The notes below the pieces were generated by a model that did no database searches, was not told the origin of the DNA, and worked only from the letters and a program-made list of their open reading frames with translations. The position numbers and the translations under genes are program-made. Shown here one piece after another: positions 1 through 35,658 of a DNA stretch of 35,658 bases (position 1 is its first letter; each line of letters opens with the position of its first letter). Source of the stretch: a virus; the IMG/VR virus record IMGVR_UViG_3300044641_009505, positions 1 through 35,658 of that record. One strand, written 5' to 3'.

Positions 1-91
1 TGTCGTCCACGTCGTGCAGATCGACCACGTCGCCCGCCTCGGCCACGACGCCGGTGCCGATGACCATGGTCTTGAGAATCTTGAGTCGCAT
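1..91 (-). CDS. N-terminal fragment of the small head protein, duplicated by the terminal repeat
   Basis: The ATG at 91-89 and the 30 codons after it are the same as the start of the 73-residue gene at 35381-35602. The frame runs off the left edge of the window. It is not a second gene: it is the same locus seen twice because the ends overlap. Confidence 0.9.
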   Translation of the reverse strand, partial: MRLKILKTMVIGTGVVAEAGDVVDLHDVDD

Positions 92-114
92 CAGGGGTTC
101 CAGAGAGGGATCTC

Positions 115-140
115 GGAGCGCGCGCCCGCGCGCGCGCCCC
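115..140 (-). promoter_or_regulatory. Perfect 11-bp GC hairpin after the capsid gene (left copy)
   Basis: Arms 115-125 and 130-140 pair over 11 positions (one G-T) around the loop CCGC on the plus strand. In minus-strand RNA it lies between the capsid stop codon and the next gene, in a 57-nt gap. No T tract follows, so it is more likely an mRNA-stability or attenuation structure than a simple intrinsic terminator. The right-end copy at 35626-35651 has loop CTTC. Confidence 0.6.
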
Positions 141-148
141 GGCGATCA

Positions 149-2137
149 CTAGATGAGGAAGTCGTTCACGATCGTGAAGCAGTCCGGGAACCGGACGATG
201 GTGTCGATGAGCTGGAAGCTCATGACCTTGATCTGCGACGGGCCAAGCGTCAGCTCGTCGACGAGGATCTCGGCCGCGCCCCACTCGAGCACCATGAGCG
301 CCGACCAGTCGCCGTAGATCGCGGCGTGACAGACGCCGGTGCTGGTGCCCTTGGTGAGCGTGCTCGGCATGTTGGTCGTTGCGTACGCGCGATAGCCGTT
401 CATCTCGCCCTCGACGCCACCCTTCCAGATCGGCTCCCCGCTTGTGCCGGAGAACACCTGCGTCCGCTTGAGGCGGCCGCGGAGGCCCGGCGTCGCCAGA
501 TAGCCCAACGAACCGAAGTCGGCGTTGTCGATCGCGACCTGCGTCTCCATGTCGACGATGAAGTCGTAGGTCGGCAGCGCACCGTTCACACCGGCGACGA
601 CGGCATTGACGCCGACCGTGTTGAGGACGCCGCGCGGCGCACCGCCCGTGCCCGCTCCGTTGAGTCCGCCAATCTCCACGCCACGGGCGTGGATCTTGAG
701 CATGTCGCCACGCACCAGCGGTTCGATCGCTTCCGGCGACTGCCGGGCGATCTGGCGGGTGAACGACGTCGCGGACTGCCCGTTCTTGGGCGCGCCGATC
801 GTCTGGCCGAGCGACAGCGAGGAAAGGGCGGCGTTCGTGGTTTCCGTCGCGCCCCACGAGAACGTGCCCGCCGCAGTCTGGCGCGTCAGGGCAAAGTCGC
901 CCTGCAGGCCATCGAGGAACGTCGCGCCCAGCAGCTTCAGCGTGAGACGCGAGCGCAGCGCCTCGGCGAAGCCGCCGTACTCGACGAACTTGAGTTCCTG
1001 GCCCTTGTTCGCGCCGCCGAGCGACAGCAGGGTGCGCGCATTCTCGGCGACGTTGAACGGGCCCTCCATGAGCGTCGGGTAGTACGCGTTCCCGTTGCGG
1101 GGCGAGCCCATCTTCGTCGCGATCGTGTCGGAGACCTCGTTCTCGAAGCCCCGCTGCCCGCCCTTGAGCAGGCTCTGCACCAGACGCGCGAAGCTGTAGC
1201 GCTTGGTCTCCTTCTCGTTCAGCACGACCGGCTTCATCGACTCGCGCAGCTTGTCCTCCTGCTTCTTGAGCAGGTCGACGCCGATCTCGTCGATGGTCCG
1301 CTCGCTGTCGGCGAGCGCGTTCGCCTCGCGCTGGTCCACGCCGGCGGCGATGGCCATGCGGAGGATCTGTTCCCTACGGCGGTACGACTGCTCCGCTCCA
1401 TTGGCCGGGGGTTCCCCGGCGACGACCTGACTCACGGCGGTCTCCTGGGCCCGTTGGCCCTTGGGCTGGGGTAGCGCACTGCGACGCGCACCGGCCAGCT
1501 CCGATGCACTGCGCGATTTCCCCACCGTCCAGTCGGCCGGCAGAGGTTCGAGGCTGCCCTCCATGGGGCGCCAGCGTTCGATGTAGTAGGTCGCGAGGCC
1601 CCCGTTCTGCCCTTCGACCACGCGATACTCGAGGATCTCGTAGCGGATCGAGACTTCCTGGCGGATGTCGTCGAGCACGTCGCGCCGATAGCGCTGCGAC
1701 TCGGGATGGCGCGAGAACACGAAGTCGCCGACGAAGCGCTTGTCCTCGATGCGACAGTTGATGATCCGCCCATGCTGCTCGTAGCGATCGTGGCAAAGCA
1801 GCAGCGGCATCCCGCGCGCAGCGCGCGCCATGTCGACCGCCGCGGCGGTGTGCACGAGCACTTCCAAGTACTCGCGCCCCTCCCAGTAGTCGTAGCGCGG
1901 GACCGGGAGCTCGCTCGACAGCGAGACGGGGATCGGCTCGAGCGGATCCTCCTCAGGCGCGTCGGGCGCGATGGTCTCGGCGGCACGCGCGGCCTCACAG
2001 GCGGCCTGATACGCGGCGTCCCGCGCGGCGCGGCGCGCGGCCAGTGCCTCGCGGTCGACGCGCATGGTGAAGGGCACGACGTGCCCCACCACCTCCTCGG
2101 GTGCGGTCTCGGCAGTCGGTACAACGGTCGTCGCCAT
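149..2137 (-). CDS. Prohead protease-major capsid protein fusion
   Basis: This is a single 662-residue chain. Residues about 75-205 look like a U35/S78 prohead protease, with His116 in the segment LLCHD and Ser163 in the segment EVSIRYEI as the probable catalytic pair. Residues about 210-320 form a charged, helical linker like the scaffold (delta) region of HK97-type capsid precursors. The rest, from about 325, resembles an HK97-fold major capsid protein. HK97-like phages usually encode protease and capsid separately or cut them from one precursor. Here the fused protease presumably frees the capsid domain by self-cleavage in the prohead (inference). The start overlaps the portal stop as TGATG. 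The gene is followed by a strong hairpin. Confidence 0.88.
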   Translation of the reverse strand: MATTVVPTAETAPEEVVGHVVPFTMRVDREALAARRAARDAAYQAACEAARAAETIAPDAPEEDPLEPIPVSLSSELPVPRYDYWEGREYLEVLVHTAAAVDMARAARGMPLLLCHDRYEQHGRIINCRIEDKRFVGDFVFSRHPESQRYRRDVLDDIRQEVSIRYEILEYRVVEGQNGGLATYYIERWRPMEGSLEPLPADWTVGKSRSASELAGARRSALPQPKGQRAQETAVSQVVAGEPPANGAEQSYRRREQILRMAIAAGVDQREANALADSERTIDEIGVDLLKKQEDKLRESMKPVVLNEKETKRYSFARLVQSLLKGGQRGFENEVSDTIATKMGSPRNGNAYYPTLMEGPFNVAENARTLLSLGGANKGQELKFVEYGGFAEALRSRLTLKLLGATFLDGLQGDFALTRQTAAGTFSWGATETTNAALSSLSLGQTIGAPKNGQSATSFTRQIARQSPEAIEPLVRGDMLKIHARGVEIGGLNGAGTGGAPRGVLNTVGVNAVVAGVNGALPTYDFIVDMETQVAIDNADFGSLGYLATPGLRGRLKRTQVFSGTSGEPIWKGGVEGEMNGYRAYATTNMPSTLTKGTSTGVCHAAIYGDWSALMVLEWGAAEILVDELTLGPSQIKVMSFQLIDTIVRFPDCFTIVNDFLI

Positions 2138-3714
2138 CAGGCAGCCCTCGCAGGCAGCAGCCGGGGCGTGCTCGCCCCGTCGGTGGTGTCGGTCACATCG
2201 TCGTCGTCTTCGGCGTCATCGGCCGGCGTCGGGGCGGGCGCGGCCAGCGCGGCCGCCATGAACTCGAGGCTGATGCCGGCCTGGGAGCACTTCTCCCGCT
2301 CGGTCTTGATCACGGCGATCTGCTCGTCCAGGTCCTTGCCGCCGACGCCGAGCACCTCGGTGAGCGTGGTCATGCCGTTCCGCAGCTTGAGCAGCAGCGT
2401 CTGGGCGTCCTTGAGCGGATCAATCCAGTTCCAGATCCGGTGATCCCACGTCGACGGGATGAGCATCCCCGCCGTGTAGCCGGGGATGTTGTAGCGACCG
2501 GCGACGACGCCGAGCCGTACGAACTCCGCGAGCAACGGCGCGAGGATGTCCTCCTCGAGCGCGGCCTGCTCCCCGCGCCACATATCGCGCTCGGGCTCGA
2601 GCGACGCGCGCTGAGATCCATAGTTGGCGTTGCGGTAGTCGCCGGTCAGGGCGTGCGGCGACACGCCGAAGCCCGACGCGACCTCGCGCTTCATGTCGGC
2701 GGCCATCGCATCGAACTGCTGCGTGGGCTGGCCCGGATCGAAGAGCTGCGCCTCCCAGCCGTAGGCGAGCGCGCCCATCGCACCGGGCTCGACTTCCTGC
2801 ACCGGCTCGTCGTTGCCAGGCTGCGGGCCGACGCGCTGTATCTCGCCTTCCTTCGGAGGGGTGAGCGGCAGGGCGTCGTCCTTGGTCTGGACGAAGTAGC
2901 CCATCTTCGACGCGCACACGCGGTGCAGCACGACGAGCGCTTCCTGCAGCCGCTCGAGGTGGTGCAGCAGCACGAGAACCGGCGCCATCTTGGACACGCC
3001 ACGCGCCTGGGCGATGCGCCGGCGGTTCGCGTGGCGCAGCATCTTCGCGGCACTGACGAACTCCGAGCGCCGCCGGCGTCCGCTCGACGGGTGCTCGTCG
3101 AACATCCAGTAGCCTTCGATCTCCCCGCGCGGCCCGAACTGCACGCCGTTGACCACGCGCCGCCCGCCAGGGAGCTCGCGCTGGTCGTTGTCGTCGCAGT
3201 AGTCGGCCTCGTAGGGCTGGACGAGCATCCCATACGGGGACCGCGCGGCCACGCGCATTTCGAGGAAGCCCTCTCCCTCGACGCCCCGCGCCTCGGCGAG
3301 GAGCGTCAGCACTTCGCGCAGCGACCGCCCGTCGGGCGTGCAGCGCCGCCCCCATTCGTAGACGTCGGTCTCGATCTTCTTGTTGAGCGCCGGCGCGTCG
3401 GGGAACTGCACGCGGAGCGAGGGCCCGAGCGGGCCGACGATGTTGTCGCGGCGCATCTGGGCGTAGCGGGCGCCGAGCGAGGTGTTCTGCACGACATCGC
3501 GCGCCCGGGCCCGGAGGCGGGTGTTCTGGCCGCCCTGCAGCTCGAGGTCGGCGGAGATCGATGCCGCGCCCCACGCGCCGAGCAGCCGGTGCGACGCCGC
3601 GGCGAGATAGACCCGCTTCCCCGCCGGCATCGATAGCGTGCGGGCGGCGTTCTTCGCCGCGCGCTCCGCGCGATTGAGCGCGATCGCCGTCCGGATGGTG
3701 GAGAGCAGGCTCAT
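2137..3714 (-). CDS. Portal protein, lambda gpB family
   Basis: The product has 525 residues, a normal length for lambda-type portals. It forms the dodecameric ring at one capsid vertex through which DNA enters and leaves. Two blocks typical of the lambda gpB family are visible: DYRNANYGSQR near residue 360 and WNWIDPLKDAQ near residue 425. The last 50 residues are acidic and low in complexity, including a run of four Asp. The ATG overlaps the stop of the upstream connector gene (ATGA), and the stop overlaps the start of the protease-capsid gene. Family assignment is firm. Confidence 0.95.
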   Translation of the reverse strand: MSLLSTIRTAIALNRAERAAKNAARTLSMPAGKRVYLAAASHRLLGAWGAASISADLELQGGQNTRLRARARDVVQNTSLGARYAQMRRDNIVGPLGPSLRVQFPDAPALNKKIETDVYEWGRRCTPDGRSLREVLTLLAEARGVEGEGFLEMRVAARSPYGMLVQPYEADYCDDNDQRELPGGRRVVNGVQFGPRGEIEGYWMFDEHPSSGRRRRSEFVSAAKMLRHANRRRIAQARGVSKMAPVLVLLHHLERLQEALVVLHRVCASKMGYFVQTKDDALPLTPPKEGEIQRVGPQPGNDEPVQEVEPGAMGALAYGWEAQLFDPGQPTQQFDAMAADMKREVASGFGVSPHALTGDYRNANYGSQRASLEPERDMWRGEQAALEEDILAPLLAEFVRLGVVAGRYNIPGYTAGMLIPSTWDHRIWNWIDPLKDAQTLLLKLRNGMTTLTEVLGVGGKDLDEQIAVIKTEREKCSQAGISLEFMAAALAAPAPTPADDAEDDDDVTDTTDGASTPRLLPARAA

Positions 3715-4265
3715 CGCGTGAACGCGAAGACCATGCCCCGCGACCCGCCGCGGAGCTTCGAGAGCTCGAGGTCACACCGCCGGATCGTCTTCCAGCAGTC
3801 GTCGGGGGAGGTGAAGAGGTACTGCTCGTCACCGATCATGTACTGGCGGATCCCCCCGCCCTCGAACCCGGCGGCGAGCGCATCGAGCGCCGCCTGGCGG
3901 ACGCGCTCGAGCTGGGGCTGTCCCTGACCGGCCGTCTGCGCTTCGGGGTTCGGCGCGATCGTCAACGTGGGCAGCCCGATTGACCGGCGCCCGAGCGACG
4001 CGTGCGTGAAGAGCAGCGTGTGCGTGGCCGACCCGCCCGGGTGCAGCGCCGCCGACTGCGCGGCGGTCAGCGTGACGACCCAGTCGCTGCCGTCGGTCGC
4101 AGACGTCGCGGTGGCAACGACGACGCCGTTAATGCGCCAGGTGCAGGTCCACGCGCCCGTCGCCGACACCACCGTCCCATCGCCCGCCGTGAAGGCGCGG
4201 ACGACAAAGGTCACCGTATCACCGGCGACGCATTGAGACGGCGGGCCTTCCAGGCGCTGCGACAT
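3711..4265 (-). CDS. Head-tail connector: Ig-like domain joined to a gpW-like domain
   Basis: The product has 184 residues. Residues about 10-103 are rich in beta-strand patterns (VTFVVRAF, WTCTWRINGVVV) and look like an immunoglobulin-type fold. Residues about 117-175 match the pattern of lambda gpW: an N-terminal helix with repeated Ala/Leu, a short hairpin ending in YLF, and a second helix (CWKTIRRCDLELSKLR). gpW sits below the portal and stabilises packaged DNA. The position directly before the portal fits this. No strong ribosome-binding site is visible before the ATG at 4265. The Ig-like part may be a surface decoration; that is inference. Confidence 0.7.
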   Translation of the reverse strand: MSQRLEGPPSQCVAGDTVTFVVRAFTAGDGTVVSATGAWTCTWRINGVVVATATSATDGSDWVVTLTAAQSAALHPGGSATHTLLFTHASLGRRSIGLPTLTIAPNPEAQTAGQGQPQLERVRQAALDALAAGFEGGGIRQYMIGDEQYLFTSPDDCWKTIRRCDLELSKLRGGSRGMVFAFTR

Positions 4266-4297
4266 GCGTCGATGATCGACGCGCGCCGCCGCGCGCC

Positions 4298-4663
4298 CTA
4301 GAGAGTGGGGTGCGCTCTAGTCACACGAGGGGCCGGTACGATCGACGGCACGCCGCGCGGTGCCGCGACGAGGCATCGGGGGTTGAGGAAGAACCGGAAC
4401 CAGTAGGGCCGCGCGCCGCGCGCATACGCCGGCGCGTCAGGATCGTCCGCGCCGCGCGAGATGATGCCGACGGAGATCAGGCGGTCCGCCGAGCGCTTCA
4501 CGTTCCGCGCCTTGATGCCGACGGAGAGCGCGATCGTCTCATACTTGTGCGGGGAGTAGCTCCACACGTCGAGCGTCGCCATGAAGTACAGCAGCACCGC
4601 CTTGTCGACCGGGCGCAGGTCCGGCGTGTTGGCCACCCCGGCAATCGAGGAGAGCTCCGCCAT
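4298..4663 (-). CDS. Winged-helix-like DNA-binding protein in the packaging module
   Basis: The start is the ATG at 4663, which overlaps the large-terminase stop as TGATG; this gives 121 residues. The core (about residues 13-90) has the layout of a winged helix: DKAVLLYFMATLD, then YETIALSVGIKARNVKRSADRL as recognition region, then a strand pair ending PYWFRFFL. It resembles replication-type or regulatory wHTH proteins. Such a gene between terminase and connector is unusual. It might regulate late genes or bind the packaging site. Its 3' end contains one copy of a 23-bp repeat shared with the lysis region. Function is not established. Confidence 0.75.
   Translation of the reverse strand: MAELSSIAGVANTPDLRPVDKAVLLYFMATLDVWSYSPHKYETIALSVGIKARNVKRSADRLISVGIISRGADDPDAPAYARGARPYWFRFFLNPRCLVAAPRGVPSIVPAPRVTRAHPTL
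4318..4340. repeat. 23-bp direct repeat, copy 1
   Basis: An 18-base block starting TAGTCACACGAGGGG is identical at 25544-25561. One mismatch follows and then TACG, giving 22 of 23 bases in common. Both copies are read in the same frame of their genes (both encode APRVT), one near the C-terminus of the wHTH protein and one near the N-terminus of a lysis-region membrane protein. Confidence 0.8.
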
Positions 4664-6585
4664 CAGAGCCACCCGCCGCGGCGCCGGCGCGTCTGCACGC
4701 CCCCTCGCACGAAGGACGTCTTGGGCGTGACCGGGGGCGGGGCGTCGGGGACCGGCGGCGTGCCCGCCTTCGCCTGGTCGGCCTTGGCCATCAGCCGCTC
4801 CCACTCGTGGCCGAGCTGCGCGACGGGGACGGGCCCCAGCTGCAGCGCCAGGTACGCATAGACCTCGCAGTCGTGCTTCTCGTTGCGCTTGCCCGACGGC
4901 CGCTCGTAGACGGTGATCCGCTTCCCGCGGTGGAGCTTCGCCTTCGGCCGCATCGCGAAGAACTCGTCGAGGTACTCGGCGGTCGCCCGCTCATTGAAGT
5001 GCAGGAAGGTCGGCCCCACCTCGAGCGGGCAGGGGTCCGGGGCGGGGAGGGCGGCCCGGCGGAAGAGGCGCTTCGTCACCGCCTGCACGCCGCAGACGTA
5101 CAGCCGGCTTTTCGCCGACGTCTTCGTGTACTTCTTCGGCAGGATGTCGCTGGTGGCGTCGCTCGATCCCTTGATCGCGAAGACGTACTGCCCGAGCCGC
5201 GGCTTCGTCCAGGCGTACACCGGCGCCGGGTCGTCGCCGGCGTCGACACACATCGCCCCGATCGACAGCCGCGCCCCGCTCTCGTGGAGCCAGCTCCGCT
5301 CGGTGCGCAGCTGCTCGAGCGCGCCCCACACCTCCGGGCGCGAGGTGTCGCCGCGGATGATGCCCCACTCGATCAGCCAGGACTCTTCCTCGGGACCGTA
5401 GGCCCGCACCACGTAGTGCAGCTCGCCCGGCTGCTTGTCGACGCCGCAGACCAGGATCGTCCCCCGCTTCGGCACGTCGAACCGGCGTGGGGTGTCGCCG
5501 CTCCCCCCGTCGTAGCGGCGGGCGCGGTCGCGGACGTCCTCGACCAGCGTCTTCGTGACCCGATCCTCCCACGGCTCGCCGAGTGCCAGGTTGACGAAGG
5601 TCTGCAGCTTCTCCTGGTCGTCCTGCGCCTCGATCCACTCCTCGACGAGGCGGGCCCATCGGACGAACGGGGAGTAGAGGGCGTTGATGTGGTACGACCG
5701 GTAGGGCGCGCCGGGGTTCGCGGGGATCCACACGCCGGCGAGCAGCATCGTCTCCTTATGCTCCTCGCCGATCTCGCCCTCGCAGCCGTCGCACCGATAG
5801 ATGGGCTCCGCGCGCTCCTTGTATTCGAGGCGCTCCCAGCGCAGGGGTTGCTGGTGCCCGCAGTGCGGGCAGGGCAGGTGATAGTGGCGCTGGTCGCCGC
5901 CGGCGAACTCCTTCTCGATCCGGCTCTGGCCTTTGATCGTCGGCGTGCTGTTCAGGTAGATCTTCGCCCGGCGCCCGTAGGACTCGCTCCGCTTCTCCGC
6001 GAGCTTCACCTGGTCGCCTTCGCCCTTCGCCGTCTTAGACAGGGAGTAGCCGTCGACCTCCTCGAGGATGATGACCTGCGAGGTGCGGCGCCGGAAAAAC
6101 CGGGGGCTGTTGGCGCCGCCGATCACGCACCGACCACCGGGGTAGGTCTTCCCGAGGATGGTGTTCTTCTTGTCCTTCACCTCGTCGCTGACCAGAGCGG
6201 CCAGGGCGGGGGAGTCGGCGATCGTCGGCTCGAGCTGCTCCTTCGAGTACTCCTTCGCGTCGTCGACGGTGGGGAGCACGATCATGACATGCGTCGGCTC
6301 CCGGTGCATGTGGAAGCCGACGATGTTCAGCCCGCCCTCGGTGGCGCCGACGCGGGCGCACTTCATGAGGACGGTTTTCCGGACGCCGTACGTCGAGAAG
6401 TTGTCGACGATCTCCCGCATGTACGGGGTGCGGCTCGTGCGGTACTCCCCCGCATTGGCGGAGTACGACGGCACCACACGGTGCGCGTCGGCCCACTCGC
6501 TGACCGATTCGGTCGGCGGGGGCGCGAGCACCGACGTGACGAGCGCGGTGAGCCCGGCGACCAGCTGCAGCGCGCCGGGCGTCAC
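4663..6585 (-). CDS. terL: Terminase large subunit, lambda gpA family
   Basis: This is the ATPase-nuclease motor that cuts concatemers and drives DNA into the prohead. The chosen start is GTG at 6585, preceded by GGAGGA at 6600-6595 and overlapping the small-subunit stop as GTGA; this gives 640 residues. The Walker A-like segment CARVGATEG is near residue 74 and the Walker B-like VIILEEVDGY near residue 168. A CPHCG/CDGC zinc-ribbon pair lies near residues 236-263. The nuclease motif MCVDAGDD is near residue 445. These features are typical of the GpA family, whose known members mostly cut at cos sites, so cos packaging is expected (inference). Confidence 0.96.
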   Translation of the reverse strand: MTPGALQLVAGLTALVTSVLAPPPTESVSEWADAHRVVPSYSANAGEYRTSRTPYMREIVDNFSTYGVRKTVLMKCARVGATEGGLNIVGFHMHREPTHVMIVLPTVDDAKEYSKEQLEPTIADSPALAALVSDEVKDKKNTILGKTYPGGRCVIGGANSPRFFRRRTSQVIILEEVDGYSLSKTAKGEGDQVKLAEKRSESYGRRAKIYLNSTPTIKGQSRIEKEFAGGDQRHYHLPCPHCGHQQPLRWERLEYKERAEPIYRCDGCEGEIGEEHKETMLLAGVWIPANPGAPYRSYHINALYSPFVRWARLVEEWIEAQDDQEKLQTFVNLALGEPWEDRVTKTLVEDVRDRARRYDGGSGDTPRRFDVPKRGTILVCGVDKQPGELHYVVRAYGPEEESWLIEWGIIRGDTSRPEVWGALEQLRTERSWLHESGARLSIGAMCVDAGDDPAPVYAWTKPRLGQYVFAIKGSSDATSDILPKKYTKTSAKSRLYVCGVQAVTKRLFRRAALPAPDPCPLEVGPTFLHFNERATAEYLDEFFAMRPKAKLHRGKRITVYERPSGKRNEKHDCEVYAYLALQLGPVPVAQLGHEWERLMAKADQAKAGTPPVPDAPPPVTPKTSFVRGGVQTRRRRGGWL

Positions 6586-7157
6586 TCGGGTGACTCCTCC
6601 GCGGTCTCGGCGCTCGGGTCCGCTAGCGCCGTCGGGGTCGCCAACTTCGGCAGGAGCTCCGCGATCACGAGGCGGTGCAGGCGCACGGTGAGGTCGTCGA
6701 TCGACTGCGCGCCGACCAATGCGGGCGCCCAATCGGTCGACACGGCGAGCAGCTTCTTCTTGAGCGTGGTGAGCAGCCGGTTGACCAGCGGCAGCACTTC
6801 ATCGACGCGCACCATGGAGCGCTCGCGCTCCTCGACGTCGAGCTCGACCAGGCGCGCCTCCGCGGCGAGCTTCCGCGCGGCGGGGCTCCCGGCTTGCAGA
6901 CCATCGAGCTGTCGGCGCAGCGGGCTCGTGGCCTCCTCGACGGCCTGCCGACAGAGCTCGGCCTCGCGCCACCGGAAGAAGTCGGGCGTGCGCACGTAGG
7001 CACGGGTGCCGGCCCAGCGCACCGGACAGCCAGGGCGCTTGAGCCAGAGCCCGACGCCCTGTTTGCTGATGTGCAGATGGCGCGCGGCGTCGGCCGCGGT
7101 GATCTCCCCGTCCCGCGGGCCTGTCGCCGGTCGCGCCGCCGCGGGTCGGCGGGGCAT
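6582..7157 (-). CDS. terS: Terminase small subunit, Nu1-like
   Basis: The DNA-recognition subunit of the packaging enzyme. I start it at the ATG at 7157 (AGG lies just before it), giving 191 residues; an upstream in-frame extension to 7232 looks non-coding. Residues about 17-60 carry an HTH of the Nu1/excisionase type, with ITAADAARHLHISKQGVGLW as the helix pair and WAGTRAYVR as the wing. A long helical region follows (about 65-150), as in lambda Nu1, which likely mediates oligomerisation and binding to TerL. It overlaps terL by 4 nt. The 126-nt gap before it is the natural place to look for cos. Confidence 0.88.
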   Translation of the reverse strand: MPRRPAAARPATGPRDGEITAADAARHLHISKQGVGLWLKRPGCPVRWAGTRAYVRTPDFFRWREAELCRQAVEEATSPLRRQLDGLQAGSPAARKLAAEARLVELDVEERERSMVRVDEVLPLVNRLLTTLKKKLLAVSTDWAPALVGAQSIDDLTVRLHRLVIAELLPKLATPTALADPSAETAEESPE

Positions 7158-7283
7158 CCTAGGCGGGCAAGTAAAGCCATGATTCGGCCTGTAGCTCTGT
7201 AGTGAGCAAACGGGGTCTGCGGTCACCCGCACCGGTCTCCCCCCGGGAAGGACCCGCGAGCCTGCCGGTGTGACAGGTCGTCG
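7158..7283. other. Intergenic region before terS; candidate cos location
   Basis: At 126 nt this is the longest gap in the genome. It separates the replication-side genes from the terminase genes, where lambda-like phages place cos. I could not identify a convincing cosN or terminase-binding repeat by eye, and no good promoter hexamers. The assignment rests on position only. Confidence 0.3.
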
Positions 7284-8033
7284 TCACGGTCTGGCAGTCC
7301 GCAGCGCCTGGGTGAACGCACGCTGCATTTCCGAGGGCAGCACGCGCATCACCTCGGCCTCGACGGTGGCGATGAATCGCAGACGCGGCTTGATACGAAT
7401 GCGATGATGGAAGAACCACACAGAGTCCACCTCGGTGTGCTCCCCGTGGTGCTCGCGCCGAAAGATTCCGACGCCTGGGATGACGAAGAACGACGTCGCC
7501 TGAGAGAATCGCTTGGACTTCTTCTTCCTGGATCCCGCGAACCCTTCACCGCCGTCGACCTGACGGCGCAGCGCCACGCCGATCGCCTTCGGATACAGAT
7601 AACGCGGAACGGGCGTAGACGGGCCGCGCAGGCCCTCGGAGGGCAGGTAGAAGCCTTGCGACACCAGCTGATTGCCCGCGCGATAGAGCGCCGTGCTGAC
7701 GGACTCCCCGCCCAGCTCCTGCCGCAGGAACATCCGCATCAGCCGATCATCAGAGCGCCAGCCGATCTGCCCCCCCCCGGGGGCTTTTGTTTCGACCGAG
7801 GCCACAAGGTTCTGTTTGGTGGACGGGGTCACTTGGACGGCGCGGGTGAAGAGCGAGCGCGCCGACGACGTGCGCAGAGTGAACCGCTGCGGGATCTCGG
7901 CGATCTGCTTCTTCTTGGCTGCGCTGACGGTGCGGTTCAGGCCGAGGGACATCGCGAAGGGCGTCTGCGCCTTGAGGCGCGACAGCTCGCCCTGCACCTG
8001 TTCGTAGTTCGTGAGCGACATGTGGACCTGCAC
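7284..8033 (-). CDS. Putative phage structural or tail-completion protein
   Basis: The start is GTG at 8033, with GGAG seven bases before it; this gives 249 residues. The N-terminal pattern, with LSRLKAQTPFAMSLGLNRT followed by a basic, alternating region, resembles a family of phage proteins seen near head-tail completion or minor-tail genes, but I cannot name it firmly. The middle contains a Lys/Arg cluster (RKKKSKR). It sits between a nuclease gene and terS, an unusual place for a structural protein. A run of nine G (minus strand, about 7770-7778) encodes GGG and is a risk point for sequencing or slippage errors. Confidence 0.6.
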   Translation of the reverse strand: MQVHMSLTNYEQVQGELSRLKAQTPFAMSLGLNRTVSAAKKKQIAEIPQRFTLRTSSARSLFTRAVQVTPSTKQNLVASVETKAPGGGQIGWRSDDRLMRMFLRQELGGESVSTALYRAGNQLVSQGFYLPSEGLRGPSTPVPRYLYPKAIGVALRRQVDGGEGFAGSRKKKSKRFSQATSFFVIPGVGIFRREHHGEHTEVDSVWFFHHRIRIKPRLRFIATVEAEVMRVLPSEMQRAFTQALRTARP

Positions 8034-8037
8034 GGCA

Positions 8038-8271
8038 TTACTCCGGGGTGACAGTTGTCGGGTAGAGTAGCGGCAGCACGACCTGCAATGCCAACACGCG
8101 ACCAGGCCACTCCTGACGGGCCCATGCAAGCGCCTCGTTGGCGTCAGTGATCGAGAAGAACATGAGCGGCCCGTCCTCGTCGGAGACGATCTCTCGCGAG
8201 CGCTGATCGACCATCGCCAGCATGTGCTGTGCTGGCTTCATGCGATGGGACGGCGAGACGGTGAAGCTCAC
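8038..8271 (-). CDS. Small hypothetical protein
   Basis: 77 residues from GTG at 8271, which overlaps the stop of the nuclease gene as GTGA. The middle has alternating acidic and aromatic residues (DEDGPLMFFSITDANEALAWARQEW), suggesting a small alpha/beta fold. No family is recognised. The stop lies in the ribosome-binding region of the next gene, so the two are probably translated together. Confidence 0.65.
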   Translation of the reverse strand: MSFTVSPSHRMKPAQHMLAMVDQRSREIVSDEDGPLMFFSITDANEALAWARQEWPGRVLALQVVLPLLYPTTVTPE

Positions 8272-8723
8272 GGTGCGCCCCGCTCGAGTGCTTCCGAGAC
8301 GGTCTCTCCGCGGAACTTCCCCTCGCACAGCTTGATCGCGATGTCCGCCGTCTCCCACGCGCGCCGGAGCAGGGCCGCGCGCCCCATCCCCGCCGCCCGC
8401 ATCAGCGACAGGAACACGTCGAAGTCGCCGCAGCCGGCCGGAACCTGTCCCGCGTTCTGATCGATCAGGAATGCCGCCTGTCCGCGCGTGAGGCGATCGC
8501 CGGGCCCCTTGATCTCGAACCAGAGCACCAGCCCCTTCTGGCGGTGCGCGTAGTAGCGATCCGCAAAGTCGCGCACGGAGCTGCGCTTCGGCGCCTCGAG
8601 GTTCCGCACCGACCAGCCCATCTGCCGCGCCAGGCTATCGCACTGTGCCCCGATCTTGACGTCCGCCACCAGACGCGCTGCCTGCTGCGGCCCTCTGGAC
8701 CGTACCCTCTTCGGCGCGCTCAT
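8268..8723 (-). CDS. VRR-NUC-type nuclease
   Basis: The product has 151 residues. A PD-(D/E)XK core of the VRR-NUC kind is visible: an Asp in RDFADRY (residues 51-57), then beta-strand LVLWFEIKG with Glu70 and Lys72, then DRLTRGQAAF with Gln82. VRR-NUC enzymes are structure-specific nucleases; in phages they commonly sit beside replication genes and are thought to process branched DNA. The gene directly follows the initiator-like gene with a 4-nt overlap, which supports a role in replication or recombination. Exact substrate unknown. Confidence 0.82.
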   Translation of the reverse strand: MSAPKRVRSRGPQQAARLVADVKIGAQCDSLARQMGWSVRNLEAPKRSSVRDFADRYYAHRQKGLVLWFEIKGPGDRLTRGQAAFLIDQNAGQVPAGCGDFDVFLSLMRAAGMGRAALLRRAWETADIAIKLCEGKFRGETVSEALERGAP

Positions 8724-9988
8724 GCGGGGACCCTCACGGCCGTCTCCTGAGAGTCCTCGACAGACGCATCGACGAGCGCGCGGATGGAGCGCCGAGGGAT
8801 CACGCGCAGACAGGGGATCGAGACGGTCCTGAGGTGGCGTGTCATGATCGCCCAGAAATCACCCGACGGATCTGCGTTCCACTCCGACAGACCTGTGCAC
8901 AGTGCGATCGCGATCATCGCCCAGCGCTGGTCTTCGTTCGCCAACGACATCTCGATCGAGCGAGCCGCAGGGCCAACCTGCACGACAGCCTTACCGCACG
9001 CGTGAGCCACCTCGTCAAGGCAATCGGGGTGTCGGAGCGACTGCAGTGCGGCCCGCAGCTGCACCCGCTTGCTCTCGGAGACGCGCTCCGCGGCGTGCAG
9101 CAGCTCGCCGAGCACGTCCGCCGTTCGGCCCTCTTCCGCCGTGAGCGGCCCGTCGAGAATGCTCGGCGAGAGCAGCCTCGCGAGGCGCACGGCGGTCGCG
9201 GTCGACGTCGGCGCACTGCTGCCGCGGACGCGCTCGAGGGCTTTGGCGAACAGGAACCGTCCGGCGCTCCAATCTTCGGGGACACCCGACTCGGCCGAAG
9301 GCGCCGGCGGGGGCGCCTCTGGCGAGCCCGCCGCCGGCGCCGCCGCGGACGGCTCTTGCACTGCTGATAATTCGAGACTGTCAGTACTTCCCCCCTCCGC
9401 GAAGCGGGGGGGAAGTACTGCAGTCTCTCTTCTCTTCTCTTCTGGGACGCTACAAATCGCGGACAGTCCGCGTGACGTCACTGCGACGGTCGGCGTGACG
9501 TCCGCGTGATCTTCGGGGGGTGTCACGCGTGACGTCCGCGCGATTCGGGGAGGGTTCGGGGTTTCGGGTGGTGTCGCCGTGACGTCACGCGGACGGTCGG
9601 CGTGACGTCGCTTCTCACGCGCGACCCTCTGGCGCTCCCGATCCGCGGCCTTCTTGGTCGCGAGCGCGTCGTAGCGCTCCCAGCCGACGACGATCCCGTC
9701 GTCCGTGAACAGCTCCCGGAAGGCCTGGGCGAACGTCCCTTCGTCTCCGCGCCAGCCTGCCCAGAGCTCGATCTCCTCATCGTCCACGTCGCGCACGTCC
9801 CCATCCGGGCGCGCCGTCAGCATCGCGCCCCACACCGCCGAGAGGCACCCGACGACGGCGCGCTTCAGCAGCCAGCTGGGGACCGAGCCTGGCGCGCCCT
9901 CGGCCAGGCGATCCGCCAGCGCACGCACCACGCGTGAGCTCTCGAGCCCGACGTCGATCTGCACATATGCTTCCCGCTTCGCCGGCAT
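8720..9988 (-). CDS. Replication initiator / helicase-loader-like protein carrying an internal origin candidate
   Basis: The product has 422 residues. Residues about 8-115 form a compact domain (YVQIDVGLESSRVVRALADR, then ELWAGWRGDEGTFAQAF) like the N-terminal DNA-binding part of phage replication proteins with a winged-helix fold. Residues about 115-240 are a low-complexity linker of Arg, Thr, Pro and Ala. The C-terminal part is helical. No Walker motif was found, so it is unlikely to be a helicase itself; an initiator or loader is more likely. The linker DNA contains five iterons and a 21-bp-stem palindrome, the same arrangement as lambda O, where the origin lies inside the initiator gene. 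Function is inferred from layout. Confidence 0.65.
   Translation of the reverse strand: MPAKREAYVQIDVGLESSRVVRALADRLAEGAPGSVPSWLLKRAVVGCLSAVWGAMLTARPDGDVRDVDDEEIELWAGWRGDEGTFAQAFRELFTDDGIVVGWERYDALATKKAADRERQRVAREKRRHADRPRDVTATPPETPNPPRIARTSRVTPPEDHADVTPTVAVTSRGLSAICSVPEEKRRETAVLPPRFAEGGSTDSLELSAVQEPSAAAPAAGSPEAPPPAPSAESGVPEDWSAGRFLFAKALERVRGSSAPTSTATAVRLARLLSPSILDGPLTAEEGRTADVLGELLHAAERVSESKRVQLRAALQSLRHPDCLDEVAHACGKAVVQVGPAARSIEMSLANEDQRWAMIAIALCTGLSEWNADPSGDFWAIMTRHLRTVSIPCLRVIPRRSIRALVDASVEDSQETAVRVPA
9374..9427. repeat. Large palindrome (21-bp stem) beside the iterons
   Basis: Left arm 9374-9380 plus 9382-9395 pairs with 9407-9427. The inner arms are CAGTACTTCCCCCC and GGGGGGAAGTACTG, and the outer arms GAGACTG and CAGTCTC, with a single T bulge at 9381. 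The loop contains CCGC-GAA-GCGG. A pyrimidine-rich tract made of TCTTC repeats follows to about 9442. It lies within the replication gene's linker and next to the iteron array. Confidence 0.9.
9471..9609. repeat. Iteron array, candidate origin of replication
   Basis: CGTGACGTC occurs five times in the same orientation, starting at 9471, 9494, 9528, 9578 and 9601. The first two and last two copies form a duplicated 32-bp block (9471-9502 and 9578-9609, 29 of 32 identical). Two copies extend to the perfect palindrome GTGACGTCAC. Iterons inside an initiator gene next to a palindrome are known from lambda-type origins. Use as an origin is inferred. Confidence 0.7.
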
Positions 9989-9990
9989 TC

Positions 9991-10332
9991 CTACTCTCCC
10001 GCGGCCGCTGCGCGGCCGTCGAACGGTGTGGGGGTGTCCTTCAAGGGCAGACCGGTCTGCGTGTCGCGGGCCCGGAGATCCCGCGCGGCGTCGGCGTGCG
10101 AGACCGCCCGCTTCGCGCGGCCGCGGTCCGACACGGCGACGAAGACCTCGCCGTTCTCCATGGTCTCCGCGTCCAGCACGCCGTCAGCGATCATCGCATC
10201 GATCGCTGAGCGCACGTTCCCGCGGACGACGTGCGACCCACCGGAGACGCGCTCGAGCAGCGTCGACACCGGGATCCCCTGGTCGCCGAGGATCTCAAGC
10301 ACGTACGCCCACGTCGGCCGGAGCTTGGTCAC
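9991..10332 (-). CDS. Small winged-helix-like protein
   Basis: 113 residues from GTG at 10332, preceded by GGAGG five bases upstream and overlapping the previous stop as GTGA. Residues about 8-70 have a winged-helix pattern: WAYVLEILGDQGIPVSTLLERV, then HVVRGNVRSAIDAMIADGVL, then a short strand pair (GEVFVAV). The C-terminal third is charged and likely disordered. It precedes the replication initiator by 2 nt, so it may regulate or assist replication. No specific family identified. Confidence 0.72.
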   Translation of the reverse strand: MTKLRPTWAYVLEILGDQGIPVSTLLERVSGGSHVVRGNVRSAIDAMIADGVLDAETMENGEVFVAVSDRGRAKRAVSHADAARDLRARDTQTGLPLKDTPTPFDGRAAAAGE

Positions 10333-10484
10333 GAGGCCCTCCGGGCCCACTGCTGCAGGCGACGCTCGGCCCGCCGGCGCGCGCGCGCGACGCGCCGCAC
10401 ACCGGACGACGGCCAGTACCACCAGATCGCCCCCACTGTCGGGGCGACCAGGGCACAACAGACCAGGACAAGTAGCGTCAGCAT
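10329..10484 (-). CDS. Small single-pass membrane protein
   Basis: 51 residues from ATG at 10484, overlapping the upstream stop by 7 nt. Residues 2-27 form one hydrophobic helix (LTLLVLVCCALVAPTVGAIW), followed by a strongly basic tail with many Arg, so the C-terminus is probably cytoplasmic. There is no good ribosome-binding site; translation likely depends on the upstream gene. Function unknown. Confidence 0.6.
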   Translation of the reverse strand: MLTLLVLVCCALVAPTVGAIWWYWPSSGVRRVARARRRAERRLQQWARRAS

Positions 10485-11365
10485 TGAGGGTGAGGCGCTT
10501 GAGGAGCAGGGGACGAGAGACGCGACAGGGTCTCCCGAGCGGTCCGACGACGGCTGGTCCGGCACGGTGCGCAGATGCGCGCCCGTCCGGCCATCGGCGT
10601 CGGGCACAGCAGGCACGTGCGCACGGGAAGCGGTGGTAACTCCGATGGTTTTCTATTCGGATTTCTATCCTGGGGAGCATTCCGGTGACGCCTGGAGGCC
10701 GTGCTGGGAGGCACGTGCGCCAAGCACAGCACGGGAGGGCGGCCGCGACCTCCCCACGCGATGGGCTCCGAGCAGACCCGACAGACCGGCGTCGGCCGCT
10801 CCGGGTGCTGCTCGTAGTACTTCGCCCGCGCGTAGGCGCGCTTCTTCTCGGCGTGCCGGGCCCGATACTCCCGGTGATAGGCGGCGACCCGATCCGCGTG
10901 CTTCAGCGCGTCCGCCTTCTTCTGAGCCGCGACCCGCTCCGGACGCGCTTGGCGCCACAGGCGCTTCCGCTCAAGCACCTCGCGGTGCGCCTCCGGGTTC
11001 TGCTCGAGCGCGGCCTTGCGGCGCAGCCACTCCTTCTTGAGACGAGACGGATGCCGCTGCTTGTAGCGATCGCCGGCGGCGAGTCGCTCGATCTTCGCGC
11101 ACGCCCCGCACCGCAGCGCCTTGCCCACCGTGCCGACCACCGGCTCCGTACGGCAATCGATGCAGATCCCGCGCCGCTTCCGGTCGCACTGCGGGCAGAA
11201 CGGCACCGTCGCGCCATCGACGAACCGGCTCTCCAACGGCGCACGGCACGGCTTCCCACGGGCGAGCAGTCGCGGGCATAGGGTCTTGTGCATCGCCTGC
11301 GCCGCCCAGGCCGCGTCGCGCTGCTTGCGCGCGTACTCGCGCTGATAGGTCCGCGCGTCGGTCAT
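10478..11365 (-). CDS. Multi-CxxC zinc-finger-like protein
   Basis: The product has 295 residues. Many Cys pairs are spread along the chain: CPQC and CIDC near residues 57-71, CGAC near 86, CRVC near 196, then CLLC and CAPC close to the C-terminus. This suggests three or more zinc-binding sites. Between them (about residues 95-190) lies a long, highly charged helical stretch with repeated Arg/Lys/Ala and Tyr (RAYARAKYYEQHPER), a composition seen in phage zinc-finger and HNH-linked proteins. No HNH catalytic motif is visible. It likely binds nucleic acid. Function unknown. Confidence 0.7.
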   Translation of the reverse strand: MTDARTYQREYARKQRDAAWAAQAMHKTLCPRLLARGKPCRAPLESRFVDGATVPFCPQCDRKRRGICIDCRTEPVVGTVGKALRCGACAKIERLAAGDRYKQRHPSRLKKEWLRRKAALEQNPEAHREVLERKRLWRQARPERVAAQKKADALKHADRVAAYHREYRARHAEKKRAYARAKYYEQHPERPTPVCRVCSEPIAWGGRGRPPVLCLAHVPPSTASRRHRNAPQDRNPNRKPSELPPLPVRTCLLCPTPMAGRARICAPCRTSRRRTARETLSRLSSPAPQAPHPQC

Positions 11366-11595
11366 CGAGCGGCTCCCCGCTTCGAGAACCGGTTTGGCTC
11401 AGTGCAGGTGCCGAAATGCGAGACGCCCAATCCTTCCGATTGCGCGTCCGGCGGGTACGACCCGTCCACCTCGCAGCTCACGGGGACCTTTCGGCCGTTC
11501 TCGCTCGTGATGAAGTACATCGGCTCCCGACACGCGCGACACTCCGTGGCGCGTGCGTCGGCCGGGATCGCGTACCACACGTAGAGGGCGGTCAT
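11362..11595 (-). CDS. Small phage zinc-ribbon protein
   Basis: 77 residues from ATG at 11595 (ATGA overlap with the gene before it). One zinc site is evident: CRAC near residue 24, then an aromatic strand MYFITSENGRKVPV, then a distal HFGTC. This C-x2-C ... G-K-x-x-P ... HF-x-T-C arrangement is common in short phage proteins of unknown role encoded among early genes. It probably binds nucleic acid or protein. Confidence 0.72.
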   Translation of the reverse strand: MTALYVWYAIPADARATECRACREPMYFITSENGRKVPVSCEVDGSYPPDAQSEGLGVSHFGTCTEPNRFSKRGAAR

Positions 11596-11819
11596 GGCAT
11601 CACCACCTGCACACGCACCGCGCGATAGCCCTGACGGTACCAATGCGACCACTTCCCATAGCTCGGACGTTTCTCCAAGTCCCACACTTTGAGCCATGCG
11701 CGAATCGCGTCTGCTCGAGTGAAGTGCGTAGAACCACACATCACCATTTGCCCAGGCTTCGCGCGACGCCACCACGCCGGGCGCACGATTGCCCATGACA
11801 GTTGCAGCGTCTGGCTCAT
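11592..11819 (-). CDS. Small hypothetical protein, Trp-rich
   Basis: 75 residues from ATG at 11819, which overlaps the previous stop as ATGA. It is basic and unusually rich in Trp and Tyr (eight Trp in 75). Segment FTRADAIRAWLKVWDLEKR looks like an amphipathic helix. No known family. The tight overlaps on both sides argue that it is real. Confidence 0.6.
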   Translation of the reverse strand: MSQTLQLSWAIVRPAWWRRAKPGQMVMCGSTHFTRADAIRAWLKVWDLEKRPSYGKWSHWYRQGYRAVRVQVVMP

Positions 11820-12343
11820 GATCTGCTCCCGAGCAGGCGCGGCCCCATGTCGGGAGAGGCGAGCACGGCTTGAATCATGCGCACCCTCCGACCGTTCTCG
11901 TCGGGGACCAGCACATGCGCGAAGAACGCCTCGCCCAGCGTTTGCAGGTTGATCGCCGCCGCAGAGAGCGCGGCATCCACCCACAGCAACAGGTTCCGCC
12001 ACGCGACACGTTCGGCGTGGTCGAGCTTCGCCGTCACATAGCCGTTCACGTCGTGGATGTACGTTCCGTTGGCCCACTTCTTCGGCTGGCCGTAGAGCGC
12101 GTCGTAGACCAGCCGGATGTCGCATTCCAGGCGCACCGGCACGATCGTCTTGTCGGTCGCGCTGGCCGGAGCCGCAAACTCGACGACGATCCGCCGGTCC
12201 GCCAACAGCTCCGACACGGAGACGGCCGACGCACCGTAGCGCCGGAGGATGCGATCCAGCTCCCCCTTCGAGGTGCTCGGGCTGGTGGTTGTTGTGGACG
12301 CCTTCACGAACGACGCGCGTCCCGTCTTCTTGGCGGCGCTCAT
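11816..12343 (-). CDS. Conserved phage protein of unknown function (RRYGA family)
   Basis: The product has 175 residues. After a Ser/Thr-rich start of about 27 residues, the pattern ELDRILRRYGASAVSVSEL, then strand VVEFAAP, and later HAERVAWRNLLLWVDAAL and FFAHVLVPDENGRRV, matches a family I recall from many siphoviruses of high-GC hosts. It has no established function; members lie among early or replication genes. The ATG overlaps the upstream stop by 4 nt. Confidence 0.75.
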   Translation of the reverse strand: MSAAKKTGRASFVKASTTTTSPSTSKGELDRILRRYGASAVSVSELLADRRIVVEFAAPASATDKTIVPVRLECDIRLVYDALYGQPKKWANGTYIHDVNGYVTAKLDHAERVAWRNLLLWVDAALSAAAINLQTLGEAFFAHVLVPDENGRRVRMIQAVLASPDMGPRLLGSRS

Positions 12344-12966
12344 TGTGCCGCTTCCTTGGATACAACGACCTTCACCCGGAACACGGTCGGAAAGCCGGTA
12401 AGGACCACGTCGTAGGTGACGTCGTGTCTGTTTCGGCCGAACTCAAACACGCAGCCGTCGGCTGCCGCGAGGACGAGCTTACCTGAGGATTCCCACGCGT
12501 GTGCGCTCCACAAGACCATGTACGCGCCCTTCCTCTCCGCGAGCCACGCGACGGCGGAAGGGGACGGGGACGCGGACCCAACCCTTAGGGTGTAAGGGTA
12601 CAAGACATCCCGCCTCTTCATCATGCCGGGCGGGAGGCTCGGATCGACCTCGATGGGGATACGGGGCGCGCCAGTTGCCTCGTCCAGATCGACCGGTGCC
12701 TTCAACGACAGGCACCGATTGACCAGGACGTGGGTCCACTTCGTGTCGAGGGAATCTGCCCACTCGATGTCCTTCAGCAGCTTAGCGATCGCTTTCAGTA
12801 CACGACCAACGTGATGGCGAGCGTGCACCGCTCGCACCGCGATCGCGTAGTCTGTCCCCTTGAGGCCCTCAATGTCCTGACGGACTTCCGGACGCGATGC
12901 ATCGAGGAGCGCGTCCGCGAGGTTCTGGACCTTTTGATAGAGGTAGCCGTAGCTGCCGCCGCTCAT
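12340..12966 (-). CDS. Hypothetical protein with an MSGGSYGYLY start
   Basis: 208 residues from ATG at 12966, with GGAGA seven bases before it. The first 75 residues begin MSGGSYGYLYQKVQNLA and are helical, a signature I recall from uncharacterised phage proteins. The rest (about 90-208) is strand-rich and Val-rich with a different character, so the protein may be two domains. It follows the hidden membrane peptide gene with a 4-nt overlap. Confidence 0.7.
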   Translation of the reverse strand: MSGGSYGYLYQKVQNLADALLDASRPEVRQDIEGLKGTDYAIAVRAVHARHHVGRVLKAIAKLLKDIEWADSLDTKWTHVLVNRCLSLKAPVDLDEATGAPRIPIEVDPSLPPGMMKRRDVLYPYTLRVGSASPSPSAVAWLAERKGAYMVLWSAHAWESSGKLVLAAADGCVFEFGRNRHDVTYDVVLTGFPTVFRVKVVVSKEAAQ

Positions 12967-13061
12967 CGCATCTTCTCCCATACCCACCGGGCGATCGCCT
13001 TGCACGTCTCGTAGCAGACCACCAGCGCGCCGATGGCGATCAGGGAATCCAATCGGGTCAT
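12963..13061 (-). CDS. Hidden 32-residue membrane peptide
   Basis: An ATG at 13061-13059 opens 32 codons and stops with TGA at 12965-12963. Its start overlaps the upstream stop and its stop overlaps the next start, both as ATGA. Residues 7-16 are hydrophobic (LIAIGALVVC), followed by a basic amphipathic tail with two Trp. It fills exactly the space between two genes that would otherwise be separated by 91 nt. Small phage membrane peptides can act on host membrane proteins; the role here is unknown. Confidence 0.65.
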   Translation of the reverse strand: MTRLDSLIAIGALVVCYETCKAIARWVWEKMR

Positions 13062-13384
13062 CGGACCACCACCGAGAAGTGGGCGCACACGCGCCCGGTG
13101 ACGTCGCACAGGCGGGTGGACTCGACCACCCAACCGCGCTGACGGAGTTCGATCGCGCGCTTCCGCGCCGTCGTCGTGCCCAGGTGCGACAGCTCCGGCA
13201 GGCGCTCGAGGCCCGCGCCGGAGATCGGCCCGTGCTTCCGGATCGCCTGCAGGACGGCACCGCGCGCGCCCTCGACGTGCGGGGCAATCGCGCGCGCGCC
13301 GCTCTCCGCGCCCACGGTAGCGCGCCGGCGCGTCCGACGTGCCGGCGGGGGCGGGGCAAACGCGTCGAGTTGGTCAGTCAGCAT
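13058..13384 (-). CDS. Winged-helix-like phage protein
   Basis: 108 residues. The first 35 residues are Pro/Arg/Ala rich. Residues about 38-105 have the winged-helix order: ARGAVLQAIRKHGPISGAGL, then LGTTTARKRAIELRQRGWV as recognition helix, then two strands with the turn TRLCDVTGRVCAHF. It is one of several small proteins of this type in a row, so it may be a DNA-binding regulator of the early operon. The ATG overlaps the upstream gene by 11 nt. Confidence 0.72.
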   Translation of the reverse strand: MLTDQLDAFAPPPPARRTRRRATVGAESGARAIAPHVEGARGAVLQAIRKHGPISGAGLERLPELSHLGTTTARKRAIELRQRGWVVESTRLCDVTGRVCAHFSVVVR

Positions 13385-13673
13385 TGGTCATGTCTCCGAC
13401 AGGAGTGATCGCCCGCCGACGGTAGAGCGCCGTGCGCCCGCGTCGGTCCTTCTCGATCAGCCAGTGATACCGGTTGAGGCCACACGCGCGCACCGACTGC
13501 TCCTTGAACACCGCCTCGGGGAACGCCCGACCGAGCGCGGCCATGACCTCCTCGGCCGTCATCCACGCGTCGTCCTGCAGGACCGCCAGCACCGCATCCT
13601 TGATCGGCGGGTAGCGACGCGGCGCGAGGAGCGCGCGCAGCCGCGGCACGCTATGGTGCGGGAGGACGATCAT
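13374..13673 (-). CDS. Winged-helix-like small protein
   Basis: 99 residues from ATG at 13673, overlapping the upstream stop as ATGA. Residues about 22-85 follow a winged-helix plan: YPPIKDAVLAVLQDDAWMTA, EEVMAALGRAFPE, then a recognition helix FKEQSVRACGLNRY and a wing ending in TALYRRR. Neighbouring genes are of similar type. Specific target unknown. Confidence 0.7.
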   Translation of the reverse strand: MIVLPHHSVPRLRALLAPRRYPPIKDAVLAVLQDDAWMTAEEVMAALGRAFPEAVFKEQSVRACGLNRYHWLIEKDRRGRTALYRRRAITPVGDMTNAD

Positions 13674-13924
13674 GCGGCCACCTGCTGACGTGCCGGGTCG
13701 TTGGAGCGGAGCCGGTAGTGCGGCAACCCGTGGCGCCAGAGGACCTCGAGGCGCACCGGGTGCGCCACGGGATCGCGGCTCGGCGACGGGCGGCACAGAT
13801 CCGAGACGGCCGCGCGCGCGTCCTTGATCGTCACCCCGGCGCGGCGCGCGATCGCCACGACCGGCAGGTACTCCTCCGTCCGTGCCAGACACGCGACGAC
13901 GGACCGACCGCTGGCGCTACCCAT
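13670..13924 (-). CDS. Small HTH-like protein
   Basis: 84 residues from ATG at 13924, overlapping the previous gene by 8 nt. Residues about 8-40 carry a helix-turn-helix pattern (VVACLARTEEYLPVVAIARR, then GVTIKDARAAVSDL), followed by a strand pair with VRLEVLWRHGLPHYRL. It is the first of three adjacent genes with this plan. Function unknown. Confidence 0.66.
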   Translation of the reverse strand: MGSASGRSVVACLARTEEYLPVVAIARRAGVTIKDARAAVSDLCRPSPSRDPVAHPVRLEVLWRHGLPHYRLRSNDPARQQVAA

Positions 13925-14237
13925 GGCGCCGCCGACGCCACGACTCGCGCACACCCTCGGCGCGCGCCTTCGAGATGGCGGCCTTCCGCTCGTCGGGCAG
14001 GTTCGCCCACGCGCGACACGCCCGCTCCGAGGCGCGTGCGGATTCCCGCGCCCGCTCGTCGGCGGTCATCAGGTGCCACCGGTTGGCGTACGAGTTCGGC
14101 ATCCGGTCGAGCACACCGCGCAGCTTTTCGAGCGCGCGAATCAGATCGGGAGACGGCGCGCGCTGCTCCTCCATCGCCTGGGCGACCATCTGCAGCAGCT
14201 CACGGAGCTCCTTCATCGTCGGGTAGACGCGTGTCAT
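13917..14237 (-). CDS. Hypothetical helical protein
   Basis: 106 residues from ATG at 14237 (ATGA overlap). It is mostly helical and charged: MKELRELLQMVAQAMEEQ near the start, LIRALEKLRGVLDRM in the middle, and an Arg/Ala-rich C-terminal half. No family was recognised. Coding is supported by the overlaps at both ends. Confidence 0.65.
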   Translation of the reverse strand: MTRVYPTMKELRELLQMVAQAMEEQRAPSPDLIRALEKLRGVLDRMPNSYANRWHLMTADERARESARASERACRAWANLPDERKAAISKARAEGVRESWRRRRHG

Positions 14238-14560
14238 GACCACGCCCTCCGCGTGCCGAGCGCCAGGCGCAGCACCACGAGCAGTGCCATGCCGAAGGCC
14301 AGCGCGATCACCGTCGGCAGCTCGGGCACGAGCGTCTCCGGCGGTGCGCCCGGGGGCGGCACCGGTGGCACCAGCGTAATCGGCGGGAGCGGGTCGCGCG
14401 GCGTCGTGCCGAACAGCGCGACCCGAACGCACGTCGGCAGCTGAGCGCGCGCCTGCTCGACCAGGAGGGGCGACTCGTCGGACCGGCGCCAGGGCATCAG
14501 GCAGTCGACGTGCACCCACGGGCCGGAGCGGATCAGGTAGGTGGTGAGCAGCGGGTGCAT
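14234..14560 (-). CDS. Single-pass membrane protein with proline-rich linker
   Basis: 108 residues. I take ATG at 14560, because GGAGG lies eight bases upstream; a GTG one codon earlier is also possible. The first 50 residues are soluble-looking with two Cys. A Pro-rich stretch (about 56-80, including PPVPPPGAPP) leads into one membrane helix, TVIALAFGMALLVVLRLALG, and a short Arg tail. This fits a C-terminally anchored protein. It is paired with a lipoprotein gene, and the two may act together at the envelope (inference). Confidence 0.65.
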   Translation of the reverse strand: MHPLLTTYLIRSGPWVHVDCLMPWRRSDESPLLVEQARAQLPTCVRVALFGTTPRDPLPPITLVPPVPPPGAPPETLVPELPTVIALAFGMALLVVLRLALGTRRAWS

Positions 14561-14853
14561 CACGCATCCCTCCGGTCGTCACCCTCGAACGTCGGCGGCC
14601 CGCCGCCCTCCGACGCGATGATGCGGGAAGCACGCTCGCGCTCCTCCTCGATCCACGACTGCCGCAGCAGCGTGACCACCCCGCCGAGGATCAGCAGCAC
14701 GCCCACCGCCACCACCGTCCAGACCACCGACGAGAGCCACGGGTGCGCGGCGAAGAGCTCCTGCGCCCGTGCCTCGGCCGCGGGATCCCGACGGATCGCG
14801 CCGCAGCCGGCGAGGGCGAGCAGGCCGGGGAATACCAGCGTCCGGGCGGTCAT
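14560..14853 (-). CDS. Predicted lipoprotein with a second membrane helix
   Basis: 97 residues. A type II signal peptide is visible: hydrophobic LVFPGLLALAGC with lipobox LAGC, Cys17 being the acylation site. A second hydrophobic helix (about 43-63, VVWTVVAVGVLLILGGVV) and a charged tail follow. A lipoprotein that also crosses the membrane is unusual. Phage lipoproteins outside the lysis cassette are often superinfection-exclusion factors; this one sits in the early region, far from the endolysin, so that role is possible but unproven. An o-spanin is a weaker alternative. Confidence 0.65.
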   Translation of the reverse strand: MTARTLVFPGLLALAGCGAIRRDPAAEARAQELFAAHPWLSSVVWTVVAVGVLLILGGVVTLLRQSWIEEERERASRIIASEGGGPPTFEGDDRRDA

Positions 14854-15440
14854 GCGGCACCGTCCTGAGTCGTCCCATACTGGTCTGACGAGGAGTGTAA
14901 ATCGGTCAGAGTGACAATGTCATCGTCCTCCGGGTCGTTGGGATCGTAGCCCTTGAGTTCGATGCACAGAGAGCGTTGGTCCTCTTTCAGACTCTCCCGC
15001 TTCGACATGCGTCGCGCCGGCGCTCTGTCAGACTGTGGCCCCCACATGACCTGAGTGCCCCACTCCTCGATGAGCCAGAAGTTGTGCCCTTCGTCGTACG
15101 ACTTGAGAGTGAACCGGCAGCGGTACCGATTGGCGAAGGCGACGATGATCGGCCGGGGAGTGCTCCACGCCGTGTCGAACTTGAGTTCCGCGCGATCTCC
15201 GTCGACGGTCAGGGATGAGTCGTAGGCATCCCACTTCGTGCCCCAGTTCTCCCGACTCCACGTGCTCCAGTTGCACCGGAAGTCTCGTTCGTCGTCGGCT
15301 CCGAGATCTCCCCGATACATGTGTGGCGGACAGGGGACGAGCTCCTCGAAGGTGAATGCCCCATCCCGAAAGCAGTCCTCTCGGACACGTTCCGCCAATT
15401 CTCGGGGGAACGTGATCGTATTGGTGACGTGGTTGGGCAT
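14850..15440 (-). CDS. YubB/Api92-like ferredoxin-fold protein (DUF1281-like)
   Basis: 196 residues from ATG at 15440, which overlaps the upstream stop as TGATG. The start MPNHVTNTITF, then WGTKWDAYD near residue 68, then FDTAWSTPRPIIVAFANRY, match the Api92/YubB family known from phages and plasmids. The fold is ferredoxin-like and the role is uncertain; members occur near anti-restriction genes. The C-terminal 50 residues are acidic and probably disordered. Confidence 0.78.
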   Translation of the reverse strand: MPNHVTNTITFPRELAERVREDCFRDGAFTFEELVPCPPHMYRGDLGADDERDFRCNWSTWSRENWGTKWDAYDSSLTVDGDRAELKFDTAWSTPRPIIVAFANRYRCRFTLKSYDEGHNFWLIEEWGTQVMWGPQSDRAPARRMSKRESLKEDQRSLCIELKGYDPNDPEDDDIVTLTDLHSSSDQYGTTQDGAA

Positions 15441-15853
15441 CAGTCGACGGGCTCGATGGCGACCGGAATCCACAGGACGGGGTCGGCGTTGTCGGCCTGG
15501 ACCCGCTCACACATGGCATCGATCGAGCCAGAAGGCGCAGCCAAAGAGTGACGGATGATCCGGGCCGCGACGTCGCAGACGTTCGGAAAGTCCTCGCTCA
15601 CCAGAGCTGGGGAGATCAAGGACATCTCTTCGAACGTCAGCGCGGCGATTTTCGCCAGGCGCAGCCATTCTTCGGGGGAGTAGCCCGCCGTTGCCACTCG
15701 GTTGCCACTTGTGTGCGGATTCGGCGGCGTTTCGGGCCCACTTGCGCCGTCGGGGCCCTCTGGTGTAGCCTCTGCTCCCAGAGAAGTGCCGGATGTGTCG
15801 CCCGTTTGGTGCCGAGCGGTCGTCGGTTCAATCCCGACCTGTGGCTCTCGCAT
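15440..15853 (-). CDS. Hypothetical protein whose 5' end overlaps the attP core
   Basis: Up to 137 residues. If it starts at the ATG at 15853, with AGGGGG about ten bases before it and only 15 nt after the integrase stop, residues 2-20 are encoded by the tRNA-like att core read on the opposite strand. A GTG at 15697 would give 85 residues without that part, but it has no ribosome-binding site. The credible folded part is the C-terminal half (SPEEWLRLAKIAALTFEEM onwards). Integration would replace the sequence upstream of the core, removing the 15853 start. Confidence 0.55.
   Translation of the reverse strand: MREPQVGIEPTTARHQTGDTSGTSLGAEATPEGPDGASGPETPPNPHTSGNRVATAGYSPEEWLRLAKIAALTFEEMSLISPALVSEDFPNVCDVAARIIRHSLAAPSGSIDAMCERVQADNADPVLWIPVAIEPVD
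15686..15711 (+). repeat. Candidate integrase arm-type site, left of the core
   Basis: This 26-bp sequence matches 15905-15930 in the same orientation at 21 of 26 positions; the first ten bases, CGCCGTTGCC, are identical. A shorter unit, GTTGCCACT, occurs twice inside it (15690-15698 and 15701-15709). Its position flanking the tRNA-like core is what is expected for tyrosine-integrase arm sites. Confidence 0.55.
15798..15846 (+). other. attP core: tRNA 3'-end-like sequence
   Basis: On the plus strand GTCGG-TTCAATC-CCGAC (15822-15838) forms a perfect tRNA T arm, followed by seven bases CTGTGGC as the 3' acceptor strand and a discriminator-like T at 15846. No matching 5' acceptor strand or D arm is found upstream, so this is a tRNA 3' portion, not a gene. 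Tyrosine integrases often use tRNA 3' ends, and the integrase gene is next to it. The tRNA identity is unclear; the left limit of the core is estimated. Confidence 0.75.
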
Positions 15854-15868
15854 AACTCGTTGCCCCCT

Positions 15869-17128
15869 CTATAGATGTGAGTCAGCGGCGCGCCCTTCCC
15901 GGGGCGCCGTTGCCGTTCCGTCGCCACTCGACCCCACTGTCGGGGCGCGCTCAGGCAGCCCCACCGTCGCCAGCACGTGCGCGAGGTCGCCCTCCCGCTC
16001 GTGCAGATAGCTCGCCCGCAGCGTCCGGATGTCCCGGTCGCCGAGGAACCGCCCCACCGCATCGATATCACCGGTCGCCTCGAGGATGCTCTTCCCCCGC
16101 ATCCGGCGGAGCCCGTGCAGCGCGCGGAAGGGCTTCCGGGGGACGCCCGCCCGGGCACACGCGCCGTGCAGGGCCTGCTGCGCGCCCTGGTACGTCCACG
16201 CCTTGTGCACCGTGCGCGCCTGGGCACCCGGGAAGAGCAGAGGGCCCGTGTAGCCCTCGCGCCGGTGCCAGACGCGAATGATCCGCAGCACCAGCACGGC
16301 ATCGCGCGGCAACGGCTGGGACCTTGTCACGCCCAGCTTGTCGGTCGCCGACGGCCAGGTGATCCGCCGGCGCCCCGGCGTGAGATCGACGTCCGCCCAG
16401 GTCAGCTCCCGCGCCGCGTTGTTGCGGGGCGCCAGCATCCCGATGAGGGCGAACAGGCACCACGCGCGCCACTGGTCGTGCCGCCGGTTGTCGAGCGCCG
16501 ACAGGATCGCCGCCCACTCCGCCGGCGAGTACTCCGCCACGGTCTGGGCCCGGTCGTCCTTGCCTCGGCGCACCGTGTAGTCGAGCAGGGGATTATCGGC
16601 GAGGATCCGCCGCTGCTTCGCCTGGGCCCACACGCTCTTCACGAGCTGCACGTGATGCGCGATCTGGTTGCGCGCCATCGGCGTGCCGTGCCGGCCACCG
16701 GTGGCCAGCAGCGCGACCCGCCACTCGTCGAGGAGCGCCTGCGAGACCCGATCGGCGCGCAGCTGCGGATCCACGAAGAGCACGAACTTCCGCCAGCGCG
16801 AGACCGCCAGGCGCGCCGTCTTCGGGCGCCAGCTCCCCGCGCGCGCCTTCACGTAGAGCTCCCACAGCGCCCCGACCGTCGGTGGGGTCACCGGCGCCTC
16901 GAGCGCCCCCGACAGCCGGGCGTGCACGCCCCGGGCATACGCCTTCGCCTGCGCTTCCCGCTCCCGCTTGAGGCCCCAGAACGTCTTGGTCACCCGCCGG
17001 GCGGGCCGACCCTCGCGCCACTCCACGCGGGCGACCGGCTCTCCGCTCACCGTCGTCGCGAAGACGTGCACGGTGTGCGGGCGATGGCCCAGCGTGGCGA
17101 TGCGCTCCCTCCGCGTCCGGACTTTCAT
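15869..17128 (-). CDS. int: Tyrosine integrase
   Basis: Site-specific recombinase for integration and excision, 419 residues. An N-terminal arm-binding/AP2-like part (about 1-75) is followed by a core-binding SAM-like domain (about 83-185) and the catalytic domain. Catalytic residues are visible: Arg235 in APRNNAARELTW, His338 and Arg341 in LHGLRR, and the nucleophile Tyr374 in RASYLHE. The start overlaps the stop of the excisionase-like gene as TGATG, and the attP core lies 23 bases beyond the stop. One arm-site candidate falls inside the 3' end of this gene. Confidence 0.95.
   Translation of the reverse strand: MKVRTRRERIATLGHRPHTVHVFATTVSGEPVARVEWREGRPARRVTKTFWGLKREREAQAKAYARGVHARLSGALEAPVTPPTVGALWELYVKARAGSWRPKTARLAVSRWRKFVLFVDPQLRADRVSQALLDEWRVALLATGGRHGTPMARNQIAHHVQLVKSVWAQAKQRRILADNPLLDYTVRRGKDDRAQTVAEYSPAEWAAILSALDNRRHDQWRAWCLFALIGMLAPRNNAARELTWADVDLTPGRRRITWPSATDKLGVTRSQPLPRDAVLVLRIIRVWHRREGYTGPLLFPGAQARTVHKAWTYQGAQQALHGACARAGVPRKPFRALHGLRRMRGKSILEATGDIDAVGRFLGDRDIRTLRASYLHEREGDLAHVLATVGLPERAPTVGSSGDGTATAPREGRAADSHL
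15905..15930 (+). repeat. Candidate integrase arm-type site, right of the core
   Basis: Partner of 15686-15711 (21 of 26 identical, same orientation). It lies within the 3' end of the integrase gene, about 60 bases right of the core, so the two copies straddle attP as P and P' arms would. Confidence 0.55.
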
Positions 17129-17484
17129 CAGGCGGCGCCCTCCTGGGCGGCGTGCTCGATCACCGACAGGTGCTGCCGGCGGGGCACGATCGCGGCCAGC
17201 AGGAAGAACTTCCGGCCGTCCGTGCGCACCGAGTCCCCGCCCTCGTAGAGCCGGGCGTGCCGACGCACCTTCTCACGGGTCCAGCCGCTGCGCAGCATCG
17301 CCTCCTCCTCGGTGAGGAAGGTGATCGCGTCGGCCGCGACCCGCGCGACCTCGTCGGCGCAGCGCACGAGCACCTCGGGCACCGTGCTCCGCGGATCGCG
17401 CCGGCGCACCACGCCGGCGTCCTCGCGCCACGACGCGACGACCGTCGCCAGGGCGGACTGGGTGGGGAGCACGGGGGTCGGCAT
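17128..17484 (-). CDS. HTH protein, excisionase candidate
   Basis: 118 residues from ATG at 17484, overlapping the upstream stop as TGATG. The C-terminal half has a winged HTH of the excisionase/MerR-like type: FLTEEEAMLRSGWTREKVRR, HARLYEGGDSVRTDGRKFF as turn and wing. The gene is directly upstream of int and translationally coupled to it, which is the usual place for a recombination directionality factor. It is longer than most Xis proteins, so another regulatory role is possible. Confidence 0.6.
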   Translation of the reverse strand: MPTPVLPTQSALATVVASWREDAGVVRRRDPRSTVPEVLVRCADEVARVAADAITFLTEEEAMLRSGWTREKVRRHARLYEGGDSVRTDGRKFFLLAAIVPRRQHLSVIEHAAQEGAA

Positions 17485-18221
17485 CAGTCGCGGGGATCGA
17501 CGTTGGAGGACGCGACCGGCTTCTTGGGCTGCTTCACCAGTCGCAGGGCACGCCGAGCGTTCTCTCCGGTTTCCGACGTGAGCGTCACGGACTTTCCGCC
17601 CGATGAGAGCGTGACGGACTCGATCGACTCTCCCTTCTTCGGAGCGAGGTCCGCGACCGCGCGAAGAGCCACCTCCGTAGTCAACTGAGACGTCAGAGCG
17701 CTCATGTCGCGAACGAACGCTTGCTCCTCCACGGAAGCGGTCTTCGGCGGTCGGGGCTCCTCGGTAGACGGGAAAAGATCCGACTGTGCCCGCTCGCCCT
17801 TGTGGTACTTCGCCGCCCATCGATCGAGGTTGACCAGGGCGTCGAGCACGTAGTCCGGGAGGATCGGCGACGCGCTGTCCCCGCTCCGCGCCTCGGCAAC
17901 GTGGGGCGTGTTGATGACCATGGGCGCGGACGATACCGACGTCGACAGGAGCGCCGTCACGACGCACCCGCCGAGCTCGCTATCAGTGCGCGAGACGCCC
18001 CGGATCTCGAGCCGCGTCGGATCCTTGTCCAACCCGAGCGCCTCGGTCGTGACGCCGAGGCACGCGAGCACCCACGGGACGAAAGCGCGCATCGCCGCGA
18101 GGAACTCCGGCGCCGGCTCTTCGCTCGAGGTCAGCTCGTGCGTCTCGTTGCGCTTCGCGTTCGGCCGGTCAGCCCAGCAGAGCGTGACCTGCGATCCGTC
18201 CCACTTGATCTTAGAGTACAT
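17484..18221 (-). CDS. Conserved early phage protein of unknown function
   Basis: 245 residues from ATG at 18221. The N-terminal 150 residues begin with a strand pair (KIKWDGSQVTLCWA), then helix EPAPEFLAAMRAFVPWVLACLG, then CVVTALLSTSVSSAPMVINTP. This looks like a family I recall from phage early regions, without known function. Residues about 150-245 are a Lys/Ser/Thr/Glu-rich tail. It precedes the excisionase-like gene, with a 1-nt overlap. Confidence 0.7.
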   Translation of the reverse strand: MYSKIKWDGSQVTLCWADRPNAKRNETHELTSSEEPAPEFLAAMRAFVPWVLACLGVTTEALGLDKDPTRLEIRGVSRTDSELGGCVVTALLSTSVSSAPMVINTPHVAEARSGDSASPILPDYVLDALVNLDRWAAKYHKGERAQSDLFPSTEEPRPPKTASVEEQAFVRDMSALTSQLTTEVALRAVADLAPKKGESIESVTLSSGGKSVTLTSETGENARRALRLVKQPKKPVASSNVDPRD

Positions 18222-18222
18222 C

Positions 18223-18405
18223 TTAGATCTGTGAGAGAGCCGAATCTCCCCACCACAGCTCTCGCGCGATGCCGTTAGCATCCTTGTACCGGATGAAGTA
18301 CTGATCCTCTCCGGCAGCAAACTCCGCTCGGCCAATCACCTTGCCGCTCTCGCCGCTGCAGTCGATGAGGACTGTATCCAGCACTTCGAAACGGAACTTG
18401 TGCAT
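18223..18405 (-). CDS. Small SH3/KOW-like protein
   Basis: 60 residues from ATG at 18405, with GGAG five bases before it. The pattern FRFEVLDTVLID, SGKVIGRAEF, QYFIRYKD, GIARELWWGDSAL is that of a small five-stranded SH3-like barrel found in many phage early regions. It may bind nucleic acid or protein. The gene ends one base before the next ATG. Confidence 0.7.
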   Translation of the reverse strand: MHKFRFEVLDTVLIDCSGESGKVIGRAEFAAGEDQYFIRYKDANGIARELWWGDSALSQI

Positions 18406-18439
18406 CAGGACTCCTGAATGGTGTAGATAGGCGACTGGC

Positions 18440-18745
18440 TCATCCGGCCGCCTGCAGCACCGCGCTCGGGTCGGCTCCCACCTCATAGGCGAACGGAAGC
18501 ATCGGCAGTCCCTCGGTCGCGCGATACGCGTCGATGGCCTGATGGGCGAGGTCGAGCATTCGCGCCCGGACCTCGAGGATCGGCTCCCCGTTCAGCCGCC
18601 GGACGGGCCCGGTGAGGGTCGCGGTCAGCCCCGACGGGTCACGCACGATCGCGTGCGCCTTGAGCGCCCCGTCGTCGCACGCGATCAGCTGGAATACCTC
18701 CTGCGTCGTGGCGCGGTCGGTCGGCGCCAGCACGGTGGCGATCAT
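18440..18745 (-). CDS. Hypothetical early protein
   Basis: 101 residues from ATG at 18745 (ATGA overlap with the upstream gene). Alternating strands in the first half (VFQLIACDDGALKAHAIVRD, LTATLTGPVRRL) are followed by the helix EVRARMLDLAHQAIDAYRAT. No family recognised. Confidence 0.62.
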   Translation of the reverse strand: MIATVLAPTDRATTQEVFQLIACDDGALKAHAIVRDPSGLTATLTGPVRRLNGEPILEVRARMLDLAHQAIDAYRATEGLPMLPFAYEVGADPSAVLQAAG

Positions 18746-19071
18746 GCGACGGCCCACCGGTTGGCGGCGATCTGCGTCGCCTGGTCGCGCGCCTGCTCCC
18801 GCGCGAGGCGATCGATCGTCGCGCACCAGGCGCTGCACCCGAGCGCCTTGATCCGCGCCGGCGAGCAGCCGCAGGACAGCGCCTCGCGGAGGCGGTTCTC
18901 CATGGCCCGGAACGGGCGCCGCTCGCCACTGCGCGCCTTCTTGTAGCTGCTGGTGGGCGAGGTCCGGCCGTCCAGGACGGCGCGGAAGAAGTCCTGCCAG
19001 AGCAGGCGAATCATTCGGCTGGCGTTGTCGATGCGCGACACGCCGCCCACGAGCGTCAGGGTAGGTCTCAC
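18742..19071 (-). CDS. Hypothetical early protein with Cys cluster
   Basis: 109 residues from GTG at 19071, preceded by a GGGGGGAG ribosome-binding site five bases away, which decides this start. It contains an aromatic helix (MIRLLWQDFFRAVLDG) and a Cys cluster (SCGCSPARIKALGCSAWC) that could bind a metal. No known family. It follows the ribbon-helix-helix gene after a 117-nt gap and is likely cotranscribed with it. Confidence 0.62.
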   Translation of the reverse strand: MRPTLTLVGGVSRIDNASRMIRLLWQDFFRAVLDGRTSPTSSYKKARSGERRPFRAMENRLREALSCGCSPARIKALGCSAWCATIDRLAREQARDQATQIAANRWAVA

Positions 19072-19188
19072 CGAGTCTCCCCCCGACGGTCGTCGGGATC
19101 GGCGTACCACATCGTGCCAGCGTCGGAACCGAATGCCCCGACCGCGGGGCCGCGCGAGTGGTCCGCGCGGCGTATCAGGGTCGTGCGA
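19072..19188. other. 117-nt intergenic gap in the early operon
   Basis: No gene of normal size fits. A 14-codon minus-strand frame (19068-19112, starting MWYADPDD) ends on the GTGA start of the next gene, but it is too short to call. No clear promoter or terminator is seen. Confidence 0.5.
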
Positions 19189-19386
19189 CTACGCCACCTG
19201 CGACACTTCCACGGACGTCTCCAAGGGCGCCCAGCGTCGGGCCTGCTTCTCGATCACGCCGGCCAGGAGCGCGCTCACGGTGGTGTCGCGCGCCTCGGCG
19301 ACCCTCACCGCGCGCGCGTGCGCCTCGGGCAGCAGGGCGATCGAGACCGACACGCGTCTCTTGTCAGGCTTGGCGACTCGGGGCAT
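19189..19386 (-). CDS. Ribbon-helix-helix regulator
   Basis: 65 residues. The order is that of a CopG/Arc-type ribbon-helix-helix: strand KRRVSVSIALL, helix PEAHARAVRVAEARD, turn, helix TVSALLAGVIEKQARRW. These proteins dimerise and insert a two-stranded ribbon into the major groove. It is the first gene of the leftward operon and is divergent from an HTH gene, so it is a candidate early repressor, possibly acting on the palindrome at 19428-19439 (inference). No ribosome-binding site is visible. Confidence 0.8.
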   Translation of the reverse strand: MPRVAKPDKRRVSVSIALLPEAHARAVRVAEARDTTVSALLAGVIEKQARRWAPLETSVEVSQVA

Positions 19387-19427
19387 TGTTGGGCGTCGGT
19401 GGATGAAAGGATACGCATATATCCCGC

Positions 19428-19439
19428 ATTCGCCCGAAT
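19428..19439. promoter_or_regulatory. Palindromic operator candidate
   Basis: ATTCG-CC-CGAAT is a perfect inverted repeat. It touches the -10 hexamer and covers the expected start point of the leftward promoter, where a bound repressor would block transcription. Either divergent regulator could bind it. Confidence 0.55.
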
Positions 19440-19466
19440 CGTACCCGAGAATGCCTGAGTCGTCAA
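19438..19466 (-). promoter_or_regulatory. Leftward sigma70-like promoter
   Basis: On the minus strand TTGACG (19466-19461) and TACGAT (19443-19438) are separated by exactly 17 bases. Each hexamer matches the consensus at four or five of six positions. The start point would be near 19431, giving a 45-nt leader before the ribbon-helix-helix gene. It would drive the long leftward operon. Confidence 0.6.
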
Positions 19467-19978
19467 GTCCCGATGAAAACCCGGAGGTGGAGCTGGTCCG
19501 AGCAATCGTCTCTCAGGCCACTGAAAGGGACGGATTGGCGGTTGTCTCCCGCTCCATCGGCCTGGGGTCTCAGAGAGTCGCTGACTTCCGCGATCGCCGG
19601 GTCGACCGCCCTCGGGGGGAAGCGTGGGTGAAGGTGCGGGACTGGGCCTTTGCCCGACGCGCGGCGTTGCCGGGACCCTCCGGTCGGGTGGTGTCGGAGC
19701 CCGATCCCGAGCCCTACGGAGGGGTCCCGACGATCCCGCAGCGCGACTGGCTGCCGGCGGTGCGGACGCTGCAGCAGCAGCTCGGCAGCGTCTCCGCGCA
19801 GATCGACCAGCTGCGGCGGATCGCGGACGCGCTCAGTCGGTCTCTGGCTCTTGAGGAGGAGCCAGTGCTGGTGCCCCCGCATCTGGCATCAGACCCCGCA
19901 GTGGCTGCGGCACTCGGCGTCGCTCCGGCGCCGCCGCAATCAGCGCCACGCCGTCGGCAGGGGTCCGGGCGCGGATGA
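19451..19978 (+). CDS. HTH regulator on the plus strand, repressor candidate
   Basis: 175 residues from ATG at 19451; an in-frame ATG at 19403 would add 16 residues. An HTH lies at about residues 14-60: VELVRAIVSQATERDGLAVV, then SRSIGLGSQRVADFRDRR, like the sequence-specific HTH of phage and host regulators. Residues about 100-140 include a coiled-coil-like segment (LQQQLGSVSAQIDQLRRIAD), suited to oligomerisation. It is divergent from the ribbon-helix-helix gene, with the leftward promoter lying over its start. A repressor or anti-repressor role is inferred. Its 3' end overlaps the convergent gene by 146 nt. Confidence 0.7.
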   Translation: MPESSSPDENPEVELVRAIVSQATERDGLAVVSRSIGLGSQRVADFRDRRVDRPRGEAWVKVRDWAFARRAALPGPSGRVVSEPDPEPYGGVPTIPQRDWLPAVRTLQQQLGSVSAQIDQLRRIADALSRSLALEEEPVLVPPHLASDPAVAAALGVAPAPPQSAPRRRQGSGRG

Positions 19979-20168
19979 TGCCGTTCCGCGCCAGCTCCTT
20001 GAGCATGTGCTCCATCGGCGGGCCGCGGAACAGCACGCGGGGCCTGCCCTCCACGAGCCGCACGACCGCCAGCTCGCGCTGGGGCACGACCACGATCACA
20101 TCCCCCCGCAGGGCGCGCGCGGGGTGGAGGATGGGCGAGAGGACGTCGAGCGCGATGACGGTGGGCAC
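19833..20168 (-). CDS. Hypothetical protein, convergent with the HTH gene
   Basis: 111 residues from GTG at 20168; an in-frame TGA lies just upstream, so it cannot be longer. The first 75 residues have a strand-rich pattern (VIVVVPQRELAVVRLVEG, then PRVLFRGPPMEHMLKELAR and GVALIAAAP) like a small alpha/beta domain. The last 35 residues are Pro/Ala-rich and overlap the opposite-strand HTH gene. The start has no visible ribosome-binding site, so confidence is moderate. Confidence 0.5.
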   Translation of the reverse strand: MPTVIALDVLSPILHPARALRGDVIVVVPQRELAVVRLVEGRPRVLFRGPPMEHMLKELARNGIIRARTPADGVALIAAAPERRRVPQPLRGLMPDAGAPALAPPQEPETD

Positions 20169-20279
20169 AGCATCGAGTCAGGGGACGCCCTCCTCGTGCA
20201 GCGGCGGAGCAGGGCAGGAGACCCATCGTCGGGATCATCGCAGTTCTCGGCACCACCATTCACGCACTTGAGGCAACCC

Positions 20280-20564
20280 ATGAGTCGCGTCGTCGGCACC
20301 ATGCAGCAGGAGGCCAGCGGTCTGACGGTGACCGTCTACGAAGGGTGGAGCTGGCCCGTCTTCTTCGTGGGACCCATCTGGCACCTGGTGAAGGGCCTCT
20401 GGGGGATCGGCCTCCTGTGGCTCGTCATTGCCGTGGCCACGGTGGGAGCGGGCTGGATCTTGGGCCTCGCCATCATGCCGGCGATCGCCAACAAGCAGTA
20501 CCGCGAGCACCTCGGCGCGAACGGCTACCGCATGGTCACGCCGACCGGGGCATCGCGCACCTGA
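20280..20564 (+). CDS. DUF2628-like membrane protein
   Basis: 94 residues from ATG at 20280, with GAGG six bases before it. The segment WSWPVFFVGPIWHLVKGLW, two adjacent membrane helices (about 40-70), and the ending ANKQYREHLGANGY match the DUF2628 family of small bacterial inner-membrane proteins. It is one of only two plus-strand genes and is unrelated to the replication and late modules, so it may be a lysogenic conversion gene expressed from the prophage (inference). Confidence 0.78.
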   Translation: MSRVVGTMQQEASGLTVTVYEGWSWPVFFVGPIWHLVKGLWGIGLLWLVIAVATVGAGWILGLAIMPAIANKQYREHLGANGYRMVTPTGASRT

Positions 20565-20572
20565 CCGCCGAA

Positions 20573-20596
20573 GCTCGGCGCCGTCAGACGCCGAGC
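20573..20596. terminator. Bidirectional hairpin between convergent genes
   Basis: GCTCGGCG (20573-20580) and CGCCGAGC (20589-20596) form a perfect 8-bp stem with an 8-base loop. It sits exactly where the plus-strand membrane gene and the long minus-strand late operon meet, and it overlaps the last codons of the fibre gene. No T tract is present on either side. Confidence 0.6.
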
Positions 20597-22260
20597 GAGA
20601 GGTACTCGACGACCTTGATCTCGCGCACGTAGTGCCGATCGCCGTCGTCGTAGTGCAGCCAGAGGGAGCGGTTCACGCGCCCGCTCGCCACGGCGTTCCA
20701 GGGCGTGCGGTCGAACAACCCGGTGTAGAGCGGACCGGTCTCGGTCATGGCCGTGAGCTCGAGGCCACCGAGCGCTGCAGGGTCGCCCTCGGGCACGCCG
20801 GCCACGCGACAGCGCACCGTCCGCCCCGCGCCGAAAAGGAACAGCGGGACGTCGACGACCAGGTCGTTGTTCGGGGCCACGCGGCGCACGCCGTCCGGGC
20901 CGATCGCGATCGGGACCGAGGTGATGAGCACGCCCTGGGCGAGCTGCGCGAACTTGTTGGCGAGCGTCGTCGTGCCGGAGAACATGGTCCCGGGCTCGAC
21001 CACCGCGACGTAGATCGCGTCGCCATTCGGCCCGACGATCGTCGCGATGCCGGTCGTCGGCCGCTCGCCGCTCGTCAGCGTGTAGCGGTAGCGCCCGGGC
21101 TCCCCGCGATAGGTCGCCGTGCGGTTGACGAACGTGTCGGAGCCGACCGGCGCGACGCGGATCGTCGGGCTGGCCGTGGTGAGCAGCGCGCCGGCGGTGT
21201 CGTAGAGGTCGAAGAGCACGATGCCGGAGTCGAGCTCGGTGGTGGCGTTGCTGGCGCCGCCGGCGGTGGTGCTGGCGGCTGCGGTGACGGTCACGGTGAG
21301 CGCGAGCGTGGCGACAACGGTCGCGCCGTCCACGAGTTCGAGCGTGAACGGGTCGGCGGTGACCAGCGGCGCCGAGCCCGCGATCACCAGATCGACGGCG
21401 AACGTGCTGGTCGGGTTGGTGACGTTGACGCTCGCCAGCGTGACGCCGGTCGGCAGAGTGCCGTTCACGCGCACTGTGAGCGTGTTGCTGTTGCCGTTCC
21501 GGTTGAACGCTCCGCTCGGGATTGGCACCGTCGTGCCCTGCGCGCCGCTGTAGTTCGTCGCGGGGGCGGGCGCGGTGAAGGCGGGGCCGCTGACCGGCCA
21601 CGTCGCGCCGCTCGACCCCCACGCATACGTGCCCGCCAGCGTCAGCGCTGTCCCGCCGCCGACGATATCGGCCGCGCTCGACCCGGTGCCCTCGGTGAAC
21701 AGATACGCCCCGAGAATGTTGGCGTCGCCCGTCGCCGGCACATTGCCGATGCCGGTGTCGGACAAGAGCGCCGAGTAGATGCCGATGCCGTCCATCGTGA
21801 GTACGCGGTTCGTGCCCGCGTCACCGATGGTGAGTTCGCCATCCCCGGTCGCGGTCGACATCGTCGCGGCTGCGCCCGTGGCTTCCGCATAGAGCGGCGT
21901 GCCCGCGCCGTCGTACAGTCGTGCCGTCGTCGCGCTCGGTGTGATGCCGATCCGCACCACGTACCACGCGGTAGCGCTCGGCGTGAACGACGTCGGCGCG
22001 ATATTGAGGAATCGACTCGACGTGCCGTCGTTGATGGCCACGAAATAGCCAAGCGTCGCCTCGAAGTAGAACGCCGCGAACATCTTGCGGCCGCCCGGCC
22101 CCAGCTGCATGAATCGCGTCTGCTGGAAGTCGCCGAGCGCGATGAAGGTGTCACCGCGGACGCGCGGCTTGATGCCGAGCGTCGTCTGTGTGCGGTACTT
22201 GGCTTGATCGGCGGCGTTACCCGTGCCATTCGATGCGCCGCTGAATGTTACGAATGCCAT
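20584..22260 (-). CDS. Fibre-like structural protein with LamG-type domain
   Basis: 558 residues. Residues about 1-205 look like a concanavalin/LamG-type jelly roll: repeated strands, GDFQQTRFMQL, AWYVVRIGITPSATTARLYD and GELTIGDAG. Residues about 210-345 are Thr/Ala/Val-rich with Ig- or cadherin-like strand repeats. The C-terminal 200 residues resemble a tail or baseplate accessory domain ending in DRHYVREIKVVEYL. It is the last gene of the late operon, followed by the convergent hairpin. A role in receptor or glycan binding is inferred. Confidence 0.65.
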   Translation of the reverse strand: MAFVTFSGASNGTGNAADQAKYRTQTTLGIKPRVRGDTFIALGDFQQTRFMQLGPGGRKMFAAFYFEATLGYFVAINDGTSSRFLNIAPTSFTPSATAWYVVRIGITPSATTARLYDGAGTPLYAEATGAAATMSTATGDGELTIGDAGTNRVLTMDGIGIYSALLSDTGIGNVPATGDANILGAYLFTEGTGSSAADIVGGGTALTLAGTYAWGSSGATWPVSGPAFTAPAPATNYSGAQGTTVPIPSGAFNRNGNSNTLTVRVNGTLPTGVTLASVNVTNPTSTFAVDLVIAGSAPLVTADPFTLELVDGATVVATLALTVTVTAAASTTAGGASNATTELDSGIVLFDLYDTAGALLTTASPTIRVAPVGSDTFVNRTATYRGEPGRYRYTLTSGERPTTGIATIVGPNGDAIYVAVVEPGTMFSGTTTLANKFAQLAQGVLITSVPIAIGPDGVRRVAPNNDLVVDVPLFLFGAGRTVRCRVAGVPEGDPAALGGLELTAMTETGPLYTGLFDRTPWNAVASGRVNRSLWLHYDDGDRHYVREIKVVEYLSLGV

Positions 22261-22261
22261 G

Positions 22262-23917
22262 TCAGGTCACCGGAAGTTGGACGGCCACCACATCGACGCG
22301 ACCGCCGATGATGCCGTGATTGGTGTTGTAGAGCACCCACGGCGCGCGACCGGGACCGACCTGCGGCTTATCCATCGCGGCGTAGTCGCTGGGGTACGGC
22401 AGCGAGTGCGTCCGCGCCACGAGACGGCTGTCTCCGTTGTCGAGCCGCACGAGCGCCACCGCGTGGTTGTTGACGGCCGATGTCGCGAGGTGCACGCGGC
22501 CGGCTGGCGTCAGCCCATTGGTCAGCCGCACGCGCACCACCTGCGTCGTGCCGCTCGGAGCATCAACCGCCCACTCTTGCGCGTTGAGCGCCGTAGTCCC
22601 GTCTGCTCGCCGCGTCAGAGTGGCGATCGCGTTGCCGTAGCCGCTGCCGCCAATCGCCCCGCACTCCCACACGTCCACGATGCCCGTCGCCTGGCGGATG
22701 CCCCCGCTGATGTCGGCCGTCGTCTGCCAGACCCCGCCGCCCAGGCTGCTCCACGTGCCCGGCGCCGGGTGCGTCGTGGCTACGATGAACGGCGAGCCGA
22801 GTGTGTACTGCTGGTCTCCGGTCGCCGTGCGCCGCCAGAAGGTCGAGGTGTGCTGCGTCATCGTGCGGTTGACCTGCGCCGGGTTGGCCGTGGTCCACGT
22901 TCCCGGCGACGCGCCCGCCGACGTGATCGGCTGCACGCGCATGTAGCGCTGGCGCCCGATGAACCCGTCCGAGCTGTCCTCGCCGACGACGTACTCGCCA
23001 TCGGTCCCCAGCGCCCACGAGGTGTGCGCGTTGAGCGCACTGCCGCTCGCGTAGTTGGCCGACAGGAACCCTGTCTCAAGGTCCCAGATCGTCGTCACGT
23101 CGGCCGTCGAGTAATTGACGCGGACGTACCGACCACTCGGGCTGATCGAGCATTCGTTGAACGACGCGCCGCCGAGGCCAGCCTCGAAAAAGCTGGCCGG
23201 CTGCGTCCGCACGACGGCGCCCGTCGCACTGTTGTAGACCGCCACCACCTCCGAGCCCACGCCCCCGTAGGCGCACAGGCGGCTGTGGTCGTCGCTCGTC
23301 GTGAACCAGAAAACGGCGAGACCGTTCAGCGCCGGCATCAGCACCGGGAACGTCGCGCCGCCAGCCGAGAACACTTCCGTGTTCGTCCGCACGTCCACGG
23401 CCCGCACGCGCGGCGTCGGAGACTCCGTAAGGATCATCAGCAACCACGGGGTGGCCGGGTTGCGGCTAAAGACGTTGAGCGTGTCGCGCGTCGGCTGAAT
23501 CGGCAGCTCGACCGGCGTGCTCATGCTCGGCGGCGCCCCGCGCGTCAGCTTGCTCGTGTAGTAGGCGGTCCCGCCGACCGAGCGGTACACCGCGAAGCAG
23601 ACGTAGACCGAGCCGTCCGTGTCCGGCAGGCTGATGTGGGGCCCCGTGCTGGCGTAGTCGAGCTGCCCGCCGGTGTTGGCTACGGGGTACGCCGCTGCGG
23701 TCAGACGCAGCGAGTAGCAGCCCGTCACACTGTCGAGCGTGGCCGCGCCGCCGGCACAACCACCCGGCCCGTTCACACTGTTGTGCCACGCCCAGTCGGT
23801 CGGCTGCCGGTTCGCCACCGGCAGCGCCGACACGTTGAGGGCAAGTGACGGCGGCGCCGCACTGCCGCCCCGACGCCGGCGCCGGCTCAGCGTGTGGGCA
23901 ATCGCGGCGACGCTCAC
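22262..23917 (-). CDS. Beta-propeller-like fibre or receptor-binding protein
   Basis: 551 residues from GTG at 23917, which overlaps the amidase stop as GTGA. After an Arg-rich start (SRRRRRGG) the chain is almost all strands. Short repeats resemble propeller blades: RVRAVDVRTNTEVF, EVVAVYNSATGAVVRTQ, TIWDLETGFLSANY. The N-terminal 150 residues may be a jelly roll. There is no chaperone or depolymerase motif I can name. Its place after the lysis cassette and next to another fibre-like gene suggests host recognition. Confidence 0.6.
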   Translation of the reverse strand: MSVAAIAHTLSRRRRRGGSAAPPSLALNVSALPVANRQPTDWAWHNSVNGPGGCAGGAATLDSVTGCYSLRLTAAAYPVANTGGQLDYASTGPHISLPDTDGSVYVCFAVYRSVGGTAYYTSKLTRGAPPSMSTPVELPIQPTRDTLNVFSRNPATPWLLMILTESPTPRVRAVDVRTNTEVFSAGGATFPVLMPALNGLAVFWFTTSDDHSRLCAYGGVGSEVVAVYNSATGAVVRTQPASFFEAGLGGASFNECSISPSGRYVRVNYSTADVTTIWDLETGFLSANYASGSALNAHTSWALGTDGEYVVGEDSSDGFIGRQRYMRVQPITSAGASPGTWTTANPAQVNRTMTQHTSTFWRRTATGDQQYTLGSPFIVATTHPAPGTWSSLGGGVWQTTADISGGIRQATGIVDVWECGAIGGSGYGNAIATLTRRADGTTALNAQEWAVDAPSGTTQVVRVRLTNGLTPAGRVHLATSAVNNHAVALVRLDNGDSRLVARTHSLPYPSDYAAMDKPQVGPGRAPWVLYNTNHGIIGGRVDVVAVQLPVT

Positions 23918-24453
23918 GCGCCCCCGACGTCGCGGCGGATCCGCTCGCGGAACGCGTCCCAGTCCAGGATGTCCGGCAGCGGATCGCTCTTCCGCCCCGG
24001 CGCGCAGTCGCGGTGCCGGATGTGCTGCGCGGGATTGCCGAGCCACGGGTACCGCGCCTTCCAGAACAGCAGCAGCTCGATCGCGCTGTCGATCTGTCCC
24101 TCCGTCACCGCCTCGTACTTCGCATCCCCCCGGGGGAGATTGCGATTCGCGAAGGCGATGCCGATCGATCGGCCGTTGATGGACCCGATGATCTCCCCGT
24201 CGGGCGGGACGGGCCAGGCGCTGCGGCCGGCGTGATACGCGCGGCGGTGCACCGGTGCCATCAGGAACACGCGCCCATCGCGCTCGACGATCGCGTGATA
24301 GCTCGACTGCTGGGCGCTCGGCACGCCCGGGCGGTTCATCCAGTTGAGCGAGGACGACGCGGACTCGCCGGCCGTGGCGTGCCAGACCACGAGATCGGTC
24401 TCGCGCCGTGGCCCGCCGACGTACCGCGCCGTGACCTCTGCGCGGGCGGTCAT
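23914..24453 (-). CDS. Endolysin: N-acetylmuramoyl-L-alanine amidase (Amidase_2)
   Basis: 179 residues from ATG at 24453, overlapping the Rz-like gene as ATGA. The enzyme cleaves the bond between MurNAc and L-alanine in peptidoglycan. The zinc ligands of the Amidase_2/AmpD/T7 lysozyme family are visible: His25 in VVWHATAG, His147 in HRDCAPGRKSDP and Asp157 ten residues later. There is no signal peptide or extra binding domain, so it depends on a holin. The holin and Rz-like genes lie immediately upstream. Confidence 0.92.
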   Translation of the reverse strand: MTARAEVTARYVGGPRRETDLVVWHATAGESASSSLNWMNRPGVPSAQQSSYHAIVERDGRVFLMAPVHRRAYHAGRSAWPVPPDGEIIGSINGRSIGIAFANRNLPRGDAKYEAVTEGQIDSAIELLLFWKARYPWLGNPAQHIRHRDCAPGRKSDPLPDILDWDAFRERIRRDVGGA

Positions 24454-24989
24454 CGGGCGACCACGCCGAGCAGGGCGCCGACGCCCACCCAGGCGACGGT
24501 GTTGCGCGCCGCCTGCCACCGCGCCCGGGCCCGGGAGGTAGACACCGGACGGGTGGCGAGGACGACGCGCATCGAATCGAGGGCCGCGCGCTCGATCACG
24601 CGGAGGGAGTCCGACCACCGGCGCTCGTCGGCACAGGTCGTGGCGAGCGCCGTGCACGCGAGGCGCAGCGAGTCGGCCTGCTCCGCGAGGGCGCGCGTCA
24701 GGTCCGCGGGCACGGGCACCGTATCGGTCAGCACCAGGCGCACGGTATCCACCAGCCGGCGGACCCGCGCGGCCTGGCGCACTACAACGGTGTCGATCCG
24801 CGTCGCCTGGCGACGGAGCGCGCGCAGCGTATCGCGGTGGACGTGCGTGGCGGAATCGAGCGCGAGCGCGGCACGCGCCGCGACGCGGTCCGCTTCGCGG
24901 GTGGTCCGCTCGGTGCCGACGATGACGCCGATGCCGAAACACGCACCGAGCACGAGGCCCACGGCGATCGCGCTGCGCCACGAGTCCAC
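24450..24989 (-). CDS. Rz-like spanin candidate
   Basis: 179 residues from GTG at 24989. A membrane helix (about 8-26, AVGLVLGACFGIGVIVG) is followed by a long Ala/Arg/Asp-rich coiled-coil region (about 28-155), and a second hydrophobic segment closes the chain (AWVGVGALLGVVA). The helix-plus-coiled-coil plan and the place between holin and endolysin fit an inner-membrane spanin. The second hydrophobic end is unusual and could reflect a single-protein device. No separate Rz1 gene was found inside or after it. Confidence 0.65.
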   Translation of the reverse strand: MDSWRSAIAVGLVLGACFGIGVIVGTERTTREADRVAARAALALDSATHVHRDTLRALRRQATRIDTVVVRQAARVRRLVDTVRLVLTDTVPVPADLTRALAEQADSLRLACTALATTCADERRWSDSLRVIERAALDSMRVVLATRPVSTSRARARWQAARNTVAWVGVGALLGVVAR

Positions 24990-24993
24990 GGGA

Positions 24994-25209
24994 TCACGCC
25001 GGGGGTGTGGGCGGCCGGGTCGCGATCACACTGGCCCCGGTGGCACCGAGCAGCGCCGCGAGCAGCTTCGCGACGTTGACGATCGTCGTCGCGGTGGCGT
25101 CGCCGACGAGCGGCAGGAGCAGGGTGTGGGCAGGGGTTTCGGCCAGGAACGCGACGACGGCGACGAGAATGGCGACCCAGCTGGCGGACTTGCTGGTGAG
25201 CAGCTTCAC
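24994..25209 (-). CDS. Holin candidate, two membrane helices
   Basis: 71 residues from GTG at 25209, with AAGGAG five bases upstream and a GTGA overlap. A Lys/Ser start leads to helix 1 (WVAILVAVVAFLAE) and helix 2 (about 43-62, IVNVAKLLAALLGATGAS), ending in a Thr/Pro tail. Size, topology and position before the Rz-like and amidase genes fit a class II-type holin. Sequence alone does not prove it. Confidence 0.75.
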   Translation of the reverse strand: MKLLTSKSASWVAILVAVVAFLAETPAHTLLLPLVGDATATTIVNVAKLLAALLGATGASVIATRPPTPPA

Positions 25210-25571
25210 GGGAGCTCCTTCGATGTCCGGTTGACGAGCATGTTGATCACGGTGTCCAGTCGGTCCTCGACGCGCTGCACATCGACCTTGGTGGCAATCG
25301 TCTGCGCGATCGCTTCGACTCTGGCGTCGGCCTCGCGCTGCTTCTTCTCGACTTCGGTCAGTCGTTGTGAGGTTGCGCCCCACACCGCCGCCGCGGTCAG
25401 CAGGGCCACGAGACCGACGATCGACACGTAGGGAGTGCCTTGGAACAGTCGGACCGGGGGCGCGCCCGACGCGTCGGAAGTGGGTGCCATGTGCCCAAGT
25501 TTGCGCCACCAGCGCGCCCGGAACCGTGGGGGCTCGGACTCAGTAGTCACACGAGGGGCCGTTACGTCCAT
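25206..25571 (-). CDS. XhlA-like membrane protein with coiled coil
   Basis: 121 residues from ATG at 25571, with GGGGAG eight bases before it and a 10-nt overlap with the previous gene. A basic N-terminal region is followed by one membrane helix (about 48-66, YVSIVGLVALLTAAAVW) and then a coiled coil (TEVEKKQREADARVEAIAQT). Similar membrane-plus-coiled-coil proteins lie beside holins (hemolysin XhlA-type). The order of helix and coil is reversed from classic XhlA. Probably part of the lysis cassette. Confidence 0.65.
   Translation of the reverse strand: MDVTAPRVTTESEPPRFRARWWRKLGHMAPTSDASGAPPVRLFQGTPYVSIVGLVALLTAAAVWGATSQRLTEVEKKQREADARVEAIAQTIATKVDVQRVEDRLDTVINMLVNRTSKELP
25544..25566. repeat. 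23-bp direct repeat, copy 2
   Basis: Partner of 4318-4340 (22 of 23 identical; T instead of G at 25562). It covers the start region of the XhlA-like gene and the stop of the previous gene. Confidence 0.8.
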
Positions 25572-26332
25572 TGGCGCAGCTCCCCGATCGGCACGAGGTC
25601 TGGGCAGCACCACGCATCGCGCAGCCAGGTGTCGCCGCGCGGGCTGGACGCACTGGTGCGATTCGCCCGGAACCGCGCGTCGGTCGCCCACGCCGCCGGC
25701 AGCGCAATCGGCGACGACACCGCGGTCTGCGCCACCACGGCCGCCGACTCTCCGATCGCAAGGAACAGCTGCAGCGTCGTCGCACTTGGCACGCGCGCGT
25801 CCACGTGCATCGCCAGCCGGAACCGCTCGCCGAGCGCCGGCGTGGCCCCGCTCAGCGTCACACTGACGCTGGTCGTCCCGTTGTGCAGCAACCCGCGGTA
25901 GTGCGTCCCCGTGCTGTCGAGCACGAGCCGGGCGCCCGTGCCGGCATCGATCGACAGCGCCAGAATGCCGCCATCCGTGATGGTGCGCGTGCCCAGCTCG
26001 ACCGCCTCGGCGGCGAGCGTGCACGTGCCCGGCGCCTGCGGCACGGTGTCCCAGGTCAGCGCGTCGTCGGGACCGAGCCGGATCCCCGCGGCCGCGATGG
26101 CGCCGAGGGTGCGCATCTCATAGCGCGCCACGCCGGCGGGGCAGCTGTAGGTGACGCCGCGCGCGTCGATGGCATCTGCGGCCACCGTGCGGACGAGCGT
26201 GCCCGCGAGCTCGCCCCCGATCGTGCGGGCGTCGAGCGACGCATCGGCGCCGCGGTAGCGCAGCAGGCAGCGGGACTGCAGACGCGGCTCGGCAACCCGT
26301 GTCAGCCGCACCGGGCGTGAGGCATCGAGCAT
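25562..26332 (-). CDS. Tail-tip or fibre protein with LamG-like domain
   Basis: 256 residues. The chain is strand-rich. The middle has TYSCPAGVARYEMRTLGAIA and RLVLDSTGTHYRGLLHNGTT, the type of pattern found in LamG/concanavalin-like phage proteins. Four Cys are present. The ATG overlaps the previous stop as TGATG. It lies directly after the Dit-like gene, so it is probably a tail-tip component or a carbohydrate-binding accessory protein. Confidence 0.6.
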   Translation of the reverse strand: MLDASRPVRLTRVAEPRLQSRCLLRYRGADASLDARTIGGELAGTLVRTVAADAIDARGVTYSCPAGVARYEMRTLGAIAAAGIRLGPDDALTWDTVPQAPGTCTLAAEAVELGTRTITDGGILALSIDAGTGARLVLDSTGTHYRGLLHNGTTSVSVTLSGATPALGERFRLAMHVDARVPSATTLQLFLAIGESAAVVAQTAVSSPIALPAAWATDARFRANRTSASSPRGDTWLRDAWCCPDLVPIGELRQWT

Positions 26333-27138
26333 CAGTACGCCCTCCGGTAGATCACCCGACCGCTCGGCGTGCCCGTCGTGGCGGTGAGAGCGAGGGTGGG
26401 GAATCGCCCGACGGCAGGCGACGCATCGGCGGGGTCGAGCAACGGCAGAGACGCGCCGATTGGTCCGAGGGCGTCGAGGGCGAGGGCGCGCGTCCCGGTG
26501 GTGCGGCGGTAGGTCAGCGCGTCGGCGGTATCGACCTCGATCGCCACGCCCGCGCCCAGCGAGCCGACCAGCGGCAGCGTGGCCGCCAGCGTGCCGCCCG
26601 CCGTGCGCTGCTGCACCACGGGGTTCACGACGGGCGTCGTCGCGCCGAACACCTCGACGCGGGGGGCGACGCTCACGGTCCCGATCGGACAGGCGACGGG
26701 CACGGTACTGAGGGCAAGGATCGTCGGTTCGATGTCGAGCCAGGCGCCGTCCAGCGCGCGCAGCGGGATCACGAGATCCTGCCCCCCATGAGCCCAGTTG
26801 AGCCCGCCCCAGCGCCGGACCGTCGGGCGCTGGTCGCGCAGCAGGCAGCGCAGCACGCGCCCCGGCATCTCGTCGGGCACCTCGATTTCGAGCAGCCCGC
26901 TCAGCTCGCCGAGCAGCGCATCGCGGACGCGTGTCCGATCGGCCAGTGTGGTGCCCCGGATCTCCACGGTGAGATCGATCGGCGTCGCCTGGGCGGCGAC
27001 GGTCCCACTCGGCTGCTGCGCCGAGGTGTTCGGCACGGCCAGCGTTTCGCGCACGACGGCCGCCGGCAGGGTGTAGCCGTCGAAGTCGAGGATCGCCGCG
27101 ACCAGGTCACTCAGCGGGCGCCCATTGATGATGATCAT
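26332..27138 (-). CDS. Distal tail (Dit)-like protein
   Basis: 268 residues from ATG at 27138, overlapping the previous stop as ATGA. The N-terminal half has the distal-tail protein pattern: MIIINGRPLSDLVAAILDFD, then DLTVEIRGTTLADRTRVRDA, LLGELSGLLEIEV, and DEMPGRVLRCLLRD. The C-terminal half is strand-rich and may be a galectin-like domain. Dit proteins form the hub where fibres attach. In most siphoviruses Dit follows the tape measure directly; here a 980-residue gene lies between, so the name is tentative. Confidence 0.6.
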   Translation of the reverse strand: MIIINGRPLSDLVAAILDFDGYTLPAAVVRETLAVPNTSAQQPSGTVAAQATPIDLTVEIRGTTLADRTRVRDALLGELSGLLEIEVPDEMPGRVLRCLLRDQRPTVRRWGGLNWAHGGQDLVIPLRALDGAWLDIEPTILALSTVPVACPIGTVSVAPRVEVFGATTPVVNPVVQQRTAGGTLAATLPLVGSLGAGVAIEVDTADALTYRRTTGTRALALDALGPIGASLPLLDPADASPAVGRFPTLALTATTGTPSGRVIYRRAY

Positions 27139-30077
27139 GCCACGCTCACGAACGCCAAGGTGGGGTCGAGACTGCCGACCGTGATGTCTTCCGGCGCGAG
27201 GTCGAAGCTGTAGCCGATCTCGACGATGTCGGTCCAGCGATCGACGCCAAGCTCGGGTGTGAACACGCGCACCTGCTGGCCGATGTCCGGCGGACCGAAC
27301 GCATCGATGAGGCGCTGCATCGCGACGCCCGTGAGCCGCAGCCGCTCGGGGTTCGAGCGGGCGCGCAGCACCGCGCTCCCCGCCTGGTGCGGCAGGTTGC
27401 TGTGCCCGCCTGGCGTGAAGGGGACATCGGCATCGGCCGACAGCGTGAGCATCGCCCAGCGGAGCCGCATATCGAACTCCATGGTGCCGAGGTCCTTCTC
27501 GGCGCTGATCTGCATGTGTCGGAAGCCCGTCGCGGTCAGGGTTTCCGTGACGTTCAGCGTCGAGTGGATCGAGCCGAACTCGTCGCCCGCGTCGGGCAGC
27601 GCGACCAGCGTCAGCGCGGAGATCGGCGTGAAGCCGGCGGTCGGCGACCCAATGGTGATGCGCCAGCGGACCAGATTGCTGGCCTGCCGGACGCCCCAGG
27701 CGGTCACGCCTGCCTTCGCGCGGAGGGTGACGCTCGCCGGCGGCGTGACGCGGAACTGCGCGGGCGTCGATCGTGCGATCACCTGCAGCGCGGCGCCCAC
27801 GCCGAGCGTGTCCAGCTGCAGCGTCGTCGGCGAGCCGGGCTGATCCTCGGCGAGATCGCGCACACGAACGACGCGGATGACGCGACCGACGGCGAGCGCC
27901 CCCACGGTCGGCGCGTGCAACGCCACCGTGGCCTCGCCGGTCGCCGACGTGGTCAGCTGTGCAGACCCGAACAGCGTCTCGCCTTCGAGGCGGATCGTAC
28001 CGCCGGCGGGGAGCGCGTTGGCGGTGATCACCCGAAGCCGGATCGTCGTCGCCGAGACGGCCGCGCCCAGCGGCAGCACCAGATCGGCATTTGCGCTCCA
28101 CGACGGCGTGACGCCGACGCCGATCGCCTGCACGATGGCTGGCGTAATCAGCACATCGGCCTCTCCGTTGGCGTCCCACGCGGGCGCGCTCTGCACGGTG
28201 TAGGTCCGCGTCGTCGAGGTCCCGTAGGCGAAGCTGCCGGTCAGGAAGAGCGGAGGCGGGGCCCCCGGCAGCGAAATCTGCGCCGGCGGGAAGCGGTTGC
28301 CGCCGAAGTCGATGCTGATGACGAAGGCGCCCGCGGTGTAGCCGCCCACGACCGTGCCGTCGGTCGTGATCTGCACCGTCTGCGGCACGAACGACGTGCC
28401 GAAGCCGTCATTGACGACCTGATAGGTCCGCCACGCCTCGGTGACCGACACCAGCGTGCCGGGCGCGAGATCGATCGACAGCGGTGCGACGCCAAGGGAC
28501 GTCACGCCCGCGCCGGGGTTAGGCGCGTTGATCACCGTCGCGAACGCCGTGAAGCCCTCCTGCACGCCGATGGTCTGCCCGATGGCGAGCGACGGCGTGA
28601 CCGGCAATCCGCCGAGCGTCACCGTGCCCGCGCCCGCCGCCTGGGCGCCGGAGGCGACGGTGTTGCGCACCGTGCCATCCGGGAAGCGGATCGGCAGGCG
28701 GGTCCCGTCCGCGATGCCGCCCGCTGGCACGACCGGGGTCACGCTGACCGTCACGATCCCCGCGCTGTTGCCCACCCCGGGCCCGGTGGTGGCCACCCAC
28801 GCGGGCGCGCGCACCGCGTCCCCGCGGAAGAGCGGGGCACCGGGCGGCAACCCCTCAAGCTCGAGCACGGCCGCGCCCGCCGCGGCGGCGACGCGCACGG
28901 TGCCCTCGAGCAGCGGTGGCTCGCTGCGCGCGCGGGCGGTGAGCCGCCCGTTCGCACCGATGCGCGTCCACCCCGTGGCCCCGTCGCGGAAGTCGCCATT
29001 GCCGATCCCATTCCACTCCGTGCGCGACTTGGCGACGGTGGCCTTGCGCACGACGCGCCCGCGCGGACGCGCCAGTGCCGAGGGACTCGCGAGCTCGGTC
29101 AGGATGGCGCCGGCGGTATCGCGCACCAGGCGCACGAGGTTGCCCACGGGCAGCGGCCGCGCGACCTGCACCGCTTGGTCGACGACGCGACTGGCGAGGA
29201 TCGGCAGGGCGGTGCCGTCGGCCAGCATGATCGCATTGCCCACGAACTGCCCGTCCTCGACGAGCGGGCCGTCCCCACCCGACGGATCGGCGAGCGTGAG
29301 CCACGACGGCGACCCAGTCGTCGCGCTGGTGATCTGCCAGACCGTGAGCCCCATCGTCTGCCCGTTGTCGGCGACGGGCAGCACGACCGAGCACGCCTCG
29401 TCGAGACTCGCGCGGCGGGACGTCACCCGCACGATGGGCCCCTGATAGAGCGGGAGGGGCGGGCGCGACGAGCGCACCGCGCGCAGGTCGAGCCAGAACC
29501 CGCGGAGCTGCCCCGTCGTCGTCAGGTCGGGGCGGAGCACGAGCTGCTGCCGCGTCGCGCGCTCGACCGCGCTGAGGTACTGCTCATAGGTCCACTGATC
29601 GATCACGCCGACGTCGATCACACCGGTGAAGCGCACGTCGCCGACGCCGAGGAGCCAGGAGAAGCCGTCGGGGACGCGCCCGGGCAGCACGAACTGGGCG
29701 AGCCCCGCCCGCACGGTCTGCGGCTCAGGGGTGAAGCGATAGAGGTCGCTGTCGCCGGCGCGCGCCTGGCGAATGAAGCCACAGCGCGCGAGCTGCGAGC
29801 GGAGCGGGCTGAGGGTCACACTCACCCGGTCCGATCCGGTCGTCTCCTCGATGCCCTCGACGAACCACCAGCTGCGGCCGCGGCGGGGGTGATCGACCTC
29901 GACGCACACGCCCTCCTCGAGCTGGGCGTCGCGCAGCTGCTGGGCCGTGCACGTGAAGCTGCCGCTCGACGGCGCGCCGCTGGCGGCCTTGAAGCTGCCC
30001 TGCAGGCCGGACAGCGTGCCCAGCGAGACCGCGCCGACGACGCACGGCACCCGGTCGAAGATCTTGAGGATGCTCAT
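27135..30077 (-). CDS. Large tail-tip/hub protein (Tal-like)
   Basis: 980 residues, starting on the TGATG overlap with the tape-measure stop. Residues about 1-220 have a hub-like strand pattern (SFTCTAQQLRDAQLEEGVCV, WWFVEGIEETTGSDRVSVTL). Residues about 350-780 are long tracts of Val, Thr, Gly and Ala with repeated strands, perhaps stacked Ig or carbohydrate-binding domains, including NGDFRDGATGWTRIGANG near 360. The last 200 residues hold a hydrophilic domain with VRVFTPELGVDRWTDIVEIG. Size and place after the tape measure suggest the central tail-tip or host-contact protein. Confidence 0.6.
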   Translation of the reverse strand: MSILKIFDRVPCVVGAVSLGTLSGLQGSFKAASGAPSSGSFTCTAQQLRDAQLEEGVCVEVDHPRRGRSWWFVEGIEETTGSDRVSVTLSPLRSQLARCGFIRQARAGDSDLYRFTPEPQTVRAGLAQFVLPGRVPDGFSWLLGVGDVRFTGVIDVGVIDQWTYEQYLSAVERATRQQLVLRPDLTTTGQLRGFWLDLRAVRSSRPPLPLYQGPIVRVTSRRASLDEACSVVLPVADNGQTMGLTVWQITSATTGSPSWLTLADPSGGDGPLVEDGQFVGNAIMLADGTALPILASRVVDQAVQVARPLPVGNLVRLVRDTAGAILTELASPSALARPRGRVVRKATVAKSRTEWNGIGNGDFRDGATGWTRIGANGRLTARARSEPPLLEGTVRVAAAAGAAVLELEGLPPGAPLFRGDAVRAPAWVATTGPGVGNSAGIVTVSVTPVVPAGGIADGTRLPIRFPDGTVRNTVASGAQAAGAGTVTLGGLPVTPSLAIGQTIGVQEGFTAFATVINAPNPGAGVTSLGVAPLSIDLAPGTLVSVTEAWRTYQVVNDGFGTSFVPQTVQITTDGTVVGGYTAGAFVISIDFGGNRFPPAQISLPGAPPPLFLTGSFAYGTSTTRTYTVQSAPAWDANGEADVLITPAIVQAIGVGVTPSWSANADLVLPLGAAVSATTIRLRVITANALPAGGTIRLEGETLFGSAQLTTSATGEATVALHAPTVGALAVGRVIRVVRVRDLAEDQPGSPTTLQLDTLGVGAALQVIARSTPAQFRVTPPASVTLRAKAGVTAWGVRQASNLVRWRITIGSPTAGFTPISALTLVALPDAGDEFGSIHSTLNVTETLTATGFRHMQISAEKDLGTMEFDMRLRWAMLTLSADADVPFTPGGHSNLPHQAGSAVLRARSNPERLRLTGVAMQRLIDAFGPPDIGQQVRVFTPELGVDRWTDIVEIGYSFDLAPEDITVGSLDPTLAFVSVA

Positions 30078-32608
30078 CAGTTGACGCCTGGCTGTCCGAC
30101 GAAGCGGCGCTGCTCGGCGTCGCGCCGGGCCAGCGCGACGGAGATCTCGTCGATGGTGAACCCGCGCAGCCGCTCGAGCAGGCTGACCATGTTCTCGAGG
30201 TGCTCGACCTGCTTCGAGCTGTTGATGGCGATCGTGTCGAGGCTCCGGTTGCCGGCGGTCATCAGGTTGGCCAGCGTGGCGGTGGCCACGTCAAAGCCGC
30301 GCAGCACGTCGGCGGCGACGGCACTGCTCACGGGGATCATCGTCCCGCCGACGTCGACCGCCGTCTCCGGGGGCGTCGTCGACGAGGGGGTCCCGGAGGA
30401 GACCGTGCTGTCTGTGGTGCCGCGCAGCGAGTTGACCAGGCCGAGCAGCTCGAGGAGGGCGTCGCGGAACTGGCCGCGATTCAGATCGCCGAACGACGCG
30501 CGGTCGATCTGTCCCCTATCCAGCGCCTCGAGGCGCCCCCGCAGGTTGAGAAAGGTCTGGTCGAGATTGTTCAGGTCGACCAGGCCGGAGAGCGCGCTCG
30601 AGCGTCCGCCGAAGAACTGGCCGAGGGCCTGCAGGATGCCGCCCTCGCCGACGCGATCGACGCGCAGGCGATCGCGCAGCGCCGCGAGCTGCGCCGACGC
30701 GCTATTCCCCACGCCCGTGCCGGTGTTCAGGGCGGAGAGCAAGTCATTGATGCCCGCGCCGATCAGTCTCCCCTCGCGGTCGCGGATGTTGATGGAGAAC
30801 GACCGCGCGATCTCGTCGAGCTGCGCCATCGAGAGACCCTGCCGCCGCAGCATCTCGTTGAGCTGCGACGTCTGCCCGCGCGTGAGCGCGCCGGTCGGCA
30901 GGCCGAACGGGGACGCGTTGAACAGGGCGTCCAGCGCATCCGACGCGGACTGCTGGATTCGCCCAGACACGCCCACGCCCGCGATGCCCTCCTCGCGCAG
31001 CCGCTCGAGCTGCCGGCTGTTCTCGGCCAGCAGTCGCCTCCGCTCGACGTCGCCCTGGGTCATCGTCGACACGATGTTGGCGATCCCGCCGAGGACGCCG
31101 GCCACGCCCGCGAAGGAAAAGCCGGTCGCTGCCATCTTGCCAATAGCGCCGGCTATGTTGAGCGCCGACGTGAGCGCCGTCGAGGCGGTCCGGTCGATGA
31201 CGCCGAAGCTTGTCGCCAGATCGAGCGCCCCGCGCGCGAGGACGCCCATCTCCCCGCTGGCCTTCTTGATCGACTCGGGCACAGGCTGCACGTTCGCGCG
31301 GACTTCACCGAGGCGAGCCGCCGCCTTCTCCATCTCGCGATTGAACTCGGCGGCGACGCCCGGCGGGAGCGCGATCGAAGCCTTGGCACCGAGCCGATCG
31401 AAGCCGCCCGCCGTGAGATCGATGTTGGTGAGTAACGCGTTCATGGCCTTGGCGACCGCGTTCGCGTGGTCCTCGGCAACCTTCTGCTCTTTCTTGAGCG
31501 CCGCCTCCCGTTTCCGCTGCTCGGCCTCGGTCACCTTCGTGACCTTCTCCGCCTCCGCCGTGATCACGACTGCCGCGCGCTGGCTTGACTCGACCTGCTT
31601 CTCCGCGGCGTTCCGGTAGGCCTCGATGATCGCGCCCGTGTCGCGCTTGGCGTTCTCGGCCATCTCGCGCCCCCACTTCTCGAGGCTGTCGAGGCGCAGC
31701 AGCTTGCCAATGCCGCCAACGAACTCGCCGAGGACCTCCTGCGCGCCGTTGAACGCGGCGACCAGGACGACACCGATCGCGTTGGCGATCTTGCCCGTCC
31801 AGACGATGGCGGGCCCGATGATCTTCACCAGCTCCACGAGCCCGCGCAGGATCAGCGTGCGGATCGGCTCGATCGCGCGCCCGAACTCGACCTTCATGTC
31901 GCTGGTCGCGTTGCTGAGCAGCTGCGTCTGTCGCGCGCCGGTCGCGTTCGTCTCGTTGAGCTGACCGCCCAGCTTGTTGCCGGCCTCGATGACAGCATTG
32001 AGCTCGGCCAGCCGCTTCTGCGAGTCGGTCATCGTCGCGGCCGCGAGCCCGTTCTCCTTCGCGTACTCCTTCCAAAAGGCGCTCGGGTTCTTACCCAGAA
32101 TTCGGTCGAACCCCTCGTCTTGTCCCCTCAGTCCGAGGTTCAGCGCTTCGATCGATCCGGCCGCATCGAGGCCTGCCGCGCGACCGAGCTTGAGCGCCGC
32201 CGAGAGCAGCTCCTGCGCCTTGCTCGCGTCGCCCGCCAGCGCGGCATAGCGCCCGACCGTCGTGGCCGCGTTGTTGGAGTCGACGGCACCGAGCGCGAAC
32301 TCCTCGCGCGCGGCCTTCGCGATGCGGGTGAGCTCGCTGAGCGGGACGCCCGTCAGCTTCGCCTGCGCCTCCATGCGGCGCTGGCTCATCGTGTACTCGT
32401 CGAAGGCGCGCATCGAGTCAAGCGCGAAGTCCTTCACGCGCTCGATGCCCTCCTTCAGCAGATCCCAGCCGACGGTCAGGATCGCAAGGCCCTTGAGCCA
32501 GCCAGGCACCTTCGACGCGAAGCCGGCCATGCCGGTGCTGGCCGACGACGCCGCCTGTGAGACGGATTCCTCGCCGTCGATCGAGAACCGCATCCGCACG
32601 TCAGGCAC
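30077..32608 (-). CDS. Tape measure protein
   Basis: 843 residues from GTG at 32608, with AGGAG seven bases before it. It sets tail length; at roughly 0.15 nm per residue the tail would be near 125 nm. The chain is nearly all helix, with Ala/Gly-rich hydrophobic segments at about 35-52, 260-300 and 480-515, typical of tape measures that enter the host membrane. A charged coiled coil lies at about 335-400 (AEAEKVTKVTEAEQRKREAA). It follows a probable assembly chaperone and precedes the tip genes. Confidence 0.92.
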   Translation of the reverse strand: MPDVRMRFSIDGEESVSQAASSASTGMAGFASKVPGWLKGLAILTVGWDLLKEGIERVKDFALDSMRAFDEYTMSQRRMEAQAKLTGVPLSELTRIAKAAREEFALGAVDSNNAATTVGRYAALAGDASKAQELLSAALKLGRAAGLDAAGSIEALNLGLRGQDEGFDRILGKNPSAFWKEYAKENGLAAATMTDSQKRLAELNAVIEAGNKLGGQLNETNATGARQTQLLSNATSDMKVEFGRAIEPIRTLILRGLVELVKIIGPAIVWTGKIANAIGVVLVAAFNGAQEVLGEFVGGIGKLLRLDSLEKWGREMAENAKRDTGAIIEAYRNAAEKQVESSQRAAVVITAEAEKVTKVTEAEQRKREAALKKEQKVAEDHANAVAKAMNALLTNIDLTAGGFDRLGAKASIALPPGVAAEFNREMEKAAARLGEVRANVQPVPESIKKASGEMGVLARGALDLATSFGVIDRTASTALTSALNIAGAIGKMAATGFSFAGVAGVLGGIANIVSTMTQGDVERRRLLAENSRQLERLREEGIAGVGVSGRIQQSASDALDALFNASPFGLPTGALTRGQTSQLNEMLRRQGLSMAQLDEIARSFSINIRDREGRLIGAGINDLLSALNTGTGVGNSASAQLAALRDRLRVDRVGEGGILQALGQFFGGRSSALSGLVDLNNLDQTFLNLRGRLEALDRGQIDRASFGDLNRGQFRDALLELLGLVNSLRGTTDSTVSSGTPSSTTPPETAVDVGGTMIPVSSAVAADVLRGFDVATATLANLMTAGNRSLDTIAINSSKQVEHLENMVSLLERLRGFTIDEISVALARRDAEQRRFVGQPGVN

Positions 32609-33260
32609 TGCGTCGCTCCTCTGGGAATGCCTGTTGGGCGAGCTGTGCCGTCACCGTGCGCCAGTTGGCATCATCCGCTCGCGCCAGACGGAACGTCGTC
32701 GCGTGGTCGAGCTTGCGCCCTGCCAGCACCGTGAGGTAGCCCTCGAAATCCGCCATCGCCGAGCGCACGTCGACGTAGCCGTCGGCGGTGTCGTAGCGCG
32801 CCGCGTCGTAGTACCACGCCTCGCCGTAGGCTTCGCGCAGCGTGGCGACGATCACGGCCAGCGAGATCGCGCGCTGCTGGCCGGGGGTCTGCATCTGCTG
32901 GTGGCGCCGCTTGAGCTGGGCGTACGCGTCGTCGGGCTCGTCGGCGGTGACCGCGGGTGCCCGGGTCGGGCCGTACAGCACCGCGCGCAGCACCAGCCCG
33001 AGGCTGGCCTCATCGAGCCGCCGCAGCAGGCGCGCGGGCGGCGACCACCGGAGCCGCTGCCAGCCCGTCGGCGGGGGAAACGCCTCGGTGAGCGCCTGCG
33101 CGATCGCGGCCGCGCGATCGACGGCGCCCGGCTGGTGCATGGCCGCCTCGACGCGGAGCACCGTGCGCACGCTGAGCGGGCGCGGCCAGTAGGTGCGATC
33201 GTGCAGCACCAGCGGCCACGCCCGCGCGGCGTCGACGATGCGTCGCGCGCCGTAGGCCAC
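32601..33260 (-). CDS. Probable tail assembly protein before the tape measure
   Basis: 219 residues if started at GTG 33260, just after the major tail protein stop; a GTG at 33299 is also possible and neither has a ribosome-binding site. It is helical, with two regions of note: RTYWPRPLSVRTVLRVEAAM near residue 35 and DDAYAQLKRRHQQMQTPGQQ near residue 120. Its place between major tail and tape-measure genes is that of tail assembly chaperones. I see no second overlapping frame or slippery site of the lambda G/GT type. Confidence 0.65.
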   Translation of the reverse strand: MAYGARRIVDAARAWPLVLHDRTYWPRPLSVRTVLRVEAAMHQPGAVDRAAAIAQALTEAFPPPTGWQRLRWSPPARLLRRLDEASLGLVLRAVLYGPTRAPAVTADEPDDAYAQLKRRHQQMQTPGQQRAISLAVIVATLREAYGEAWYYDAARYDTADGYVDVRSAMADFEGYLTVLAGRKLDHATTFRLARADDANWRTVTAQLAQQAFPEERRSA

Positions 33261-33262
33261 GA

Positions 33263-34300
33263 TCAGAGGAAGATGATGCGATCCGTCCCGTCGACGCACC
33301 GCCAGGTCGTCTGGAACATCGCCTTCCCCTCATCGGTCTGCGGCACCGGCGCGTTCACCTGCTGCGCCGCGTCAAACTCCACGCGGATCATGTTGCCCGC
33401 CACGCCGTACTGCAGCGCGATCGGCACCGTGGTGCTGTTCTGCCACATGCGCTCGAGGTCGACGCCGGCCACGGTGTGGAACGGCGAGGCAACGAGCGGC
33501 GTGTCCTCGACGAGCGCCGTCAGCTGCGGATCGAAGCTGTTGAGCACCCAGCCCCGGAGCCCGCTCGGCGAGTCCTGGCGGACGACAGCGTTGCCGGCAT
33601 CCGTGTTGGAGTTGAAGCTGGTCGACTTGACGCGCACGGCGAGGAAATCGCCGATCGTGAGCGACCCGCCGACGCACACCGGTGTGGCGAGCGCCGGCCC
33701 GTCGTAGCCGGCGAGCGCGCCGGTCAGCGCGGCTGGGAGCGCCTCGGTGACGGTGGTGTCGACGATGCCCCGGAGGTTGGGGTTCGTGATGATCTCGCCC
33801 GTCGTCGCGGCCTCGAAGCTGAAGTCGCCGCACACGTCGGTGAAGCTGTGGCGCCGGCCCTTCGCCCAGCAATCGAGCGAGAGGATGCCCGAGTCGTACT
33901 GGTCGGCGGTGTAGCGGGTGTAGATCCACCGCGCCGTGGGCGTCGCCGAGAACGTCGCGACGTAGCCGCAGGCGAGCAGCTGCAGGTGGATCTCGCGCGG
34001 TGGGCGAATGCTCGCCGTGTACGCGGTGCCGGGGCGGCCGCGCATTACCGAGCGATACGGGATGGTGCGCCAGAACCCGGTGGGCGTGGCATTCCGACGC
34101 CGGAAGATCGTCGAGCCCGAGCGCCCCCGCGCGCCTTCGTCGATCGCCTGCAGGCCATCGAAGTTGGGCACCTGGTCGCCCAGGAAAGGCAGCATCCCGT
34201 CGCTGGCGGCGACGGGCGCGGTGCGCGTGTTGCGCGTGGTCTGAATCACGCCCGCCACGGCAAACCGGTTGTTCAGTACGGTGAGCGCGTCGAGGCTCAT
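33263..34300 (-). CDS. Major tail (tube) protein
   Basis: 345 residues from ATG at 34300 (ATGA overlap). It is rich in strands with Thr, Gly and Val, and has blocks like GTAYTASIRPPREIHLQLLAC and GGSLTIGDFLAVRVKSTSFN, resembling tail-tube beta-sandwich proteins of siphoviruses. Order supports it: it comes after head completion and tail terminator candidates and before the chaperone and tape measure. It is longer than many tube proteins, so it may have an extra domain. Confidence 0.78.
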   Translation of the reverse strand: MSLDALTVLNNRFAVAGVIQTTRNTRTAPVAASDGMLPFLGDQVPNFDGLQAIDEGARGRSGSTIFRRRNATPTGFWRTIPYRSVMRGRPGTAYTASIRPPREIHLQLLACGYVATFSATPTARWIYTRYTADQYDSGILSLDCWAKGRRHSFTDVCGDFSFEAATTGEIITNPNLRGIVDTTVTEALPAALTGALAGYDGPALATPVCVGGSLTIGDFLAVRVKSTSFNSNTDAGNAVVRQDSPSGLRGWVLNSFDPQLTALVEDTPLVASPFHTVAGVDLERMWQNSTTVPIALQYGVAGNMIRVEFDAAQQVNAPVPQTDEGKAMFQTTWRCVDGTDRIIFL

Positions 34301-34500
34301 GACTCGGATTCCTCAGCCGGCACGGCCGGCAACTCGGTGACAACCTCGGGAGCCGCCTGCCACAGTGCGGCGGGCGGCGACTGGTAGAACGCCTCGACTG
34401 CGGCGGGCCCCTGCTGCTCGATCTCGAGCGGCAGCGGGACGTCGCGAGCCACTCCCGGGCGCTCCGGGTCGGGGATTCGTAGCGTGACGAGCGCACCCAT
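34297..34500 (-). CDS. Small hypothetical protein in the tail module
   Basis: 67 residues from ATG at 34500. The start has a short strand (ALVTLRIPD), and an acidic Pro/Ala/Glu tail ends the chain. No family recognised. It lies one base after the previous gene's stop and overlaps the major tail gene by 4 nt. Confidence 0.65.
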   Translation of the reverse strand: MGALVTLRIPDPERPGVARDVPLPLEIEQQGPAAVEAFYQSPPAALWQAAPEVVTELPAVPAEESES

Positions 34501-34501
34501 C

Positions 34502-35044
34502 TCAGACGGCTCCGGTGTTGGTGAAGTGGTCGCGCAGGGTCAGCGACAGCAGCAGTGCCACGCCGACCTCGCTGGTGCCTGGCGGCGTGAAGGTCGGGAA
34601 CAGTTGCGTGGAGTCCCACGTCAGCAGCTTGCAGCTCCGCACGATGAGCGGAGGGCCCTGCGCCTCGAAGGCGAGGCGCAGCGAGCGGAGCACCGCGCGC
34701 ACAATGAGCGCGGCGATGCGACGGCGTTCGGGTTGGGTGCCGGTCGGCGCGAGCGTGATCCGCACGATCAGCTCACAGCGCACGTCGGGCGGCACGGGGA
34801 AGTGGCCCTGCTGGGTGAGGATCGCGACCTGGTCCGACTCGCCGACCTGCAGCACCACGGTGCCGGCGGGCGGTTGCACGGCGACGTCGCGGGCGCTCTC
34901 ACCGTTGTCGAGATCCGACACGACGGTCACCGTCGTGGGCAGCGTCTCGCCCGCCCGCCTGGGCACGATCGGCAGCAGCGCGGCGACCCCGGTGACAGGC
35001 GCCGCCAGGATTGCCGTCACGGCATCGATCGCGCAGTCGATCAC
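34502..35044 (-). CDS. Tail terminator-like or head-tail joining protein
   Basis: 180 residues from GTG at 35044 (GTGA overlap with the gene before). The middle shows an alpha/beta plan with CELIVRITLAPTGTQPERRR, RIAALIVRAVLRSLRLAFEA and a closing VALLLSLTLRDHF strand. A long helix followed by strands, and the position just before the tail tube gene, fit gpU-like tail terminators. I cannot exclude another head-tail joining protein. Confidence 0.6.
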   Translation of the reverse strand: MIDCAIDAVTAILAAPVTGVAALLPIVPRRAGETLPTTVTVVSDLDNGESARDVAVQPPAGTVVLQVGESDQVAILTQQGHFPVPPDVRCELIVRITLAPTGTQPERRRIAALIVRAVLRSLRLAFEAQGPPLIVRSCKLLTWDSTQLFPTFTPPGTSEVGVALLLSLTLRDHFTNTGAV

Positions 35045-35379
35045 GCGGCCCGCCGCGTGAGGGTGACCACTTTGTGCACGCCGTCCTTGAGCGTTTCGAC
35101 GAGGTGCACGCTGAACAGCCGGGGCGTTGTCTCCCCGATGTCTTCGCGCAGCACGGTCACGGGGGCGTCGCGCACGACCGACGCGGGGAGCTCGTCAGCC
35201 ATGCACCGGAAGGAATCGGCGCGGACCTGCACCATGAATCCCCCGGCGTCCCCGTCGAGGCGCTCCGGCTCGCGGAAATGCCCCCGCACCGACGCGGCGT
35301 CCGGCCCCGACAGCACAGAGCTGCCGGGGCCGTTCGTGGCGCGTCGGGCGGTCGCGAGCCGCAGGGCCGCGAAGGACAT
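35041..35379 (-). CDS. Head-closure (stopper)-like protein
   Basis: 112 residues from ATG at 35379. The strand-rich pattern ASVRGHFREPERLDGDAG, GFMVQVRADSF, APVTVLREDIG and LFSVHLVETLKDG resembles gpFII/Gifsy-2-type head-tail joining proteins, which stop DNA loss after packaging. Order after the small head protein supports it. Sequence identity to known members cannot be judged here. Confidence 0.65.
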   Translation of the reverse strand: MSFAALRLATARRATNGPGSSVLSGPDAASVRGHFREPERLDGDAGGFMVQVRADSFRCMADELPASVVRDAPVTVLREDIGETTPRLFSVHLVETLKDGVHKVVTLTRRAA

Positions 35380-35380
35380 C

Positions 35381-35602
35381 CTACGTGGTGGCGGGGGCGG
35401 TGGCAGGGGCGGTGGCAGGAGCGGCCGCGCGGCCCTTCTTCGTGTCGGTGGCGGCGCTGAAGAGCGGCTTGTCCGTCTCCTCCACCTTGCCCGTCGCCTT
35501 CAGGTACTTGATGTCGTCCACGTCGTGCAGATCGACCACGTCGCCCGCCTCGGCCACGACGCCGGTGCCGATGACCATGGTCTTGAGAATCTTGAGTCGC
35601 AT
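35381..35602 (-). CDS. Small head protein with Ala-Pro-Thr tail
   Basis: 73 residues from ATG at 35602. The first 45 residues form a small strand-rich unit (MRLKILKTMVIGTGVVAEAG, DVVDLHDVDDIKYL), which looks like the short domain found in gpFI-like or capsid-adjacent proteins. The tail is a low-complexity APAT repeat coded by three 12-bp units. It is the first gene after the capsid hairpin. Its N-terminal part is duplicated at the left end of the window. Confidence 0.7.
   Translation of the reverse strand: MRLKILKTMVIGTGVVAEAGDVVDLHDVDDIKYLKATGKVEETDKPLFSAATDTKKGRAAAPATAPATAPATT
35388..35423. repeat. Three tandem 12-bp repeats
   Basis: Units GTGGCGGGGGCG, GTGGCAGGGGCG and GTGGCAGGAGCG lie head to tail and encode the APAT repeats of the small head protein. 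Copy number could vary between isolates. Confidence 0.85.
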
Positions 35603-35658
35603 CAGGGGTTCCAGAGAGGGATCTCGGAGCGCGCGCCTTCGCGCGCGCCCCGGCGATC
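35512..35658. repeat. Right copy of 147-bp terminal direct repeat
   Basis: The same 147 bases as 1-147 except TT at 35638-35639. Joining the two copies restores continuous genes across the window ends: capsid fusion, hairpin, then the complete small head gene. Confidence 0.95.
35626..35651 (-). promoter_or_regulatory. Perfect 11-bp GC hairpin (right copy)
   Basis: Arms 35626-35636 and 35641-35651 pair over 11 positions around a CTTC loop (GAAG in the minus-strand RNA). It is the same hairpin as at 115-140 with a different loop. It lies about 24 nt upstream of the small head gene start. Confidence 0.6.

Follow-up and report, generated by a model that had tools for sequence, protein, structure and literature searches.

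In a 35,658-nucleotide stretch of viral DNA (hereafter the window), a replication initiator gene carries a cluster of short repeats (iterons) within its own reading frame, next to a hairpin and a pyrimidine tract. Read jointly, these features make it very probable that positions 9374-9609 are a theta-type origin of replication inside the initiator gene, with iteron binding, opening of the tract and helicase loading as the steps that we infer. The anatomy resembles that of lambda O, combined with an iteron that was not found in the open PMC literature. An origin placed as in lambda O had been proposed in the initial annotation, and the proposal is supported by sequence and structure predictions. 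The initiator match, predicted fold, domain layout, DNA-level selection and low-GC, strand-asymmetric tract all agree with it, a neighbouring loader or helicase being the one computable prediction that did not hold.

The other genes in the window include those for a portal, a capsid, a terminase small subunit and an integrase, and the virus is therefore a temperate tailed phage. No helicase or loader gene was recognized among the ORFs tested near the initiator. The 229-aa ORF in the upstream flank (9991-10680) weakly matches a winged helix, and the downstream flank (8268-8723) holds a VRR-NUC-like ORF whose match (E 0.03) is below the cut-off.

An initiator gene with iterons selected as DNA

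The initiator matches PHROG 9474, "replication initiation protein", over aa 42-139 (profile search, E 1.9e-10). Its top viral fold match is Replisome organizer (E 3.9e-4, prob 1.00), and a primosomal protein is also among the best viral fold matches. Nothing significant was found against PDB folds, and PDB sequences gave a single weak match. The AlphaFold2 model divides the protein into four parts (Table 1), of which the first is called winged-helix-like from its order of helices and strands. The arginine-rich helix upstream of the iterons is a plausible, if unproven, recognition element in this model. The C-terminal domain, which had no family match, is presumed to be the partner for helicase loading. 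The viral contigs searched contained no close relatives of the protein, a comparison with 50,697 phages gave one weak match, and no near-identical DNA to this locus was found in phages.

All five iterons that had been annotated are present at exactly those positions on the plus strand. A further copy of CGTGACGTC, on the opposite strand at 9581, completes a perfect CGTGACGTCACG palindrome at 9578-9589. Outside the cluster, the 35.7 kb searched contain a single copy, at 28498. These seven copies compare with a chance mean of 1.57, at least seven being reached in 0 of 100 shuffles, and six of them are packed into 139 bp. The iterons had been assigned to the linker of the 422-residue protein; this holds for four of the five, while the copy at 9601 falls in the part that encodes the helix. 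Successive iterons are spaced by 23, 34, 50 and 23 bp.

Within the 1.27-kb initiator gene, the 8-mer GTGACGTC occurs seven times on the two strands against a mean of 0.95 under synonymous-codon permutation, and none of 20,000 permutations reaches seven. The iterons are also read in all three frames on the coding strand, as DVT, TSR and RRHA. Three-frame use and the permutation result together show that selection acts on the DNA sequence of the repeat; a repeat kept for its amino acids would not give such a pattern.

Table 1. Features of the initiator gene and its putative origin (window coordinates)
Feature	Position	Strand	Remarks
Replication initiator gene, 422 aa	8720..9988	-	ATG at 9988; ORF, PHROG match, fold match
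C-terminal helical domain, aa 238-411	8756..9276	-	Predicted helices of low-to-medium confidence (AlphaFold2)
Disordered linker, aa 131-237	9277..9598	-	pLDDT mostly <50; four of the five iterons and the candidate unwinding region lie here
Hairpin, 21 bp, one bulge	9374..9427		Beyond the pyrimidine tract; DNA fold -25.5 kcal/mol, z -9.9
Pyrimidine tract TCTCTCTTCTCTTCTCTTCT, 20 nt	9424..9443		Purine run on the coding strand, translated as EEKRRE
Iteron, full GTGACGTCAC palindrome	9471..9481		VTSR frame
Iteron CGTGACGTC	9494..9502		DVT frame
Iteron CGTGACGTC	9528..9536		TSR frame
Palindromic iteron CGTGACGTCACG	9578..9589		DVT frame
Iteron CGTGACGTC	9601..9609		RRHA frame
Single continuous helix, aa 103-130	9599..9682	-	AlphaFold2 pLDDT about 90 to residue 130
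Basic stretch KKAADRERQRVAREKRR, aa 112-128	9605-9655	-	Within the helix of aa 103-130; candidate recognition helix, function inferred
N-terminal domain, aa 7-102, winged-helix-like	9683..9970	-	AlphaFold2 pLDDT about 78-97; L129, L022 and L307 align here

Hairpin, pyrimidine tract and low-GC stretch

The long-stemmed palindrome and the pyrimidine tract that had been reported beside the iterons are both there. The hairpin, far stabler than shuffled sequence, has an RNA fold of -43.7 for the coding strand and is possibly a boundary or loading structure. No comparable hairpin was found in most of the related loci, so it is not general in the class described below. Perfect 9-bp stems with 4-nt loops follow the iterons in L057, L183 and L194.

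No other homopurine/homopyrimidine run in the window reaches 14 nt. The tract sits at a local GC minimum (0.54 per 100 bp against a mean of 0.70), within the lowest 0.1%. Together with the low-GC stretch that begins at about 9356, it is a candidate unwinding element. The lowest GC values of the whole window (about 0.47-0.54) are found away from this locus, at 18203-18430, 14865-14960 and 19386-19460, which are possibly intergenic control regions.

The palindrome is shared by a widespread class of initiators

A first loose scan with pairs of CGTGACGTC was too unspecific, and was replaced by a search for two GTGACGTCAC palindromes 1-31 nt apart, with every spacing from 11 to 41 allowed and a palindrome with a swapped (scrambled) core, GTGAGCTCAC, as the control. 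Close pairs were found in 99 viral-contig stretches for GTGACGTCAC versus one for GTGAGCTCAC, and an ORF spans the sites in about three quarters of the 99. After obvious non-initiator frames had been removed, the window ORF and most distinct viral matches were aligned (56 ORFs). Among these simple ORF calls, most of which were chosen because they hold GTGACGTCAC, the majority consensus is mostly unresolved except for AxRxRRxRxR followed by DVT...VTSxDVT, and the latter part is the iterons themselves.

Many of the 56 ORFs match PHROGs for replication initiation, O-like, primosomal or DnaD-like loader proteins. The most-matched family covers 19 of them, and two others cover 18 and 16. Some match the O-like PHROGs 345 and 678, unlike the window protein. 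Sites occur in both stop-free frames in 28 of 50 ORFs. At 11 of 31 loci an ORF downstream encodes a nucleotide-binding motif, and of the nine neighbours that were scanned after preselection by this motif from the 31 loci, seven are a DnaB-like helicase, a DnaC-like loader or a primase/helicase.

Judged by sequence, the window initiator belongs to a widespread class that shares the GTGACGTCAC palindrome despite very dissimilar proteins. The recurrence of this word, at helical-turn spacings, in dozens of dissimilar initiator genes points to a widespread recognition scheme. A description of it was not found in the open PMC literature, where none of the matches listed was a phage paper with GTGACGTCAC. 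It had been suggested that this is an undescribed initiator-origin pair: its iteron was not found in the open PMC literature searched, and the pair itself is better read as one member of the class.

Most of the set-aside ORFs with GTGACGTCAC pairs are unrelated, tape-measure ORFs among them, so an occurrence of the word does not by itself prove an origin. Degenerate protein-coding pattern searches gave almost no new class members.

Iteron spacing and a GC dip beside the sites

Successive palindrome centres in initiator ORFs are nearly all 10-12, 20-24 or 30-36 bp apart. Spacings of 13-19 or 25-29 bp account for 0 of 95 in initiators versus 35 of 160 in non-initiator matches (Fisher 2e-8, a value inflated by shared ancestry, since relatives are not fully independent). 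The split into initiators and others was made by hand before the spacings were tabulated. The two gaps are empty across many dissimilar initiator proteins. Averaged over the class, GC drops from about 0.62 and reaches 0.49 at 25-50 nt beyond the final iteron, where the A content of the coding strand is 0.36. By analogy with lambda, the spacing classes and the GC dip fit a phased nucleoprotein array beside a melting tract.

As we picture it, the initiator would bind the GTGACGTC(AC) iterons as an array with steps close to full turns of the helix. DNA bending, together with supercoiling, would then open the adjoining pyrimidine/low-GC tract, at about 9356-9460, and the C-terminal domain, held on a flexible linker, would help to load a DnaB-type helicase. 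The 50-bp spacing in the window falls off the common classes and counts against the origin reading. For most environmental phages no origin is known. A DNA word with a clustered spacing rule, present in dissimilar initiator genes, would allow origins to be called from sequence in many uncultured phages, and would reveal how an initiator and its origin keep in step when both change rapidly.

A basic helix as a possible determinant of iteron choice

In 18 winged-helix-type initiators, the basic stretch contains a nearly invariant R119 and an invariant R124. Another family of initiators has no winged helix; for some of them, such as L078, L381 and L384, the match to O-like or primosomal profiles is confined to the later part of the profile. 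Here a predicted helix of about 37 residues ends in the same kind of basic stretch, and repeats again lie beside it.

The N-termini of L380 and L381 are 83% identical and those of L382 and L384 80%, and in both pairs the basic stretch and the iteron differ. Because nearly identical N-termini with different basic stretches carry different repeats, these sequences suggest that the basic helix helps to choose the iteron site. L382 and L398 have similar basic stretches and different repeats, which counts against such a role. The association of the basic motif with GTKACG half-sites was not significant (4/11 vs 6/34, p 0.23; family-selected sample, crude regular expression). We also considered the basic stretch as a better predictor of iteron sameness than the N-terminus in the winged-helix-less family, and it is no better (AUC 0.67, permutation p 0.06, vs 0.66, p 0.03).

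We tentatively extend this to a scheme that may well prove wrong: many phage initiators might read their origin by a short arginine-rich helix (core E-R-x-x-x-x-R), in place of a winged helix or alongside one, on CRE-like palindromes with an ACGT core, in the manner of bZIP proteins. Since helix and sites are encoded side by side in one gene, a single recombination event could swap both, and the pair would then be a self-contained, exchangeable initiator-origin cassette.

CREB studies use GTGACGTCAC as the CRE (PMC4555227), and this makes a comparison with bZIP proteins tempting. The likeness is that a long arginine-rich helix is predicted in the window phage protein, next to ACGT-core sites in its gene, and we treat it as an analogy only. 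The window protein has no bZIP Pfam match at E<=1, no bZIP family is among the 25 Pfam families listed for the 56 class members, and neither the invariant Asn nor a leucine zipper was recognized by eye in the window phage protein. If the basic helix is truly the specificity element, phage origins would be recognized by a simple, testable code, and CRE recognition would have a counterpart in prokaryotes.

Comparison with lambda and other named phages

Lambda O consists of an N-terminal DNA-binding domain, a linker and a C-terminal partner domain, and the predicted layout of the window protein is similar. In lambda, iterons and an AT-rich stretch of 38-40 bp lie inside gene O (PMC5043065, PMC3349717), and the window likewise has iterons within the initiator gene adjoining an apparently easily melted stretch. 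The iterons differ in sequence and in size, lambda having 18-19-bp repeats and the window class palindromes of about 8-12 bp. Unlike in lambda, the sites of the window class are clustered at 11/22/33-bp spacings, and a basic helix lies between the N-terminal domain and the iterons of the window protein. Homology to lambda O was not detected, as the window protein matched no O-like PHROG or Pfam family, and no P-like loader was found near its gene.

Named phages picked up by protein similarity have linker repeats as well. In epsilon15 (Salmonella, NP_848250.1), phiPSA1 (Pseudomonas) and BUCT711 (Klebsiella), the repeats stand beside a AGAGAAGAGAAGA purine tract, which is the tract type of the window, and AGAGAAGA tracts similar to that of the window are found there. 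These phages differ in their repeat (TGTCCGC/GCGGACA) and in a basic stretch of the ADRKRxxRK type. Their records name a replication or replication initiation protein, with no origin annotated in the stretches examined. The window layout also recurs in the P. aeruginosa phages vB_PaeS-D14H and YMC11/07/P54 and in Silvergun (Acinetobacter), with a basic stretch STxRVxAxRxRKK and with GTAACG half-sites versus GTGACG in the window class. In D14H and P54, the initiator gene is directly upstream of a DnaB gene.

Alternative explanations

The sites could instead be operators, where the initiator or a phage repressor binds the palindromes to stop transcription of the gene and replication starts elsewhere. 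As a palindrome, GTGACGTCAC is simple, and bacterial chromosomes also carry GTGACGTCAC pairs outside initiators, including at intergenic sites, which makes operators a real alternative in single cases. For the window we consider them unlikely, given that in dozens of initiators the sites lie within the reading frame and far from the start codon, that helical-turn spacings are found only in initiators, and that a low-GC, A-rich dip lies on one side of the sites. Autoregulation and origin function could coexist.

It is very improbable that the hairpin, tract and iterons came into the linker as a small mobile or recombination element, or as a packaging or defence target. In favour of such a block, the 21-bp hairpin stands out and has no counterpart in most related loci. 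Against it, the block is present once in the window, its iterons are interleaved with coding sequence in varied frames and arrangements without a repeated unit, and sharing in viral contigs is mainly via initiator genes. Even harder to sustain is a protein-level feature, in which a low-complexity linker happens to reuse DVT/VTS codons. The linker is of low complexity and predicted to be disordered, but the three frames in the window, the two stop-free frames in over half of the relatives and the synonymous permutations contradict this explanation.

Iteron turnover and further occurrences

The initial annotation had asked whether the iterons persist in relatives, and the outcome is mixed but favourable. 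In L022 and L307, whose N-terminal region is about 28% identical to that of the window protein, the iterons are retained and occupy more than one frame. At the same place, L129 and L320 (35-37% identity over 65-69 residues) contain repeats of another sequence, GAAYGCATTC and AGCAATGC respectively, so the iteron turns over. The named phages differ in the same way: besides TGTCCGC in epsilon15, phiPSA1 and BUCT711, the repeats are GTAACG in the two P. aeruginosa phages and Silvergun, CGTTACGTAACG in Bradyrhizobium ppBjS10J-1 and GGTAACG in Xanthomonas phages. Linker repeats are therefore general while their sequence changes.

Several further loci carry GTGACGTCAC pairs in other settings. L258, L272, L314 and L319 (Mycobacterium) and several Streptomyces loci appear to be non-phage chromosomal contexts. 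Those from Mycobacterium resemble one another in arrangement and may serve an uncharacterised regulator as operators. On Bacteroidota MAG contigs (L205, L217, L219, L233, L234) the pairs are 21 bp apart. They recur across several contigs from two MAGs and, by simple calls, fall outside ORFs; L219 has four pairs at 42-bp steps. Among the winged-helix-less initiators, L396, L399 and L400 contain GTGACG/CGTCAC half-sites without the composite palindrome, and in L396 and L399 these follow each other at about 10-bp steps, a different arrangement of the same half-site.
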